This document shows, piece by piece, positions 1 through 64,000 of a stretch of 64,000 bases of DNA; positions within the stretch are counted from its first letter, which is position 1, and each line of letters begins with the position of its first letter. A program made the position numbers and the translations under genes. Under the pieces are notes generated by a model. It was given only the letters and a program-made list of their open reading frames with translations. It did no database searches and had not been told where the DNA came from. Location: contig NZ_VFAC01000019.1 in assembly GCF_007644105.1 (NCBI RefSeq), forward strand, positions 1-64,000. Reading direction: 5' to 3'. Source of the DNA: Elioraea rosea. GTDB lineage: Bacteria > Pseudomonadota > Alphaproteobacteria > Acetobacterales > Acetobacteraceae.

Positions 1-626
1 CGCGGGAGGGCGGCGAGCACGGGCGCGGCCATCGCGCGCTCGGCCTCGCCCGGGCCGCCGAACACGGCCGCGCGCGCGCCGGGAAGCGGGCCGTCGGCGG
101 CGGCAAGACGGTCGAACAGGGCGACGAAGCGGTTGGCGTCCCACACCTTGCCCGCCCAGTTCGCCGTCGGGCCGAGGCCGATGATCGGCGGGCCTGGCGG
201 AAGCAGGGCGGCGGCCTTCGCCTCGTGCGCCGGTGCCGTCCAGACGACCGGAAGCGGGGGCGGGTCGAGCCCGAGCACGGCGCCGAGCTGCGCGATGCGG
301 TGCCCCTCCTTCCGCCCGCCGCGCATAACGTAGCGCCTGCCGGCGCGCAGCATCAGAGTCAGCGCCGAGCCGCGGAGGTCGACCGCGATGTCCCACCGCA
401 TGGGCGCGACCGCACGCCAGAGCTCGAGCCAGTGCAGCCCGAGGCGCCGTTTCGAAAGCGCGATCACCCGCTCGCGCCCGGGGCAGGCGTCGAACAGCCC
501 GGCGGCGGCGGGGCCGCAGGCGATGGTGACGGAAGCGCCCGGATACGCGCGGAGGAGATGGTCGAGCAGGCCGGTCGACAGCACCGCGTCGCCGATCCGG
601 GTCGCGGTGACGAACAGGATGCGCAT
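1..626 (-). CDS. Glycosyltransferase family 9 (ADP-heptose:LPS heptosyltransferase-like), partial
   Basis: I translated this open-ended frame from the minus strand. It starts at an ATG (624-626) and runs off the left edge, so the C-terminus is missing. The N-terminus reads MRILFVTATRIGDAVLSTGL, the typical GT9 opening with the RIGD(A/M)V(L/M)S motif. A later GPPIIGLGPTANWAGKVWD segment matches the nucleotide-sugar-binding region of heptosyltransferases, followed by the start of a second Rossmann domain. By family it would transfer a sugar, often heptose, to lipopolysaccharide core or another surface glycan at the cytoplasmic membrane. It is transcribed divergently from ygfZ across a short region carrying a 13-G tract. 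The acceptor and sugar cannot be told from sequence. Confidence 0.85.
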   Translation of the reverse strand, partial: MRILFVTATRIGDAVLSTGLLDHLLRAYPGASVTIACGPAAAGLFDACPGRERVIALSKRRLGLHWLELWRAVAPMRWDIAVDLRGSALTLMLRAGRRYVMRGGRKEGHRIAQLGAVLGLDPPPLPVVWTAPAHEAKAAALLPPGPPIIGLGPTANWAGKVWDANRFVALFDRLAAADGPLPGARAAVFGGPGEAERAMAAPVLAALP

Positions 627-675
627 CGCGCGCCTTGTAGCCGAGGCGTGGGCCGCTGTCAGGGGCGGGCTGGCC

Positions 676-688
676 GGGGGGGGGGGGG
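676..688. repeat. 13-base poly(G) tract between divergent genes
   Basis: An uninterrupted run of 13 G lies in the 110-base region between the glycosyltransferase start (626, minus) and the ygfZ start (737, plus). Homopolymers of this length are prone to slipped-strand length change and, when in a promoter region, can make expression phase-variable. The run is seen directly; any regulatory effect is inference, and homopolymers are also a common site of sequencing error. Confidence 0.8.
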
Positions 689-736
689 AGGAGGCCGGCG
701 CTTGTTCCACCCGGCCGCCGCGCCCATCTCCGGAGG

Positions 737-1576
737 ATGAGCGCTATCTCCCATCTGCCTCATCGCGGCGCCGTGGCCGTCGAGGGGCCCGACAGGGTGG
801 CCTTCCTCCAGGGCCTCGTGTCGGCGGACGTCGCGCGGGCAGCGCCCGGCCAGGCGCTGTGGTCCGCCCTGCTGACGCCGCAGGGGCGTTGGCTGCACGA
901 GTTCTTTGTCTTCGCCGAGGGCGAGCGGCTGGTGCTCGAGTGCGAGCGGGAAAGGGCGGGCGATCTCGCCCAGCGTCTCGCCCGGTTCCGGCTGCGCGCA
1001 AAGGTGACGGTGGCCGACATCTCGCCCGGCGTCGTGGTGGCGGCGGGCTGGGGCGGCGCGGCCATGCCGCCGGGGCTTGCGGCGCCCGATCCGCGCAGCG
1101 TGGAGGCAGGCTGGCGCGGCGTGTTTCCGGAAGCCGAGGCGCCGGCCGCGAGCGAGCCCTTCGAGGCGTGGGACAGCCATCGCCTCGGTCTTGGCCTGCC
1201 GGACGGCTCGCGCGACCTCGAGGCGGACAGGACGCTGCTTCTGGAAGCCTGGTTCGACGCGCTCGGCGGCGTGTCCTGGACCAAGGGCTGCTACATGGGG
1301 CAGGAGCTGACGGCGCGCACGAAGTATCGCGGTCTCGTCAAGCGCAAGCTCGTTCCCGTCCGTGTCGAGGGGAAGCTGCCGGAGCCGGGCACGCCCGTGC
1401 TCGCCGCCGAGGCGGAGGTCGGCACGATCCGGTCGGGGCGGGGTGATCGGGCGCTCGCGATGCTCCGCACCGAGGCGCTCGAGGGCACGCTCCGCTGCGG
1501 CGAGGCGGTGCTGCATCCCGTGCGCATGCCGTGGATGGCAGCCGTCGAGGAACCGGCCCAGGAAGCGACCCAGTGA
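737..1576 (+). CDS. ygfZ: YgfZ/GcvT-family folate-binding protein
   Basis: This 279-residue protein carries the YgfZ signature K-G-C-Y-x-G-Q-E near residue 187 (KGCYMGQELTARTKYRG), with the conserved cysteine present. YgfZ proteins bind tetrahydrofolate and help maintain iron-sulfur enzymes such as MiaB, and so affect tRNA modification. The N-terminal part (HRGAVAVEGPDRVAFLQGLVSADV) matches the GcvT-like fold, and the length fits a bacterial YgfZ. The ATG directly abuts a GGAGG, which is unusually close spacing. The stop overlaps the GTG start of the next gene by 3 bases (1573-1576 reads GTGA), so the two are probably translationally coupled. Confidence 0.9.
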   Translation: MSAISHLPHRGAVAVEGPDRVAFLQGLVSADVARAAPGQALWSALLTPQGRWLHEFFVFAEGERLVLECERERAGDLAQRLARFRLRAKVTVADISPGVVVAAGWGGAAMPPGLAAPDPRSVEAGWRGVFPEAEAPAASEPFEAWDSHRLGLGLPDGSRDLEADRTLLLEAWFDALGGVSWTKGCYMGQELTARTKYRGLVKRKLVPVRVEGKLPEPGTPVLAAEAEVGTIRSGRGDRALAMLRTEALEGTLRCGEAVLHPVRMPWMAAVEEPAQEATQ

Positions 1577-2049
1577 CCGAGGGGCTCGACGACAGCCCGC
1601 CTCCCGTCGCCATCCACCCGCCCATCCTCTACGCCGCTGCGTTCCTCGCAGGGCTCGGCCTCGACAGGCTCCTGCCGCTCCCGGCCTTCTTCTCGGACGG
1701 CGTCCGGCACGGCGCGGCGAGCATGCTTCTCGTGTTCGGAACCTGCTTCGCGCTGTGGGCGGCCTGGCTTTTTCACCGGGCCGGAACGGGCATTCCCACC
1801 TGGCAGGCGGCGACCCGGTTCGTGCAGCGCGGGCCCTACGCGATCAGCCGAAACCCGATGTATCTCGGCGTCAGCGCCGCCTATGCCGGGCTCGCGCTCG
1901 CGCTTGCGTCGTCCTGGGCACTGATACTGCTTGTGCCGGTGCTCGTGGTGATGGACCGCTTGGTCATCGCCCGCGAGGAGCCCTACCTCGCCGCCCGGTT
2001 TGGGCCTGCCTACGAGGCCTATCTCCGGCGCGTCCGGCGCTGGATCTAG
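1573..2049 (+). CDS. Isoprenylcysteine carboxyl methyltransferase-family membrane protein
   Basis: About 158 residues, starting at the GTG that overlaps the ygfZ stop. A start at 1531 is also open but would overlap ygfZ by 46 bases without need. Hydrophobic segments at roughly residues 14-30, 45-60 and 100-122 suggest three to four membrane spans. The motif G(P)YAISRNPMYLG near residue 90 followed by EEPYLAARFGPAYEAYLRRVRRW is the signature of the ICMT/PEMT fold, which binds SAM at the membrane. Bacterial members methylate lipids, thiols or small molecules, and the substrate here is unknown. Its TAG stop shares the tetranucleotide CTAG with the convergent FkbM gene. Confidence 0.85.
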   Translation: MTEGLDDSPPPVAIHPPILYAAAFLAGLGLDRLLPLPAFFSDGVRHGAASMLLVFGTCFALWAAWLFHRAGTGIPTWQAATRFVQRGPYAISRNPMYLGVSAAYAGLALALASSWALILLVPVLVVMDRLVIAREEPYLAARFGPAYEAYLRRVRRWI

Positions 2050-2810
2050 GCAAGCCGCTCGGGGTCCAGGCAGGCATAGACGTCGCCGCTGTTGGCGTCG
2101 GCCGGCAGGGCCGCGATCCACTCTGCCATGGCCTCGGCGCCGATCAGGCGCGGGTGCGCGAAGGCGAGGCTTTCGCCGAGCGAAGCGTTGAAGGCGCGGT
2201 AGCCGAGGGCCACGAGCCGGTCGAGGCAGGCCTCCGCGATGTCGCGCTGGATCGTGGTGAACTCGAAGGAGAGAGCGCGCGGCGGGCGCGAGAGGCCACG
2301 CAGCGCCTCCGCCTCGAACCCCTCGACGTCGATCTTGGCGAAGTCGGGCAGCCCGTGCTCGGCGATCAGCGAATCGAGCGAGACGGCGGGCACGGTTACG
2401 GCAACCGACCAGCGCTGCCCCTCCCAGCCCACGGCACCATCGGCTGCCTTCAGGAACTCCGCCGAGGCGGTGCTGACGGTCGGGTTCGCCGGGTTGACGT
2501 GCAGCGTCACCGAGCCCGGCTCCGCGGCCACCGCCGCGGCAACGAGGGTGACGGAGGGGTCTCGGCCGAACATCAGCCGAAGCACGCGCAGCGGCCCCGG
2601 CTGGGGCTCCACCGCGACGACGCGCGCGCCGAGGCGGCGGAAGCTCGCCACCCTGTCGCCCACATGCGCGCCGACATCGAAGCCGAGCTCGCCGGGCGCA
2701 AGGAAGCGGCCATACCACCGGTCGAGCGCCGCGCGACGGGCCTTGCCGCCGCGATGGTAGACGGCGACGGAGCGGATCAGGCCGGTGGCTTCGCGAAGTT
2801 TGTCGAGCAT
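2046..2810 (-). CDS. FkbM-family SAM-dependent methyltransferase
   Basis: 254 residues. The SAM-binding motif I is GELGFDVGAHVGDRVASFRR near residue 41, followed by a motif II acidic residue in VVAVEPQPG. Further on are SLDSLIAEHGLPDFAKIDVEG and LSFEFTTI, which are the hallmarks of the FkbM domain (SLD, KIDVEGxE). FkbM enzymes O-methylate sugars or polyketides, and in proteobacteria they often act on surface polysaccharides. It converges on the ICMT-like gene with a 4-base overlap and is divergent from the next methyltransferase. A second FkbM lies at 18275-19036. The acceptor is unknown. Confidence 0.9.
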   Translation of the reverse strand: MLDKLREATGLIRSVAVYHRGGKARRAALDRWYGRFLAPGELGFDVGAHVGDRVASFRRLGARVVAVEPQPGPLRVLRLMFGRDPSVTLVAAAVAAEPGSVTLHVNPANPTVSTASAEFLKAADGAVGWEGQRWSVAVTVPAVSLDSLIAEHGLPDFAKIDVEGFEAEALRGLSRPPRALSFEFTTIQRDIAEACLDRLVALGYRAFNASLGESLAFAHPRLIGAEAMAEWIAALPADANSGDVYACLDPERLA

Positions 2811-2937
2811 GCTCCTTCAGGCCATGTCCTGGTCGCCGTTGCAAGATTTCGCCACAGCACGGCCCTTGTCGCGGCAAGCTGCCATGGGCAGGGTGCGCCG
2901 CTGAACAGGGAGAAGGTCTGGTGCCGGGCGAGCCGCC

Positions 2938-3768
2938 ATGCCGGTGACTGCACGAGCGAGCGACCGCGCCATCGCGCGGTTCCTCGACGTCTGCGCGCGG
3001 GATGCGACCTTGCGCGCGCGTCTCCGCGGAGCCGAGCCGACGGCCCACCGCGTGCTCGCCTTACCTGGCGGCGCGCCGGACACGGGGCTCCTCTACCGTC
3101 TTGCCGAGCAGGCGGCCGAGCTGCCGCCTGAGCCCGTCGCCCTCGATGCCGGCTGCGGCCTCGGCAACCTGATGGTCGATCTCGCGACGCGCCGTGGCGG
3201 GCGGTGGGTGGGGCTGACCTATTCGCCGATCCAGTGCGAGCGGGCGCGCGCCCTCGCGCAGGCCCGTGGCCTCATCGGCGCGATCGCCCTCCATCTCGGC
3301 GCGCCCGACGATCCACCCATGCAGCAGTTCGATGCGGTGTTCGCCGTCGAGGCGCTGCTGCGCGCGCGCGATGCCGAGGCCGGCCTCGCCGCGCTCGGCC
3401 GCGTGCTTCGCCCGGGCGGGCGGCTCGTTCTCGTCGAGGACATGGTGGAGGCCGATGAGCGGGAGCGCAGCGAGCTCGCACGCCGGCTCCGCGCGCCCTC
3501 GATCGCTGGCGAGGCGGAATGGCGGCGGAGGATCGAGGCCGCCGGCTTGACCCTCCTCGCGGTCGAGGACCTGACGCCGATGGTGCCCGCCCACAGCCCG
3601 GCGGCGGTGGACAGGCTTGCCCGCCGGCTCGCAACGGCGCGGCGCTTCGTTCCGCTTGGCGATCTCCGCCGCGCGCTCGACGCCCGGCTCGGCGCGCTCG
3701 GGCTCGAGCGGCTGATCCGCAGCGGTTCCGCTCGCTACATGATGATGACGGCGACGCGGCGGGAGTGA
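2938..3768 (+). CDS. Class I SAM-dependent methyltransferase
   Basis: 276 residues with a Rossmann methyltransferase core. Motif I is VALDAGCGLGNLMVDLATR at about residue 68, followed by WVGLTYSPIQCERARALA, where the second glycine-strand acid is replaced by a Thr-Tyr-Ser stretch as in cyclopropane-synthase-like and small-molecule methyltransferases. The post-motif strand is FDAVFAVEALLRARD, then LGRVLRPGGRLVLVEDMVE. The N-terminal 60 residues are an accessory helical region and the C-terminal 90 form a lid. The substrate cannot be predicted. It is divergently transcribed from the FkbM gene and ends 3 bases from the convergent WD40 gene. Confidence 0.85.
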   Translation: MPVTARASDRAIARFLDVCARDATLRARLRGAEPTAHRVLALPGGAPDTGLLYRLAEQAAELPPEPVALDAGCGLGNLMVDLATRRGGRWVGLTYSPIQCERARALAQARGLIGAIALHLGAPDDPPMQQFDAVFAVEALLRARDAEAGLAALGRVLRPGGRLVLVEDMVEADERERSELARRLRAPSIAGEAEWRRRIEAAGLTLLAVEDLTPMVPAHSPAAVDRLARRLATARRFVPLGDLRRALDARLGALGLERLIRSGSARYMMMTATRRE

Positions 3769-3771
3769 CCG

Positions 3772-4833
3772 CTATCGCGGCGGCGGGCTCGAGAAATCGA
3801 CGAGCGCGGCGAAACCCTGCTCCGTGCCGAAGGCGAGCCAGCGCCCCTCCGGGCTCCAGGCGAGCGCGCTGACCGCGCCGCGGCCGGGCTCAGCGACAGG
3901 CAGCACGCGCCCGCTCTCGATCTCGACCAGCACGACGAGACCGTCCGCGAAGCCGGCCGCGACCACCTCGTGCTGCGGGTGGCAGGCGACCTGGCTGACG
4001 AGCACGGCATCGCCCCCGGCGAGCTCGCGCGGCGCCTTGCCCATCGGCCCGTCGCCGGTGAAGGGCCAGCACACCACGGCCTCGGCGCCGGAAGTGGCGA
4101 GCCAGCGGGTGCGCGGGGTGAAGGACATCGACTTCGTCTTGGCGGGATAGCCGCTCATCCGCATGTCCGCGCCATCCTCCAGCCGCCAGCCATGCAGGGC
4201 GTTCTCCTGCATGGAGGTGACCAGGTAGCGGCCATCGGGGCTCATCGCGATGCCTGTGTGGCTGCCTTTCCAGGCGAAAGCACGGGGGCGGTCCTCCTTC
4301 GCGGCGACGAACCAGAGGCTCGCGCCGTTGTAGTGGCTCGCCGCGATCCGCTTGCCCTTCCCGTCGGTCGCGATTCCGGTGACGGTCGAGGGATGGGCGA
4401 GCGACTTGAGGATGCGCGCGTCCTTGCCGCCGTCGAACAGGTGCACCTGCTTGCCCACAGCCGCCGCACGCCACGGTCCCTTCCCCGGGAAGGCAAGCAC
4501 GTGCTCGACCCATGCACCCGGCCACGTGGCGAGGGGCGCGGCCTCTCCCGTGGCGTCGAGCCTTGCGAACAGCCCGTCGTCGCCGCCGGAGAGAAAGGCG
4601 CCCGGCGCCGAATCGGGCGCGAGGGAGAGCGCGGCGCCGTCATGCACGGCGGGCCGCGCCGCGACGCGGGCCGGGTCGGCAAGCGAGACGAGCGCGACCG
4701 TTCCGTCACCGAGCGCGAAGGCGGCGGTGCGCCCCGAGCCCTCGACGGCGGCGGTGACGACATGCGCCTCGAGGCGGTGCTGCGCGCCGCGCGTCTCGAG
4801 GATGAAGTCCGCGCCGGAGGCCTCGGCGCTCAT
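3772..4833 (-). CDS. WD40-repeat beta-propeller protein paired with CobW GTPase
   Basis: 353 residues from the ATG at 4833. The frame is open further upstream, but that extension lies inside the cobW-like gene. The sequence is a run of WD40-type blades, each with a GH-like turn and strand ending such as [29 protein letters not shown] and [15 protein letters not shown]. No signal peptide is visible, so it is probably cytoplasmic. Its start overlaps the stop of the CobW-family gene by 4 bases (ATGA at 4830-4833), so the two are co-translated. In alphaproteobacteria such WD40 proteins commonly sit beside COG0523 GTPases, suggesting a partner or scaffold role in metal allocation. That role is inferred. 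Confidence 0.85.
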
Positions 4834-5822
4834 GCGGCGGCGCAGGCCTCGAAGCCGCGGCGGAGCTGCGGGCGGTTGAGGTTGCGGCCGATGAAGACGA
4901 TCCGGCTCGCTCGTTCCTCGCCCTCCTTCCACGGGTTCACGAAGTCCCCGTCCGCGATCATGTGCACGGCCTGAAAAGCGAAGCGCCGGTCCTCGCCCGG
5001 ATAGGCGAGCACGCCCTTGGTACGAAGCAGGTCCGGCCCCTTCTCGGCGAGCAGGGCTGAGATCCACTCGTTGAACTTGTGCGGATCGACCGGGCCGGGA
5101 ATGGAGAACGAGACCGAGCGCACCTCCTCGTCGTGGCTGTGGTCGCTCTCCTCGAGGAAGCTGGGCTTCTCGCCGAGGATGCGCTCGAGCGAGAAGGCAT
5201 CGCGCCCGAGCACGGTCTCGACCGGCACGTTGCCCCGCTCCGCGCGGTGGATCGTCGCGTGCGGGTTGATCGCGCGGATGCGCGCCTCGAGGGCGGCGAG
5301 CTCCTCCTCCGTCGCGAGGTCGGTCTTGTTCAGGATTACCACGTCGGCGAAGGCGAGCTGCTGGCCGGCCTCCCGCGTGTCGGCAAGCCGCTGCGGCAGG
5401 TGCTTGGCATCGACGACGGTGACGATCGCGTCGAGCCGGGTCTTCGCCTTCACGTCCTCGTCGACGAAGAAGGTCTGGGCGACGGGAGCGGGGTCGGCCA
5501 GCCCGGTCGTCTCGAGCAGGATGGCGTCGAACCGGTCGCGCCGCTTCATCAGACCGCCGAGGATGCGGATCAGGTCGCCGCGGACGGTACAGCAGATGCA
5601 GCCGTTGTTCATCTCAAACACTTCCTCGTCCGCGCCGATGACGAGGTCGTTGTCGACGCCGAGCTCGCCGAACTCGTTGATCACGACCGCGATGCGACGC
5701 CCGTGCTGCTCGGTGAGGATGCGGTTGAGCAGGGTGGTCTTGCCGGCGCCGAGATAGCCGGTCAGCACGGTCACGGGCACGGTGTCGCGGTTGGGGCGCG
5801 TATCAGGGAGCGTGTCAGGCAT
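4830..5822 (-). CDS. CobW/COG0523-family GTP-binding metallochaperone
   Basis: 330 residues. The P-loop is G-Y-L-G-A-G-K-T-T at residues 22-30. The metal-binding CxCC motif is Cys75-Ile-Cys77-Cys78, and the guanine-specificity motif is NKTD near residue 168. A charged, histidine-containing linker (SDHSHDEEV, about residue 225) precedes the C-terminal CobW_C domain, which ends in the [17 protein letters not shown] region. Family members use GTP hydrolysis to hand zinc, cobalt or another metal to client proteins. The motif set fits a zinc-type ZNG1/YeiR-like member, but the metal is inference. I found no convincing Zur-like operator in the 38 bases upstream. Confidence 0.9.
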
Positions 5823-5860
5823 GGCGTTTCCCGGTCGAGGAAGAGGGGCGTGCTGCCCCG

Positions 5861-8032
5861 CTATATGGTCGTCGCCTGCTGGCCGGACCAGCCTTGCTGG
5901 CGTGCGCCTGTCGCACGGCTCCTGAGCGCCGCCTCGGTCGCCTCCGCCGCCTCGCGGAGCTGGGCGATGCCCTGCGGCGACGCCGCCTCCTCGAGGTGCC
6001 GGGCCATCGCCGCGACGCGCGGCGCGCCCACCGCCTCGTAGGCCGAGGCGACGGCGCGGGCTGCTGCGGCCACCCCCTTCTGGTCGCCCCGCCGCAGCGC
6101 CGCCTCGGCATCGGCCAGCGCGGCCGCGCCCTCCGCCGTCTGGCGTTCGACGAAGCGGGCGAAATCGGCAGGCGAGAGGGTCGAGCGGACGAAGGTGAGC
6201 GTCTCCTCGTCGAGCAACGCCACCGTCTCCGCCCGGGTCGGGTGCAGGCTCGAGACGCGCTGGACGACAACGCGGGAGAGCTCGTCCAGAAGTGCTGCGG
6301 TCGCGACCGGCTTGGCGATCACGCCGTTCATGCCGGCGGCGCGGAACGTCTCGTGCTGCTCCGGCAGGACATGCGCGGTGACGGCGATCACGGGGATCTG
6401 CCCGACGGGGGGCGGCAGGGCGCGGATCATCCGCGTCGCCGCGAGCCCGTCCGTGCCGGGCATCTGCACATCCATCAGCACCGCGTCGTAGGGCCGCTCG
6501 CGCAGCAGCCTGAGCGCCTCGGTCGCATCCGCCGCGGTGTCGCAGACATGGTGGTGGCGTTCGAGCATCGCGGCGAGCAGGCGCCGGTTCGTCGGCACGT
6601 CATCGACCGCGAGAAGGGTGAGGGAGCGCGGCGCTGCGGCTTCGGTGTCCTCGACCGCGTCGGCCGCGCGCGGCGCGAAGGGAAGCACCGCGCGCACGGT
6701 CTCCGACCGGCCCGCCCCGGCGCGGGCGCGGGTGAGCTCGCCGCCCATCGCCTCGGCAAGCGCGATCGCGGGAGAGAGGCCGTCCGAGAGGTCCTGCCCC
6801 GGCCAGGCCTCGCGGAGATCGACCGTCTCGAAGGCACCGCCGCGCAGCGTCGCGGCGGAGCTGTCGCCGACGAGGAGGGCGAGCTTCTCGCCCTCGAACC
6901 GAACGGCGATGCCGAGCGTCGCGCCGGGTGCGAGCGGCAACATCCGCACGATGAGCGCCTTGAGGAGCCGCACGAAGCGCGGCGCGTCGCCGACCGCGAG
7001 AAGGGCCGGCTCCTCCCCCTCGCTCCTGCCCTGGGGCGCGGCGCTACGAAGCGGGCCGCCGACCAGCGCGGCCCGGCCGCCGAGCTCGCTCACCCGTGTC
7101 TCGAGCGAGCGCAGCACATCGCCCACCGTCTCCACCGGATCGAACGGCGCGCGCAACGGGTCTGCCCGCCCTGCCGCGAGCGAAGCGGCATCGCCGAGCG
7201 CGTCGGAGAGGTCGAGCAGGTCCTCGGCCGCGTCGAGCGCGGCGCGTGCCGCGCGCGTGCTCTCGGCATCGAGGCCCGGCGTGTCGAGCACCATGCCGAA
7301 GGTCCCGGCGATCCTGTGCAGCGGGCCGGCGAGGTCGCGCGCCGTGGCGGCGAGGATGGGCGCGCCGGCGAAGACCGGCGCGGAAACCGGGAACTCCACG
7401 TCCTCGCCCTTCGGCAGGCCGCGCACGATCACGAGCCCGGCCGTGGCGAGGCCGAGCACGGCGACGAGGAAGGCGCCGGTCGCGAGCGCCTCGGTCTGGC
7501 GGATGCGCTCGAGCCGCCGCACCGCCTGCACGACCTGCACGGAGGTCGCCGCATCGAAGGCAAGCGCGAGATCGGCGAGCGGTTCGCGCAAGGGAGGAAG
7601 AAGGCGGGTCAGCTCGATCACCGCCGCCTGCGGCATCGCCGCGCCAGGCACCGAGGCGGAGGTGCCGAGAAGGTCGTCGATGCGCGCGACGAGCGCGTCG
7701 AGCTGGACCAGCGTCTCCTCGAAGCGGGGCAGGGAGGCGAAGTGCACGCGCCACTCATCGCCGCGGATGCGCGCGATCGAGGCGACGAAGGCCTCGTAGC
7801 GCTGGCGCAGCAGCACGGGCGGCGCGCCGGCGAGCGTCTCGAGCGCGGCGGCATAGAGCCGCGCCTGGTCGAGCGCGAGGCCAGCTGCATCGAATCGCCC
7901 CGGCTCGATTGAGTAGCGCTCGAGCATCGCGATGGCGCGTTGCGAGGCGAGGTGCGACCACACCACGCCGCCGCCGGTGACGGCGACACCGAGCGCGAGG
8001 CCCGCGAGCATCAGGCGCGAGGCCTGGCGCAT
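5861..8032 (-). CDS. Degenerate hybrid sensor kinase: membrane sensor, pseudo-HisKA/HATPase, intact REC, pseudo-Hpt
   Basis: 723 residues. Membrane spans at about 8-26 and 184-204 flank a periplasmic helical sensor domain. A HisKA-like helix follows, but where families read H-E-L-R-T-P-L this protein reads R-D-L-A-G-P-L, so the phospho-acceptor is Arg232. The ATPase region (about 345-452) lacks the N-box asparagine, and the G1 box is GDSSAA instead of DTGxG. The receiver domain (about 470-590) looks functional, with Asp477/478, phospho-acceptor Asp521, Thr552 and Lys574. The C-terminal Hpt-like helix has Arg659 where histidine is expected. It lies between the omega-aminotransferase and cobW genes on the same strand. 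Confidence 0.85.
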
Positions 8033-8093
8033 CGGCTACTCGCGCCTGCCCGGAGCCGCGCCGGCCATCGTCACGCCGCCCGCCTCCGGAACC

Positions 8094-9413
8094 TCAGGCG
8101 GCTTCCGCGCGCACGGCCTTGTCGAGCGTGTCGAAGATCCGGTCGACATGCTTGCGCTCCACCGTCAGTGGCGGCGAGAGCGCGACGATGTCGCCGGTGA
8201 CGCGCACGAGAAGCCCGTCGTCGAAGCAGCGCTGGAACACCCGCATCGCCCGCTCGGTCGGGCGGTCCTTCATCGGCTCGAGCTCGATGCCGGCGATCAG
8301 CCCGGAATCCCGGATATCCGTCACCAGCGGGTTCGAGCGCATCGCGTGCGCGGCATCCTGCCAGTAGGGAAGCAGCTCGCGCACGCGGCCCGCGAGGTCC
8401 TCCTCCTGGTGGATCCGGATCGAGGCGATCGCGGCGGCGCAGGCGAGCGGGTGGCCGGAATAGGTGTAGCCGTGGAAGAACTCGATGCCGCCCGGGACGC
8501 CGTTGACGACCGTATCGTAGACATCGTTCGTCACCGCGACAGCGCCCATCGGCACCGCGGCGTTGGTCAGCCCCTTCGCCATCGTCATGATGTCTGGCAT
8601 CACGCCGAAATGCTCCGCCGCGAAGCCGCTGCCGAGACGCGAGAAGCCGGTGATCACCTCGTCGAAGATGAGCAGGATGCCGTGCTTGGTGCAGAGCTCG
8701 CGCAGGCGCTTCAGATATCCCTTCGGCGGTACGAGCACGCCGGTGGAGCCCGCTACCGGCTCGACGATCACGGCGGCGATCGTGTCGCCGTGCAGCTTCA
8801 CGAGATCCTCGAGATGGTCGGCGAGATGCGCGCCCTCGTTCGGCTCGCCGCGGCTGAAGAGGTTCTGCGGAAGATGCGTGTGCGGCAGGTGATCGACATA
8901 AGGAAGCTGCGCGCCGAACTGGCGGCGGTTGGCGACGATGCCGCCGACGCTCATGCCGCCGAAGCCGCAGCCATGGTAGCCGCGCTCGCGCCCGACGAGG
9001 CGCTGGCGGTGGCCCTGGCCGCGGGCGCGGTGGTAGGCGAGCGCCATCTTCAGCGCCGTGTCGGCGCTCTCGCTGCCCGAGTTGGTGAAGAAGATGCGGT
9101 CGAGCCCGTCCGGCGTGAACTCCGCGAGCCGCGCTGCGGCCTCGAAGGCGACGGGGTGGCCCATCTGGAAGGTCGGCGCGAAATCCATCTCATCTGCCTG
9201 CGCCTTGATGGCGTCGGCGATCTCGCGCCGCCCGTGCCCCGCGTTGACGCACCAGAGACCGGCCGTGCCATCGAGAACCTCGCGACCCTCGGGCGTGTAG
9301 TAGGAGACGCCCTCGGCGCGGGCGAGCAGGCGAGGGCCGGTCTTGTAGCTCCGGTTGGCCGTGTACGGCATCCAGAACGCGTCGAGATTGTTGGGGCGAA
9401 GCGGAACGTTCAT
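8094..9413 (-). CDS. Class III (omega) aminotransferase, beta-alanine:pyruvate-like
   Basis: 439 residues starting at MNVPLRPNNLDAFWMPYTAN. The family opening LDAFWMPYTANRSYK matches beta-alanine:pyruvate and related omega-transaminases. The PLP phosphate contacts are in FFTNSGSESADTALKMA. The PLP-ring aspartate lies in LLIFDEVITGFSRLG, and the Schiff-base lysine is in MTMAKGLTNAAVPMGA near residue 285. It moves an amino group from a terminal amine or beta-amino acid to pyruvate or another oxo acid. The upstream frame to 9467 has no good ribosome-binding site, so the start was set at 9413. It is divergent from the GST gene and 61 bases ahead of the sensor gene. Confidence 0.9.
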   Translation of the reverse strand: MNVPLRPNNLDAFWMPYTANRSYKTGPRLLARAEGVSYYTPEGREVLDGTAGLWCVNAGHGRREIADAIKAQADEMDFAPTFQMGHPVAFEAAARLAEFTPDGLDRIFFTNSGSESADTALKMALAYHRARGQGHRQRLVGRERGYHGCGFGGMSVGGIVANRRQFGAQLPYVDHLPHTHLPQNLFSRGEPNEGAHLADHLEDLVKLHGDTIAAVIVEPVAGSTGVLVPPKGYLKRLRELCTKHGILLIFDEVITGFSRLGSGFAAEHFGVMPDIMTMAKGLTNAAVPMGAVAVTNDVYDTVVNGVPGGIEFFHGYTYSGHPLACAAAIASIRIHQEEDLAGRVRELLPYWQDAAHAMRSNPLVTDIRDSGLIAGIELEPMKDRPTERAMRVFQRCFDDGLLVRVTGDIVALSPPLTVERKHVDRIFDTLDKAVRAEAA

Positions 9414-9569
9414 GGGAAGGCGCCTCCTTGAGCGCCGGCAGCATGCAGCGCGGCGGCAGGGTGGCACTGCGCCAAGGCCGCATCAACCGGGCGTCCATAG
9501 CCGGCGGGATTTGCAGCATCGCCGGCCCGTGGCACCGTGCCTGCTCCTGCCACCCAAGCAGAGGCGACG

Positions 9570-10244
9570 ATGCCTGACGGAACACTCTACATCGGCACGA
9601 AGCGCAACTCATCCTGGAGCCTTCGCGGCTGGCTTCCGGTTCACCTCGCGGGGCTCGACGTCGAGGAGGTGCTGATACCTCTCGGCCAGCCCGACACGGC
9701 CGCGCGCATTGCCGCCGCCTCGCCGAACGGCCTCGTGCCCTGCCTGCATCACAAGGGTGCCGTGATCTGGGAGAGCATCGCGATTGCCGAATACTGCGCC
9801 GAGCTCGCGCCGGGCCTGTGGCCGGCGGAAATCCGCGCCAGGGCGCATGCGCGCGCAATCTCCGCCGAGATGCATGCGGGCTTCCGCGCTCTGCGCCAGG
9901 CGATGTGGATGAACACGGGGGCGGATTTCTCCGCCCGCGCGGCCGGGCACGGGCGGACGCCGGAGGCGCTGGCCGACATCGCCCGCATCGAGGCGATCTG
10001 GGCCGAGACGCGCGGCCGCTTCGGCGAGGGCGGGCCGTACCTCTTCGGCGCCGAGTTCACGATCGCCGACGTGATGTACGCCCCCGTCGTGACGCGGTTC
10101 ATCACCTGGGCACCGCCTCTGTCGGAGGCGAGCCGCGCCTATGTCCAGGCCGTGCGCGCCCATAAGCTCGTCGATCGCTGGTACCGCGAGGCCGATGCCG
10201 AGCCCAAGGCTTGGCACCAGGCGAAGTACGAGACGGCGCCCTGA
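9570..10244 (+). CDS. Glutathione S-transferase family protein
   Basis: 224 residues from the ATG at 9570, which has an AGAGG about 7 bases upstream. An open frame continues to 9537 but lacks a site. The N-terminal thioredoxin-like domain runs LYIGTKRNSSWSLRGWLP, with a serine pair in the usual catalytic position, then SPNGLVPCLHHKGAVIWESIAIAEYCAE, which contains the glutathione-contacting cis-Pro (VPCL) and E-S motif. The helical C-terminal domain has the N-capping FTIADVMYAPVV segment. It resembles maleylacetoacetate isomerase/zeta-like bacterial GSTs. The substrate is unknown. A VOC-family gene follows 4 bases after the stop, probably in the same operon. Confidence 0.88.
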   Translation: MPDGTLYIGTKRNSSWSLRGWLPVHLAGLDVEEVLIPLGQPDTAARIAAASPNGLVPCLHHKGAVIWESIAIAEYCAELAPGLWPAEIRARAHARAISAEMHAGFRALRQAMWMNTGADFSARAAGHGRTPEALADIARIEAIWAETRGRFGEGGPYLFGAEFTIADVMYAPVVTRFITWAPPLSEASRAYVQAVRAHKLVDRWYREADAEPKAWHQAKYETAP

Positions 10245-10248
10245 GGCG

Positions 10249-11088
10249 ATGGCAGCCACGACCCTAGACCATGTCGGCATCGCCGGGCGCGACCTCGCTC
10301 CCCTCGCGGCGCGGTACGAAGCCCTCGGATTCACCCTCTCGCCTTTCGCGCAGCACCGTGCCCCGGGGGCGGACGGGGTGGTTCGCCCGATCGGCACCGG
10401 CAATCGTTGCGCCATGCTCGAGCGGGGCTATCTCGAGCTGATCGCTGTCGTCGACCCGGCCCTGCCGTCGAACACGCTGGACCGGTTCCTCGCCCGCTAC
10501 GAGGGGCTGCACATCGTCGCCTTCGGCGTCGAGGACGCCGACGCCGAGCTCGCCCGGCTGCGCGGCCTCGGCATTCCCATTCCCGGCATCGCCTGGCTCG
10601 AGCGCCCGGTGGACACGCCGGAGGGGACGCGCACCGCGCGCTTCGCAAGGCTTCCCCTGCCCGACGCACCGGAGGGCAGGGTGCAGCTCATCCGGCACCT
10701 GACGCCGGAGCTGCTCTGGCAGCCCCAGCTTCTCAAGCACGCCAACGAGGCAGTCTCGCTCGACGAGACGATCCTGGCGGTCGCCGACCCGGGGGAAGTG
10801 GCTGGTCGGTTCGGCAGGTTGATCGGCTCCGAGCCGGTGGCCGTTCCGGGTGGCTTCACCCTGCCGCTTGCCGGCGGGGCGCTCAGGGTGCTCGACGCCG
10901 CAGCGGCCGAGGCGGCCCTGCCTGGCCTCTCCGTACCCTGCCTGCCCTTCATCGCCGGCATCGTGATCGGCACCGCGGATGGCGGCGCGGCGGCCGGGCG
11001 GATCGCCGGCGCGCATGGTCGCAGGGTGGAAGGGGGCTTCCTGGTGCCGGGGGCGCAGGCGGGAGGCGCCGCGCTTCTGTTCCGGTGA
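10249..11088 (+). CDS. VOC (glyoxalase-like) family protein
   Basis: 279 residues beginning MAATTLDHVGIAGRDLAPLAARYEALGF, the standard first beta-alpha-beta module of a VOC fold with the metal-position histidine in LDHVGI. The central YLELIAVVDP and LHIVAFGVEDADAELARLRGLGI segments complete a DUF-type glyoxalase-like pair. The second half (LDETILAVADPGEVAGRFGRLIG) is another VOC module. Such proteins are metal-dependent lyases, isomerases or dioxygenases, or act in binding. The start sits 4 bases after the GST stop, so co-expression with the GST is likely. No substrate can be assigned. Confidence 0.82.
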   Translation: MAATTLDHVGIAGRDLAPLAARYEALGFTLSPFAQHRAPGADGVVRPIGTGNRCAMLERGYLELIAVVDPALPSNTLDRFLARYEGLHIVAFGVEDADAELARLRGLGIPIPGIAWLERPVDTPEGTRTARFARLPLPDAPEGRVQLIRHLTPELLWQPQLLKHANEAVSLDETILAVADPGEVAGRFGRLIGSEPVAVPGGFTLPLAGGALRVLDAAAAEAALPGLSVPCLPFIAGIVIGTADGGAAAGRIAGAHGRRVEGGFLVPGAQAGGAALLFR

Positions 11089-11185
11089 GGCACCCACGAG
11101 CCTTTCGCATGAACGGCTTGGTCCGCTTCTGCACCAGGAACAGACGTGGGGATCACGCGCGCTAGTCCTCACCGGGGAAAATCTG

Positions 11186-11214
11186 TTCACGAACTCGCGC
11201 GCTCGCGGTAGTCT
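11186..11214 (+). promoter_or_regulatory. Candidate sigma-70 promoter
   Basis: TTCACG (11186-11191) and TAGTCT (11209-11214) are separated by exactly 17 bases, a fair match to a housekeeping promoter in a high-GC genome. It lies about 70 bases ahead of the GTG of the disordered orphan gene at 11286, which has no other obvious transcription source because the VOC gene ends 197 bases upstream. The assignment rests on pattern only. Confidence 0.35.
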
Positions 11215-11285
11215 GTGTTCAGCATGGACGCGGGACTGCCCGCCGGATTGTCTCGGCTGGGCTGTATCGGAGGTGCATTCTCCCC

Positions 11286-12257
11286 GTGACGGACGCGAAG
11301 CTCCGCTCGACCTGGACGACGAAGGCAGCGCAGGCCGCCTTCTCTCCCGGCGCGCCGGTTCCGCTTCCGGCACTCGCGGCACTTCCCGTGCTGCCGACCT
11401 CCTTCAGCACCGCCACCGCCGAGCCGCGCCGGCAGAGCGAGGTGCCCGAGGGGGGAAGCGAGCGCATCGATGCGACCTTGTCGGATGACGGACCCCACGA
11501 GCGCTTCACCTGGAATGGCCCGACCGCCTCGAGCGTGACGGTCGCGCAGGTCGGCGAGCCCTCGAACCCGCACGCCGCCCCCGTTCGCGTCAGCGATCTC
11601 TCCGGCGGCGGCGCCGACCAGAACGCCCCGGCCTGCCGTCCAGGCGACCAGACCTCGGCGGAGAAGCAGGACGACGCCACCGGCGACGATGGGCCCGAGG
11701 CACCCGCACGCGACAGCAGGGGCGGCGAGCAGGGCGCGCAGCTTCCCAAGTGCTCCATCGAGTTCGATCCCGACTCGGCCGAGCCCGACGTCGTCGCACA
11801 GGCGCCTGCCGCACCGGCGGAGAAGGTCGCCGGCGGTTCCAGCGGCCAAGGTTCGCGCGCGCAGCCGGACGCGGCTTCGAACGGCAATGCGTCCCGTAAG
11901 CCCCCTGAGGCCGACCAGGGCGACGGCAGCCAGCCTGGCCAGGCGGCGGATGGCTCGTCCAATACGGCGTCCTCGGGAACGTCCTCGTCCTCCTCCGCGT
12001 CCGCGTCGTCCGCCTCGACCCAAGGCCAGGCGCCGGCCGACACCGCACCGCTCGTGGTGACGGAAGCGACGCGCGGCATCGGCGCGGCGGTGATCGACCC
12101 GATGCTGCCGACCGACAGCGTCACCTTCGGAAGCGACCCTGCGCTTCTCTTTCCGGGCACGAGCCAGACGGTTCCCGACCCTGTGGGTGACGCGCTCGCC
12201 TCCGCGACGACACTCGTCCCCCCCGTCGATCCGACGGACTACAGCCTGCTCGGCTGA
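11286..12257 (+). CDS. Hypothetical low-complexity, predicted disordered protein
   Basis: 323 residues from a GTG start with GGAGG 12 bases upstream. I do not recognise a family. The first 45 residues are mildly hydrophobic and Ala/Pro-rich (PGAPVPLPALAALPVLP) without a clear signal cleavage site. The middle is acidic, polar and rich in Gly, Asp, Gln and Ala, with a serine tract (SSNTASSGTSSSSSASASS) near residues 225-243. The C-terminus is more ordered (VVTEATRGIGAAVIDPMLP). Two cysteines are present. Codons keep G/C at third positions as in neighbouring genes, which supports real coding despite long antisense frames. It stands alone between the VOC gene and sucD. Confidence 0.65.
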   Translation: MTDAKLRSTWTTKAAQAAFSPGAPVPLPALAALPVLPTSFSTATAEPRRQSEVPEGGSERIDATLSDDGPHERFTWNGPTASSVTVAQVGEPSNPHAAPVRVSDLSGGGADQNAPACRPGDQTSAEKQDDATGDDGPEAPARDSRGGEQGAQLPKCSIEFDPDSAEPDVVAQAPAAPAEKVAGGSSGQGSRAQPDAASNGNASRKPPEADQGDGSQPGQAADGSSNTASSGTSSSSSASASSASTQGQAPADTAPLVVTEATRGIGAAVIDPMLPTDSVTFGSDPALLFPGTSQTVPDPVGDALASATTLVPPVDPTDYSLLG

Positions 12258-12269
12258 GCGCGACCGAAA

Positions 12270-12295
12270 ACGGCGCGGGCCGTGGCCCGCGCCGT
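12270..12295. terminator. Bidirectional hairpin between convergent genes
   Basis: ACGGCGCGGGCC (12270-12281) is followed after two bases by its perfect complement GGCCCGCGCCGT (12284-12295). It lies between the plus-strand orphan (ends 12257) and minus-strand sucD (ends 12322), where a shared terminator is expected. No long T tract is present, as is usual in GC-rich alphaproteobacteria. Confidence 0.6.
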
Positions 12296-12321
12296 GCGTT
12301 CAGGCGCCAGTGATCGTGCGG

Positions 12322-13194
12322 TCAGCCGAGCGCCTTGACCATCGTCGAGCCAAGCGCGGCCGGGCTGTCAGCGACATGGATACCCGCCTCGCGCATCGCC
12401 GCCATCTTGTAGGCGGCCGTGTCCTTGCCACCCGAAATCACGGCGCCTGCGTGGCCCATGCGCCGGCCGGGCGGGGCCGTCGCGCCGGCGATGAAGCCGA
12501 CGACGGGCTTCTTCACCTTCTCCCGCGCGAGGAACTCGGCGGCTTCCACCTCGCTCTGCCCGCCGATCTCGCCGATCATGATGATCGCCTGCGTCTCGGC
12601 GTCGGCGAGGAACATCTCCAGCACCTCGATGAAGTCGAGCCCCTTCACCGGGTCGCCGCCGATGCCGACGCAGGAGGTCTGGCCGAGACCCGCGGCGGTG
12701 GTCTGGGCCACCGCCTCGTAGGTCAGCGTGCCCGACTTCGAGACGATGCCAATCTTGCCGCGGCGGTGGATATGGCCGGGCATGATTCCGATCTTGCACG
12801 CATCGGGCGTGATCACGCCCGGGCAGTTCGGCCCGATCAGCTTCGACTTCGAGCCCGTGAGCGCGCGCTTGACCTTTACCATCTCGAGCACCGGGATGCC
12901 CTCGGTGATGCAGACGATCAGCGGCATCTCCGCGTCGATCGCCTCGAGGATGGCGTCCGCCGCGAACGCGGGCGGCACGTAGATGGCGGACGCGTTCGCG
13001 CCCGTCCGCTCCTTCGCTTCGGCGACCGTGTCGAACACAGGCAGGTCGAGATGCGTCGTCCCGCCCTTGCCCGGCGTCACCCCGCCGACGACCTTGGTGC
13101 CGTAGGCGATCGCCTGCTCGCTGTGGAACGTGCCCTGGGCGCCCGTGAAGCCCTGGGTGATGACTTTCGTGTTCTGGTCGACGAGAACGGCCAT
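12322..13194 (-). CDS. sucD: Succinyl-CoA synthetase alpha subunit
   Basis: 290 residues, the usual length. The CoA-binding N-terminal domain reads [21 protein letters not shown] with [14 protein letters not shown]. The ligase domain carries [10 protein letters not shown] and the active-site phosphohistidine in [12 protein letters not shown] near residue 246. Together with SucC it interconverts succinyl-CoA and succinate with ADP or GDP phosphorylation in the TCA cycle, in the cytoplasm. It starts one base after the sucC stop, and the order mdh-sucC-sucD on the minus strand is the common alphaproteobacterial arrangement. Confidence 0.97.
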
Positions 13195-13195
13195 G

Positions 13196-14392
13196 TCACG
13201 CGGCCTCCTTCACGGCCTTGACCACCTTGGCGGCGGCATCGGCAAGGTTGTCGGCGGAAACGATCGGCAGGCCCGACCCGGCGAGGATCTTCTTGCCGAG
13301 ATCGACATTGGTGCCCTCGAGCCTGACGACGAGCGGCACCGACAGCGACACCTCCCGCGCGGCCGCGACCACGCCCTCGGCGATCACGTCGCAGCGCATG
13401 ATGCCGCCGAAGATGTTGACCAGGATGCCCTCGACGTTCGGGTCAGAGAGGATGATCTTGAACGCCGCGGTCACTCGCTCCTTCGTCGCGCCGCCGCCCA
13501 CATCGAGGAAGTTCGCGGGCTCGCCGCCGTAGAGCTTGATGATGTCCATCGTCGCCATGGCGAGCCCGGCGCCGTTGACCATGCAGCCGATATTGCCGTC
13601 GAGCGCGACGTAGTTGAGGTCGTGCTTGCCGGCCTCGAGCTCCTTCGGGTCCATCTCGCTCTCGTCGCGGAGCTCGGCGATGTCCTTGTGGCGGTAGAGC
13701 GCGCTGTCGTCGAACGTCACCTTGGCGTCGAGCGCCACGACGTCACCCGCGCCCGTCACCACCAGCGGGTTGATCTCGACGATGGCGCAGTCGAGCTCGA
13801 CGAAGGCGCGGTAGAGCGAGAGCACGAAATTCGTGAAGCTCTTCACCTGGTTGCCGGTGAGCCCAAGCCCGTAGGCGAGCTTGCGTCCATGGAAGCCCTG
13901 CACGCCAGCGGCAGGGTCGATGTGCACGCGAAGGATCTTCTCCGGGTGGTGCGCCGCCACCTCCTCGATCTCAACGCCGCCCTCGGTCGAGGCCATGATC
14001 ACGACGCGGCCCACGGCCCGGTCGATCAGCAGGCCGAGATAGAGCTCGCGCGCGATGTCGCATCCGCTCTCGACATAGACGCGCTGCACCTTCTTGCCGG
14101 CGGGGCCGGTCTGTGCCGTGACGAGCACCTTGCCGATCATCGCCTCGGCGGCCGCCTTCGCCTCGGCAGGTGACTTGGCGATGCGCACGCCGCCCTTGCC
14201 CGAGGCATCGTCGAGGAAGCGGCCCTTGCCGCGGCCGCCGGCGTGGATCTGCGCCTTCACCACCGTCACCGGCGTGCCGAGGGAGGCGGCGATCTTCTCC
14301 GCCTCCTCAGGGCTCCAGGCGACGCCGCCCTTCAGCACGGCCACGCCGTATTTGGCCAGGACTTCCTTGGCCTGGTACTCGTGGATGTTCAT
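13196..14392 (-). CDS. sucC: Succinyl-CoA synthetase beta subunit
   Basis: 398 residues starting [19 protein letters not shown], the canonical SucC N-terminus and length. The ATP-grasp domain contains [12 protein letters not shown] (about residue 46) with the nucleotide-binding lysine. The C-terminal ligase domain contains [21 protein letters not shown] and [15 protein letters not shown]. The frame is open far upstream, but the 398-residue start matches the family and lies right after a hairpin that separates it from mdh. It works as a heterotetramer with SucD. Confidence 0.97.
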
Positions 14393-14436
14393 GCGGGAGC
14401 CCCCGTTTCGAAGGAAATGTGGTCCGGATACGAAGC

Positions 14437-14458
14437 GGGCCGGGACTGCTCCCGGCCC
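14437..14458 (-). terminator. Hairpin between mdh and sucC
   Basis: GGGCCGGGA (14437-14445) and TCCCGGCCC (14450-14458) form a 9-bp stem with a 4-base loop, 9 bases beyond the mdh stop on the minus strand. It may partly terminate or stabilise the mdh transcript ahead of sucC. Confidence 0.5.
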
Positions 14459-14466
14459 GGTCGGGT

Positions 14467-15989
<1,523 letters not shown>

Positions 15990-16000
<11 letters not shown>

Positions 16001-17366
16001 CGGCGCCTGCGAGGATGCCAGCCAGCGCGCCGAAGGCGGCCTCAGGGCTCTCCGCCTCGTCCTTGTCCTGGGCGAGTAGCGCCTCGATGCGCGGGGCGAG
16101 GCGCACCGCCTCGTCCACCTCGGGGTCGGTTCCAGGCCTGTAGGCGCCAAGCCGCACCATGTCGGCCATGTCCGCATGCAGCGAGAGAAGCCGCCGTGCG
16201 CGGGAGAGAAGCGCCTTCTCTTCGGCAGAGAGGATGCCCGGCGCGGCGCGGGATAGCGAGCGGAGCACGTTCACCGCAGGGAAGCGCCCGGATTCCGCGA
16301 TGCGGCGCTCGAGCACGACATGCCCATCGAGGATGCCGCGGGCTGCGTCGGCCACGGGCTCGTCATGGTCCTCACCCTCGACCAGCACGGTGAAGAGTGC
16401 GGTGATCGAGCCACCCTTGCCCTCCAGTCCCGGGCCTGCGCGCTCCAGCAGGCGGGGAAGCTCGGCGAACACCGAAGGCGGGTAGCCGCGCGTGGCCGGC
16501 GGCTCTCCGGCGGAGAGGCCGATCTCGCGCGCCGCGAGGCAGAAGCGCGTGACGCTGTCCATCATCAGCAGCACGTTCAGCCCCTCGTCGCGGAAATGCT
16601 CCGCCACCGCCAGCGCCGCATGCGCCGCCTCGCGGCGGAGAAGCGGCGCGGCGTCGGAGGTCGCGACGACGACGACCGAGCGCGCGAGCCCTGCCTCGCC
16701 CAGATCGTCCTCGATGAACTCGCGCACCTCGCGGCCGCGCTCGCCGACCAGCGCGATGACGGCGACGTCGCATTCCGCCTGGCGGGCGAGCATGGCCATC
16801 AGCGTGGACTTGCCGACGCCGGAGCCCGCGAAAAGTCCCAGCCTCTGCCCTTGGCGGCAGCCGGCGAACAGATCGAGCGCGCGCACCCCCATCGGCAGGC
16901 GCGGCCCGAGGCGAGAGCGCGCCGTGGCCGGCGGCGGCGCGGTGCGCACGGGCCGGGGCACCCGGCCAGGAACCAGCGGCCCCTTGCCGTCAAGCGGGTT
17001 GCCGAGCGGGTCGATCACCCGCCCGAGCCAGGCGTGCGAGACCGAGAATGTCGCCTCGCCGCCGATGCGCGCAGGCATGCCGGGGCCCAGCCCCGCGAGG
17101 TCGCCAAGCGCCATGGCCTGGGCGCGGCCGGAACGGAAGCCGATGACCTCGAGCGCGACCTCGCGCCCATCGCGGGCTGTCGCGACAAGCCGGTCGCCCA
17201 CCGAAAGAAAGCCGGTGACGCCCTCGACCTCGACGGCAAGCCCGGTGACGGCACCGATCCGGCCCGAGAGCTGCAGCGGCGGAAGCGCGCGAAGCGCCGC
17301 GGAGGCTGCGCCAAGCCGCTCGGTCAGCGGCAGGACGGGATCCTCCTCGGCGATGGCGTGCGACAT
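15990..17366 (-). CDS. fliI: Flagellar export ATPase FliI
   Basis: About 458 residues from the ATG at 17366, which has AGGA 8 bases upstream. A TTG at 17390 would add 8 residues and is also possible. Walker A is GLFAGSGVGKSTLM near residue 165 and Walker B is LNVLLMMDSVTRFCLA. The FliI/YscN signature GEPPATRGYPPSVFAELPRLLERAG is present. It is the cytoplasmic hexameric ATPase that helps unfold and deliver flagellar export substrates. No other flagellar genes except the fliJ-like one are in the window. Two TTAA-N7-TGAA boxes lie 70-120 bases upstream of the start, consistent with CtrA control. Confidence 0.93.
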
Positions 17367-17435
17367 CGGCAGCATCCTGTCCAACCGCAATGGTGGCCTC
17401 TTCCTGGCGTGCTCCTGTGTGTGGAGCCGTGCGGG

Positions 17436-17485
17436 TTAAGGGACCGTGAAGCGATCTCGCCGCGGCGACGTTAACGGTGTGTGAA
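17436..17485. promoter_or_regulatory. Two tandem CtrA-like boxes (TTAA-N7-TGAA)
   Basis: TTAA-N7-TGAA occurs at 17436-17450 and again at 17471-17485, 35 bases apart, in the divergent region between fliI and the secreted protein gene. The CtrA consensus is TTAA-N7-TTAA; each copy has one substitution in the second half. The extended copies also share GTTAA and TGAAGC. CtrA controls flagellar genes in many alphaproteobacteria, which fits the neighbour. Binding is inferred. Confidence 0.5.
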
Positions 17486-17542
17486 GCCGAGTGGTGTCGG
17501 ATGCACAAGCGGCGTCGTGGCCGCAACGCGAGAGGATCGGGA

Positions 17543-18274
17543 ATGCTGACGATGACGCGCTTGGGTGGGGTTGTTCGGGCCATGGCGGTGGCGATCGGGC
17601 TCGGCGCCTGCGGCCCGGCGCTGGCCGCGGTGACGATCTCGGAGACGCCGAACGGCAGCCCCGCCCCCTCGCTTACGATGCGCGACAATCTCGACTGGCT
17701 TGCGCTCGGCGCGGTCGGAGGAACGAGCCCGGTGAGCGGCATCGTCGTGACGCTGTTCGGCGGCGCAGCGGCCGTCACCGGCAGCAGCGACGGTCGCTAC
17801 GCCGCGCCGTTCCTGACGGGGCAAAATGGCGAGGGGTTCGGCGCGGGCGGCAGCAGACAGCGCTCCGGCGTCGACGCCACGACCTATCTCACGACCGGAT
17901 CGACGCTGGCGCAGCGCGATGCGCGTGCCGAGATCATCCTGCCCTACCTCACGCTCGACCTCGGGCTGCTCTGGGGATCGGTCGATGACCACAACGCGCT
18001 CGCACTGTTCGCGGGGGACACGCTCGTCGGCACGGTGCGCGGCGGCGACGTGATCGCCGGTGCGTCCGGAAACCAGGGGCCGCAGGGAACACGGTACATC
18101 AACATCCGCTCGGACGCGGCGTTCGACCGCCTGGTGGCCTCCTCCGCCGGCTATGCGTTCGAGTTCGACAACATCGCCTTCGGCCCCGCAGTCGCCATCG
18201 CGGCGCCGGCGGCGCTCGGCGTGTTCGTCGTCGGCGTCCTCGGGCTTGCGGCGGTGCGACTGCGCTTCCGCTAG
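17543..18274 (+). CDS. Secreted protein with variant PEP-CTERM-like tail
   Basis: About 243 residues from the ATG at 17543; a longer open frame to 17477 lacks a good site. A signal peptide is clear: VVRAMAVAIGLGACGPALAA at about residues 9-28. The mature part is Gly/Ser/Thr-rich with beta-strand-like alternation and no catalytic motif I recognise. The C-terminus (IAAPAALGVFVVGVLGLAAV followed by RLRFR) has the hydrophobic span plus basic end of a PEP-CTERM sorting signal, but with A-A-P-A-A-L in place of P-E-P. Such proteins are processed by exosortase and are tied to extracellular polysaccharide. No exosortase gene is in the window. Its stop abuts the convergent FkbM gene with no gap. Confidence 0.75.
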   Translation: MLTMTRLGGVVRAMAVAIGLGACGPALAAVTISETPNGSPAPSLTMRDNLDWLALGAVGGTSPVSGIVVTLFGGAAAVTGSSDGRYAAPFLTGQNGEGFGAGGSRQRSGVDATTYLTTGSTLAQRDARAEIILPYLTLDLGLLWGSVDDHNALALFAGDTLVGTVRGGDVIAGASGNQGPQGTRYINIRSDAAFDRLVASSAGYAFEFDNIAFGPAVAIAAPAALGVFVVGVLGLAAVRLRFR

Positions 18275-19036
18275 CTACGCTGGACCCTCAGCGCATCCGC
18301 GCTGCAAGCCTCTCGCCAGATCAGGGCGAGGCGAGAAGATGAAGTTCGCGACATAGGGCTTGCTCACGCTGAAGTTTTGGTGCGTCTCCGCATCGAACCG
18401 CTCGATCGGCAGAACCGTACCGCGGTGGAGGAACCAGCCGCGATAGCCGAGCGCTGCGAAATACGCGAAGGCCTCGTCGACGATGCCCGGGCGATGCCTG
18501 TTCTCCAGCTCAACGATGATATTGGGGCGGCAGCGCTTGAGCACCCCCTCTGCGCCGTGGAACACGCTCATCTCGTGGCCCTCGACGTCGACCTTCAGGA
18601 AGGCCACGTCCTCCGTCACCGCCTCGTCGAGCGTCACGATCTCCACATCGACTTCCTCATCGCCCGAAACGGCATTGGCCGGCTCGATCGTCGCGAGCCC
18701 GAGCCCGTCCCGTGGTATGCGCAGCACGGCGCGGCCAGGACGATCCGACACAGAGGCCTCGCGGACCGTCACGCGCGTCGGGAAACGGCGGCGAAGATGC
18801 GCCGCCAGCGCCGGGTTCGGTTCGAAGGCAAGGCAGGCGCGCGAGACCCGGCGCATGAAGTACGTGTAGTCGCCCAGATGGGCACCGACATCGACGGAAA
18901 GCTTCGAGCGGTCGCACAGGAGGTCGATGATGCGCACATGCGGGTCGCCCCAGCGCCATTCCTTGAAGGCGGCGTAGTGCGACCCGAGCGCACCCTGGTC
19001 GCGATCGAGCCACGCATCGACGAAACGCGGAATCAT
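18275..19036 (-). CDS. FkbM-family SAM-dependent methyltransferase
   Basis: 253 residues from the ATG at 19036; a GTG at 19048 is possible but leaves the GGAG overlapping it. SAM motif I is LSVDVGAHLGDYTYFMRRV near residue 50, then CLAFEPNPALAAHLRR. The FkbM core SLDE-type motif appears as IVTLDEAV, followed by VAFLKVDVEGHEMSVFHGA and IIVELENRH. This is the second FkbM enzyme in the window. The two differ in detail but have the same size and layout, suggesting different sugar acceptors. It converges, base to base, with the secreted PEP-CTERM-like gene, so both may relate to surface polysaccharide; that link is inference. Confidence 0.9.
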   Translation of the reverse strand: MIPRFVDAWLDRDQGALGSHYAAFKEWRWGDPHVRIIDLLCDRSKLSVDVGAHLGDYTYFMRRVSRACLAFEPNPALAAHLRRRFPTRVTVREASVSDRPGRAVLRIPRDGLGLATIEPANAVSGDEEVDVEIVTLDEAVTEDVAFLKVDVEGHEMSVFHGAEGVLKRCRPNIIVELENRHRPGIVDEAFAYFAALGYRGWFLHRGTVLPIERFDAETHQNFSVSKPYVANFIFSPRPDLARGLQRGCAEGPA

Positions 19037-19203
19037 GGCGTCAGGCACTCCGTGGCGGATGGCGCCCGGCTGGGCGACGTGTTCAGTCGGGCAATGCCCG
19101 CGTCGAACCTGACCTGGCGAAATGGATCGTGGCGATCGTAACGCGGTTCGCGACCGGCTGGGGCGTCGTGCTGCCCTCTCTGTGGAGCTCCGCGAAAGAG
19201 ACC

Positions 19204-19599
19204 TTACCGCCGCACCGGCCGCGGCGTGCCGTCCTCGTTCAGCGCCACGAAGGTGAAGGTCGCGACCGTGACTCGCTCATGCACCTCGGCCTCACGGGGG
19301 CGGCGCCAGGCGCTGATCCGGAAGCGCAGCGAGGTGCGGCCGATGCCGAGCAGCTCCGCCCATACTGATACCTCGTCCCCCACCTTCACCGGCCGGTGAA
19401 AGGCCATCGCCTCGATCGCCACCGTGGCCACGCGGCCCCTGGCCGCACGCCCCGCTGCGAGCCCGCCCGCGAGATCCATCTGCGCGAGAAGCCAGCCGCC
19501 GAATATGTCGCCGGAGGGGTTGGTGTCGGCCGGCATCGCCAAGGTGCGGAGCGCAGGCTCTCCGGGCGGAACCGTCTCCGGTGGCTCGGGCGTCACCAT
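19204..19599 (-). CDS. Acyl-CoA thioesterase (YciA/hotdog family)
   Basis: 131 residues, a single hotdog fold. The conserved DTNPSGDIFGGWLLAQMDLAGG stretch (about residues 25-46) contains the catalytic aspartate region of YciA-type acyl-CoA hydrolases. VATVAIEAMAFHRPVKVGDEVSVWAELLGIGRTSL follows as the second conserved block. It hydrolyses acyl-CoA esters to free acid and CoA, probably of short to medium chain. It starts 10 bases downstream of the zapE stop, so both are likely in one transcript. Confidence 0.9.
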   Translation of the reverse strand: MVTPEPPETVPPGEPALRTLAMPADTNPSGDIFGGWLLAQMDLAGGLAAGRAARGRVATVAIEAMAFHRPVKVGDEVSVWAELLGIGRTSLRFRISAWRRPREAEVHERVTVATFTFVALNEDGTPRPVRR

Positions 19600-19609
19600 G
19601 GCTTTCTCC

Positions 19610-20800
19610 TCAGGTCAGATGCGGCAGGGCGAGATAGTCCTCGCTCTGCATTTCCATCAACCGGCTCGCGGTGCGCTGGAACATCGAGGCGTTCTCGCCG
19701 CGCTCGTACAGCCGGTCGGGGATGTCGGCGGCGGAGGCGACGAGCTTCACCCGGTGCTCGTAGAGCGCGTCGATCAGCGTGATGAAGCGCCGGGCGCGGT
19801 CGAAATTCTGCGGCGAGAGGCGCGGAATGTCGTCGAGCACGAGCGCGTGCAGGTGCGTCGCCAGCGCCAGGTAGTCGGCCGGGCCGAGCGGCACGCCGCA
19901 CAGCGCCTCGAAATCGGCCCGTGCGACGTGATTCAGCGCCAGCGGCAGCGTCACACGCCGGCCGAGCACCTCGAGCACGAGGGGTGCGGGGCTGCCCTCG
20001 CCGGCGAGCTCCTCGAAGGTGCGGCCGAGCGCGGCATCGGCCCGCGCATCCGCCGGCGCCCACCAGGTGCGCATGCCGAGGATACGGTCGCGCCGGTAGT
20101 CGCGCCCGCCATCGAGCACGATCACCTCGAGCCGCTCCTTGATGACGGCGATGAAGGGCAGGAACCGCTCGCGCTGCAGCCCGTCCCGATAGAGCTCGTC
20201 TGGCACCGTGTTCGAGGTGGCGACGACGATCACGCCGCGCGCGAACAGCGCCTCGAACAGCCGGCCGAGGATCATCGCATCGGCGATGTCGTGCACCTGG
20301 AACTCGTCAAAGCAGAGCAGGATCGACCGTTCCGCTACCTGGTCCGCGAGCGCGGGGATTGGGTCTGCCTCGTCGGAGCGCTGCCGGTGCGCGTGCAGGA
20401 AGCGCTGCACCTCCTGCATGAAGGCGTGGAAGTGCACGCGGCGTCGCCGCTCGGTCGGTGCGGAAACGAAGAACAGGTCCATCAGCATCGACTTGCCGCG
20501 CCCGACGGAGCCGACGAGGTAGAGCCCCTGCGGCACGTCCGTCCCATCCTCGCGGACGCGGCGCTGGCGTGCGCCGTCCGATCGGCCGAAGCCGAGCCGC
20601 GCGCGGAAGGCAGAGAGCAGCCCGCCCTGGCCCAGCTGGGGCGCTGGCGGGGCGTAGCCGGCCAACGCCCGCCAGAGCCCCTGGAGGCGTTCGGCCGCGA
20701 ACTCCTGCGCCGTGTCGGGCATGAGCTCGCCGCGCGCCACGCGGGCACGCCAAGCCGGAAGCGGCCCCTGGGCGGTGGCGCTGTCGGTCGCGGCATCCAT
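19610..20800 (-). CDS. zapE: Cell division protein ZapE / AFG1-like ATPase
   Basis: 396 residues. Walker A is GLYLVGSVGRGKSMLMDLFF near residue 95 and Walker B is ILLCFDEFQVHDIADAMIL. The sensor region is VVVATSNTVPDELYRDGLQRERFLPFI. These are the diagnostic AFG1/ZapE motifs. The N-terminal segment TAQEFAAERLQGLW also matches the family. In E. coli ZapE is an ATPase that binds FtsZ at the late septum; in mitochondria AFG1 handles unstable membrane proteins. It lies between the cytochrome c gene and the thioesterase on the same strand. Confidence 0.93.
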   Translation of the reverse strand: MDAATDSATAQGPLPAWRARVARGELMPDTAQEFAAERLQGLWRALAGYAPPAPQLGQGGLLSAFRARLGFGRSDGARQRRVREDGTDVPQGLYLVGSVGRGKSMLMDLFFVSAPTERRRRVHFHAFMQEVQRFLHAHRQRSDEADPIPALADQVAERSILLCFDEFQVHDIADAMILGRLFEALFARGVIVVATSNTVPDELYRDGLQRERFLPFIAVIKERLEVIVLDGGRDYRRDRILGMRTWWAPADARADAALGRTFEELAGEGSPAPLVLEVLGRRVTLPLALNHVARADFEALCGVPLGPADYLALATHLHALVLDDIPRLSPQNFDRARRFITLIDALYEHRVKLVASAADIPDRLYERGENASMFQRTASRLMEMQSEDYLALPHLT

Positions 20801-20829
20801 CGGGCAGGCGCCTTAGCCGAAGCGCGCCG

Positions 20830-20846
20830 CGGCGGCAACGCCGCCG
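20830..20846 (-). terminator. Hairpin between cytochrome c and zapE
   Basis: CGGCGGC (20830-20836), AAC, GCCGCCG (20840-20846) forms a 7-bp stem just after the cytochrome stop on the minus strand and ahead of zapE. It may separate the dehydrogenase/cytochrome pair from zapE. No T tract is present. Confidence 0.4.
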
Positions 20847-20854
20847 GGCGGTGC

Positions 20855-21439
20855 TCAGCGCTGCAGGGCGAGGTAGTGGGCGAGCGCCTCGAGATCGGCC
20901 TCGGAGAGACCGTAGAGCGCCGCGTTCATCGCCGTGTCGGTGCCGCTGCGCTTCTGCTGCTGGTACTCGAGCATGGTGTGGAGGAGGAAGTCTTCCCGCT
21001 GCCCGGCGATTCGCGGAACCTGGTTCTGGCCCGAATAGTCCGGCAGGTGGCAGGAGCCGCAGTGATGCGTGGCCGACAGGGCCTTGCCGCGCTCCACCTT
21101 GGCCGCATCGCGCGCGGGTGGTTGCGGCTCGAGGGTGAGGCTCGCGTAGTAGGCGGCGAGGTCCTCGATGTCGCGGTCCACCACGCCCTTCATCGCCTCG
21201 TTCATCGGCGGGAAGGCGCGAATTCCCTCGCGGAACAGGATCATCTGCAGGGTGAGGAACAGGGGCTGCTGGCCGGCGAGAGAGGGCACGAGGTCGAGCT
21301 GCGAGTTGCCACCCGGCCCGTGGCAGGCCGCACAGCTCTCGGCGAGCGCCTGGCCGCGCGCGGCATCCGCCGCCGCAACCGCGCCAGGAAAGAGAAGGGC
21401 CGCGGCGAGTGCCGCGGCCCCCATCAGTGTGGTGCGCAT
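20855..21439 (-). CDS. Secreted di-haem cytochrome c (cytochrome c4-like)
   Basis: 194 residues from the ATG at 21439, which overlaps the upstream dehydrogenase stop (TGATG). The signal peptide is RTTLMGAAALAAALLFPGAV, ending before AAAD. Two haem-attachment sites are seen: CAACHG near residue 35 and CGSCHL near residue 128. Distal methionine candidates lie in FPPMNEAMKG and SGTDTAMNAALYGLS. The tandem single-haem domains match cytochrome c4/c553 carriers. The overlap with the sorbosone-type dehydrogenase strongly suggests it takes electrons from that enzyme in the periplasm. Confidence 0.9.
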   Translation of the reverse strand: MRTTLMGAAALAAALLFPGAVAAADAARGQALAESCAACHGPGGNSQLDLVPSLAGQQPLFLTLQMILFREGIRAFPPMNEAMKGVVDRDIEDLAAYYASLTLEPQPPARDAAKVERGKALSATHHCGSCHLPDYSGQNQVPRIAGQREDFLLHTMLEYQQQKRSGTDTAMNAALYGLSEADLEALAHYLALQR

Positions 21440-22650
21440 CAACGGCGGCTGATGCGGTAGATCGCGCCGAGCTGCTCGTCCGCCACCAGGAGCGAGCCGT
21501 CCTGGAGCTGCTGCACGTCCACAGGCCGGCCGGTGAACTTCTCCCCGCTCGCATCGAGGAAGCCGGTCAGGAAGGGCTGGATGCCCGTCACGCGACCCTG
21601 CCCGTCGAGCTTCGCGACCACCACGTCGTAGCCGCTCTTCTTCTCGCGGTTCCACGAGCCGCGGCGGGCGATGAAGATCTGGTTCTCGTACTCGGCCCCG
21701 AACCCCGTGCCGCGGTAGAAGCGCATCCCCAGCGCCGCGACGTGAGGCCCGAGCTTGGCGGCGGGCTGCTCGAACTCGCTGCAGGCCCGGCGGGGCACCG
21801 CGGGGTCGTTCCAGTCGCCCACGCAGAACGGGAAGCCATGGTCCTCGCCAGAGCGGCGGACGCGATGCAGCGTGTCCTCGGGGACGTCGTTGCCGGCCCA
21901 GTCGCGCCCGTTGTTGGTGGCCCAGAGCTCGCGCGTCGCCGGGTGGAAGTCGAAGCCGACCGAGTTGCGGATGCCGCGTGCCTCGATCCGGCGGTCCGAC
22001 CCGTCGGGGCGGAATGACACCAGGATGGCGTAGCGGTCACGGTCGAACTCGCAGACATTGCAGGGCACGCCGACATTCGTATAGAGCCGCCCGTCCGGGC
22101 CGAACCCGGCGAACTTCCAGCCGTGATGCTCCTCTGGCGGAAGGTTGAAGGCGGAGGTCAGGTCGGTCGGCTGGCCGGGGTTGTCGAGCTTGCCCTCGAT
22201 GCCCTCCCAGCGCAGCACCTGGTTGATGGCGATGACGGTCAGCGCCCCGTCCTTGAAGGCGATTCCGTTCGGCTGCTTCAGCCCCTGGGCGATGATGCGC
22301 ACCCGGCGCTGGCCGCCCTCGTCGCTGATCGCGTACACGCGGCCGATCACGCGGGAGCCGACGAACACGGTGCCGCGATCGCCGACCGCCATCATCCGGG
22401 CACCTGGCGCGCCATGGGCCCAGACCTCGATCTTGAAGCCGTCGGGCACCCGCAGGTCGTTGATCGGAAGCTCGTTCTCTGGCGTGACGGTGAGCTTCGG
22501 CGCGTGCGGCGCGAGGGTGGGGCTCATCCCGCTGCCTTCACGGCCGACGGCCCATGCGGGAACCTGCTGCTGCTGCGCGTAGGCTGGCACCGCGGCTGCG
22601 GCAAGCAGCGCCGCGCCGAGCGCGAGGCGCATGGAGGCGAAGGTCGCCAT
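21439..22650 (-). CDS. Secreted sorbosone-dehydrogenase-family (PQQ-type) beta-propeller dehydrogenase
   Basis: 403 residues from the ATG at 22650, with GGGAGAAG 5 bases upstream; the open frame beyond is not used. The signal peptide is MRLALGAALLAAAAVPAYAQ. The body matches the glucose/sorbosone dehydrogenase (GSDH) propeller: LPINDLRVPDGFKIEVWAHG, LKQPNGIAFKDG, EEHHGWKFAGFGPDGRLYTN, WATNNGRDWAGNDVPEDTL, and a C-terminal GRPVDVQQLQDGSLLVADE blade. Family enzymes use PQQ to oxidise sugars or aldehydes in the periplasm. It is divergent from pqqABCDE and co-translated with a cytochrome c, giving a complete cofactor-enzyme-electron carrier set. The substrate is not determined. Confidence 0.88.
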   Translation of the reverse strand: MATFASMRLALGAALLAAAAVPAYAQQQQVPAWAVGREGSGMSPTLAPHAPKLTVTPENELPINDLRVPDGFKIEVWAHGAPGARMMAVGDRGTVFVGSRVIGRVYAISDEGGQRRVRIIAQGLKQPNGIAFKDGALTVIAINQVLRWEGIEGKLDNPGQPTDLTSAFNLPPEEHHGWKFAGFGPDGRLYTNVGVPCNVCEFDRDRYAILVSFRPDGSDRRIEARGIRNSVGFDFHPATRELWATNNGRDWAGNDVPEDTLHRVRRSGEDHGFPFCVGDWNDPAVPRRACSEFEQPAAKLGPHVAALGMRFYRGTGFGAEYENQIFIARRGSWNREKKSGYDVVVAKLDGQGRVTGIQPFLTGFLDASGEKFTGRPVDVQQLQDGSLLVADEQLGAIYRISRR

Positions 22651-22731
22651 GGTTGCTTCTCCCTTGATGCTTGGCCGGCGAGGGGGCACCGGCGCGGCAA
22701 CGCTCGCGAATGCGCGTTGAGCAGTCAACAG

Positions 22732-22758
22732 CAAGTTCAACCAACGCCAAGTTCAACC
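22732..22758. repeat. Tandem 11-bp direct repeats in the pqqA/dehydrogenase divergent region
   Basis: CAAGTTCAACC occurs at 22732-22742 and 22748-22758, 16 bases start to start, about 1.5 helical turns. They lie between the dehydrogenase start (22650) and pqqA (22845). A related CAAGTTCACC is at 47229-47238, in the cytochrome/ThDP divergent region. They are operator candidates, but the regulator is unknown. Confidence 0.45.
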
Positions 22759-22801
22759 GGCCCGCGCACGCCTGGGCTGGCGTGCCGCGCCCGGCGCGCT
22801 A

Positions 22802-22807
22802 TATGAT
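22802..22807 (+). promoter_or_regulatory. Possible -10 element for pqqA
   Basis: TATGAT at 22802-22807 is a good -10 hexamer 38 bases ahead of the pqqA ATG, in otherwise very GC-rich sequence. No clear -35 is seen 16-18 bases upstream (nearest is CTGGCG), so an activator may be needed. Confidence 0.3.
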
Positions 22808-22844
22808 GAGAGGTGCGGCAACAGACCGCGAGTGGGAGAACACC

Positions 22845-22940
22845 ATGACCGAGACCTGGGAAAGCCCGGCCTTCGACGAGATCCGTATGGATGCCGAGAT
22901 CGGCTCCTACGCTGACGATCTGGCCGAAGAGCGCGATTGA
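22845..22940 (+). CDS. pqqA: PQQ precursor peptide PqqA
   Basis: 31 residues with a GGGAGAA 5 bases before the ATG. The peptide has the W-x-x-P-x(3)-E-I-R-M-D-x-E-I-x-x-Y pattern of PqqA. Glu18 and Tyr22 are spaced E-x(3)-Y, the two residues that PqqE cross-links and that become the PQQ skeleton. It is made in the cytoplasm and bound by PqqD. pqqB follows after 72 bases. This spacing, wider than between the other pqq genes, often lets pqqA be expressed more strongly than the rest. Confidence 0.96.
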   Translation: MTETWESPAFDEIRMDAEIGSYADDLAEERD

Positions 22941-23012
22941 TTCCGCCCCGGCGGCGGGGGAGCGTTCGCGCTTCCCTCGCCGCCGGCGGCCTCCAGGGCA
23001 GGTTCGCGCCCA

Positions 23013-23933
23013 ATGCATGTTCGTGTTCTCGGCTCCGCCGCTGGAGGCGGATTCCCACAGTGGAATTGCGCCTGCCGGTTGTGTCGCGGCGTTCGCGAGG
23101 GCACGGTGAAGGCATCCCCCCGCACCCAGGAGAGCACCGCCGTATCGGCTGATGGCGAGCGTTGGGTGCTGCTCAATACGAGCCCCGAGATCCGCTCCCA
23201 GATCGAGGCATTTCCGGCGCTTCACCCCAAGGCGCCCCGGCACACGCCGATTGGCGCGATCGTGCTCACCAACGGCGATCTCGACCATGTGCTTGGGCTT
23301 CTCAGCCTCAGGGAGAGCCAGCCCCTGGTCGTCTATGCCGCGCCCTGCGTGCGGCGCGGGTTCATCGAAGGCAACAGCCTGGCCCGCACCCTCTCCCGGT
23401 TTCCGGGGCAGGTGACGTGGCACGACATCGCCGACGGCACCGACATTCCGCTTGCCGACCCGGAGGGTGCACCGCTCGGGCTGACGCTTCGCGCCGCGCC
23501 CGCGCCAGGCCGCCCACCGCCGCATCTCAAGGGGCATGTCGAGGACGACCCGCTCGAGAGCATCGGCATCGCGCTGACCGAGACCGAGACGGGTAGGCGG
23601 ATGGCCTACGTCCCTGGCACGGCGGCGATCACGCCCGCGCTGCGCGGTCTGATGGACGGGGCCGATGCCGTGTTCCTCGACGGCACGTGCTGGTCGGACG
23701 ACGAGCTGATCGCGCAGAAGCTCGGTACCGCGACGGCGACGAGCATGGGCCACGTTCCGGTCGGAGGCGGAGGCGGCAGCCTCGCTTCCCTCGCCGGGCT
23801 CGAGGCAGGCCGGCGCGTGCTGATCCACCTCAACAACACCAATCCGCTTCTCGACGAGGAGAGTGCGGAGCGCCGGGAGGCCGAGCGCGCCGGCTGGACG
23901 GTGGCGCATGACGGGATGGAGATCGTGCTGTGA
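23013..23933 (+). CDS. pqqB: PQQ biosynthesis protein PqqB
   Basis: 306 residues of the metallo-beta-lactamase fold. The opening MHVRVLGSAAGGGFPQWNC and the cysteine pair CACRLC (about residues 19-24) are characteristic and bind a structural zinc. Further PqqB blocks are LLNTSPEIRSQIEAFPAL, VLTNGDLDHVLGLLSLRE and VFLDGTCWSDDEL, with GHVPVGGGGGSL near the end. PqqB is thought to act as an oxygenase or hydrolase on the cross-linked Glu-Tyr intermediate. Its stop overlaps the pqqC GTG start by 4 bases. Confidence 0.95.
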   Translation: MHVRVLGSAAGGGFPQWNCACRLCRGVREGTVKASPRTQESTAVSADGERWVLLNTSPEIRSQIEAFPALHPKAPRHTPIGAIVLTNGDLDHVLGLLSLRESQPLVVYAAPCVRRGFIEGNSLARTLSRFPGQVTWHDIADGTDIPLADPEGAPLGLTLRAAPAPGRPPPHLKGHVEDDPLESIGIALTETETGRRMAYVPGTAAITPALRGLMDGADAVFLDGTCWSDDELIAQKLGTATATSMGHVPVGGGGGSLASLAGLEAGRRVLIHLNNTNPLLDEESAERREAERAGWTVAHDGMEIVL

Positions 23934-24664
23934 CGGAACTGATCGATCCGCTTCGTCCGCCGCTTCCGCGGGAGGAGTTCATCGAGTGGCTTCGCCGTGA
24001 AGGGGCCGCGCGCTACCACGACCATCATCCGTTCCATCACCGGATGCATGCCGGCACGCTCTCGCGCTCCGACATCCAGGCCTGGGTGCGCAACCGGTTC
24101 TATTATCAGACGCGAATCCCCATCAAGGACGCGCTGATCCTCGCCAAGTCGGAGGACCCGGCCTTCCGCCGCATGTGGATCCGCCGGATCCGCGAGCATG
24201 ACGGCGACGCCGAAGGCGAGGGCGGGCTTGCGCTGTGGCTCAGGCTCGCCGCAGGCGTGGGCCTCGATGTCGAGCGCGTGCGCACCTGCGCGGACGTGCT
24301 TCCCGGTGTGCGCTTCGCCTGCGACAACTACGTTGCCCTCGTGCGGGAGCGGACGCTTCTCGAAGCGGTCGCCTCCTCGCTCACGGAGTTCTTCTCGCCA
24401 GACATCATGAGCCGGCGGATCCTCGCCTGGGAAACGCACTACCCGTGGGTCGATCCCGGAATGATCACCTATTTCCGCAATCGCGTGCGCCAGGCCAAGG
24501 TGGACAGCGAGGAGGCGATCGGCTTCGTCGTCCAGAACGCCGACACATACGCAAAGCAGCATGCCTCCGTCGCGGCGCTGATCCGCAAGACCGAGATCCT
24601 CTGGCACCTGCTCGACTGCGTCGAGAAGGACCAGGCCAAGGCGCCGGATGCGGCCGCGGCGTGA
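23930..24664 (+). CDS. pqqC: Pyrroloquinoline-quinone synthase PqqC
   Basis: 244 residues from a GTG overlapping the pqqB stop (GTGA). The protein is all-helical, with the conserved active-site region GAARYHDHHPFHHRMHAG near residue 23, RNRFYYQTRIPIKDALIL, and MWIRRIREHDGDAEGEGGL. Near the C-terminus are TEFFSPDIMSRRILAWETHYPW and FRNRVRQAK. It performs the final ring closure and eight-electron oxidation by O2 that gives PQQ. The length is close to the usual 250 residues. Confidence 0.96.
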   Translation: MTELIDPLRPPLPREEFIEWLRREGAARYHDHHPFHHRMHAGTLSRSDIQAWVRNRFYYQTRIPIKDALILAKSEDPAFRRMWIRRIREHDGDAEGEGGLALWLRLAAGVGLDVERVRTCADVLPGVRFACDNYVALVRERTLLEAVASSLTEFFSPDIMSRRILAWETHYPWVDPGMITYFRNRVRQAKVDSEEAIGFVVQNADTYAKQHASVAALIRKTEILWHLLDCVEKDQAKAPDAAAA

Positions 24665-24665
24665 G

Positions 24666-24944
24666 ATGTCGCCCGACGCCCGCCCTCTGCTCGCGCCGCG
24701 CGCGCGCCTCCGCGAGGACCGGCAGACCGGGCGGACGCTGCTGCTCTACCCCGAGGCGGGGCTTGCGTTGAACCTCACGGCGGCGGCGACGCTGAGGCTC
24801 TGCGACGGCGAGCGCACCCTCTCCCAGATCGCCGCACTCCTGGCCGAGCGTTTCGGGCGCGAGACCGGGGAAGTCGCCGCCGAGATCACGCCGTTCCTCG
24901 ACCAGCTCGTCTCCCGCGGCCTCGTGCGCGAGGCGGCGCCATGA
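24666..24944 (+). CDS. pqqD: PQQ biosynthesis peptide chaperone PqqD
   Basis: 92 residues from the ATG at 24666, two bases after the pqqC stop; an in-frame ATG at 24648 inside pqqC would add six residues. It shows the winged-helix RRE fold: RLREDRQTGRTLLLYPEAGL, then LNLTAAATLRLCDGERTLSQIAALLAERF. PqqD binds PqqA and presents it to PqqE. The TGA overlaps the pqqE ATG (ATGA), which keeps the two proteins in step. Confidence 0.93.
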   Translation: MSPDARPLLAPRARLREDRQTGRTLLLYPEAGLALNLTAAATLRLCDGERTLSQIAALLAERFGRETGEVAAEITPFLDQLVSRGLVREAAP

Positions 24945-26032
24945 CCGCGCCGCGGCCCTGGACGCTGGTGGCGGAGCTTACCTACCGCTGCCCGCTGCGC
25001 TGCCCCTACTGCTCGAACCCGCTCGACTGGGCGAAGCGGCGCGATGCGCTGTCCACCGCGGAGTGGTGCCGCGTTCTCGAGGAGGCCGAAGCGCTGGGCG
25101 TCGTCGGGCTCAACCTCACGGGCGGCGAGCCGCTCCTGCGCGACGACCTCGAGGCAATCGCGCGCACTGCGCGGCGGCTCGAGCTCTACACCACGCTGAT
25201 CACGTCGGGCCTGCCGCTGACGCGCGAGCGCCTCGCCGCGCTCGCCTCCGCCGGCATCGATGCCGTGCAGCTCTCCGTGCAGGATGTGACGGAGGCGGGC
25301 TGCGACCGGATCGCCGGCACGCGCAGCTTCGAGCAGAAGCTTGCGGTCGCCGGGTGGGTGAAGGAGCTCGGCCTGCCGCTGACGCTGAACATGGTGCTGC
25401 ACCGCTCGAACATCGGCCACGTCGCCGAAGCCGTCGCGCTCGCGGAACGGCTCGGGGCGGAGCGGCTCGAGCTCGCCAACACCCAGTATCTTGGCTGGGC
25501 GCTTCCGAACCGCGCAGCACTCCTTCCCTCGCCCGAGCAGGTGGGCGCGGCGCGCGACATCGCCTCCGCCGCGCGCGACCGGCTGCGCGGCAGGATCGAC
25601 GTGCTCTTCGTTCTGCCAGACTACATGTCCGACCGCCCGCGGCCCTGCATGGATGGCTGGGGCGAGCGGTTCATCGTCGTCACGGCGGACGGGCTCGCGC
25701 TTCCCTGCCATGCGGCGCATTCGCTTCCCAACATCACCTGGGAGAAGGTGACGGACCGGCCGCTCGTCGAGATCTGGCGCGACAGCGAGGGGTTCAATGC
25801 CTATCGCGGCGAGGGCTGGATGCGCGAGCCTTGCCGGAGCTGCGACAGGCGGACGAAGGACCATGGCGGCTGCCGCTGTCAGGCTTTCGCCCTGACGGGG
25901 GATGCCGCGGCGACCGACCCGGCCTGCGGCCTCTCGCCCGACCACGCCCTCATCCTCGCAGCGCGCGAGGCCGCCGCCCGCCATGAAGAGGCGTTCCTCT
26001 ACCGCTCGGGCCGCGTGCCTGCCTTGCCGTGA
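24941..26032 (+). CDS. pqqE: PqqA peptide cyclase PqqE (radical SAM/SPASM)
   Basis: 363 residues. The radical-SAM cluster motif CxxxCxxC is in TYRCPLRCPYCSNPLDW at about residues 18-25, followed by GVVGLNLTGGEPLLRDDLEA. The C-terminal SPASM domain carries the auxiliary-cluster cysteines in PCMDGWGERF, LPCHAAHSLP, EPCRSCDRR and GGCRCQAF. It forms the Glu-Tyr carbon-carbon bond in PqqA. Its stop overlaps the arfB GTG by 4 bases. pqqF/G peptidases are not in the window. Confidence 0.96.
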   Translation: MTAPRPWTLVAELTYRCPLRCPYCSNPLDWAKRRDALSTAEWCRVLEEAEALGVVGLNLTGGEPLLRDDLEAIARTARRLELYTTLITSGLPLTRERLAALASAGIDAVQLSVQDVTEAGCDRIAGTRSFEQKLAVAGWVKELGLPLTLNMVLHRSNIGHVAEAVALAERLGAERLELANTQYLGWALPNRAALLPSPEQVGAARDIASAARDRLRGRIDVLFVLPDYMSDRPRPCMDGWGERFIVVTADGLALPCHAAHSLPNITWEKVTDRPLVEIWRDSEGFNAYRGEGWMREPCRSCDRRTKDHGGCRCQAFALTGDAAATDPACGLSPDHALILAAREAAARHEEAFLYRSGRVPALP

Positions 26033-26460
26033 GCGAGCGAATCCGCGTCACGGACCGGCTGTCGCTCGACCCAGACGAACTCAGCTTCACCGCGATCCGC
26101 GCCTCCGGACCGGGCGGGCAGAACGTCAACAAGGTCTCGAACGCGGTGCAGCTTCGTTTCGATGCCGCGGCGTCGGCCTCCCTGCCAGCCCAGGTGCGCG
26201 AGCGGCTGATCCGTCTTGCCGGCCGGCGCGCGACGGGCGAGGGCGTGATCGTCCTCACGGCGCAACGGCACAGGAGCCAGGAGCGCAACCGGGAGGATGC
26301 CGTCGCGCGCCTCGTGGCGCTGATCGCCGAGGCGGCGATCGTGCAGCCGCCGCGCCGGCCGACACGGCCAAGCGCAGGCGCGAAGGCGCGCAGGCTCGAA
26401 GCGAAGTCGGTTCGCGCCGGCATCAAGTCGGCCCGCGCGCGGCCGCGGCTCGACGACTAG
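26029..26460 (+). CDS. arfB: Peptidyl-tRNA hydrolase ArfB (class I release-factor-like rescue factor)
   Basis: 143 residues from a GTG overlapping the pqqE stop. The catalytic GGQ motif is in ASGPGGQNVNKVSNAVQLRF, about residues 25-44. The C-terminal tail is strongly basic (RPTRPSAGAKARRLEAKSVRAGIKSARARPR), which in ArfB inserts into the empty mRNA channel of stalled ribosomes. It releases the nascent chain from non-stop complexes. Its TAG stop forms part of the outer arm of the palindromic element that follows. Confidence 0.94.
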   Translation: MSERIRVTDRLSLDPDELSFTAIRASGPGGQNVNKVSNAVQLRFDAAASASLPAQVRERLIRLAGRRATGEGVIVLTAQRHRSQERNREDAVARLVALIAEAAIVQPPRRPTRPSAGAKARRLEAKSVRAGIKSARARPRLDD

Positions 26461-26520
26461 AGCAGCGTTCGACCTGATGGAACCAACGCTGGTTCCATCA
26501 GGTCGGGCTAAGCTGCTCTA
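26458..26520. repeat. Composite palindromic element A (REP-like)
   Basis: An outer 9-bp inverted repeat, TAGAGCAGC (26458-26466) and GCTGCTCTA (26512-26520), encloses a perfect 15-bp stem, GACCTGATGGAACCA (26471-26485) and TGGTTCCATCAGGTC (26490-26504), with loop ACGC. The TAG of arfB is the first three bases of the element. The base composition is clearly less GC-rich than the surroundings. It probably also ends transcription of the pqq-arfB unit. Confidence 0.8.
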
Positions 26521-26533
26521 CCCATTTATGGTT

Positions 26534-26586
26534 CTAGAGCACGAGCTTCCGATCGATTGTTTCCAATCGATCGGAAGGTGCTCTAG
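26534..26586. repeat. Composite palindromic element B (REP-like)
   Basis: An outer 9-bp repeat, CTAGAGCAC (26534-26542) and GTGCTCTAG (26578-26586), encloses a 14-bp stem, CTTCCGATCGATTG (26546-26559) and CAATCGATCGGAAG (26564-26577), with loop TTTC. The inner stem is unrelated to element A, but the AGAGCA/TGCTCT frame is the same. The CTA at 26583-26585 is the stop codon of glgA on the minus strand. Confidence 0.8.
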
Positions 26587-28001
26587 CCGGCAACCTCGCG
26601 GAACAGCGCCGCATAGGCCGCCGCACGGCGCGACCAGGAGAGGTCCGTCCGCATCCCCGCCCGCTGGATCGACTGCCAGGCCTCCGGGTCGCGGAACAGG
26701 GCGACGGCGCGGGCGAGCGCGGCCTCGAGCGCGGCGACGGTGACGGGCGAGAACTGCACGCCCGTCGCCACGCCCGCCTCGACGGCGGCCTCGTTCGCGT
26801 CGATGACCGTGTCGGCGAGACCGCCGACGCGCGAGACGACCGGTACGCACCCGTAGCGAAGCCCGTAGAGCTGCGTCAGCCCGCAGGGCTCGAAGCGCGA
26901 CGGCACGACGATCGCGTCTGCCCCGCCGAAGATCCTGTGCGACAGCCCCTCGTCGAATCCGATCCGCACGCCGACGCGGCCGGGGTAGCGCTGTGCTGCG
27001 GCGAGGAATGCGCCTTCGAGGGCGGCATCCCCCGTTCCGAGAAGGGCAAGCCGGCCGCCCTCCGCCATGAGCGCCGGCAGCGCCTCCGCGAGCAGGTCCA
27101 TCCCTTTCTGCCAGGTCAGCCGGCTGACGACGGCGAAGATCGGCCCTGCTTCCGCGCCGAGGCCGAAGGCCTGCTCGATGGCCGCGCGGTTCGCTGCGCG
27201 CGCCTCCAGCGTGCCGGCACCGTATCGTTGCCGGAGCGTCCTGTCCGCTGCCGGGTTCCACACCGTGACGTCGATGCCGTTCACGACGCCGAGGACACGT
27301 CCCGCACGCGCGCGGATCAGCCCATCGAGGCCCATGCCGCCCTCGGGGGTGGCGATCTCGCGCGCATAGGTGGGGCTCACGGTTGTGATCCTGTCGGCGT
27401 AGTGCAGCCCGGCTTTCAGGTAGCCGACCATCCCGTAGTACTCGACGCCCTCGATCGTGAAGGCCTCTTGCGGAAGCCCGAGCGCGGGAAACACCGCGGG
27501 CGGGAACTGTCCCTGGAAGGCCATGTTGTGGATCGTCATCACGCTCGGGATGCGCGGCCCCTCGGCGAAGGCGAGATAGGCCGGCGCGAGCGCAGCCTGC
27601 CAGTCATGCGCGTGAACGAGGTCGAACCGCGCGATCGTGCCGGCACCGCGCGCGGCGATGGCGGCGGAGCGGCCGAGCGCCGCGAAGCGCTGGGCGTTGT
27701 CCGGCCAGTCATAACCGCCGGGTGCGAGATAGGGTGAGCCAGGACGGTCGAACAGCGCTGGCGCGTCGAGCACGAGTAGGTCGAGCCCGCCGGCGCGGCC
27801 CGCGAGAAGCTGGTGCCCGTCGGGCAGCGCGCACGCGACGGCGCCGGTGAGCGCGTCGCGCACCGCGGGATAGCCAGGTAGCAGGGTGGTGACCGCGACG
27901 CCATGCTCCGCGAGCGCGGCCGGAAGTGCCCCCGCGACGTCTGCAAGCCCGCCGGTCTTGACGAGCGGATAGGCTTCCGATGCGACGGCGAGGACACGCA
28001 C
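26583..28001 (-). CDS. glgA: Glycogen synthase
   Basis: 472 residues, GT5 family. The ADP-glucose-binding motif KTGGLADVAGALPAAL is at residues 16-31. The catalytic region includes FDLVHAHDWQAALAPAYL, VSRLTWQKGMDLLAEAL and VVPSRFEPCGLTQLYGLRYG, with the conserved E-x(7)-E replaced by the usual EPCGLTQLYGL signature. It elongates alpha-1,4-glucan from ADP-glucose in the cytoplasm. It lies 7 bases after glgC; no glgB is present in the window. Its stop is supplied by palindromic element B. Confidence 0.95.
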   Translation of the reverse strand: MRVLAVASEAYPLVKTGGLADVAGALPAALAEHGVAVTTLLPGYPAVRDALTGAVACALPDGHQLLAGRAGGLDLLVLDAPALFDRPGSPYLAPGGYDWPDNAQRFAALGRSAAIAARGAGTIARFDLVHAHDWQAALAPAYLAFAEGPRIPSVMTIHNMAFQGQFPPAVFPALGLPQEAFTIEGVEYYGMVGYLKAGLHYADRITTVSPTYAREIATPEGGMGLDGLIRARAGRVLGVVNGIDVTVWNPAADRTLRQRYGAGTLEARAANRAAIEQAFGLGAEAGPIFAVVSRLTWQKGMDLLAEALPALMAEGGRLALLGTGDAALEGAFLAAAQRYPGRVGVRIGFDEGLSHRIFGGADAIVVPSRFEPCGLTQLYGLRYGCVPVVSRVGGLADTVIDANEAAVEAGVATGVQFSPVTVAALEAALARAVALFRDPEAWQSIQRAGMRTDLSWSRRAAAYAALFREVAG

Positions 28002-28008
28002 CGGCGGC

Positions 28009-29277
28009 TCAGCTCCTGAGCCTGTCGATCATCGCCTGGGTGACGAGGCATACGCCGCTCTCCGTGCGCCGGAAGCGTACCGCATCGGCCGTCGGGTCCT
28101 CGCCGATGACGAGCCGTTCCGGAATCGTCACGCCGCGGTCGATGATCACCTTGTCGAGCCGCGCATGCCGGCCGATCGTGACGTCGGGCAGGATCACACT
28201 GCTCTCGATGCGCGAGTAGGAGTGGACGCGCACGCCTGTGAACAGAAGCGAGCAGCGCACAGCCCCGCCCGAGACGATGCAGTTGCCCGACACCAGCGAG
28301 GAGACCGCCTCGCCGCGCCGCCCCGCCGCGTCGTGCACGAACTTCGCCGGCGGCGTGATCTCGGCATGCGTCCAGATCGGCCAGGAGCGATCGTAGAGGT
28401 CGAGCTCGGGAACGATCGCGGTGAGGTCGATATTGGCCTTCCAGTACGCATCGACGGTGCCGACATCGCGCCAGTAGCTCGACGTCTCCTGCTCGGACCG
28501 GACGCAGGAATGCTCAAACCGGTGCGCGATCGCGCGTCCGTTGCGGACGATGAAGGGAATGATATCGCCACCGAAATCATGCTTCGAGCCCGGATCCTCG
28601 GCGTCGCGGCGAAGCTGGTCGAACAGGAAGCCCGTGTCGAACACGTAGATGCCCATCGAGGCGAGGGAGAGGTCGGGCCTGTCGGGCTGGCCTGGGGGGT
28701 CCTTCGGCTTCTCGTGGAATTCGACGATCGTGTCCGACGCATCGACCTGCATCACGCCGAAGCCCGTTGCCTCGGCCCGCGGCACCTCGAGCGCGCCGAC
28801 GGTGACGTCCGCGCCGCGCTCGACATGGTCGCGCAGCATCGTCTCGTAATCCATCTTGTAGATGTGGTCGCCGGCGAGGATGACGATGTGGCGCGGCGCG
28901 TAGCTCTCGATGATGTCGATGTTTTGGAACACCGCATCGGCCGTGCCGCTGTACCAGCGCTCGTCGCCGCTTCGCTGACTGGCGGGAAGGATGTCGAAGC
29001 TTTCGTTCCGTTCCGACCGCAGGAAGCTCCAGCCGCGCTGGAGGTGGCGGATCAGGCTGTGCGCCTTGTACTGCGTGGCGACACCGATGCGGCGGATGCC
29101 GGAGTTCAGCGCGTTGGAGAGGGCGAAGTCGATGATGCGTGCCTTGCCGCCGAAATAGACGGCCGGCTTGGCGCGCCGGTCGGTCAGCTCCATCAGGCGG
29201 CTGCCGCGGCCGCCCGCCAGCACATAGGCCATCGCCTCGCGGGCCAGCGGCCCCGACCAGTCACGCGATTGCGCCAT
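28009..29277 (-). CDS. glgC: Glucose-1-phosphate adenylyltransferase
   Basis: 422 residues from the ATG at 29277; a GTG three bases earlier is also open. The nucleotidyltransferase signature [27 protein letters not shown] starts near residue 18. [13 protein letters not shown] and [21 protein letters not shown] hold catalytic and sugar-phosphate contacts. The C-terminal left-handed beta-helix ([34 protein letters not shown]) is typical of GlgC. It makes ADP-glucose, the committed step of glycogen synthesis, and is allosterically controlled in the family. It sits 81 bases downstream of the PTS EI gene, pointing to control of carbon storage by the PTS. Confidence 0.95.
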
Positions 29278-29358
29278 CACGCATCCCCCCGGGCGATTCC
29301 AGTCCGGCGCGGATCATAGCCCGAAGCGAGCGGGGATAGTCCAAGCCCGCCGGCAGCC

Positions 29359-31221
29359 TCAGGCATCCATCCTGCTGCGGAACTCGGCGACGAGCGCGGC
29401 GATGCGCGCCGGGTCGGACTGTTCCATGACGGACCGGGCGAAGCGGGCGCAATCGTCGATCGCGACCGAGCGGACCGCCTGCTTCACCCGCGGCACGGAG
29501 GCCGAGGACATCGAGAGGCTGCGGATTCCGAGGCCCAGGAGAAGGGGCGTCAGCCTCGGATCGCCGGCGATCTCGCCGCAGACCGACACCGACATGCGCA
29601 TCCTGAGCGCGGCCTCGGTCGCGAACTGCATCAGCCGCAGCACGGCGGGGTGAAGCGGATCGTAGAGATGGCTCGCGCCGGTCTCCGACCGGTCCACCGC
29701 GAGCGTGTACATGGCGAGGTCGTTGGTGCCGATCGCGAAGAAGTCGCTCTCCAGCGCGAGGCTGTCGGCGGCGAGCGCCGCGCCTGGCGTCTCGATCATG
29801 ATGCCGAGCGGGGGAAGCGGATCGGGGATCTCCACGCCGCGGCGGCGCAGCCTGCGGGCGACGCGGTCATACATGTCGCGGGCGGCGCGCACCTCCTCGG
29901 GCGTGGTTACCATCGGCAGCAGCACGCGCACCGGGCCGCGCGCGGCGGCGCGGAGGATGGCGGCGAGCTGCGTCTCGAACAGCTCCGTCTCCTTGAGCAG
30001 GAGCCTCAGGCCGCGCACGCCGAGGGCGGGGTTGTCGCCGCCCGCGCCGGGAACGATGCCGCGCGCAACCAGGCTCTCGATCTGCTTCTCGCCACCCCAG
30101 TCGAGCACGCGGATGGTGACGGGGTCGCCCTGCATGGCGTCGACGACCTGGAGATAGGCCTCCGCCTGCGCGTCCTCGTCGGGCACGTCGTCGCGGTTCA
30201 TGAACAGGAACTCGGTGCGCAGGAGCCCGATTCCGACGGCGCCGGACTGGGCGATCATCGGCAGCTCGATCGGCAGTTCCAGGTTGGCCTGGAGCTCGAC
30301 CGGCTCCTCGTCGCGCGTGATCGCGGGAAGCCGGCGAAGCTTGGCCAGCCGCTGCCGCTCCCGCGCGTAGGCAGCGACGGCCTTGCGCGCCGCGGCGAGC
30401 GTCGCGGCGGTCGGGCGGAGCGTGACCGTCCCCGCGCCGCCGTCGACGATCGCCATCGTGCCGGGGCTCGCATGCTCCATCAGCCCCGGTACGCCGAGCA
30501 CGGCCGGCACGCCGAGGGCGCGCAGCATGATCGAGGTGTGGCCCTCGAGCCCGCCCTCCTCGGCAGCGACGCCGGCGAGCCGCGCAGGCTCGAGCAGGGC
30601 GGCATCGGAGGGCGTGAGGAGCTCGGCGGCGAGGATCGCGCCGTGTGGCAGCGAGGCGTAGTTGCGCCAGGGCGTGGCGGTCAGGTTGCGGGTCAGCCGC
30701 CTGCCGATCTCGCGCACCTCGTCGGCCCTGCGCTGGCGGGTGGCGCGGTCATCCGTTCCGGCGGCGAACATCGCCTCGGCCAGCGCATCGGCCTCGTCGG
30801 CCACGGCGGCTTCGGCGTTCACCCTCTGCTCGGCGATACGCTTGCGGATGTTGCGCGTCAGCCGCGAGTTGCCGAGCATCTGCGCATACGCATCGAGCAG
30901 CGGCTCGAGCTCGCGGTTGGCGTCCTCCGGCAGGATCGACAGGCGCGCGCGAAGCTTGGCGAGCTGCTTGCGCGACAGCGCCACCGCCTGGTCGAAGCGC
31001 TCGGTTTCCCAGGGCACCTGGTCCTCGAACAGCTCGCGCCGCTCGATCGTCGGGGCGCCCTCGCTCGCGGTGGCAAGCTTGCCGATGCCCACGCCCTGCG
31101 AGACGGCGAGGCCATGCAGCACGAGCTCGCCGCTCTCGCGGTCACGCCGGCTGCGCGGGGCGGAGGCAGGCTCCGTCTGGGCCGGCTGGCGGCGTGGGGC
31201 CGGCTTGGCCTCAGTCTTCAT
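29359..31221 (-). CDS. ptsP: Phosphoenolpyruvate-protein phosphotransferase (PTS enzyme I)
   Basis: 620 residues from the ATG at 31221, overlapping the HPr gene by 11 bases. The N-terminal 30 residues are a basic, Pro/Ala-rich extension. LVLHGLAVSQGVGIGKL begins the HPr-binding domain. The phosphohistidine is His at about 228 in EEGGLEGHTSIML. The PEP-binding barrel includes GIGLLRTEFLFMNRDD, the FFAIGTNDLAMYTLAVDR block and VSVCGEIAGDPRLTPLLLGLG. No GAF domain is present, so it is an EI rather than the EI-Ntr form. It phosphorylates HPr from PEP. No sugar permease is encoded nearby, so the system is probably regulatory. Confidence 0.94.
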   Translation of the reverse strand: MKTEAKPAPRRQPAQTEPASAPRSRRDRESGELVLHGLAVSQGVGIGKLATASEGAPTIERRELFEDQVPWETERFDQAVALSRKQLAKLRARLSILPEDANRELEPLLDAYAQMLGNSRLTRNIRKRIAEQRVNAEAAVADEADALAEAMFAAGTDDRATRQRRADEVREIGRRLTRNLTATPWRNYASLPHGAILAAELLTPSDAALLEPARLAGVAAEEGGLEGHTSIMLRALGVPAVLGVPGLMEHASPGTMAIVDGGAGTVTLRPTAATLAAARKAVAAYARERQRLAKLRRLPAITRDEEPVELQANLELPIELPMIAQSGAVGIGLLRTEFLFMNRDDVPDEDAQAEAYLQVVDAMQGDPVTIRVLDWGGEKQIESLVARGIVPGAGGDNPALGVRGLRLLLKETELFETQLAAILRAAARGPVRVLLPMVTTPEEVRAARDMYDRVARRLRRRGVEIPDPLPPLGIMIETPGAALAADSLALESDFFAIGTNDLAMYTLAVDRSETGASHLYDPLHPAVLRLMQFATEAALRMRMSVSVCGEIAGDPRLTPLLLGLGIRSLSMSSASVPRVKQAVRSVAIDDCARFARSVMEQSDPARIAALVAEFRSRMDA

Positions 31222-31564
31222 GGAAGCCGGCCTCGACCAGGCCGGCCAGCGCATCCAGCGCCTCGCGTGCGTCCCACCCTTCCGCCTCGAGCGTCACGGT
31301 GCAGCCGTGTCCGGCGCCGAGCATCATCAGCCCCATGATCGATCGTCCCGAGACGGAGGAGCCGTTCTTGCGCACGGTGACGCAGGCGGAGAATGTCTCG
31401 GCCAGCTTCACGAACTTCGCCGCGGCGCGGGCGTGCAGGCCACGCTGGTTGCAGATCACGATCTGCCGCGTCAGCGGCGGCGGCGTGTTGGCATCAGGCG
31501 CGGTGGGGAAGGGATCGGTCGGTTCCTCCGCCCCGTCGCGCGGCCAGTCGTCGATCATCGTCAT
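31211..31564 (-). CDS. ptsH: Phosphocarrier protein HPr with N-terminal extension
   Basis: 117 residues. An acidic, Pro-rich extension of about 30 residues precedes the HPr domain, which is unusual because HPr is normally about 85-90. The EI-phosphorylated histidine is His44 in QRGLHARAAAKFV. The HprK target serine is Ser75 in GRSIMGLMMLGA, at the correct +31 spacing. Both regulatory phosphorylation sites are therefore present. It starts with ATGA overlapping the EIIA stop and overlaps the EI gene, so EIIA, HPr and EI are made together. Confidence 0.94.
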   Translation of the reverse strand: MTMIDDWPRDGAEEPTDPFPTAPDANTPPPLTRQIVICNQRGLHARAAAKFVKLAETFSACVTVRKNGSSVSGRSIMGLMMLGAGHGCTVTLEAEGWDAREALDALAGLVEAGFHED

Positions 31565-31971
31565 CGCGGATGCTCGTCCCCGAGGAGGCGCGATGCCGCG
31601 CCGATGTACTTTCGCCCCGCTTCCTGCGCGCAGGCGACGGCCGAGCCGAGCGGCTCGCTCGACCGCACGGCCGCGAGCTTCACGAGCATCGGCAGGTTTA
31701 CGCCGGCCAGCACCTCGACGTTGCGGCCGTTCATCGCAGAGATGGCGAGGTTGGACGGCGTGCCGCCGAACATGTCGGTCAGCAGTACGACGCCGTCACC
31801 CGTGTCGACGGTGGCGATGCCCTTCAGGATGTCGGCCCGGCGGGTTTCCATGTCGTCGTCGGGGCCGATGCAGATCGTCGCGACCCCCTGCTGGGGGCCG
31901 ACGACATGCTCCATCGCGAGGCGCAGCTCCTCCGCGAGCCGCCCATGCGTCACGAGCACGAGGCCGATCAT
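31561..31971 (-). CDS. PTS EIIA component, mannose (ManX) family
   Basis: 136 residues. The phospho-acceptor is His9 in IGLVLVTHGRLAEELR. The mannose-family EIIA features DGVVLLTDMFGGTPSNLAISAM and EVLAGVNLPMLVKL are all present. As no EIIB, EIIC or EIID partner is encoded here, it likely acts as a phosphorylation-state sensor, as proposed for the similar EIIA in other alphaproteobacteria. It overlaps HPr by 4 bases and follows rapZ by 105 bases, a gap that holds a small hairpin. Confidence 0.93.
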   Translation of the reverse strand: MIGLVLVTHGRLAEELRLAMEHVVGPQQGVATICIGPDDDMETRRADILKGIATVDTGDGVVLLTDMFGGTPSNLAISAMNGRNVEVLAGVNLPMLVKLAAVRSSEPLGSAVACAQEAGRKYIGAASRLLGDEHPR

Positions 31972-32009
31972 CGGCCTGCCTGGGTCATCGGCCGTGTCCG
32001 ACCGGATGG

Positions 32010-32031
32010 TGCGCCCGTTTCGCGGGGCGCA
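32010..32031 (-). terminator. Hairpin between rapZ and the EIIA gene
   Basis: TGCGCCC (32010-32016) and GGGCGCA (32025-32031) form a 7-bp stem with an 8-base loop in the 105-base gap between rapZ and the EIIA gene. It is a candidate attenuator or internal terminator that would allow the EIIA-HPr-EI-glg part separate transcription. Confidence 0.4.
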
Positions 32032-32076
32032 ACGGTGCGCAGGTGCGCTGCAGGGACATTGTGGGCCTTGATGTGA

Positions 32077-32982
32077 TCACGCCGCGGTTCCGCCAGCGGC
32101 TGCTCCGGTTTCCGAGCCCGACCGGATGTCCCGATGGGCCACGGCGACGCGCCAACCGGCCTCGCGCAGATCGGCGCCGAGGCGTGTGGCGACCATCACG
32201 GAGCGGTGCCGGCCGCCTGTGCAGCCGATCGCGATGGTAAGGTATTTTTTCCCCTCCCGAACGTAGCGGGGCAACAGTGGAAACAGTAACCCAGTCATGC
32301 GGCCGTAGAATGCGGCGAAATCGGGGTCGTCGGCAACGTAATCGACGACGGGCTGGTCCAGGCCGGTCAAGGGTTTCAGCCCAGGTATATAGTGCGGATT
32401 TCGAAGAAACCGCACGTCGAACACGAGATCAGCCTCCCTCGGCAACCCACGCGCGTAGGAGAAACTGACGATTCCGATCCAGAGCGTTGTTTCGCTTGTT
32501 CTTGCGAAACGCGATTCGACCGCTGCGCGCAACTCGGGAAGAGGCATGACGGAGGTATCGAGCACCACGTCGGCGATCGCCTCGAGAGGCATCAGCAGCG
32601 CACGCTCGCGCTGCACGCCCTCGAGGACACTGCCCGTCTGGGCCTTCGGGTGCCGCCGGCGCGTCTCGGTGTAGCGCCGGAGCAGGGTTTCCTCATCGGC
32701 GGTGAGGAACACGACCGTCACGTCGAGCCTCGGCTCGCCCCGAACCCGCTCGACCAGCGCCGCCGCGGCCTCGGCATCGAAATCCGGCCGGCGCGCGTCG
32801 ATGCCGATGGCGATCGGCGCCGCCTGGTCAGGCTGGGCGAGAAGGGTTGCGACGACGCCGAGCGGCGGGTTGTCGACGGTCTCCCAGCCCAGGTCCTCGA
32901 GCGCGCGCAGCACGGACGAGCGCCCCGCGCCGGAAAGCCCGGTGACCAGGGCGACCGAGCGGCGGCTCGCCTCGGTGGTCAC
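32077..32982 (-). CDS. rapZ: RNase adapter protein RapZ (P-loop nucleotide-binding)
   Basis: 301 residues from a GTG at 32982 overlapping the hprK stop; an open frame continues upstream inside hprK. Walker A is VALVTGLSGAGRSSVLRALEDLG, with Arg replacing the usual Lys before Ser-Ser. The family blocks IGIDARRPDF, VVFLTADEETLLRRYTETRRRHP, VFDVRFLRNPHYIPGL and IAIGCTGGRHRSVMVA are present. RapZ binds nucleotides and GlcN6P, and in enterobacteria it guides RNase E to sRNA. In alphaproteobacteria it sits in the hprK-PTS cluster as here, where its role is less clear. Confidence 0.94.
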   Translation of the reverse strand: MTTEASRRSVALVTGLSGAGRSSVLRALEDLGWETVDNPPLGVVATLLAQPDQAAPIAIGIDARRPDFDAEAAAALVERVRGEPRLDVTVVFLTADEETLLRRYTETRRRHPKAQTGSVLEGVQRERALLMPLEAIADVVLDTSVMPLPELRAAVESRFARTSETTLWIGIVSFSYARGLPREADLVFDVRFLRNPHYIPGLKPLTGLDQPVVDYVADDPDFAAFYGRMTGLLFPLLPRYVREGKKYLTIAIGCTGGRHRSVMVATRLGADLREAGWRVAVAHRDIRSGSETGAAAGGTAA

Positions 32983-33473
32983 GACGGCACGGCCTGGGCT
33001 GCGCTGTCGCCGAGTGCGCCGCAGCGGCTGACCGCGCGCCCGCACACGACATCGAGCGCGAGGCGGATGCGCGCGACCGCCGAGGGCAACTCCGGGTCAA
33101 GCGCGATCGCTGGCACGCGCGTGCCGACGAGGTCGATCGTCGTCTGCTCGGGCAGGCGGGGGATCGTCTCGCGCGACGCAAGGCTCGCGGCGAGCACCAC
33201 CCGCGCCCGCCGGACCGACGCCCCGAGGCGGAGGATGCCGATGCCGCGCACCTCGATGAGCCCCGCGAGCGCGTCGGGTCCCGACGCGATGACCGCTCCG
33301 CCCTCCGAGGCGAGGTCGACCCTGTCATCGGCGACGAGGACGAAACCGGCATCGACGAGCCGAAGCGCGAGGTCGGACTTGCCGCTGCCTGACGCGCCGA
33401 GGAGAAGCACGGCGGCGGGCAAGGTGTCGTGCGCGGCGGGGCCGAGGGCACAGCATGTCGCGTGGATCTGCAT
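32979..33473 (-). CDS. hprK: HPr kinase/phosphorylase, short C-terminal-domain form
   Basis: 164 residues, about half the Gram-positive length because the N-terminal domain is absent, as in other alphaproteobacteria. The P-loop is LLLGASGSGKSDLALRLVDAG near residue 24, followed by VLVADDRVDLA. The HprK signature is LAGLIEVRGIGILRL near residue 68. It phosphorylates Ser75 of the HPr encoded downstream, tuning PTS signalling to metabolism. It overlaps rapZ by 4 bases, and chvG lies 118 bases upstream. Confidence 0.93.
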   Translation of the reverse strand: MQIHATCCALGPAAHDTLPAAVLLLGASGSGKSDLALRLVDAGFVLVADDRVDLASEGGAVIASGPDALAGLIEVRGIGILRLGASVRRARVVLAASLASRETIPRLPEQTTIDLVGTRVPAIALDPELPSAVARIRLALDVVCGRAVSRCGALGDSAAQAVPS

Positions 33474-33573
33474 GATGCGCGATCAGTACCGCCGCACGTG
33501 ACGGGTGCCTGTCAAGCCGCGCGTGGCCAGTCTGAAGGCACAGGTTAACGCTTTGCACACGATCGCACCCGAT

Positions 33574-33590
33574 TGCCTCGTTCGGAGGCA
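33574..33590 (-). terminator. Small hairpin immediately downstream of chvG
   Basis: TGCCTC (33574-33579), GTTCG, GAGGCA (33585-33590) forms a 6-bp stem 2 bases beyond the chvG stop on the minus strand. It is a modest candidate terminator or processing site between chvIG and hprK. Confidence 0.35.
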
Positions 33591-33591
33591 G

Positions 33592-35262
33592 TCACGCCGC
33601 GGGCAGCCTGACGACGAAGCGCGCGCCGATCACCTCGCCTGCGGCGTTGCGCCTGTTCTCTGCCGAGATCGTGCCGCGCAGCGCATCGATGATCTGGCGC
33701 GAGATCGAGAGGCCGAGGCCCGAATGCTGGCCGAAACGCTCGCCCGTCGGCCGCTCCGAGTAGAAGCGCTCGAACACGTGCTCGAGCCGGGCTTCGGGAA
33801 TGCCAGGCCCCTCGTCCTCGACGGCGATCTCCACCGTTCTGCCGAGCGTCCGCCCGGTCAGGAAGATGCGCCCGTCCGGTGGGCTGAAGCTCACCGCGTT
33901 GGCGATCAGGTTGCGCAGCACCTGAACGAGACGCCCCTCCACGCCACGCACGGCGAGGCCCTCGGCGGGCGCATCGAGAACGATGCGCGCCCCGCCCTCT
34001 GCCCGCGTCGCCTCGTTCAGCTCGGCGAGCGTGGCGAGGATGGGGGCGATGTCGATCGCCTCCGTCGGCGTGCGGGACAGCTCCGCATCGACGCGGCTCG
34101 CATCGGAAATGTCGCTGATCAGCCTGTCGAGCCGCTGCACGTCCTCCGCGATGATGGCCAGAAGCCGCTGCTGCCGCTCGGGGTCGGACAGGCGCTTGAG
34201 CGTCTCGATCGCGCTGCGGATGGAGGTGAGCGGGTTCTTGATCTCGTGCGACACGTCTGCGGCGAAGCGCTCGATCGCGTCCATGCGCGCCCAGAGGGCG
34301 GAGGCGCTTTCGTCGAGCGCATCGGCAAGTTCGCCGATCTCGTCGCGCCGGGCGACGAGGTCACGCGGCACGCTGCCCGACCGGCCGCGCCCCTCGCGCA
34401 TGCGCATCGCCGCCTTGGCCAGCCGCCGCACGGGCCGCGCGATGGTGGCTGCGAGATAGACCGACATCGCGACCGTCACCACAAGCGCCATCGCGACGAT
34501 GGCGAGGATGGAGACACGCACCTGGAACACGGCCTGGTCGACCTCTTGCGCCTCGCGCGTGAACACCACGACGCCGACGGTGCGCCGGTTCCGGCTCACC
34601 GGCACGGCGACGGAGGCGATCAGACGGCCATCGGCGGTGCGCCGGAGTACCGGCGCGAGCTCGCCCTCGCCGGTGCGCTGGAATTCGCCCTGCAGGTCGG
34701 GCATCCAGTCCGCGCCGTCGGGCAGCGTCGGGTAGGTGAGGCCACGAACGAGCAGCGCCATCGCCGCGTCGTAGCCGTGCTCGACGAGCGTTCCGAAGAA
34801 GCCGCGCGAGGCTGGCGGCTCGGGAAGCGGCTCGGTGACGACGGTGCCGCCGGGCCCGGGCAGGACGCGGCTGTCAGCGAGGAGGATGCCTTCCGGGCTG
34901 TAGAGTCGCGCCTGCGCCCCCGGCGTGGGCTCGACGAGGCGCCGCAGCAGCGGCCTCGCGAGATCGACATTGATGCTCGGCGCGTCGGGGTTCTCGATGT
35001 TCGTCGCACTCTCGCCGATCGCCCCGGCATAGATCTGCGCCTGGGTGCGCAGTCCCGCGACCGCGGCGTCCACGAGCCCCTTCTGGTAGTCGTCGAGATA
35101 AAGGAGGGCAGCCGCAAGCAGGCCGACGGGAAGCGCGTTGACGATCAGGATGCGCTTGAGCAGGGGCGAGACGCGCCGTCGCGCGAAGCGCGGCCGCCGG
35201 GGCTCCTGCCGGCGCGCCTGCGCCGGTGCCGCCTCGGCAGCCTGCATCGCCGTGTCGGGCAT
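33592..35262 (-). CDS. chvG: Sensor histidine kinase ChvG
   Basis: 556 residues. A basic N-terminus precedes a first membrane span (about 33-53), a long periplasmic stimulus-sensing domain containing YAGAIGESATNIENPDAPSI, and a second span near 255-277. HAMP (RRLAKAAMRMREGR) leads to HisKA with the phospho-histidine in FAADVSHEIKNPLTSI. The ATPase boxes are NLIANAVSFSPP, VEDEGPGIPE and GLGLSISRQI. In alphaproteobacteria ChvG senses acidity or envelope stress and signals to ChvI, controlling exopolysaccharide, motility and host interaction. It follows chvI by 20 bases. Confidence 0.94.
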   Translation of the reverse strand: MPDTAMQAAEAAPAQARRQEPRRPRFARRRVSPLLKRILIVNALPVGLLAAALLYLDDYQKGLVDAAVAGLRTQAQIYAGAIGESATNIENPDAPSINVDLARPLLRRLVEPTPGAQARLYSPEGILLADSRVLPGPGGTVVTEPLPEPPASRGFFGTLVEHGYDAAMALLVRGLTYPTLPDGADWMPDLQGEFQRTGEGELAPVLRRTADGRLIASVAVPVSRNRRTVGVVVFTREAQEVDQAVFQVRVSILAIVAMALVVTVAMSVYLAATIARPVRRLAKAAMRMREGRGRSGSVPRDLVARRDEIGELADALDESASALWARMDAIERFAADVSHEIKNPLTSIRSAIETLKRLSDPERQQRLLAIIAEDVQRLDRLISDISDASRVDAELSRTPTEAIDIAPILATLAELNEATRAEGGARIVLDAPAEGLAVRGVEGRLVQVLRNLIANAVSFSPPDGRIFLTGRTLGRTVEIAVEDEGPGIPEARLEHVFERFYSERPTGERFGQHSGLGLSISRQIIDALRGTISAENRRNAAGEVIGARFVVRLPAA

Positions 35263-35282
35263 GGGTGCGCGCCCCCTTCGGG

Positions 35283-35984
35283 CTACTCCTCCTTGTAGCG
35301 GTAGCCGATGCCGTAGAGCGTCTCGATCTGGGTGAAGGTGTTGTCGACGGTACGGAACTTCTTCCGGATGCGCTTCACATGGCTGTCGATCGTGCGGTCA
35401 TCGACGTAGATGTTCTCTCCATAGGCCGCATCGATCAGCTGGTCGCGGCTCTTGACGATGCCAGGACGCGCAGCGAGCGCCTTGACGAGCAGGAACTCGG
35501 TGACGGTGAGCTGCACGTTCGCGCCCTTCCACAGGCACAGGTGCCGGTTCTCGTCGAGCGTCAGGCTTCCCCGCGTCAGCACGCCGGAGGAGGGCGCGCC
35601 GGAGCCCTCGCCGCGCGCGGTCTCGTTGCGCCGGAGCAGAGCGCGGATGCGCTCGAGCACCAGGCGCTGGCTGAACGGCTTGGTGATGTAGTCGTCCGCC
35701 CCGAGCCTCAGCCCCATCAGCTCGTCGAGCTCCTCGTCCTTCGACGTGAGGAAGATCACCGGCAGGGCGGATTGCTTGCGCAGCCTCTGCAGCAGCTCGA
35801 GCCCGTCCATCCGCGGCATCTTGATGTCGAGCACCGCGAGGTCGACCGGCTTGGCGGCGATGCCGTGCAGCGCGCTCTCGCCATCGGTGTAGGTGCGCAC
35901 CTGGAACCCCTCCGCCTCGAGCGTCATCTGCAGCGAGGTGAGGATGTTGCGGTCGTCGTCGACAAGGGCGATGGTCTGCGCCAT
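35283..35984 (-). CDS. chvI: Response regulator ChvI (OmpR/PhoB family)
   Basis: 233 residues. The receiver domain begins [20 protein letters not shown] and has the phospho-aspartate in [19 protein letters not shown] (about residue 52), then the lysine in [12 protein letters not shown]. The winged-helix DNA-binding domain ends in [35 protein letters not shown]. It forms a two-component system with ChvG. In many relatives pckA is divergent from chvI; here that place is taken by a HugZ-like gene. Confidence 0.95.
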
Positions 35985-36061
35985 GGAAACTCCTCTTCCC
36001 CGGTGAGCTGCCGCGGCCGGGGGGCGCGCAGTATGGCCGAAACTGCAGGGGGCGTGAATTC

Positions 36062-36829
36062 ATGGCGCTGGACGAGGCGCAGCGCGAGGCCTTTGCCCGG
36101 TCGAAGGAGGCTGCCCCCGGCAAGGCAAGGGCGCTGATCCGCGCCGCTGGCGAGGCGACGCTCGCGACCGTCGCCGACGGCCAGCCCTATGCCAGCCTGG
36201 TGACGCCGGCCACCGCGGGCGACCTCTCGATCCTCCTCTGGCTGTCCGCCCTCTCGCCGCACACGCGCCACCTCGCGGCCGAGCCGCGCTGCGCGCTGCT
36301 CTTCACCGGCGAGGCGGCGGGCCCGAACCCGCAGACCCGACCTCGCGTGACCGTGACCGGCACGGCAGAGCGGCTCGAGGGCGAAGGGGCGGCCGCCCTG
36401 AAGGCACGCTGGCTCGCCCGGCACCCCTACGCGACGCTCTATGCCGAGCTGCCCGATTTCTCGCTCTGGTGCATCGTGCCACGCGAGGCGCAGTTCGTCG
36501 GCGGCTTCGCGATGGCGCACCGCCTCGGCGCCTCGGCGCTTCTGCCCGACCAGGATGCGGCTGCCGCCATCGCCGCGGCGGAGGCGGAGATCGTCGGCCA
36601 CGTCAACGCCGACCATGCCGATGCCTGCGACGCGATCGCGACGGGGCTGCTCGGCGGCGAGGGCGCTGGCTGGCGCCTCATCGCCGTCGACGTCGATGGC
36701 TGCGACTTCGCCCGCGAGGACGCGGTGCTTCGCCTCGCCTTCGAGAGGCCGGTGGCCGATGCCGATGGGGTGCGGCGGGCGCTCATCCTCGCGGCCCGGG
36801 CGGGCCGGGAGGCTCAGCCTCCCTCGTAG
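36062..36829 (+). CDS. HugZ-like FMN-binding split-barrel protein with C-terminal DUF2470
   Basis: 255 residues. The N-terminal pyridoxamine-phosphate-oxidase-like barrel has ARALIRAAGEATLATVADGQPYASLVTPA and HTRHLAAEPRCALLFTGEA. The C-terminal part (AEIVGHVNADHADACDAIA, then ALILAARAGRE) is the DUF2470 helical module found in haem-utilisation HugZ/HutZ proteins, with the conserved histidine in NADHAD. Members bind haem or flavin, and some degrade haem. No haem uptake genes are nearby, so the role is unsettled. Its end overlaps the convergent aminotransferase by 16 bases. Confidence 0.85.
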   Translation: MALDEAQREAFARSKEAAPGKARALIRAAGEATLATVADGQPYASLVTPATAGDLSILLWLSALSPHTRHLAAEPRCALLFTGEAAGPNPQTRPRVTVTGTAERLEGEGAAALKARWLARHPYATLYAELPDFSLWCIVPREAQFVGGFAMAHRLGASALLPDQDAAAAIAAAEAEIVGHVNADHADACDAIATGLLGGEGAGWRLIAVDVDGCDFAREDAVLRLAFERPVADADGVRRALILAARAGREAQPPS

Positions 36830-37728
36830 TCGACCGGCGTGGCGAGCCAGCCTTCCTCGTGCCGCCGCCAGTAGAGATCGTGCATCGCACGGGTGACGGG
36901 CCCCGGCCGCCCCTCGCCCACCGGCGCGCCGTCGAGGCGCGAGACCGGCATGATCCCGCCGGCGGTGCTTGTCAGGAAGATCTCCTCCGCCCGCGCGAGC
37001 TCCGAGGCGTGCAGCGCGCGTTCCTCGACGGCAAGCTGCAATTCGGGCGCGAGCTCGATCACGCTTCGGCGCGTCATCCCCTCGAACATGCCGCGATCGG
37101 GCGTGACCAGGGTTCGGCCGTGGAGCGCGAAGACGTTGAAACCTGGCCCTTCGGTCAGGTTGCCGTCGCGGTCGGGCAGGAGCGGCACGTCCGCGCCACG
37201 GTCCTGCGCCTCGAAGATGCCCATGGTCAGGTCGAGCCAGTGGAAGTTCTTGATGCGCGGATCGACCGCCTCGGGCGGGATTCGCTGCGTTTTCGTCACG
37301 ACCAGCGAGAGCCCCTCGCGCCGCTGCGCCTCGTTGGCGATCCACACGAAGGGCTGCGCGAAGGCGGTGAACCGATTCTGGCAGAGCTTCGGGTCGCGCG
37401 TTCCGGGTGGCGGCACGCCTCGCGTGAGCGCCATCTGCACATACGCATCGGCGAGGCCGGCGCGGCGGACGCAGCCATGCAGGATCGCCGCGATCTCCTC
37501 GCGCGGCAGGGGCAACGTCATCCGCAGCCCAGCCACCGAACGCTCGAACCGGTCGAGATGGTCCTCGAGCCGGAAGAACCGCCCCTTCCACACATGCACC
37601 ACGTCATAGGTCGCGTCGGAGCGGACGAAGCCGCGATCGAGCATGGCGATCGTCGCCTCCTCGAGCGGCATGTAGCGGCCTTCCGCATAGGCGACGCCGC
37701 GGGAGGGCGCGGCGCCCGGCATGTGCAT
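36814..37728 (-). CDS. Class IV aminotransferase (D-amino-acid / branched-chain type)
   Basis: 304 residues from an ATG at 37728 with AGGA 6 bases upstream; a TTG two codons earlier is possible. The fold-type IV PLP enzyme features are YAEGRYMPLEEATIAMLDRGF, the Schiff-base lysine in PRIKNFHWLDLTMG (about residue 162), and the cofactor-binding GNLTEGPGFNVFALHG and FLTSTAGGIMPVSRLDG. The last motifs resemble D-alanine aminotransferase and (R)-amine transaminases more than IlvE. It transfers amino groups between amino and 2-oxo acids, and the exact substrate is undetermined. It converges with the HugZ-like gene. Confidence 0.9.
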   Translation of the reverse strand: MHMPGAAPSRGVAYAEGRYMPLEEATIAMLDRGFVRSDATYDVVHVWKGRFFRLEDHLDRFERSVAGLRMTLPLPREEIAAILHGCVRRAGLADAYVQMALTRGVPPPGTRDPKLCQNRFTAFAQPFVWIANEAQRREGLSLVVTKTQRIPPEAVDPRIKNFHWLDLTMGIFEAQDRGADVPLLPDRDGNLTEGPGFNVFALHGRTLVTPDRGMFEGMTRRSVIELAPELQLAVEERALHASELARAEEIFLTSTAGGIMPVSRLDGAPVGEGRPGPVTRAMHDLYWRRHEEGWLATPVDYEGG

Positions 37729-37758
37729 GGTCAATCCTGTTCTCCCTCCTGCGGGTGG

Positions 37759-38310
37759 TCAGCGGGAGGGACGATAGCGCGTGATCTTCGAGCCTTGCAG
37801 CCCGATGCCGGCCATCAGCCCGCTCTGGCCGAACACGATGCCATAGACATCCTGCGTCAGCGTCGTCGAGGACATGCGGGCGGCATAGGCCTCGTCGACC
37901 ATGACGAAGGACGGGCCCGAGCCGATTTCCCACCCGTCCGACCGGTCGAGCCAGCGCACCGCCTCCTCGTTCATCAGGAACAGCGCGTAGCTGAACTTTT
38001 GCGCCCCGGCCTGGAGCCCGTAGGACACCGCCTGCGTGCGGTAGTAGCCGACCGTCTTGTCCCCGCGGCGCAGGGCACCGTAGCCGATCTCGCCGCCGAT
38101 CATGAGCCCGGCCTTCGTCACCTCGGGGAAGATCAGGATGGCCACGGCCTTCTCGCCGAGCGCCCTGGCCTGCGGCTTGGCGCGGTACAGCCGGGCGAGC
38201 GCCGCGGTGGCGTCGCGGTCGATCTCCGCGGCCGTCGCGGCGCGCGCCACGCCAGGCAACGCCGCAAGGGGGGCGGAAAGGAGAAGCATGCGACGGGTGC
38301 TCATCGTCAT
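37759..38310 (-). CDS. Secreted SYLF/YSC84-domain lipid-binding protein
   Basis: 183 residues. A Tat-like or Sec signal (STRRMLLLSAPLAALPGVARA) spans about residues 4-24. The SYLF domain shows AVAILIFPEVTKAGLMIGGEIGYGALRRG, then YYRTQAVSYGLQAGAQKFSYALFLMNEEAV and the closing YGIVFGQSGLMAGIGLQGSKITRY. Bacterial members are periplasmic or outer-membrane-associated and bind phospholipid. It sits 30 bases downstream of the aminotransferase start region and divergently from marC. Function in this organism is unknown. Confidence 0.88.
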   Translation of the reverse strand: MTMSTRRMLLLSAPLAALPGVARAATAAEIDRDATAALARLYRAKPQARALGEKAVAILIFPEVTKAGLMIGGEIGYGALRRGDKTVGYYRTQAVSYGLQAGAQKFSYALFLMNEEAVRWLDRSDGWEIGSGPSFVMVDEAYAARMSSTTLTQDVYGIVFGQSGLMAGIGLQGSKITRYRPSR

Positions 38311-38357
38311 GGTCCTTGTCGTTGTGCGCCGCAGGGCGCCGGTGGGATAGTGCCCGA

Positions 38358-39014
38358 ATGGAACGAGTGATCGACGATTTCCTGCTGGCCTTCGTGGCGC
38401 TCCTGTCGATCATCAACCCGGTCGGGCTGGTCTTCGTGTTTCGCGAGATGACGGTCTGGGCGGCAGCTTCGGAGCGGAAGAAGCTCTCCTCGCGCATTGC
38501 CATCTATGCGCTCGCGGTGATGCTGTGCAGCTACTTCTTCGGCACCTTCGTGCTCGCCTTCTTCGGCATCACCCTGCCCGTGCTGCGGATCGCCGGCGGC
38601 CTCGTCGTCGCCTCCGCCGGCTGGGGTCTCCTGCAGAAGAGACCCGAGCAGGAAGCGGCGCCGGCGGCGATGGATACCGCGCCGATCATGCAGATGGCCT
38701 TCTATCCCCTGACCATGCCGCTGACGACGGGCCCCGGCACGATCGCGGTCTCGATCGCGCTCGGTGCGGCGCGAACCGAGCGCGAGGGCGCGCTGATCGT
38801 CTCCGCGGTCGGCGGCTTCGTTGCCGCTGCCGTCGTGGTCGCGGCGATCATCCTGCTCTTCTACCGCAACGCAGACAGGATCGTCCGGCTCGCCGGCAAC
38901 GAGGGGGCGAGGGTGGTCACGACACTCTCGGCCTTCCTGCTTCTCTGCGTCGGAATCCAGATCATGGTCACGGGCGTGATCGAGGTCGCGCGGCTCGCCA
39001 TGGCGCCCGCGTGA
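38358..39014 (+). CDS. MarC-family integral membrane protein
   Basis: 218 residues from the ATG at 38358. Six hydrophobic spans are visible (about residues 7-27, 44-63, 67-87, 108-126, 141-163 and 180-204). The MarC features INPVGLVFVFREM in span 1 and YPLTMPLTTGPGTIAVSIALG in the middle repeat are clear, showing the inverted-repeat NP(x)G and TTGPGT pair. Despite the old name it is not tied to multiple antibiotic resistance; transport substrates are unknown. It converges with the antiporter gene, 11 bases apart. Confidence 0.9.
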   Translation: MERVIDDFLLAFVALLSIINPVGLVFVFREMTVWAAASERKKLSSRIAIYALAVMLCSYFFGTFVLAFFGITLPVLRIAGGLVVASAGWGLLQKRPEQEAAPAAMDTAPIMQMAFYPLTMPLTTGPGTIAVSIALGAARTEREGALIVSAVGGFVAAAVVVAAIILLFYRNADRIVRLAGNEGARVVTTLSAFLLLCVGIQIMVTGVIEVARLAMAPA

Positions 39015-39025
39015 GGCGCCGCCGC

Positions 39026-40717
39026 TCATGCGGCGACGAGGTTGACGATCACCGTGCCCCATGACGTCAGCAGGATGTGCCCGATCGGCACGGCGGGGGT
39101 GTAGCCGAGGACGGAGACGGTGCTGCCCGAGCGCTCCTGAACGGCGGCCATCGCGGCCGTCATCGTCTGGCCGCCCGCGAGGGCGCCGAGCAGGAGCTGC
39201 GGGTGCAGCTTCAGCACATGGTGGCCGAAATAGAGCCCGACGATGAGCGGCACCATCGTCACCACCATGCCGCCGAGCAGAAGGCCGATCCCTGCCTCGG
39301 CGATGGCCTGGAAGAAGATCGGCCCGGCATGCAGCCCCGTCATCGCGACGAAGGCGGCAAGCCCGAGCGCGGTCATCAGCGCGATCGCGCCGTCGGGAAT
39401 TCGGCCGAACAACGGGTACCGCGTGCGGAGATGGCCGACGACCAGCCCGGCCAGAAGCGTGCCGACGCTGGTCGAGAGCGAGATGCGCATTCCCCCGATC
39501 GGAATCGTCACGAGCACGCCGACGAGCCCGCCAAGGAAGATGGCGAGCCCGAGCACGACGAAATCGGTCTGCTCCGTCGGGCGGACGATCGGGCCGATCA
39601 GCTTCGCCGCGCGCTCGACGGTGGGCACCGCACCGACCACCGTGAGCACGTCGCCGCGCAGGATCTCCGTGCCCGGGGCGATCGGGATCTCCTGCCCGCC
39701 ACGCGTGATGGCGCGAAGATAGACGCCGCGCGAGGTCTCTGCCGTCGCGAGCTCTGCAAGCGTCCTGCCGGCGATGGCACGCGACGTCACCAGCACATCG
39801 ACGACGCTGACGACGATATCGAGCAATTCGCGGTCCTCGACCTCCTCGCGCTGGCGGCCGATCAGGTCGACCAGCACCTCGCGCCGGCCGGACACGGCGA
39901 CGATGTCGCCTGCCTCCAGCCTGTCGTCGAGCGCCAGGTCGCGGCACCCATCGCCACGCCGCACGCGGTGCAGGAAGATGCGCTGCGGCAAGGCGCCCTG
40001 CTCGATCTCGGCGACGGTCTTGCCGACCGCCGGGCCGCCCTCGGTCACGCGATAGGCGCGCAGCTCGAACCGGCGCCAGGCCGATGCCGTCCCGGGCGCC
40101 TGATGGGTGATGCCGAGCTCCGCCTCGAGCGCGCGGGCGGAGGCGACGAGGTCGGCCCCGATCAGCTTCGGCGCGAGGGAACTGAGGAACCAGATCATCC
40201 CTGCCGCGCCGAACAGGTAGCAGACCGCGTCGGCCACCGCGATGTGGGCGACGAAGCGGGCACGGTCCGCCTCGGGGATGGGCAGCGCGTTGATCGCCTC
40301 CGTCGCCGTGCCCATGGCAGGGCTCTCTGTGAGCGCGCCGGAAACCAGGCCCGCCGCGAAGCCGGGGTCGAGCCCGAGGAGCTTGGCGACGGCGAAGGCC
40401 GTGCCCAGGCCGGCGACGGACATCACCACCGCGACAAGCACGGGCTTCAGCCCGTCCCGCTTCAGGGCCTGCATGAACTGCGGCCCGACCGAGTAGCCGA
40501 TGCCGAACAGGAACAGCAGGAACAGGATCGACTTCGCCGTGCCGGAGACCGGCACATGCGCGACCTGCCCCACCGCGATGCCGGCGAAGAGCGACCCGGT
40601 GACGGGCCCGAGCTTCAGCGGCCCGAGCTGCAGCGAACCGATCCAGTACCCGATGCCGATGACGAGGAAGAGCGTGAGCTCGGGATACTTGACGAGGAAC
40701 TCCTGGGCCCACGCCAT
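39026..40717 (-). CDS. AspT/YidE-family antiporter, paralogue 2
   Basis: 563 residues from the ATG at 40717 with GGAGG upstream; a GTG at 40729 is also open. Two membrane halves of about five spans each flank a soluble centre with two TrkA-C-like (RCK_C) regulatory domains (about residues 205-370: VGKTVAEIEQGALPQRIFLHRV, AGRTLAELATAETSRGVYLRAI). The AspT signature GYSVGPQFMQALKRDG follows span 4, and GALAGGQTMTAAMAAVQERSGS is in the second half. AspT-family proteins exchange an amino acid for its decarboxylation product. It starts 16 bases after the stop of paralogue 1. Confidence 0.9.
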   Translation of the reverse strand: MAWAQEFLVKYPELTLFLVIGIGYWIGSLQLGPLKLGPVTGSLFAGIAVGQVAHVPVSGTAKSILFLLFLFGIGYSVGPQFMQALKRDGLKPVLVAVVMSVAGLGTAFAVAKLLGLDPGFAAGLVSGALTESPAMGTATEAINALPIPEADRARFVAHIAVADAVCYLFGAAGMIWFLSSLAPKLIGADLVASARALEAELGITHQAPGTASAWRRFELRAYRVTEGGPAVGKTVAEIEQGALPQRIFLHRVRRGDGCRDLALDDRLEAGDIVAVSGRREVLVDLIGRQREEVEDRELLDIVVSVVDVLVTSRAIAGRTLAELATAETSRGVYLRAITRGGQEIPIAPGTEILRGDVLTVVGAVPTVERAAKLIGPIVRPTEQTDFVVLGLAIFLGGLVGVLVTIPIGGMRISLSTSVGTLLAGLVVGHLRTRYPLFGRIPDGAIALMTALGLAAFVAMTGLHAGPIFFQAIAEAGIGLLLGGMVVTMVPLIVGLYFGHHVLKLHPQLLLGALAGGQTMTAAMAAVQERSGSTVSVLGYTPAVPIGHILLTSWGTVIVNLVAA

Positions 40718-40732
40718 CGCCGCCTCCACCCG

Positions 40733-42433
40733 CTACTGCGCGAGAAGCATCGCGAAGTAGCCGAACACCGTCAGCAGCACGCCCGAGACCGCGTAGCCGA
40801 CGGGGAAGCCGATCCACGGCACGTTGGACTGGATCTCCACTGCCGCCTCGCGGCACGGCCCGGAATGGCTTCTAGCCCCGGCGACACCGCCCATCAGCAC
40901 GGCGGGGTTGATGCGGAACACGTGGTAGCCGATCGCCCACACGATCACCGGCGGCACCGAGCAGGCGACGAAGCCGACGAGGAAGATCTTGAGCGCGAGC
41001 ACGCCGGTGAGCTGCGCGAGAAGCGAGTTGCCCGCGTTGATGCCGACGATGGCGACGAAGACGACGAGACCGAGATCCTCGAGAACGTTGCGCGCCGCAG
41101 TCGGCGTATTGCCGAAGAACCTGAGCCGGGAGGAGAGCGACGAGACGATCACCCCTGAAACGAGAAGCCCGCCCGCGTTGCCCAGCCCGATGCTGGCGCC
41201 GAAGGCCGGGAAGCTGATCGCGCCGATCAGGAAGCCGAGGATCATGCCGAAGGAGAGGGTGAACAGGTCGGTCGCCACGGAGGGGCGTACGACGCGGCCG
41301 AAGGTCTGGCCGATGCGGTCGACCGCGTCCTTGAGGCCGACGATCGTCACGACGTCCATGCGCTGCAGCGTAGTGTTCGAGCCGATCGGAACCGGCACGC
41401 CGCCACGCTCGATCTTCTGCACCTGGACCTGGTCGGCGCCGGGAAGGGCGCGCCACTCGTCGCGAGTCTTCTGCAGCATCTCCTTGTTGGTGATCAGCAC
41501 TTCCGCCTGGTCGAGCGGAATGTCGAGCGCGAGCCGGTCCGACACTTCCGGCCCGATCAGGCCCATCTTCTCCGTCATCGCCTCGCGGCGGCCGCCGAGG
41601 GCGATCACGTCGCCGAGCCGCAGCGGCTCCTCCTGCGCCGCGCCGAGCGCTGCGCCGTCGCGCACGAGGTTTGCGAAGCGGTACTCGGGGTTCTCGCGCA
41701 GGAGTTCGCGCATCGTGCGGCCGACCCAGGCCGTGTTCTCGAGCCGGTAGGCGCGAAGCGCGCCCGGTGTCCAGCCAGACAGGGCAGGACTGTCGCCCGA
41801 GGCGACGCCGTGCTCCTTCTCGTAGGCGCGGGCGGCGGCCTTCGCATCGATGCCCCACCAGGCGGGGAGGTACTTGGTGATCAGGATGATGCCGACGGTG
41901 CCCCAGATGTAGGTGATGCCATAGGACAGCGCGATCATCGCCGTGACCTGCTCGGCCGTCGTGCCCTCTGGCAGGCGCACCACGCCGGCCGTCACAGCCT
42001 GCTCGGCCGAGCCGATCGCGGCAGACATGGTCTGCGAGCCGGCCAGCATGCCGCCGGCTGCACCCGGGGGAAGTTCGAGGATGCGCGCGCCGAGCACGAC
42101 GATGGCGAGCCCGATCACGCAGGAGACGATCGCGAGGAAGGTGAACTTGATGCCGTCGCCGCCGAGGCTGTTGACGAAGGACGGCCCGACGCGGAGCCCC
42201 ACGCCGTACATGAAGAGATAGTAGAAGAGGCTCTTGGCAAAATTGTCGAGCGCGAGCGTGACGCCGTACACGCTCGCCCACACCGCGAGGCCACAGCCGA
42301 TGATGATGGCGGATGCCACCATGCCGAGCCCGTAGCCCGCGATGCTCTTCCTGCCGAGCCATACGGCGAGACCCACCGTGAGGAACAGCAGGATGAAGGG
42401 GTTTGCGGCGAGGAACTGGAAGAACGCTTGCAT
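40733..42433 (-). CDS. AspT/YidE-family antiporter, paralogue 1
   Basis: 566 residues. It shares the layout of its neighbour: membrane half, two RCK_C-like domains (WVGRTMRELLRENPEYRFANLV, ITNKEMLQKTRDEWRALPG), membrane half. Signature stretches are MYGVGLRVGPSFVNSLGGDG and GGMLAGSQTMSAAIGSAEQAV in the first half, and GGVAGARSHSGPCREAAVEIQ in the second. It begins 20 bases after the decarboxylase stop, so the three genes form an operon. By analogy with the Tetragenococcus aspartate system, it probably imports a substrate amino acid and exports the product, generating proton-motive force. Confidence 0.9.
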   Translation of the reverse strand: MQAFFQFLAANPFILLFLTVGLAVWLGRKSIAGYGLGMVASAIIIGCGLAVWASVYGVTLALDNFAKSLFYYLFMYGVGLRVGPSFVNSLGGDGIKFTFLAIVSCVIGLAIVVLGARILELPPGAAGGMLAGSQTMSAAIGSAEQAVTAGVVRLPEGTTAEQVTAMIALSYGITYIWGTVGIILITKYLPAWWGIDAKAAARAYEKEHGVASGDSPALSGWTPGALRAYRLENTAWVGRTMRELLRENPEYRFANLVRDGAALGAAQEEPLRLGDVIALGGRREAMTEKMGLIGPEVSDRLALDIPLDQAEVLITNKEMLQKTRDEWRALPGADQVQVQKIERGGVPVPIGSNTTLQRMDVVTIVGLKDAVDRIGQTFGRVVRPSVATDLFTLSFGMILGFLIGAISFPAFGASIGLGNAGGLLVSGVIVSSLSSRLRFFGNTPTAARNVLEDLGLVVFVAIVGINAGNSLLAQLTGVLALKIFLVGFVACSVPPVIVWAIGYHVFRINPAVLMGGVAGARSHSGPCREAAVEIQSNVPWIGFPVGYAVSGVLLTVFGYFAMLLAQ

Positions 42434-42453
42434 GGCTCTGTCCTCCCCCGCGC

Positions 42454-45159
42454 TCAGCGCGACCGCCGCGCGCCGACGCTGTCTGGCTTCAGCAACTTCA
42501 GCCCCCGCGCCCGCTCGTAGCCATGGATCTCCTTCACATCGAGCTTGCGCATGAAGGTGATCGTCTCGGGCGTCAGCACCTGGCCGGGAACCATGATCGG
42601 AAAGCCGGGCGGATAAGGGATGACGAAGTTGGCCGAGACCATCTCGGGCCCTTCGGCCAGCCGCCTGTCGCATTCGTCGCCGAACAGCGGCACGTACTCG
42701 CAGCCCTCCTCGTCATAGGCGGAGAAGAAGGCCGTGCGCATGTCGCCTTCCGGCGTGCGCTCGCCCGCATCGGTGCGGAACACCTGGTGGAACCGGCTGA
42801 AGTTCGGCAGGTCCGGCACGTCCTCCATCAGGCTCTTCACGCGCGCGGCGAAGGCCTTCCGTCCTTCCTCGCCGCCATGCGCGAGGCGCTTCTCGATCTC
42901 GGTGCAGATCTCGAGCAGCACGCGGATGAGATGGGCGACGTCGCTTCTCGTGTTGTTGATGTTCGACTGGAGAAGCACCGAGTTGCGCGAGGTCTTGTTG
43001 AGCTGGATGTCGTACTTGCCCGCGAGCAGCCCCTTGAACTGCGTGCCGTCGAACCCGGCCCTGCCGCAGACGAGCGTCATGCGCGTCGGGTCGAGGATGA
43101 ACTCGTCCTCCTCAATGCTCCTCAGCGCGTCGCCCCAGGTCGCCCCCGAGACGAGGTAATCGACGAAGCCGCTCTGGCGATACTCGGCGGGGATCATCTC
43201 GTCGGCGCCGGCGACGTGGAAGTATTTCGAGATGATCGGGTGCGCGTTCACCTCGCGGCGGATGTCGAGCGCGATCTCGATCGCGTTCAGCACCAGTCCG
43301 TAGCCTTCGAGCTCCATCTGCCGCCGCGCGACATCCATCGAGGCGATCAGCTGCTGGTTCGGGCTGGTGGAGGCATGCGTGAACACCGCCTCGTGGAACT
43401 GGCTCTCGACGCGGTGGAACTCGACATCACGCACCAGCACCATCGAGCCCTGGCGGATCGCCGACATCGACTTGTGCGTCGAGTTCGTCTGGTAGACGCG
43501 GAGGCGGATCCTGCTCGGATCGGGCACCAGCCGTGCCGCCAGCAGTGCCTCATCGGATGGGTCGGGCCCGAGTTCCTTCGCCTGCGCCTCGTACTGATCG
43601 ACGGCTTGCTTGGAATGCATCCATCTTTCGATCGCCTCGGCCGCGCCCATCGCCGTGCGCGGGCGGAGGAAGGGCGACCAGTGCGCGAAGCCCGACCACG
43701 CCTCGTCCCAGAGGAAGATCAGGTCGGGCTTGATGGCGAGGCATTCCTCCATCACGCGCCGGGTGTTGTACATGTGGCCGTCGAAGGTGCAGTTCGTCAG
43801 GTCAACCATCTTCACGCGGTCGAGCCGTCCTTCCGCCTTGGCGGCAAGAAGGGCCTTCTTGATCGACGCGAGCGGCACCGCGCCGTACATCGAGTACTGC
43901 GTCAGCGGGAACGCCTCGACATAGAGCGGCTGCGCGCCGTTGAGAACGCAGCCGTAATGGTGCGACTTGTGGCAGTTGCGGTCGAGGATGACGATGTCGC
44001 CCGGGCCGAGCAGGGCCTGGTGCACCATCTTGTTCGACGTGCTGGTGCCGTTCGTCACGAAGAACACGTGGTCGGCGCCGAACGCGCGGGCGGCAAGCTC
44101 CTGCGCCTTCTTGATGTTGCCCGTGGGCTCGAGAAGGCTGTCGAGGCCGCCCGTCGTCGCGCTGCTTTCCGCGAGGAACAGGTTGATGCCGTAGAACTCG
44201 CCCATGTCGCGGATCCAGGCGGACTTGAACACCGACTTGCCGCGCGCGATGGGCAGGGCATGGAAGGTCGCGATCGGCCGCTGCGCGTATTTCTTGAGGT
44301 TGTCGAAGAACGGCGTCTGGAACCGCTCGGAGATGCCCTCCATCACCGAGAGATGCAGCTCCAGCATCTCCTCGATCTGGTACATGACGCGGCGGATCGG
44401 CGCGCTGCGCGGGTCGCCAGCGAGCGCTTCCACCCGCCTGTCGGAGAGCAGATAGATGTCCAGCTCGGGGCGGGTGTTCTTGATGCCGTTGGCGAGCTTG
44501 AGCGCGAGGTCGGCATCGTCTGCCGTCGCGGGATCGACCTTGCCTTCGAGGATCTGCCGGAGCACCGGCGCGTCATGTCGTGAGCGGAGCGCGAAGCCTT
44601 CGTAGATCGTCACTGCTGCGATGTTGGGGTTCAGCATGATCGCGCAGATCGCGTCCTCGAGGCTGCCGACGGGCACCACCTCGTAGACGAATGGGTCCTC
44701 CGGGCGGCGGAGCTTGCGCATCTCCGACACGAGATGCGGGTAGCGCGCCGGCGGCACGGGCGTGACCATCAGCATCTCGAAATAGGGCCGCGCGTGCACC
44801 GTGGCCGCTGTTGGCGGCATCGCCTCGGACAGGGCGTCGGGCTGCTCGTCGGTCAGGTCCCATTCGCCGAGTTCCTCGCGGTAGCTCTGCGCGGCGATCG
44901 ACGTCGAGATGCGCCTGGCCAGGGCGGCGGTGCCAGGTGCGTCGTCGCGTCCGATCTTCTCGGCCAGCGCCGCGATCAGGCGTGCCCCGGGATAGGCATA
45001 GAATTCCTCGGTGGCCCCGAGCCCCGCGAAGTGCGTATCGACCGACGCCCGATCGCCCCTCCCTGCAGCCCAGGCCTTCGCGGCGGCATGCAGGTCACGC
45101 CAGCGGTCGTTCCGCGCGGCCGGGGTGGTGAAGAAGCTGTCGATACGGTGCTTTGGCAT
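42454..45159 (-). CDS. Orn/Lys/Arg-type PLP decarboxylase, long form
   Basis: 901 residues from the ATG at 45159; the open frame beyond lacks a site. The PLP lysine is in YQTNSTHKSMSAIRQGSM, about residue 560. The fold-type I core includes FFVTNGTSTSNKMVHQALL, LDRNCHKSHHYGCVLNGAQP and DLIFLWDEAWSGFAHWSPF, with the cofactor-binding aspartate. The C-terminal domain contains GYERARGLKLLKP. It is longer than typical 710-760-residue ornithine, lysine or arginine decarboxylases, with an extended N-terminus of about 130 unfamiliar residues. It consumes a cytoplasmic proton per turnover. The true amino acid is not clear. It heads a three-gene operon with two AspT antiporters. Confidence 0.9.
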   Translation of the reverse strand: MPKHRIDSFFTTPAARNDRWRDLHAAAKAWAAGRGDRASVDTHFAGLGATEEFYAYPGARLIAALAEKIGRDDAPGTAALARRISTSIAAQSYREELGEWDLTDEQPDALSEAMPPTAATVHARPYFEMLMVTPVPPARYPHLVSEMRKLRRPEDPFVYEVVPVGSLEDAICAIMLNPNIAAVTIYEGFALRSRHDAPVLRQILEGKVDPATADDADLALKLANGIKNTRPELDIYLLSDRRVEALAGDPRSAPIRRVMYQIEEMLELHLSVMEGISERFQTPFFDNLKKYAQRPIATFHALPIARGKSVFKSAWIRDMGEFYGINLFLAESSATTGGLDSLLEPTGNIKKAQELAARAFGADHVFFVTNGTSTSNKMVHQALLGPGDIVILDRNCHKSHHYGCVLNGAQPLYVEAFPLTQYSMYGAVPLASIKKALLAAKAEGRLDRVKMVDLTNCTFDGHMYNTRRVMEECLAIKPDLIFLWDEAWSGFAHWSPFLRPRTAMGAAEAIERWMHSKQAVDQYEAQAKELGPDPSDEALLAARLVPDPSRIRLRVYQTNSTHKSMSAIRQGSMVLVRDVEFHRVESQFHEAVFTHASTSPNQQLIASMDVARRQMELEGYGLVLNAIEIALDIRREVNAHPIISKYFHVAGADEMIPAEYRQSGFVDYLVSGATWGDALRSIEEDEFILDPTRMTLVCGRAGFDGTQFKGLLAGKYDIQLNKTSRNSVLLQSNINNTRSDVAHLIRVLLEICTEIEKRLAHGGEEGRKAFAARVKSLMEDVPDLPNFSRFHQVFRTDAGERTPEGDMRTAFFSAYDEEGCEYVPLFGDECDRRLAEGPEMVSANFVIPYPPGFPIMVPGQVLTPETITFMRKLDVKEIHGYERARGLKLLKPDSVGARRSR

Positions 45160-45275
45160 GCCGCCGATCTCCCGAAGGGTGCGTTTCCGATCATCGAGGC
45201 GCGCTCTCCCGGCGGCAGCGCATACCCGACCATCCCTGGTCGCTTGCAGCCTAATGCTGGCCACGCGCCCTCAGG

Positions 45276-45289
45276 TTGACGCAGGTCAA
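45276..45289 (-). promoter_or_regulatory. FNR/FixK-like box upstream of the decarboxylase operon
   Basis: TTGACGCAGGTCAA is a perfect inverted repeat (TTGAC-N4-GTCAA) matching the FNR/FixK/Nnr family pattern TTGAy-N4-rTCAA. It is centred 123 bases ahead of the decarboxylase ATG. A start of transcription near 45241 would place it at -41.5, the classic activating position. Binding is predicted, not shown. Confidence 0.55.
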
Positions 45290-45356
45290 TCCTTTGAGCG
45301 CGTATATCACGGAAGCCTATCGAAACTCTACGTTTCGGTAAGATTACGGAAATGCG

Positions 45357-46151
45357 TCAGCCGAGGATGCTGTAGCCCCCGTCAATGTAGAGGGTGTTGC
45401 CGGTCATCGCGCCGGCGTAGTCGGTCGCCAGGAACACGCAGGCCGCCCCGACCTCCTCGATGGTCACGAGCCGTCGCGTTGGCGCGCGGGAGGCCACGCG
45501 CTCCATCAGCGCATCGAAATCCGGGATGCCCGAGGCGGCGCGGGTGGCGAGCGGGCCGGGGCTGACGGCATGCACGCGGATACCTTTCGGTCCCAGTTCC
45601 GTCGCCATGTAGCGGACGGCGCACTCGAGGGCGGCCTTGACCGGCCCCATGACGCCGTAGTTCTCCACCACCTCGGTGGCGCCGAGATAGGACATGGTGA
45701 TCATCGTTCCGCCTTGGGCCATCAGCGGCTCGACCCGGCGGGCGAGGTCGAGGAACGACCAGCAGGACACCTCCATGGCCGTGAGGAACCCCTCCCGCGG
45801 GCAATCGACGACGCGCCCGGCAAGCGCCTCGCGCGGGGCGAAGGCGATGGAGTGGACGAGGATGTCGAGCCTTCCCCAGCGGGTGGCGACGGCATCGACC
45901 ACCGCATCGACCTGCGCGGTGTCGCGCACCTCGAGGGGCAGGAAGATGGGCGCGGCCACGGCCTCGGCGAGCGGCGCGACATGCGGCTTCGCCTTCTCGT
46001 TCAGGTAGGTCATCGCGATCTCTGCGCCAGCCCTGTGCATGGCCTGGGCGCAGCCCCAGGCGATCGACTGCGCGTTCGCCACGCCGACGATGAGCGCCTT
46101 GCGCCCGGCAAGAACGGGGGGAAAACGGCGGTCCGGCGAAGGGTCCGTCAT
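45357..46151 (-). CDS. fabI: Enoyl-[acyl-carrier-protein] reductase FabI-like
   Basis: 264 residues from the ATG at 46151. The NADH-binding start GRKALIVGVANAQSIAWGCA is the FabI version of the Rossmann motif, with the SIAWG segment. The catalytic Y-x(2)-M-x(3)-K lies in ENYGVMGPVKAALECAVRYMA. The substrate-binding region PGPLATRAASGIPDFDALMERV and end ITGNTLYIDGGY-like motif (AMTGNTLYIDGGYSILG) agree. It reduces trans-2-enoyl-ACP in fatty acid elongation. It is separate from other fatty-acid genes and could be a second FabI copy. It follows two cytochrome c genes on the minus strand. Confidence 0.88.
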   Translation of the reverse strand: MTDPSPDRRFPPVLAGRKALIVGVANAQSIAWGCAQAMHRAGAEIAMTYLNEKAKPHVAPLAEAVAAPIFLPLEVRDTAQVDAVVDAVATRWGRLDILVHSIAFAPREALAGRVVDCPREGFLTAMEVSCWSFLDLARRVEPLMAQGGTMITMSYLGATEVVENYGVMGPVKAALECAVRYMATELGPKGIRVHAVSPGPLATRAASGIPDFDALMERVASRAPTRRLVTIEEVGAACVFLATDYAGAMTGNTLYIDGGYSILG

Positions 46152-46213
46152 CGGGATCGCTCCAGGTGATGGCAGAAGGACGCAGCGCAGCACGCCGCGT
46201 CTGCGCGCCGCAA

Positions 46214-46231
46214 GCGGCCAACGGTGGCCGC
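46214..46231 (-). terminator. Hairpin between cytochrome c and fabI
   Basis: GCGGCCA (46214-46220), ACGG, TGGCCGC (46225-46231) forms a 7-bp stem in the 125-base gap after the cytochrome stop. It probably ends the cytochrome transcript ahead of fabI. No T tract is present. Confidence 0.45.
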
Positions 46232-46276
46232 CCCCTCCGCCACGCGTTGGGCCGCCGCCGGCCGTGGCACGAAGGT

Positions 46277-46693
46277 TCAGCGCTGCTGGACGGACTCGAG
46301 ATAGACCAGCAGCTCGGAAATCCGACCATAGACGTAGGTGCTCGGCGAGGTGCCCTGCGGCTGGCCCCGCTGCTCGATCTCGAGGATCGCGCCCCAGGCA
46401 GGCATCTCGCGCGTGCCGTGCGCGGGCACCGCCGTCCTGCCCTCGATCATCTTGAACGCCTCGTAGAACGGGAACTGTCCGCCATTGCGACGCGACATCG
46501 TCGTCAGGTCGGTCGGCTTGGCGGTAAGGACATTGGCCAAGGGGCCGCCGCCCTTCGCGTCGATGCCATGACATTGCGCGCAGGCGGACTGGTAGAAGGC
46601 CTGCCCGCTCCGCAGTGTCTGCGTGTCGGTTGCATGAGCCGCGCCCGCGCCAAGTGTCACGGACGTCATCAAGAAAAGCCACGATCCACGCAT
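46277..46693 (-). CDS. Secreted mono-haem cytochrome c, paralogue 2
   Basis: 138 residues from the ATG at 46693 with GAGGGGG 5 bases upstream. The signal peptide is RGSWLFLMTSVTLGAGAAHA. One haem site CAQCHG lies near residue 38, followed by IDAKGGGPLANVLTAKPTDLTTMSRRNGGQFPFYEAF. An axial methionine candidate is in TREMPAWGAIL. The C-terminus is YGRISELLVYLESVQQR. It is the same length as, and clearly related to, the gene directly upstream, so the pair arose by duplication. It is a periplasmic electron carrier or oxidase/dehydrogenase subunit; the partner is unknown. Confidence 0.9.
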   Translation of the reverse strand: MRGSWLFLMTSVTLGAGAAHATDTQTLRSGQAFYQSACAQCHGIDAKGGGPLANVLTAKPTDLTTMSRRNGGQFPFYEAFKMIEGRTAVPAHGTREMPAWGAILEIEQRGQPQGTSPSTYVYGRISELLVYLESVQQR

Positions 46694-46718
46694 CACGTCC
46701 CCCTCATGACGGAGTTCC

Positions 46719-46750
46719 ATCCGACCACCGCCGGCCGGCGGTGGTCGGAT
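46719..46750 (-). terminator. Perfect 32-bp palindrome between tandem cytochrome genes
   Basis: ATCCGACCACCGCCGG (46719-46734) is immediately followed by its exact reverse complement (46735-46750). It begins 8 bases after the upstream cytochrome stop and ends 25 bases before the next ATG. As RNA it would form a very stable hairpin that could terminate or protect the first cytochrome message, giving unequal expression of the pair. Confidence 0.6.
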
Positions 46751-46757
46751 TGCAGGC

Positions 46758-47174
46758 TCAGCGTTGCTGGATCGAGTCGAGGTAGCTCACGAGCTCGTAG
46801 ATGCGGCCGCGGACATAGGTTTCGCGCATGAGCGATCCGTACTGGTCGCCAGCCTCGAACCGCAGCATGTTGCCCCAGATGAGCATGTCGCGCGGGCCGT
46901 GCTGGGCCACCTCCTCCCGGCCGTCGATCACCTGGAAGGCACGGTAGAACGGAAAGGTTCCATTGTTTCGCCGCGTCATCGTCGTCAGGTCGGACGGCTT
47001 GGTCTCCAGATAGCGCGCGACCGGGCCGCCGCCCTTTCCGTCCACCCCATGGCATGAGGCGCAGGCGGAGCGGTAGAGCTCGCCCCCGCGGGCCACGGGA
47101 TCGTAGGCCTGCGCCGCAGCCTGGCCGGAGGCCAGTGCCATTGCAGCGGCGAACGCGAAATGGATGGGTCTCAT
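46758..47174 (-). CDS. Secreted mono-haem cytochrome c, paralogue 1
   Basis: 138 residues. The signal peptide is RPIHFAFAAAMALASGQAAA. The haem site CASCHG is near residue 39, followed by VDGKGGGPVARYLETKPSDLTTMTRRNNGTFPFYRAF, which closely parallels paralogue 2. A methionine ligand candidate is in GPRDMLIWGNMLRFE. The C-terminus YVRGRIYELVSYLDSIQQR also matches. A very long frame that continues upstream is antisense to the downstream ThDP and ABC genes and is not coding. It is divergent from the ThDP enzyme, across a region with an FNR/FixK-like box. Confidence 0.9.
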   Translation of the reverse strand: MRPIHFAFAAAMALASGQAAAQAYDPVARGGELYRSACASCHGVDGKGGGPVARYLETKPSDLTTMTRRNNGTFPFYRAFQVIDGREEVAQHGPRDMLIWGNMLRFEAGDQYGSLMRETYVRGRIYELVSYLDSIQQR

Positions 47175-47259
47175 GTCAGGGCCTCCTGCCTCTTCTGGTT
47201 CTTCCCGGCCTGGAACATTCGAACATTTCAAGTTCACCATTGAACGCCACGCCATCGCA

Positions 47260-47273
47260 TTGAGGCGGATCAA
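47260..47273. promoter_or_regulatory. FNR/FixK-like box in the cytochrome/ThDP divergent region
   Basis: TTGAGGCGGATCAA keeps the TTGA-N6-TCAA core, with the right half (ATCAA) a perfect FNR half-site and the left half one base off. Its centre is 92 bases from the cytochrome ATG and 157 from the ThDP GTG. The divergent region also has GAACATT repeated at 47213-47219 and 47221-47227. Regulation by oxygen is inferred. Confidence 0.4.
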
Positions 47274-47423
47274 CGGCCGGGCCGGAGCCGGTCCTGTTCC
47301 GGCTTTCGGGGTTGCGGCCCGGCCGAAACGGCGTCTAGGCTTCCGGCGGAACGATCCAAAAGAAAACAGGTGCCGCGCCTCGTCGCGGCGCATGAAGGCG
47401 CTTGTCGCCGGGGGAGGACAGGG

Positions 47424-49055
47424 GTGAAGCTTGGCGAAGCCATCGCCGAGATCATGAAGCGCGAAGGCATCGAGGTGCTGACCGGCTATCCGGTCAATCA
47501 CCTGATCGAGTACGCGGCGGCGATCGACATTCGCCCGATCATGGTCCGACAGGAGCGCATCGGCCTGCACATGGCGGACGCGATCTCGCGCGTCACCTCC
47601 GGCCGGCAGATCGGTGCGTTCTGCATGCAGCATGGACCGGGTGCGGAGAACGCCTATGGCGGCGTCGCCCAGTGCTATGGCGAGAGCGTACCCGTTCTCG
47701 TCCTGCCCATGGGCTACCCGCGCCGGCTCGCCCATATCGACCCGAACTTCAACTCCTCCGTGCAGATGCGCGGCATCACCAAGTCGGCCGAGCCGATCGT
47801 GCTCGCCTCCGAGGTCTGCGCGGTGATGCGCCGGGCCTTCACGCGGCTCCGCAATGGCCGGGGCGGCCCCTGCCTCGTCGAGATCCCGGCCGACATGTGG
47901 AACGAGGAGGTGGCGGGGCCGCTCGACTACACGCCCGTGCTGGCCACCCGCTACGGCCCCGACCCGGCCGATGTCGAGCGTGCCGCGGCGCTTCTCGCGG
48001 GGGCGAAGCGGCCGGTGATCTATGCCGGCCAGGGGGTGCACTGGGCCAAGGCCTGGCCGCAGCTCCGCAAACTGGCCGAGCTTCTCGCCGCGCCGGTGAC
48101 CACGAGCCTCGGCGGCAAGAGCGCGTTCCCCGAGAACCACCCGCTCGCGCTCGGCTCCGGCGGCCTCGCCGTGCCGGCGACGGTGCCGCATTTCCTGAAG
48201 GCGGCCGACGTCATCCTCGGAATCGGCTGCTCCTTCACCGAGAGCAGCTTCGCTGTGGCGATGCCAAAGGGAAAGCGCATCATCCACGCGACGCTCGACC
48301 CCGATCATCTGAACAAGGACGTTCCGGTCGAGATCGGCCTTGTCGGTGACGCGGCGCTGACGCTCGATGCGCTGCTCGACGCGCTTGCCGACAGGGTGAA
48401 GGAGACGCGCGACCCGTCGTCGGTCGCCTCCGAGATCGCCTCGGTGCGCGAGGCCTGGCTCGCGCAATGGGCGGAGAAGCGCGACAGCGAGGCGAGCCCG
48501 CTGTCGCCCTACCGCGTGCTGCGCGACCTCGCAGGCACGGTCGATCTGGCCAACACCATCATCACCCACGATGCCGGCAGCCCGCGCGACCAGCTCTCCC
48601 CCTTCTGGGTGGCGAGCGAGCCGCTGTCCTATCTCGGCTGGGGCAAGACGACGCAGCTCGGCTACGGGCTCGGCCTCGCCATGGGCGCGAAGCTGGCCGC
48701 TCCCGAGAAGCTCTGCATCAACGTATGGGGTGATGCAGCGATCGGCTTCACGGGCATGGATTTCGAGACGGCGGTGCGCGAGCGCATCCCCATCCTGTCG
48801 ATCCTGCTCAACAATTTCTCGATGGCGATCGAGCTCAAGGTGATGCCGATCTCGACGGAGAAGTTCCGCTCGACCGACATCAGCGGCGACTATGCCGCGA
48901 TGGCCCGGGCCTTCGGCGGGCATGGCGAGCGGGTCGAGCGCGCGGCCGACATCGTTCCCGCGATCAGGCGCGGCATCGCCGCGACACGGGAAGGCAAGCC
49001 GGCGCTGGTCGAGTTCATCACGGCAAAGGAAACGGCGGTGTCGCGGATCGCCTGA
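47424..49055 (+). CDS. Thiamine-diphosphate-dependent enzyme, acetolactate-synthase-like
   Basis: 543 residues from a GTG at 47424 with GGGGGAGGA upstream; the frame is open to 47370 without a site. It has the three ThDP-enzyme domains. The activating glutamate is in IMVRQERIGLHMADAISRV, and the N-terminal PYR domain reads GAFCMQHGPGAENAYGGVAQ. The central domain has KRPVIYAGQGVHWAKAWPQL. The ThDP-Mg motif is the GDAAIGFTGMDFETA stretch followed by ILLNNFSM. Function could be a carboligase, decarboxylase or hydrolase on a 2-oxo acid. It lies 39 bases ahead of the ABC importer operon, suggesting it works on the imported compound. Confidence 0.85.
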   Translation: MKLGEAIAEIMKREGIEVLTGYPVNHLIEYAAAIDIRPIMVRQERIGLHMADAISRVTSGRQIGAFCMQHGPGAENAYGGVAQCYGESVPVLVLPMGYPRRLAHIDPNFNSSVQMRGITKSAEPIVLASEVCAVMRRAFTRLRNGRGGPCLVEIPADMWNEEVAGPLDYTPVLATRYGPDPADVERAAALLAGAKRPVIYAGQGVHWAKAWPQLRKLAELLAAPVTTSLGGKSAFPENHPLALGSGGLAVPATVPHFLKAADVILGIGCSFTESSFAVAMPKGKRIIHATLDPDHLNKDVPVEIGLVGDAALTLDALLDALADRVKETRDPSSVASEIASVREAWLAQWAEKRDSEASPLSPYRVLRDLAGTVDLANTIITHDAGSPRDQLSPFWVASEPLSYLGWGKTTQLGYGLGLAMGAKLAAPEKLCINVWGDAAIGFTGMDFETAVRERIPILSILLNNFSMAIELKVMPISTEKFRSTDISGDYAAMARAFGGHGERVERAADIVPAIRRGIAATREGKPALVEFITAKETAVSRIA

Positions 49056-49094
49056 GCGGCACGGCCTGCGCACACGGCGCGAGAAGGAGAGTTC

Positions 49095-50147
49095 ATGGCC
49101 ACGGTCGAGGTGAAGGACGTCACGAAGTACTTCGGCAGCACCCAGGTGCTGCGCGACGTCAACGTCTCCATCGCGGATGGCGAGTTCGTCGTGCTTGTCG
49201 GGCCGTCGGGCTGCGGCAAGTCGACGCTTCTGCGCATGATCGCGGGGCTCGAGAACATCACGGGCGGGACGATCTCGATCGGCGGCAGGGTGGTGAACAC
49301 CGTTCCGCCGAAGGACCGGGACATCGCGATGGTGTTCCAGAACTACGCGCTCTACCCGCACATGACCGTGTTCGACAACATGGCGTTCTCGCTCAAGCTT
49401 GCGAACGCGCCGAAGGAGGTGATGGAGGAGGAGGTCGGCCGTGCGGCGAAGATCCTCGGCCTGGGCCAGCTCCTGCATCGCTACCCGCGGCAGCTTTCCG
49501 GCGGCCAGCGCCAGCGCGTCGCGATGGGGCGTGCGATCGTGCGGAACCCGCAGGTGTTCCTGTTCGACGAGCCGCTCTCCAACCTCGATGCAAAGCTTCG
49601 CGTGGCGATGCGCGCCGAGATCAAGGAGCTGCACCAGCGCCTGAAGGTGACGACGGTCTACGTCACGCACGACCAGATCGAGGCGATGACGATGGCCGAC
49701 AAGATCGTGGTGATGAACCACGGCGTCGTCGAGCAGATCGGCCCGCCGCTCGAGCTCTACGACAGGCCGAACAACCTCTTCGTCGCGGGCTTCATCGGCA
49801 GCCCGGCGATGAACATGATCGAGGGCAAAATCGAGGGCGGCGCCTTCCGCACCGCCGACGGCGCCGCCTGGCCGCTGCCGCCGAACGGCTCGGGTGCGCG
49901 GCCCGCGGAGGTGATCTACGGAATCCGGCCCGAGCATCTTCGCCTCGACCCCGCGGGCGTGCCGACGACCGTGCAGGTCGTCGAGCCGACGGGGTCGGAG
50001 ACGCAGGTCGTGCTGCGCCACGGCGAAGCCTCGATGCTGGGAGCGTTCCGCGAACGCATCGCCGCCAGGCACGGCGACGTGCTGCCGGTGATGCCCGACC
50101 CCGAGCTTGTGCATCTGTTCGACAAGCAGACGGGGCGGCGGATCTAG
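49095..50147 (+). CDS. ABC transporter ATP-binding protein, UgpC/MalK family
   Basis: 350 residues. Walker A is VGPSGCGKSTLLRMIAGLEN near residue 37. The Q-loop is VFQNYALYPHMTVFDNM, the signature LSGGQRQRVAMGRAI, Walker B VFLFDEPLSNLDAKLR, and the switch histidine is in YVTHDQIEAMTMADKI. A C-terminal TOBE/OB domain (about 235-350) is typical of carbohydrate and glycerol-phosphate importers. It energises the two permeases encoded downstream. It has GAGAAGGAGAG before the start. Confidence 0.95.
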   Translation: MATVEVKDVTKYFGSTQVLRDVNVSIADGEFVVLVGPSGCGKSTLLRMIAGLENITGGTISIGGRVVNTVPPKDRDIAMVFQNYALYPHMTVFDNMAFSLKLANAPKEVMEEEVGRAAKILGLGQLLHRYPRQLSGGQRQRVAMGRAIVRNPQVFLFDEPLSNLDAKLRVAMRAEIKELHQRLKVTTVYVTHDQIEAMTMADKIVVMNHGVVEQIGPPLELYDRPNNLFVAGFIGSPAMNMIEGKIEGGAFRTADGAAWPLPPNGSGARPAEVIYGIRPEHLRLDPAGVPTTVQVVEPTGSETQVVLRHGEASMLGAFRERIAARHGDVLPVMPDPELVHLFDKQTGRRI

Positions 50148-50180
50148 TCACGCGTGATCAACGAAAACGGAGGGAACACC

Positions 50181-51515
50181 ATGGCGAACATCATCACCCG
50201 ACGCGACACGCTGATGCTTGGCGCATCGGCTGCGGCCGCCGTCGCGCTGTCCGGAGGGGCGGGTGCGCAAATCCAGCGCGCCAATGTCAACCCGCCCTCC
50301 TGGCCGATCGAGAGCGGCGCGAGCCTGCGCATGCTGCGCCCGGTGCGCTTCGTGCAGCCCGACGAGGAGGTGTTCCGCGCCAACTGCGCCCGCTTCACGC
50401 AGCAGACAGGCGTGCAGGTGCGCGTCGACTTCGTCGGCTGGGAGGACATCACGCAGCAGACGGCCGTGACGGCGAATACCGGCGCCGGCCCCGACGTGAT
50501 CATCGGCTTCAACGAGAGCCCGCACATCTATGTCGACAAGCTCGTCGACCTGACCGACGTCGCCGAGTATCTCGGTGCGCGCTACGGCGGCTGGCTCGCC
50601 ATGGCGCAGCGCTACGGCAAGCGCCACGGAACGAACAACTGGATCGGCATCCCCTTCGGCGCCTCGGGCGGGCCGCTCGTGTGGCGCAAGTCGGCAGTGA
50701 ACGAGCTGGGCTTCCAGGCGCCGCCGGATGACCATGCCGGGTTCCTCGACCTGAGCAAGAAGCTCAAGGCGGCGAACAAGCCGTCCGGCTTCGCGCTCGG
50801 CAACGCGGTGGGCGACGGCAACGGTTTCGCCAACTGGCTCGTCTGGTCGCATAACGGGTTCCTCGTCGACCCCGACGGCAATGTCGCGATCAACAGCCCC
50901 GAGACGATCGCCGCGCTCGAGTACCTGAAGGAGCTCTACGCGACGTTCATCCCGGGCACGATCGCCTGGGGCGACATCAGCAACAACCGCGCGTACGCGG
51001 CGCAGGAGCTGTGGCTGACGGCGAACGGCGTCTCACTCTACTTCGCGCTGAAGAACGATCCCGCAACGGCGCCGATCGCTGCCGACACCGAGCATTCGCT
51101 CCTGCCCAAGGGCAAGGCCGCCGCCTCGCCGATGGCGGGGCTGACGCTGAACGCCATGACCTTCCGCCACAGCCGCTACCCCAACGCGGCGAAGGCTCTG
51201 ATCGCCTTCCTGATGGAGGCCGAGCAGTACGACCCGTGGCTGCAGGCGAACCTCGGCTACTGGTCGCAGCCGCTCGCTGCCTACGCGGCGAGCCCGGTGT
51301 GGCAGTCCGACCCGAAGGTCGCGATCTTCCGCGACGTGATGCGATCGGACTACTGGATCGGCTACAAGGGGCCGATCAGCCAGGCCTCGGCGGCCGCGAA
51401 CGCGGACTACATCATGGTGCAGATGTGCGCCGCCGTCGCCTCCGGCCAGTCGACGCCGCAGCAGGCGGCGCGCGAGGCCGAGCGCCGGGCCCAGCGCTTC
51501 TTCCGGGCACGCTGA
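50181..51515 (+). CDS. ABC transporter extracellular solute-binding protein, family 1
   Basis: 444 residues from the ATG at 50181 with GGAGGG upstream. The signal is Tat-like: TRRDTLMLGASAAAAVALSG near residues 6-25. The mature protein matches sugar-type binding proteins: RFTQQTGVQVRVDFVGWEDI, NTGAGPDVIIGF, IGIPFGASGGPLVWRKSAV, and the FLMEAEQYDPWLQANLGYWSQP region with aromatic residues for ligand stacking. It captures the substrate in the periplasm and delivers it to the permeases. A 14-bp hairpin follows the gene, as often seen where the binding protein must be made in excess. Confidence 0.92.
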   Translation: MANIITRRDTLMLGASAAAAVALSGGAGAQIQRANVNPPSWPIESGASLRMLRPVRFVQPDEEVFRANCARFTQQTGVQVRVDFVGWEDITQQTAVTANTGAGPDVIIGFNESPHIYVDKLVDLTDVAEYLGARYGGWLAMAQRYGKRHGTNNWIGIPFGASGGPLVWRKSAVNELGFQAPPDDHAGFLDLSKKLKAANKPSGFALGNAVGDGNGFANWLVWSHNGFLVDPDGNVAINSPETIAALEYLKELYATFIPGTIAWGDISNNRAYAAQELWLTANGVSLYFALKNDPATAPIAADTEHSLLPKGKAAASPMAGLTLNAMTFRHSRYPNAAKALIAFLMEAEQYDPWLQANLGYWSQPLAAYAASPVWQSDPKVAIFRDVMRSDYWIGYKGPISQASAAANADYIMVQMCAAVASGQSTPQQAAREAERRAQRFFRAR

Positions 51516-51523
51516 GCGGAGAC

Positions 51524-51556
51524 GGGGCGGCACCCTCGCGCAGAGGGTGCCGCCCC
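51524..51556 (+). terminator. Intra-operon hairpin after the solute-binding protein gene
   Basis: GGGGCGGCACCCTC (51524-51537), GCGCA, GAGGGTGCCGCCCC (51543-51556) is a perfect 14-bp stem with a 5-base loop, 8 bases after the stop and 26 bases before the permease ATG. Such structures protect the binding-protein mRNA and partly stop readthrough to the permeases. Confidence 0.7.
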
Positions 51557-51582
51557 ACCCCGAGAAGGCTCGAGGGCAGGAC

Positions 51583-52557
51583 ATGAACACCACGCCAACG
51601 GCCGTAGCGGCCGCGCCGACACGCTGGACGCCGCCGCGGCGCGAGGAGACCTGGATCGGCTGGCTGCTGGACTGGAAGCCGTTCCTGATCGTGATGTGCC
51701 TTCTGCCGGCGGTCGGGCTGCTGACGGTGTTCCTGACCTACCCGCTGGGGTTGGGCATCTGGCTCGCCTTCACCGACACGACGATCGGCCGACGCGGCAT
51801 CTGGGTCGGCCTCGAGAACTTCATCTGGCTGTTCGAGGACCCGATCTTCTGGTCGGCGGTGTTCTACTCGGTCTTCTATACCGCGATTGCGACGATCGGG
51901 AAGTTCGCGCTCGGCCTGTGGCTCGCCCTGCTGCTCAACAACCACCTGCCGATCAAGAGCTTCATCCGCGCCATCATTCTGCTGCCGTGGATCGTGCCGA
52001 CGGTGCTCTCGGCGATCGCGTTCTGGTGGATCTACGATCCGCAGTTCTCGATCATCTCCTACGTCTTCGTCGACGTGCTCGGCTGGCGCGACACCAACAT
52101 CGACTTCATCTCCACGGCCTGGCCGGCGCGCTGGTCGCTGATCGCTGCGAACATCTGGCGCGGCATTCCGTTCGTGGCGATCTCGCTACTCGCCGGGCTG
52201 CAGACCATCCCGCCGTCGCTCTACGAGGCCGCGCTGCTCGACGGCTCCACGCCCTGGCAGCGGTTCCGCTACATCACCGTGCCGATGATCATGCCGATCC
52301 TTGCGATCGTCATGACCTTCTCGATCATCTTCACCTTCACCGACTTCCAGCTCGTCTATGCCATCACGCGCGGCGGGCCGGTGAACTCCACCCACCTTCT
52401 CGCCACGCTCGCATTCCAGCGCGGCATTCCCGGCGGGCAGCTCGGCGAGGGCGCGGCGATCGCGGTGAGCATGATCCCCTTCCTCGTCTTCGCAACGCTG
52501 TTCAGCTATTTCGCGCTCGCGCGGCGCAAGTGGCAGCAGGGAGAGGCCAATGACTGA
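51583..52557 (+). CDS. ABC transporter permease (MalF/UgpA-like)
   Basis: 324 residues from the ATG at 51583, after GAGGGCAGG. Six membrane spans are seen (about 34-55, 99-121, 131-152, 185-205, 233-258 and 290-312). The EAA loop that contacts the ATPase is YEAALLDGSTPWQRFRYITVP, near residue 220. A long first periplasmic segment is absent, so it is the UgpA/LacF type. Its end overlaps the second permease by 8 bases. Confidence 0.93.
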   Translation: MNTTPTAVAAAPTRWTPPRREETWIGWLLDWKPFLIVMCLLPAVGLLTVFLTYPLGLGIWLAFTDTTIGRRGIWVGLENFIWLFEDPIFWSAVFYSVFYTAIATIGKFALGLWLALLLNNHLPIKSFIRAIILLPWIVPTVLSAIAFWWIYDPQFSIISYVFVDVLGWRDTNIDFISTAWPARWSLIAANIWRGIPFVAISLLAGLQTIPPSLYEAALLDGSTPWQRFRYITVPMIMPILAIVMTFSIIFTFTDFQLVYAITRGGPVNSTHLLATLAFQRGIPGGQLGEGAAIAVSMIPFLVFATLFSYFALARRKWQQGEAND

Positions 52558-53461
52558 CGCTGCCCTCGCAGACGACGCGCCGCCCGTCGCCAAGCCGCAG
52601 GACAACCAGCCGGAGACGATGGCCTGGGAGACGAAGCGCCGGCGCTTCGTGACGATCTACCTGCCGCTCTGCTGCTTCATCTTCATCCTGCTGTTCCCGT
52701 TCTACTGGATGACGGTGACGGCGTTCAAACCGAACGCCGAGCTGATGGACTTCAAGAACCACAATCCGTTCTGGATCAGCTCGCCGACGCTCGAGCACAT
52801 CAAGCACCTTCTGTTCAACACGGCCTATCCGTCGTGGTTCCTGACCACGATGGGGGTGGCCATCGGCTCCACCTTCCTCTCCCTCTTCGCAAGCACGCTC
52901 GCGGCCTACGCGATCCAGCGGCTGCGCTTCACGGGCAGCCCCTATGTCGGGCTCGCCATCTACCTCGCCTATCTCGTGCCGCCCTCGATCCTGTTCATCC
53001 CGCTCGCGACGATGGTGGTGCAGCTCGGCCTGTTCGACAGCCCTCTCGCGCTCATCCTCGTCTACCCGACCTTCCTCGTGCCGTTCTGCACCTGGCTGCT
53101 GATCGGCTACTTCAAGTCGATCCCCTACGAGCTCGAGGAATGCGCGCTGATCGACGGCGCCACGCGGCTGCAGATCCTGAGGCGCATCACCCTGCCGCTC
53201 GCGGTGCCGGGGCTGATCAGCGCAGGCATCTTCAGCTTCACACTCTCCTGGAACGAGTTCATCTACGCGCTCGCCTTCATCCAGTCCTCCGAGAGGAAGA
53301 CCGTTCCGGTGGCGATTCTCACCGAGCTCGTGACGGGCGACGTCTACCAGTGGGGCGCGCTGATGGCAGGCTCGCTGCTCGGCTCCCTCCCCGTCGCGAT
53401 CTTCTATTCCTTCTTCGTCGACTACTACGTCGCCTCGCTCACGGGGGCGGTGAAGGAATAG
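52550..53461 (+). CDS. ABC transporter permease (MalG/UgpE-like)
   Basis: 303 residues, overlapping the first permease by 8 bases. Six spans lie at about 37-58, 100-121, 133-157, 165-187, 209-231 and 268-290. The EAA loop is ELEECALIDGATRLQILRRITLP near residue 195. With the first permease it forms the channel energised by the upstream ATPase. Substrate class by family is carbohydrate, polyol or glycerol-phosphate-like. Confidence 0.93.
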   Translation: MTDAALADDAPPVAKPQDNQPETMAWETKRRRFVTIYLPLCCFIFILLFPFYWMTVTAFKPNAELMDFKNHNPFWISSPTLEHIKHLLFNTAYPSWFLTTMGVAIGSTFLSLFASTLAAYAIQRLRFTGSPYVGLAIYLAYLVPPSILFIPLATMVVQLGLFDSPLALILVYPTFLVPFCTWLLIGYFKSIPYELEECALIDGATRLQILRRITLPLAVPGLISAGIFSFTLSWNEFIYALAFIQSSERKTVPVAILTELVTGDVYQWGALMAGSLLGSLPVAIFYSFFVDYYVASLTGAVKE

Positions 53462-53553
53462 GACGGCCGCACGGACGACCCCGCCCCGCGCACCGACCAG
53501 GCGGCCCGCGCCCGGCCGCCGCAAGCCTGACGCAGCACAACGGAGAAACCGAC

Positions 53554-54597
53554 TTGGCGAAGTTCACGATCCTCACCCCCGCAGGCGCCTCCTTCACCAC
53601 CGCGGGCGGTGGGTATGACCATGAGCTCGAGGCGCTCGAGGGCATGGATGTCGAGATCGTCGAGTGCCCCGCGACCGAGGAGGGCTTCATCGCCGCCGCA
53701 TCGAAAGCCGATGCGGTCTATGCCAAGGGCATGAAGTTCAACGCCGCGATGATCAACGCGCTCTCCAAGTGCAAGCTGATCGCGCTCGGCACCGTCGGCG
53801 TCGACTATGTGGATGTCGCGGCCGCGACCGCGAAGGGCATCCCCGTCACCAACTGCCCCGACACCTTCATCGAGGAGGTGGCCGACCATGCGATGATGCT
53901 GCTTCTCGCCACGCATCGCCGCGCCATCGAGCAGGACCGCATGGTGCGCGAGGGGCGCTGGGGAGAGGGGCGGCCGCAGCTTCTGCAGGTGCCACGCCTG
54001 ATGGGGCTGACGCTCGGCTTCCTCGCCTTCGGCCGCGTGGCCCGCGCGGTGGCCCGGCGCGCCGCGCCGTTCGGGCTGCAGATGGTTGCCTACGACCCGT
54101 TCGTGGAGGAGCTCACGCTGTCGGACTACGGAGTACGGCCGGGCTCGCTGTCCGAGGTGCTCTCGCAGTCGGACTTCGTGTCGATGCACCAGCCCGACAC
54201 GCCGCTCACGCGCGGCTTCCTCAAGGAGAAGCACTTCCGGCAGATGAAGAAGAGCGCGATCTTCATCAACACCGGCCGCGGCCCGACGGTGGATGAAGCG
54301 GCGCTGATCAAGGCGCTGGAAGAGCAGTGGATCGCCGGCGCGGGGCTCGACGTGTTCCAGGTCGAACCGCCGAAGCCGGACAACCCCCTTCTGAAAATGC
54401 CGCATGTCATCCTCTCGCCGCACAACGCGTCCGCCTCCGCGCGGTTCGACCCGGCACGCAAGCGGCGCGTCGGGCAGGAGCTGTCGCTCGTGCTGTCCGG
54501 CCGCTGGCCGATGAGCTGCGTGAACCCGACGGTCCTGCCAGGCTCCGGCCTCGCCCGCTGGCAGCCGTATGCGATGACGCGCGGCCCCAACTCCTGA
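53554..54597 (+). CDS. D-2-hydroxyacid dehydrogenase-family protein with altered NAD motif
   Basis: 347 residues from a TTG at 53554 with GGAGAAA 5-6 bases upstream. The open frame continues back through the permease gene and is not used. The catalytic triad is present: Arg in LIALGTVGVDYVDVAAA and NTGRGPTVDEAAL, Glu in LDVFQVEPPKPDNP, and His in VILSPHNASAS. The usual GxGxxG of the NAD domain reads A-F-G-R-V-A (in LGFLAFGRVARAVARR), lacking the first and third glycines. It may reduce glyoxylate, hydroxypyruvate or a related oxo acid; with gcl nearby, a role as tartronate-semialdehyde or hydroxypyruvate reductase is conceivable. It closes the ABC operon. Confidence 0.85.
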   Translation: MAKFTILTPAGASFTTAGGGYDHELEALEGMDVEIVECPATEEGFIAAASKADAVYAKGMKFNAAMINALSKCKLIALGTVGVDYVDVAAATAKGIPVTNCPDTFIEEVADHAMMLLLATHRRAIEQDRMVREGRWGEGRPQLLQVPRLMGLTLGFLAFGRVARAVARRAAPFGLQMVAYDPFVEELTLSDYGVRPGSLSEVLSQSDFVSMHQPDTPLTRGFLKEKHFRQMKKSAIFINTGRGPTVDEAALIKALEEQWIAGAGLDVFQVEPPKPDNPLLKMPHVILSPHNASASARFDPARKRRVGQELSLVLSGRWPMSCVNPTVLPGSGLARWQPYAMTRGPNS

Positions 54598-54604
54598 TGC
54601 CGGC

Positions 54605-54638
54605 GCCCGTTCCGCATCGCGGGACGGGCTTCCATTTT
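54605..54638 (+). terminator. Intrinsic terminator of the ABC/dehydrogenase operon
   Basis: GCCCGTTCC (54605-54613), GCATCGC loop, GGGACGGGC (54621-54629) forms a 9-bp stem with one G-U pair, followed by TTCCATTTT. It lies 8 bases after the dehydrogenase stop and has the hairpin plus T-rich tail of an intrinsic terminator. Confidence 0.65.
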
Positions 54639-54655
54639 GCCGGCCGCCTCTCTAG

Positions 54656-54690
54656 CCTCCGCCCGCCGATCGAGCGGGCGGAGGGGTTTT
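54656..54690 (+). promoter_or_regulatory. Hairpin sequestering the iclR-gene ribosome-binding site
   Basis: CCTCCGCCCGC (54656-54666), CGATCGA, GCGGGCGGAGG (54674-54684) is a perfect 11-bp stem, then GGTTTT and CATG. The GGAGGGG at 54680-54686 is the Shine-Dalgarno of the regulator gene, 5 bases from its ATG at 54692, and it lies inside the 3' arm. The structure could act as a second terminator or as a translational lock. Confidence 0.6.
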
Positions 54691-54691
54691 C

Positions 54692-55507
54692 ATGGCAGGA
54701 ACGGCACGGCAGACGGCGAGGGGGCGGGCAAGCCCGCGCGACCCGAGCCAGGTGCAGTCCCTCACCCGGGCGCTGTCGTTGCTGAACGCGCTCGCCGAGA
54801 GCGCCGATGGCATGAGCCTCGGCGATGTGGCGCAGGTCGTCGGCCTTGCGCCATCGACGGCGCACCGGCTTCTGACTACGCTCCAGGGCCAGCGCTTCGT
54901 GCGCTTCGTCGCCGGCGAGGGGGTGTGGCAGGTCGGAGTGCAGGCGTTCATCGTCGGCCAGGCCTTCCGCCGTGCGCGCGACGTGCTTGCGCTCGCCCGG
55001 CCGGTGATGCGCCGGCTGATGGAGGACAGCGGCGAGACCGTAAACCTCTACATCGAGGAGGGCGGCGAGGTCGTGTGCATGGGCCAGGTGGAGTGCCGCC
55101 AGCTGATGCGGGCGATCTCCCGGCCGGGGGGGCGGGTGAAGATGCACTGCTCGGGCGTCGGCAAGGCGATGCTCGCCCGCCTGCCCGATGCGGAGGTCAC
55201 GCGAATCCTCCAGCTGTACGGCCTGGCGCGGATGACGGAGAAGACCCTCGATACGCCGAGGAGGCTGCGCGACGACCTCGCCGAGATCCGCCGCCGCGGC
55301 TTCGCGATCGACGACGAGGAGCATGCCGTCGGCCTCCGCTGCGTGGCTGCCGCGATCGTGGACGAGGAGGGACGGCCCGTCGCGGCCCTCTCCCTCTCCG
55401 GGCCGCTCGCCCGCATCGGGGATGCCGCCCTGTATGCCGCGGGCGCGCTCGTGGCGCGGGCGGCAGAGACCGTGACCGGGCAGTTCGGAGGCCGGCCAAC
55501 CGCCTGA
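54692..55507 (+). CDS. IclR-family transcriptional regulator (GclR/AllR-like)
   Basis: 271 residues. The winged helix at about residues 22-80 includes LTRALSLLNALAESADGMSL and VGLAPSTAHRLLTTLQGQRF. The effector domain has the conserved CSGVGKAMLARLP and RRRGFAIDDEEHAVGLRCVAAAI blocks, where IclR proteins bind small oxo acids such as glyoxylate or pyruvate. It is directly upstream of gcl, the arrangement seen for glyoxylate/allantoin regulators, so it probably controls gcl and perhaps the ABC operon. Its ribosome-binding site is buried in a hairpin. Confidence 0.9.
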   Translation: MAGTARQTARGRASPRDPSQVQSLTRALSLLNALAESADGMSLGDVAQVVGLAPSTAHRLLTTLQGQRFVRFVAGEGVWQVGVQAFIVGQAFRRARDVLALARPVMRRLMEDSGETVNLYIEEGGEVVCMGQVECRQLMRAISRPGGRVKMHCSGVGKAMLARLPDAEVTRILQLYGLARMTEKTLDTPRRLRDDLAEIRRRGFAIDDEEHAVGLRCVAAAIVDEEGRPVAALSLSGPLARIGDAALYAAGALVARAAETVTGQFGGRPTA

Positions 55508-55666
55508 TCCGCGCCGGTTCTCCGGGTGCGGTTCCGCATCGTGGAAAGCAATCCCGTATGCCTTGTTCCGCGGGTTGCGCCATCCCATTTGCTCGCCGGC
55601 CACGGAACGACCGCCTCGGGAGCGGGCGGCGTGGCTTGGGCGGATCAGGCGATGGGAGATGGTGCG

Positions 55667-57505
55667 ATGCCGAAAATGCCGGCGATCGAGGCGGCTGTTC
55701 GCGTTCTCGAGAAGGAGGGCGTCACGGTTGCCTTCGGCGTGCCAGGGGCCGCCATCAACCCGCTCTATGCCGCGCTGAAGCGCCGCGGCACGATCCGCCA
55801 CATCCTCGCCCGCCATGTCGAGGGCGCCTCGCACATGGCCGACGGCTACACCCGGGCGATGCCTGGCAATATCGGCGTTTGCATCGGCACTTCGGGGCCT
55901 GCGGGAACCGACATGATCACCGGCCTCTACACTGCCCAGGCCGACAGCATCCCCATCCTCTGCATCACCGGCCAGGCACCGCGCGCGAAGCTCCACAAGG
56001 AGGATTTCCAGGCCGTCGACATCGAGAGCATCGCCAAGCCGGTGACCAAGTGGGCGGTCACGGTGCGCGAGCCAGGCCTGGTTCCCCGGGTGTTCCAGCA
56101 GGCCTTCCACGTGATGAAGTCGGGCCGCCCCGGCCCGGTGCTGATCGACCTGCCGCTCGACGTCCAGAACGCCGAGATCGAGTTCGACGAGAGCACCTAC
56201 GCGCCGCTGCCCGTGTACAAGCCTGCCGCGACGCGGGCGCAGGTCGAGCAGGCGCTCGGCATGCTCGTGACGGCAGAGCGTCCGCTCATCGTCGCCGGCG
56301 GCGGCGTCATCAACGCCGATGCGTCCGACCTTCTCGTGAAGTTTGCCGAGGTCACCGGCATTCCCGTGATCCCGACGCTGATGGGCTGGGGCGCGATCCC
56401 CGATGACCATCCGCTGATGGCCGGCATGGTCGGGCTGCAGACGTCGCACCGCTACGGCAACGCGACGTTCCTCAAGAGCGACTTCGTCCTCGGCATCGGC
56501 AACCGCTGGGCCAACCGCCACACCGGCTCGATCGAGGCCTACACGCAGGGCCGCCGCTTCATCCATGTCGACATCGAGCCGACTCAGATCGGCCGCGTGT
56601 TCAATCCGGATTTCGGCATTGTCTCCGACGCCCACGCCGCGCTCGCGATGTTCATCGAGGTGGCGGAGGAGTGGAAGAATGCCGGCAAGCTGCCGGACTG
56701 GAGCGAGTGGGCCGCGCAGTGCCTGCACCGCAAGCGCAACATGCTGCGCAAGACGCATTTCGACCAGGTGCCGCTGAAGCCGCAGCGCGTGTACCAGGAG
56801 ATGAACGACGCCTTCGCCAAGGACACCTGCTATGTCTCGACGATCGGCCTGTCGCAGATCGCGGGCGCGCAGTTCCTGCACGTGTACAAGCCGCGCAACT
56901 GGATCAATTGCGGCCAGGCGGGCCCGCTCGGCTGGACGCTTCCCGCGGCCCTCGGCGTGCGCGCCGCCGACCCGCACCGTGAGATCGTCGCGCTTTCCGG
57001 CGACTATGACTTCCAGTTCCTGATCGAGGAGCTCGCCGTCGGCGCGCAGCACAAGCTGCCCTACCTGCACGTGGTGGTGAACAACTCCTATCTCGGGCTG
57101 ATCCGCCAGGCGCAGCGCGGCTTCCAGATGGATTTCGAGGTGAGCCTCGCCTTCGACAACATCAACATGGCCGAGGAGGAGGGTGTCGCCGGCTACGGCG
57201 TTGATCACGTCGCGGTCGCCGAAGGCCTCGGCTGCAAGGCCATTCGCGTGAAGAGCCCTAACGAGTTCAAGGAGGCCTTCGAGAAGGCCCGCGCGCTGAT
57301 GGACGAGCACCAGGTGCCCGTCGTGCTCGAGTTCATCCTCGAGCGTGTGACGAACATCTCGATGGGCACCGAGATCCACAACGTGACCGAATTCGAGGAG
57401 ATCCTCTGCCTCGACCCCTCGCTGTCGCTCAATGACGTGTCGGGCTCGGTGCTGAACAACGGCACCGCGACGGCGCAGCCCGTGCCGGCGAAGCAGCCGG
57501 CCTGA
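55667..57505 (+). CDS. gcl: Glyoxylate carboligase (tartronate-semialdehyde synthase)
   Basis: 612 residues from the ATG at 55667 with GGGAGA 8 bases upstream. The N-terminus [19 protein letters not shown] and the block [18 protein letters not shown] match E. coli Gcl closely; the Val in RHVEG is the residue that replaces the usual catalytic Glu of ThDP enzymes and is normal for Gcl. Further matches are [37 protein letters not shown] and the ThDP motif [17 protein letters not shown] with NNSYLGLI. It joins two glyoxylates into tartronate semialdehyde plus CO2. The C-terminus is about 20 residues longer than in E. coli. hyi and glxR are not nearby. Confidence 0.96.
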
Positions 57506-57536
57506 GCAGGCGGCCTGGGCAGGCGGCCTGAGCGGG
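57499..57536 (+). repeat. 13-bp tandem repeat across the gcl stop codon
   Basis: GGCCTGAGCAGGC (57499-57511), GGCCTGGGCAGGC (57512-57524) and GGCCTGAGCGGG (57525-57536) are three near-identical units beginning in the last gcl codons. The gcl TGA lies in the first unit. It is probably a local slippage duplication. Confidence 0.7.
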
Positions 57537-57553
57537 TGCGATAGCGGCGGGCG

Positions 57554-58156
57554 CTACCCGCCCCGCCGCCGTCGCGCCGCGACCAGGGCGGCGAGGGCGA
57601 GGCCGACGAGGCCCGCGCCGGCCGGCTCAGGCACCGCGATCGGCGGCTCCTCTTCGGCCGGGGCCACGGGGAGCACGCGGAACTTCGCCTCATGCGTCGG
57701 CTGCAATGCGCTCGCGAACAGCATCTGCCCGCCGGCATAGGCATCGGCCGCGTAGAAGGAGAGGCTCCAGCGCGGCGTGAGGTCGCCGATCACGGCGGTG
57801 TAGACGCTCCCCGCCGTCAGTGCGATGGCGGAAAAATCCGCATCCACCCAGCCGGCGAAGCCCGATGCGAGGCCGGACACCGTGGCGGTGGCGAGCACCG
57901 CGCCGGACGCCCCCGCGCCTTCGCGCAGCGTGATCGACACGCTGTCTCCCGCCGGGGCGATGTCCGGCCTGATCTCCTGGATCCAGAAGCCGACCGACAC
58001 GGTCGCGTCCTCCGCGGTGAAGGACTGGCCGAGGGCGGGGTAGGAGAGAAGCTGCACGGTGCCGCTTGCCAGCGCCTGCACGATCGGCGCCGCGACGGAC
58101 GGCGAGGCGAGGCCGAGGCAGGACGCTGCGATCAGCGTGGCGAGGGGTCGTTGCAT
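57554..58156 (-). CDS. Secreted PEP-CTERM sorting-domain protein
   Basis: 200 residues from the ATG at 58156. The signal peptide is QRPLATLIAASCLGLASPSVAA. The mature part is a beta-rich domain, about 140 residues (SFTAEDATVSVGFWIQEI, VSITLREGAGASGAVLATAT, LTAGSVYTAVIGDL), with no catalytic residues that I recognise. The C-terminus is a full PEP-CTERM signal: VPEPAGAGLVGLALAALVAA then RRRR. Exosortase and an EPS locus are expected elsewhere in the genome. It is divergent from the DapA-like gene. Confidence 0.88.
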   Translation of the reverse strand: MQRPLATLIAASCLGLASPSVAAPIVQALASGTVQLLSYPALGQSFTAEDATVSVGFWIQEIRPDIAPAGDSVSITLREGAGASGAVLATATVSGLASGFAGWVDADFSAIALTAGSVYTAVIGDLTPRWSLSFYAADAYAGGQMLFASALQPTHEAKFRVLPVAPAEEEPPIAVPEPAGAGLVGLALAALVAARRRRGG

Positions 58157-58307
58157 GGCGCGTGTGTTCCTGGGCTTGTGGGTCAGGGCCGCTTCATGCA
58201 CGCGCAGTTTCTCGGCATGATGTCGGAGGTTTCAGGCCGATTGCAGAACGAACGAAAAGGCGAGGGAGGCGGGTGATGCGGCGAGGCAGCATGCGTGGAC
58301 GGGGCCG

Positions 58308-59243
58308 ATGACGGGGGGGACCTGGCCGTTCCACGGCATCTATCCCGTTCTCTATGCCTTCCACCGCGAGGATGGGCGGATCGACCCCGACGCCATGCGC
58401 CGCCAGGTCGAGCACTGCCTCGGCGCGGGGGCGCACGGGCTGATGGCGCTCGGCCTGATCACCGAGGTCGGCAAGCACACGACGGCGGAGCGGCACGAGA
58501 TCGTCGCGCTCGTCGCGAACGCGCTCGCGCGACGCAAGCCCTTCATGGTGACGGTGGGCGAGCGCACGCAGCCCGAGCAGCTCGCCTTCGCGCGGGAGGC
58601 GCGCGGCAACGGGGCGGACGTGATCATCCTCCAGCCTCCGCCGGCGATAGAGGGCGGCGAGGCGGCGCTGATCCGTTTCTTCGGCGCGACCGCCGATGCA
58701 CTCGACTGCCCCGTCGCCGTCCAGCACAACCCCTTCAACCTCGCGGTCAATCTTTCCGTGCCGGGCCTCGTGGCGCTGCACCGGAACCACCCGAACGTGA
58801 CCGTGCTGAAGGCGGAAGGAACCGCGGTCGAGACGGCCGAGCTGGCCGAGCGGACGGAGGGCCGGCTCGCGCTGTTCTGCGGCCATGGCGGCATCGAGTT
58901 CCTCTCGAACCTGCGCGCCGGCGTGGCGGGGCTGATCCCCGCGCCCGACATCGTCGCGCTGCAGGTGCGGATCTACGAGCTGTTCCGGCAGGGAACCGAG
59001 GCGTCGCTGGCCGAGGCGGAGGCCCTGCACAGGGCGGCTCTGCCGCTCATCGTGTTCCGCATCCGCTCCATCGAGCAGGCGCTGTGCTACGGCAAGCGCG
59101 GCTATGCGCGGCAGATCGGCCTCGAGGCGGTGCATGACCGCCCGCCCTTCCAGGCGCCCACGGCGTTCGGGCTCGCGGAGATGGACAGGCTGATCGCCGG
59201 GCTCGAGCGAACACTGCGCGAGGCGGGGCTGGCCGGGCGCTGA
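58308..59243 (+). CDS. DapA-like (N-acetylneuraminate lyase superfamily) aldolase/lyase, atypical active site
   Basis: 311 residues of the class I aldolase TIM barrel. The Schiff-base lysine is in VTVLKAEGTAVETAE, about residue 166. In this superfamily the usual GTTGE loop reads G-L-I-T-E here (MALGLITEVGKHT), and the Tyr of YNxP is replaced by His in VQHNPFN. The classical dihydrodipicolinate-synthase proton-relay Thr-Thr-Tyr is therefore absent, so it is unlikely to be a lysine-pathway DapA. It probably splits or forms a 2-oxo acid in sugar-acid catabolism. Neighbours gcl, SMP-30-like and TctC genes fit such a role. Confidence 0.85.
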   Translation: MTGGTWPFHGIYPVLYAFHREDGRIDPDAMRRQVEHCLGAGAHGLMALGLITEVGKHTTAERHEIVALVANALARRKPFMVTVGERTQPEQLAFAREARGNGADVIILQPPPAIEGGEAALIRFFGATADALDCPVAVQHNPFNLAVNLSVPGLVALHRNHPNVTVLKAEGTAVETAELAERTEGRLALFCGHGGIEFLSNLRAGVAGLIPAPDIVALQVRIYELFRQGTEASLAEAEALHRAALPLIVFRIRSIEQALCYGKRGYARQIGLEAVHDRPPFQAPTAFGLAEMDRLIAGLERTLREAGLAGR

Positions 59244-59257
59244 ACGCCTGGCTCAGC

Positions 59258-60613
59258 TCAGCGCAGGCACTCGACGAGGACCGTCGAGGGGTGGGCGACC
59301 TCGCCGACCTCCGCCGCCGGCCGGAAGCCTGACGATGCGGCGGTGCGCGGCGTGACGCCGTTGCGGCGCATGAACTCTTGCGCCACGCGGCCATGGATGG
59401 CGATGTTGACATTCTGCGGCAGGTCCCCGCCGGTCCGCTCCGCCACCCTGAGCGCGTTCAGCTTGGCGACGATCACGCCGATCACGTTGCCCGAGCGGTC
59501 GAGAAGCGGACCGCCCGAGTTGCCGCTCTGCACCGGCGCGGAGATGATCATGGTGTTCGGATCATCGCGCAGGCCGGTCAGCGCCGAGACCTCGCCGGTC
59601 GTCAGCGTCGGGCCGCTGCCGAGGATGCCCGTCAGCGGGAATCCGTAGGTCACGACCTCGTCGCCACGCCGCGCCGGCCCCTCACGGAACGTGAGCACTG
59701 GGCCGAGATCGGCCGGCCCTGAGAGAAGGGCGAGGTCGCGCTGGCTGTCGGACGCGAGCACCGTCAGCGGCACGCGCCGGTTTCCCTGCGCGACGGCCTG
59801 CACGCCGCGGCAGTTGCCGATGACATGCTGGTTCGTCAGCAGCCGGCCTTCTGCAACGACGAACCCGGTTCCCGTGCTGGCCCGCCTCTGCGCCCCCTGA
59901 GGCTGGGGCGGCTGGGCGGCCGGCGGGCGTTGCGCGCCCGGGCTCGGCAGGGCGGCGACGCGGCCGCCTGGGATCGGCTCGGGGCGGTCGGGGCCGGATG
60001 CCGGCGGTGGCTTGCCGCCCGCGACTCGCGAGGGGGCCGCAGCACCGGCAGGCGGCGGCTTGCCGTCAGGCGACTGGGCGGCGACGGCGGCGGAGGAGGC
60101 GCGCAGGGCCTGGAGCGTCGGCCCGTCCAGCACGCCCGACGGGGGGAGCCCACGGTCGCGCTGGAAGGCGGCGACGGCGCCCTGGGTCCGCGGGCCGATC
60201 TGCCCGTCCGCCGGACCGGGGTCGTAGCCGAGGGCGGCAAGCGCGCGCTGCACGGCCGCAAGGGCCTCGGACGAGCTCGACTGCACCTGCGTCTGGACCG
60301 CTGTGCCGATGGTGATCTCCGGCTCGGCGCAGATATCCGCGCCCTTCTGGTCGAACACAGAGCCGGCGGCTGTGACGAGGCGCACATCCACGACGCAGCC
60401 AGGGACGGAGCGGGTAACCTGGGCCGTCTGGCCTGGCCGCATCGCGCGACCGGCGATCAGGTTCCGCCCCGGCTGGCCGGGCTCGCCCGCGTAGAGGCCG
60501 ACGGCAACCTCGCCGGTGCGGTTGACGACGCGGAAGCGCGAACCGTCCTGCGCCTCGGCCGGGAGCGGGACGAGGGCGGAAGCTGCCATCAGGGCGGCGA
60601 GCAGGGCACGCAT
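59258..60613 (-). CDS. Secreted trypsin-like serine protease with peptidoglycan-binding domain
   Basis: 451 residues from the ATG at 60613. The signal peptide is MRALLAALMAASALVPLPAEA. After a beta-domain (residues about 25-120) comes a peptidoglycan-binding type 1 domain (LAAVQRALAALGYDPGPADG, IGPRTQGAVAAFQRDRGLPPSG) near 130-185, then a long Pro/Ala-rich linker. The protease domain (about 245-451) has the triad His in LLTNQHVIGNC, Asp in DSQRDLALLSG and Ser in PVQSGNSGGPLLDRSG. It lacks a PDZ domain, unlike DegP. It is likely cell-wall-associated in the periplasm. Confidence 0.9.
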   Translation of the reverse strand: MRALLAALMAASALVPLPAEAQDGSRFRVVNRTGEVAVGLYAGEPGQPGRNLIAGRAMRPGQTAQVTRSVPGCVVDVRLVTAAGSVFDQKGADICAEPEITIGTAVQTQVQSSSSEALAAVQRALAALGYDPGPADGQIGPRTQGAVAAFQRDRGLPPSGVLDGPTLQALRASSAAVAAQSPDGKPPPAGAAAPSRVAGGKPPPASGPDRPEPIPGGRVAALPSPGAQRPPAAQPPQPQGAQRRASTGTGFVVAEGRLLTNQHVIGNCRGVQAVAQGNRRVPLTVLASDSQRDLALLSGPADLGPVLTFREGPARRGDEVVTYGFPLTGILGSGPTLTTGEVSALTGLRDDPNTMIISAPVQSGNSGGPLLDRSGNVIGVIVAKLNALRVAERTGGDLPQNVNIAIHGRVAQEFMRRNGVTPRTAASSGFRPAAEVGEVAHPSTVLVECLR

Positions 60614-60701
60614 GACCGCTAGGTTGGCGCAGCCCCCACCGGAGTCAACGCAGCACTGCGCGAGTCGCACCGCGACGTGCGATGCGACACGCGATGGCGT
60701 A

Positions 60702-61589
60702 TCAGCGCGTGCCGAGGATCGAGCCGGTGGTGCTTCTCGGGTCGCGCTTCGGCCAGCGGCCGAGCTCCACCGCCGCATAGAACTCGGCGAGGTGGGCGTT
60801 GAAGGCGGCCGGCTCCTCGAGGTTCAGCGTGTGCCCCGTGCAGGGCATCACGACGAGCCCTGCCGTCGCGATGCAGCGCTTCATGAACAGGCTTGCCTCG
60901 AGGCAGGGGTCATCCTCGTCACCGGTCATCACCAGGCTCGGCACGGAGAGCGCCCGCATCGGCTGCTCGAGCTCGAAGATGCTCGGGCGTCGCTTCTGCA
61001 CCCCGCGCAGGGTGTTGGCAGCGCCCTTCGGGTCATGCTCGGCGAGCTGGGCCATGAACTCGGCATAGCCCCGCGGATCCTTGTTCTCGTACTGCACGCG
61101 CGTCGGCCCGCGGCCGTAGCTTCCTGCGGCCTCGGCGATCGGCAGCGTCTCGAATCGCTTCGCAGCCACCTCGCACTCCTCGGCGAACTGTGCCCGCTTC
61201 TCCGCCGGCGCGCCGTAGCCGACGCCCGCGATGACGAGGGACTTGGCCCGGTGCGGGTAGGCGAGGCCGAAATGCAGCGTCGCGAACCCGCCCATCGAGA
61301 CGCCGACGATGTGCGCCCCTTGGATGCCCAGGCCATCCATCACGTCGCGGATGTCGTCGCGCGCGCGCTCCTGGCTGTAGCTGTCGGGCGTGGGCGGAAC
61401 GGCAGAGGGCGGATAGCCGCGTGCGTTGTAGGTGATGCAGCGGTAGCGGCGGGAGAAGAAGCGCACCTGCGGCTCGAAGCTGCGCATGTCTCCGGCGAAC
61501 TCGTGCACGAACACGATCGCCGCGCCCGAGCCTGTGTCCTCGACCGCGAGGCTGACGTCGTCGGTCGTGGTGATGGTCGTCTGTGTCAT
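60702..61589 (-). CDS. Alpha/beta hydrolase (3-oxoadipate enol-lactonase-like)
   Basis: 295 residues. The oxyanion-hole region is AIVFVHEFAGDMRSF near residue 25. The nucleophile elbow is G-V-S-M-G-G (AHIVGVSMGGFATLHFGL) at about residue 98. The acid is in SLVMTGDEDDPCLEAS and the histidine in VMPCTGHTLNLEEPAAF. No signal peptide is present. It resembles enol-lactone and ester hydrolases. It lies 14 bases downstream of the SDR gene, so the two form an operon. Confidence 0.88.
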   Translation of the reverse strand: MTQTTITTTDDVSLAVEDTGSGAAIVFVHEFAGDMRSFEPQVRFFSRRYRCITYNARGYPPSAVPPTPDSYSQERARDDIRDVMDGLGIQGAHIVGVSMGGFATLHFGLAYPHRAKSLVIAGVGYGAPAEKRAQFAEECEVAAKRFETLPIAEAAGSYGRGPTRVQYENKDPRGYAEFMAQLAEHDPKGAANTLRGVQKRRPSIFELEQPMRALSVPSLVMTGDEDDPCLEASLFMKRCIATAGLVVMPCTGHTLNLEEPAAFNAHLAEFYAAVELGRWPKRDPRSTTGSILGTR

Positions 61590-61603
61590 CCGGGTGATCC
61601 TGT

Positions 61604-62398
61604 TCAGAACGCGCGGGAGCGGGCGGCCATGCCGCCGTCGATCGTCACGATCGTGCCGCTTGTGAAGCCTGACCGTGGGCTCGCCAGGAAGGCGATCATG
61701 TCGCCGATCTCCTCCGGTGTCGCGGCGCGGCCGAAGGGCATGGGCGCGAACAGTTCCTGCCAGCGCTCCGGGTCGCCTGTCCTGTCGCCCGACTTTTTCT
61801 TCATCAGCCCGATCAGCCTGTCGGTCGCGACCGGACCGGGGGAGAGGCCGACGACACGAAGCCCGTCATTCGGCGCCGTGCCGCCGAGCGACCGCGTGAA
61901 GGCATAGAGCGCCGCATTGCCCGTGACGCCGCAGATGTAGGCCTGGTCGAGCGTTTCCGCCGCGTTCCCCACCACGTTGACGATCGACGGAATGAACGCG
62001 GCCGACGATCGGCCCTTCAGGAGCGGATAGAAGGCCCGGCACATGTCGATGTAGCCGAACACCTTGAGCTGCCAGGCCTGGCGCCAGGTCGTTCCGTCCA
62101 CCTGTGCGAGGCTGCCGCCGGGAATGGCGCCTGCGTTGTTGACGAGGATGTCGATCTCGGGGAAGCGCGCGGCGATGTCCTCCGCCGTGCCCTGCACAGC
62201 GATGTCGGCCGCATGGACACGCACGTTCACCTGATGCCGCGAGCGGATGGCGCTGGCCGTCTCCTCGAGCGCGCCGAGGGTGCGCGAGACGAGGATCACG
62301 TCGCACCCCTCAGCCGCCATGCTCTCGGCCGCGGCCCGGCCTATCCCCTTCGATCCGCCGGTGATGAGCGCGGTGCGCCCGCGAAGCAGCAGGTCCAT
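61604..62398 (-). CDS. SDR-family protein lacking the catalytic Tyr/Lys
   Basis: 264 residues from the ATG at 62398. The NAD(P)-binding motif TALITGGSKGIGRAAAESMA is intact, as are NNAGAIPGG and the C-terminal PGPVATDRL and FTSGTIVTIDGGMAAR. The usual YxxxK preceding AAL reads G-V-T-G-N in ICGVTGNAALYAFTRSLGG, so both the catalytic Tyr and Lys are absent by alignment. A Tyr lies three residues earlier. It either uses other residues or is not a standard oxidoreductase. It is upstream of the hydrolase and divergent from the SMP-30-like gene. Confidence 0.88.
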   Translation of the reverse strand: MDLLLRGRTALITGGSKGIGRAAAESMAAEGCDVILVSRTLGALEETASAIRSRHQVNVRVHAADIAVQGTAEDIAARFPEIDILVNNAGAIPGGSLAQVDGTTWRQAWQLKVFGYIDMCRAFYPLLKGRSSAAFIPSIVNVVGNAAETLDQAYICGVTGNAALYAFTRSLGGTAPNDGLRVVGLSPGPVATDRLIGLMKKKSGDRTGDPERWQELFAPMPFGRAATPEEIGDMIAFLASPRSGFTSGTIVTIDGGMAARSRAF

Positions 62399-62527
62399 TC
62401 GGCTTGCTCTCCCTTTCGTGTTTGGCGATGGCACCCCATCCCGGGCTGACGGGCAAGGGGGGTGTGTGCGACACCTCGTTGCGCGAGCGCGACAGCAAGG
62501 CCGCGCCGCCAAGGAGAGGAAGCGATC

Positions 62528-63536
62528 ATGACCCTGACCAGACGCGGCGCCATCGCCGCCGCCGCAACGATTGCCGCGAGTTCCAGCGCGTTGGCGCAAT
62601 GGCGGCCGACCGAACGCTACCCCCGACCCGGCGGTGCAGGTGCTCGACCCCGCCTTCGGCCGCTACCGGCTCGTTCTCGCCTCCGTCGAGCGCATCGCGC
62701 ATGGAGGGATGCGCTGGAACGAAGGCCCCGTGTGGATGGGTGACTGGCGCGCGCTGCTCTGGTCCGACATCCCCAACAACCGCATCATGCGCTGGGACGA
62801 GGCGACGGGGCGCACCTCGATATTCCGCAGCCCGTCGAACTTCAGCAACGGCAACACGCGCGACCGGCAGGGCAGGCTCATTACCTGCCAGCACGACACG
62901 CGTAGCGTCACGCGCACGGAGTATGACGGCCGCATCACCACGCTTGCGGATCGTCACGACGGCAAGCGCCTCAACAGCCCCAATGACGTGGTGGTGAAGT
63001 CGGACGGCACGATCTGGTTCACTGATCCGCCCTTCGGCATCCTCGGCCACTACGAGGGCACGCAGGCCGAGCCGGAACTGCCGACGAACGTCTACCGGTT
63101 CGACCCGCGCGACGGCCGGCTCACCGTCGCGACCGGCGAGGTCAATCGCCCCAACGGCCTCGCCTTCAGCCCCGACGAGAAGAAGCTCTACATCGTCGAG
63201 GCCGGCGTGCTGCCGCGGGTGATCCGCTCCTTCGATGTCGGCGATGACGGAAGGCTCACGGGCGGCGGGCCGCTTCTCGATGCCGGTCCGGGAACGCCCG
63301 ACGGGTTCAAGGTGGATGTCGATGGCAATCTCTGGGTCGGCTGGGGGATGGGAAGCAACGAGCTCGACGGGGTGCTCGTGTTCAACCCCGCCGGCAAGCC
63401 GATCGGCCGCGTCGCGCTGCCGGAACGGTGCGCCAACCTCTGCTTCGGCGGGCTGAAGCGGAACCGCCTGTTCATGGCGGCAAGCCAGAGCGTCTATTCG
63501 CTCTACGTCAACACGCAGGGGATGCCCTACGCCTGA
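62528..63536 (+). CDS. Secreted SMP-30/gluconolactonase-family protein with apparent frameshift
   Basis: The signal peptide (TLTRRGAIAAAATIAASSSA, Tat-like twin Arg) starts at the ATG at 62528 after GGAAGCG, but runs into a different frame. The propeller body begins just after it, reading DPAVQVLDPAFGRYRLV. The two frames join at a run of five C (62620-62624); with four C the protein is continuous at about 335 residues. The body shows SMP-30 signatures: MRWNEGPVWMGDWRALLWSD, RLNSPNDVVVKSDGTIWFTD, NRPNGLAFSPDEKKLYIVE and GTPDGFKVDVDGNLWVGW. The family hydrolyses sugar lactones with a divalent metal. The extra base may be a true mutation or a sequencing error. Confidence 0.82.
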
Positions 63537-63540
63537 GCGG

Positions 63541-63572
63541 GCGGCGCGGCGGGGGCGTGTCCGCCGCGCCGC
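63541..63572. terminator. Bidirectional hairpin between convergent genes
   Basis: GCGGCGCGGCGG (63541-63552) and CCGCCGCGCCGC (63561-63572) form a perfect 12-bp stem with an 8-base loop, between the SMP-30-like gene (ends 63536) and the TctC gene (ends 63582). It would serve both transcripts. Confidence 0.6.
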
Positions 63573-63581
63573 GCCGATGCC

Positions 63582-64000
63582 TCATGCCGCCTCGATCTTT
63601 GCGGTCCTTACCACCTCGGTCCAGCGCCGCACCTCGTCGGCCTGGAACGCCTTGAGCGCCTCCGGCGTGGTGGCGACGACATCGAAGCCCATCTTCGTCA
63701 GCCTGTCCTTGGCCTCGGGGTCCATCAGCGCCTTGCGCGCCTCAGCGGCCACGCGGTCACGGATGTTCGCTGGCAGGTTTGCCGGGCCCATCATCGCCTG
63801 CCAGGAGGTGACGTTGAAGTCGGCCATGCCCTGTTCGGCCATGGTCGGCACGTCCGGCATCTGCGGGTGGCGCTCCGGCGCGGTGACGGCGAGCGCGCGC
63901 ATCCGCCCGTTCGCGACATGGGCATGGATCGTCGGCATGTTCTGGAAGGTCGCGTGCACGTTGCCCGCGATCAGGTCGGTCGCCGCGGCCGCGCCGCCCT
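63582..64000 (-). CDS. TctC/Bug-family tripartite tricarboxylate transporter receptor, partial
   Basis: About 139 C-terminal residues; the start lies beyond the right edge. The frame reads through to base 64000 (GGAAAATDLIAGNVHATFQN). Family motifs are DLIAGNVHATFQNMPTIHAHV, RMRALAVTAPERHPQMPDVPT, and the C-terminal helix TPEALKAFQADEVRRWTEVV. These periplasmic binding proteins bind carboxylates or other small acids. No TctA or TctB membrane genes are visible, so it may be an orphan receptor. It converges with the SMP-30-like gene. Confidence 0.9.
   Translation of the reverse strand, partial: GGAAAATDLIAGNVHATFQNMPTIHAHVANGRMRALAVTAPERHPQMPDVPTMAEQGMADFNVTSWQAMMGPANLPANIRDRVAAEARKALMDPEAKDRLTKMGFDVVATTPEALKAFQADEVRRWTEVVRTAKIEAA

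What the first reader, a model, noticed from the sequence alone, without database searches (positions are those of the whole stretch)
39026..45159. Decarboxylase with two different AspT-family antiporters in one operon
A 901-residue Orn/Lys/Arg-type decarboxylase is followed, 20 and 16 bases apart, by two full-length AspT-like transporters. Known decarboxylation/antiport cycles use a single antiporter. Two paralogues suggest either a heteromeric antiporter or two exchange reactions, and the extended N-terminus of the decarboxylase is unfamiliar. This may be an undescribed acid- or energy-coupling system in an aerobic lineage.
Basis: partly seen in the sequence, partly recalled or inferred. Interest (0 to 1): 0.6.

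Follow-up and report, generated by a model that had tools for sequence, protein, structure and literature searches.

The report
Decarboxylase operon with two amino-acid antiporters
A three-gene bacterial operon pairs an amino-acid-decarboxylating enzyme of unknown substrate with two different amino-acid exchangers, and it probably lets the cell gain energy or resist acid when oxygen runs low.

Summary
In detail: a 901-aa OKR-type decarboxylase (DC) and two full-length AspT-family transporters, T1 and T2, lie in one minus-strand operon with gaps of 20 and 15 bp. The DC-AspT link is conserved: of 77 clade-A loci with 4.5 kb or more on both sides (window included), 70 carry an AspT and 49 carry two; 18 loci of a more distant DC branch carry none. 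T1 and T2 lie in separate AspT clades. T1 and another type, T2b1, replace each other beside the DC (at least 9 switches) and share no locus seen; the window's T2 type was never found alone. This favours two exchange reactions over an obligate heteromer. The long N-terminus is not new: Rv2531c of M. tuberculosis, structure solved, activity unknown, has it. All ten PLP-site positions checked are kept, but CadA's proposed lysine-binding Glu is Asn, and new Arg are invariant, which suggests an acidic substrate (Asp or Glu). An FNR/FixK box precedes the operon; one also precedes ccoN in this genome, so low-oxygen induction is likely here, though most relatives lack the box. Verdict: a real, conserved decarboxylation/antiport module, a new variant of a known kind. 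Substrate and transport are untested.

The parts
42454..45159 (-). Decarboxylase (DC), 901 aa, OKR_DC_1 fold, Rv2531c-like; predicted PLP lysine K563
40733..42433 (-). T1: AspT-family antiporter, 566 aa, 'primary' type; Arg at the position of T. halophilus AspT R76
39026..40717 (-). T2 (T2a clade): AspT-family antiporter, 563 aa, above the aspartate-alanine antiporter equivalog cut-off
45276..45289 (-). FNR/FixK-type box TTGACCTGCGTCAA, 130 to 117 bases before the DC start codon
   Evidence: the same 14-mer is listed for FixK2 target bll4412 in PMC9104804 (passage)
38316..39014 (+). MarC-family membrane protein, convergent with the operon; MarC also lies beside the T2a gene in some relatives; possible accessory, link unproven

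Best explanation
The operon encodes a decarboxylation/antiport cycle. AspT-family exchangers bring in an acidic amino acid (aspartate somewhat likelier than glutamate). The DC removes its alpha-carboxylate, consuming a cytoplasmic proton, and the less negative product (beta-alanine or GABA) leaves by exchange. The net effect is an indirect proton pump: inside-negative charge movement plus internal alkalinisation. T1 is the DC's main partner. T2 is a second exchanger for a different exchange (another substrate or product, or another affinity), not an obligate subunit of T1. In this genome an FNR-type regulator probably switches the operon on when oxygen falls. Shown here: gene order, conservation, replacement of one primary AspT type by another, conservation of the PLP site, loss of CadA's proposed lysine-binding Glu, presence of the box. 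Inferred: substrate, product, direction, charge movement, induction.
For: Linkage: an AspT in the DC's direction starts within 400 bp after it, or ends within 450 bp before it, in 79 of 90 clade-A loci; no AspT in 18 clade-B loci. T1 (34 loci) and T2b1 (42) share no locus; T2a (26) is with T1 in 8 and with T2b1 in 18. The primary type changes at least 9 times on a FastTree tree of 88 DC rows. AspD (aspartate 4-decarboxylase) lies within 9 kb in 23 clade-A loci, 22 of them with T2b1. Active site: 10 of 10 chosen CadA PLP-site positions identical; CadA E526 is N721, V524 is Q719, a conserved C-terminal Glu is Q860; R306, R569 and R725 are Arg in 13 of 13 members and in none of AdiA, CadA, SpeF. 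E526 and V524 are proposed lysine-binding residues (PMC5607190, passages). Regulation: box in 24 of 90 clade-A loci, against 0.029 per 480 bp over the same loci, and before ccoN in this genome.
Against: No biochemical data on any member. The three Arg were picked by me from 11 columns with K/R in the family and not in the three E. coli enzymes, for lying near known motifs; the pocket was not seen in 3D: no coordinates in hand, and pLDDT is under 50 at 293-316, 321-341 and 565-568. Rv2531c has Ile at R725. AdiA also lacks the Glu (Thr), so arginine is not excluded. AspD is not tied to T2b1 alone: of 12 AspD-AspT loci without the DC, 9 hold AspT genes that best match T2c or T2b2 and 3 T2b1. The box is absent upstream of the DC in 66 of 90 clade-A loci, and the 24 come from two lineages. 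In 7 of 77 well-flanked loci the DC has no AspT nearby. T1 is below the aspartate-alanine equivalog cut-off (397 against 547 bits).
Confidence: 0.5

Rival explanations
1. Acid-resistance rather than energy module: same chemistry, but the benefit is proton consumption in acid, as in GadB/GadC; the substrate may be glutamate.
For: Single-AspT versions occur in Acetobacter and Gluconobacter, which live in acid (general knowledge). Decarboxylation consumes a proton in either case.
Against: The only regulatory signal found in the window is an FNR/FixK-type box, and another such box in this genome stands before ccoN. No pH signal was looked for.
Confidence: 0.25
2. T1 and T2 form one heteromeric antiporter.
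For: Tight operon (gap 15 bp); the T2a type was not found without another AspT (26 of 26 loci).
Against: T1 alone (9 loci, 6 with full flanks) and T2b1 alone (17 loci, 12 with full flanks) occur; T2a pairs with T1 or T2b1, which are far apart in the tree; the characterised AspT is a dimer of one protein (PMC9527358, passages).
Confidence: 0.08
3. The DC is an ordinary basic amino acid decarboxylase (Arg, Lys or Orn), as its family name suggests.
For: OKR_DC_1 fold and family hits; PMC12910592 calls Rv2531c distantly similar to arginine decarboxylases (passages). AdiA has Thr, not Glu, at the E526 position.
Against: The proposed lysine-binding Glu is Asn and new Arg are invariant; I know of no AspT-family member that carries cationic amino acids (general knowledge).
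Confidence: 0.15
4. The DC mainly supplies beta-alanine for pantothenate, replacing PanD, and the AspT genes are only loosely linked.
For: No PanD (PF02261) match in this genome, while 8 of 14 control genomes have one; five Bradyrhizobium loci keep the DC without a nearby AspT.
Against: Of 2 other genomes of the genus only 1 has the DC; most clade-A loci keep AspT close; an oxygen-controlled promoter is odd for a housekeeping vitamin step.
Confidence: 0.08

Closest known systems
Aspartate 4-decarboxylase/AspT (asp) operon, as in Tetragenococcus and Lactiplantibacillus
   Same: PLP decarboxylase beside an AspT-family exchanger; same logic of an indirect proton pump; AspD-AspT-AspT clusters also exist
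   Different: AspD is a different, aminotransferase-like enzyme (TIGR03801) and has no member above cut-off in this genome (best 47.8 bits against 435.1); here the decarboxylase is of the OKR family
Rv2531c of Mycobacterium tuberculosis (PDB 9n0n, 9n0o, 9n0p)
   Same: Homologous over residues 44-890, including most of the N-terminal part; foldseek TM 0.92 by target for 9n0o
   Different: Its activity is unresolved (PMC12910592, passages); residue R725 is Ile there; whether AspT lies beside its gene was not looked at
Inducible decarboxylase/antiporter pairs CadA-CadB, AdiA-AdiC, SpeF-PotE
   Same: OKR-family decarboxylase near an antiporter gene
   Different: Different transporter family (recalled), basic substrates, shorter N-terminus; CadA E526 is replaced here

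Membership tests
OKR (Orn/Lys/Arg) decarboxylase family PF01276 | Major-domain profile above curated cut-off | tested here: met
   233 bits against 27
OKR (Orn/Lys/Arg) decarboxylase family PF01276 | PLP-site residues of CadA, including catalytic Lys367 | tested here: met
   10 of 10 chosen positions identical in P0001; K367 is K563
Lysine/ornithine decarboxylase specificity | Acidic residue at CadA E526 for the distal amine | tested here: not met
   N721 in 13 of 13 aligned members; N in 89 of 90 clade-A and 17 of 18 clade-B rows
Rv2531c-like decarboxylases | Near full-length homology including the N-terminal part | tested here: met
   E about 2e-222, residues 44-890; foldseek top ten hits are 9n0o/p/n chains
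AspT family (Asp-Al_Ex with TrkA_C) | Both domains in each transporter | tested here: met
   both proteins
Aspartate-alanine antiporter equivalog TIGR03802 | Score at or above 546.95 bits | tested here: inconclusive
   T2 558.4 bits (met), T1 397.2 bits (not met)
Canonical asp operon | Aspartate 4-decarboxylase (TIGR03801) in the genome | tested here: not met
   best 47.8 bits, cut-off 435.1
Decarboxylation/antiport cycle | Exchange of the decarboxylase's substrate for its product | not testable with these tools
   needs a proteoliposome assay
FNR/FixK-controlled operon | FNR/FixK palindrome upstream and an FNR-type regulator in the genome | tested here: met
   box at 45276-45289; a Crp/Fnr-family protein with an N-terminal C-x2-C-x7-C at L157; that this spacing marks oxygen sensors is recalled
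FNR/FixK-controlled operon | Induction at low oxygen | not testable with these tools
   needs expression data

The most novel reading that the evidence does not exclude
The Rv2531c-like branch of the OKR family has switched to acidic substrates, most likely aspartate alpha-decarboxylation to beta-alanine. With AspT-type exchangers it forms an undescribed Asp/beta-alanine (or Glu/GABA) decarboxylation/antiport cycle that aerobic alphaproteobacteria use for energy under low oxygen, with a second exchanger for a second exchange. It would also give the substrate class of Rv2531c.
Probability: 0.3. Interest if true: 0.7.

Novelty: new variant of a known kind. Interest (0 to 1): 0.5.

Why it matters
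It predicts a substrate class for a decarboxylase family whose one solved member (Rv2531c) has no known activity. It also points to a low-oxygen energy or acid-relief cycle in soil, plant-associated and acetic acid bacteria usually regarded as aerobes. The natural replacement of T1 by T2b1 beside the same enzyme, and the pairing of T2a with either, make the question 'why two exchangers?' directly testable.

Tried and rejected
Heteromeric antiporter as the main reading: set aside because single-AspT versions occur and T2a goes with either of two distant primary types. 'Extended N-terminus is new': rejected. Apparent internal TGA codons in four AspT matches: terminal stops in all four. AspD elsewhere in this genome as owner of the second AspT: none above cut-off. 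Active-site geometry from the AlphaFold model: not usable (no model file in the Python box). Boxes of the window and G001 do not line up: they stand about 10 bases apart in the alignment of the two upstream stretches. Literature: I saw listings only (4 papers; 30 of 306; 20 of 1,274; no paper; 25 of 97); no listed title or abstract start describes an OKR decarboxylase with AspT. The cryoEM paper on Rv2531c is not held; I know of it from PMC12910592 and the PDB titles. One Bradyrhizobium low-oxygen paper (PMC6515984) was word-searched: no 'antiporter' or 'decarboxylase' in its main text.

Full report
WHAT IS THERE. Three minus-strand genes lie head to tail: DC (901 aa), T1 (566 aa) and T2 (563 aa), with gaps of 20 and 15 bp. 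Pfam places the DC in OKR_DC_1 and both transporters in Asp-Al_Ex with TrkA_C. T2 passes the aspartate-alanine antiporter equivalog cut-off; T1 does not. The two transporters are about 32% identical, so not a recent duplication. The genome showed one DC and only these two AspT genes, no aspartate 4-decarboxylase above cut-off and no PanD match.

THE DECARBOXYLASE FAMILY. The DC matches PDB 9n0n/9n0o/9n0p over residues 44-890; one search names these as Rv2531c of M. tuberculosis. A 2026 review says that the cryoEM study did not clarify its activity (PMC12910592, passages). The AlphaFold model (mean pLDDT 80.8) matches 9n0o with TM 0.92 by target length. The long N-terminus is therefore a family trait.

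DISTRIBUTION. In an even draw of 397 genomes of the phylum, 19 have the DC at E <= 1e-60, one being the window's; in the class draw it is 11 of 387, the window's included; in the set of 60 nearest (window's included) only the window's genome and one other of the genus have a full-length match. I call clade A the DCs with 55% identity or more to P0001 and clade B those at about 40-50%. In the flanks fetched, 8 of 9 clade-A loci have two AspT genes and one has one; none of 19 clade-B loci has any. In all, 90 clade-A loci (window included) and 18 clade-B loci were compared from then on (one half of a split clade-B gene, L055, dropped); Bradyrhizobium is over-represented and two rows, L058 and L106, have identical DCs. 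Of 77 clade-A loci with 4.5 kb or more on both sides, 70 have at least one AspT within 7.5 kb and 49 at least two; 0 of 18 clade-B loci have one. Well-flanked loci without AspT: L089, L101, L107, L111, L112, L113, L133.

TWO TRANSPORTERS. A tree of 134 AspT rows (130 from loci, 4 references; quick method, one support value, long reference branches) gives the clades T1, T2a, T2b1, T2b2 and T2c, with a few rows outside. T1 (34 loci, counting L129, where T1 is split by a frame break; a T1 fragment at the contig edge of L147 is not counted) and T2b1 (42; the broken-up row of L124 not counted) share no locus. T2a, the window's T2, is in 26 loci, 8 with T1 and 18 with T2b1. On a FastTree tree of 88 DC rows the primary type (T1 or T2b1) changes at least 9 times. 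Inside Bradyrhizobium, L110 has T2b1 and AspD where relatives have T1, and L115 has an inverted T2a-T2b1 pair and AspD there. AspD lies within 9 kb of the DC in 23 loci, 22 with T2b1 and none with T1. T1 orthologues (58% or more) occur in 8 places in 397 genomes, 7 beside a DC and one in a divergent pair with another AspT and no DC or AspD in 18 kb. At the position of T. halophilus AspT R76 (numbering checked with G62 and P79 of PMC9508256 on the alignment; R76's role is known to me from a reference title seen) T1 has Arg in 33 of 33, T2a Ser in 22 of 26, T2b1 Gly or Ala in 42 of 42; T2a also has Asp where T1 and T2b1 have Tyr, each in 90% or more. A Lactiplantibacillus AspT beside AspD has Glu at that position, so this position alone does not set the substrate. 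I read the pattern as one primary exchanger plus an optional second exchanger with another exchange. AspD with two tandem AspT genes and no DC (L179, L181, L182, L183) shows that two AspT genes beside one decarboxylase are not unique to this family.

SUBSTRATE. All 10 CadA PLP-site positions that I chose are identical (the choice was recalled, with Trp333, Ser364, His366 and Lys367 named in PMC5607190, passages). CadA E526 and V524, proposed lysine-binding residues (same passages), are N721 and Q719, and a C-terminal Glu shared by AdiA, CadA and SpeF is Q860. R306, R569 and R725 are Arg in 13 of 13 members and in none of the three E. coli enzymes; they are three of 11 columns of that kind, picked because they lie near known motifs, and E526 and Q860 are two of 17 columns where acids are lost. 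In 108 rows exceptions are one to three per position and group; each group holds one row out of frame (L124, L054) and some partial rows, but I did not check row by row. AdiA has Thr at E526, so this site alone does not exclude arginine. Rv2531c keeps R306, R569, N721 and Q860 and has Ile at R725. With AspT known for electrogenic aspartate/alanine exchange (PMC9508256, abstract start and passages), Asp is the likeliest substrate, then Glu. This is inference.

REGULATION. TTGACCTGCGTCAA lies at 45276-45289, before the DC start. TTGAYN4RTCAA occurs within 450 bp upstream of the DC in 24 of 90 clade-A and 0 of 18 clade-B loci; the mean over the same loci is 0.029 per 480 bp. The 24 are the window, G001 and Bradyrhizobium-type loci: two lineages, not a family-wide feature. 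Dinucleotide shuffles of the upstream stretch gave the box in 0 of 2000 (window) and 1 of 2000 (G001). The genome has 15 such palindromes against 3 for the reversed pattern. I looked at the 14 others: one stands before ccoN (TIGR00780, 763 bits) with DUF2189 on its other side, one before a Crp-family regulator gene, one beside a CBS/BON gene; the other 11 gave no telling neighbour in this quick look. A Crp/Fnr-family protein with N-terminal C-x2-C-x7-C is present (meaning recalled). The FixK2 consensus TTGA/C-N6-T/GCAA fits, and the identical 14-mer is listed for bll4412, changed -20.7-fold in a fixK2 deletion (PMC9104804, passages). In Bradyrhizobium loci boxes also stand near T2c and other genes of the same island.

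MECHANISM. Import of an acidic amino acid, alpha-decarboxylation by the DC using one proton, export of the less acidic product: an indirect proton pump as in the asp system, probably switched on at low oxygen in this genome. Gene order, conservation, residue changes and box are shown; substrate, products, charge movement and induction are inferred.

VERDICT. A real, conserved module, a new variant of decarboxylation/antiport systems. I saw no description of it in the search listings named above, which cover open papers only and were cut to the top rows.

Noticed in passing
38316-39014: A MarC-family gene is convergent with T2 here; MarC also stands after T2a in G001 (L044) and in Phyllobacterium loci (L072, L084, L092, L097).
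   Followed up: partly
L101, L107, L111, L112, L113: A Bradyrhizobium branch keeps the DC with its FixK-type box but has no AspT beside it.
   Followed up: no
L178:6787-10466: A second T1-type gene sits in a divergent pair with another AspT, with no DC or AspD in 18 kb.
   Followed up: partly
L179, L181, L182, L183: AspD beside two tandem AspT genes, without the DC.
   Followed up: partly
L106, L100, L045 and other Bradyrhizobium-type loci: The DC lies in an island with SulP, an EipA-like gene, PPK2, HlyD-type and DUF3300/DUF2950 genes, several with FixK-type boxes near their starts.
   Followed up: partly
46277-46720 and 47370-49055: A c-type cytochrome gene (46277-46720, minus strand) and a thiamine-diphosphate enzyme (NCBIfam PRK06154, plus strand) lie upstream of the operon.
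   Followed up: no
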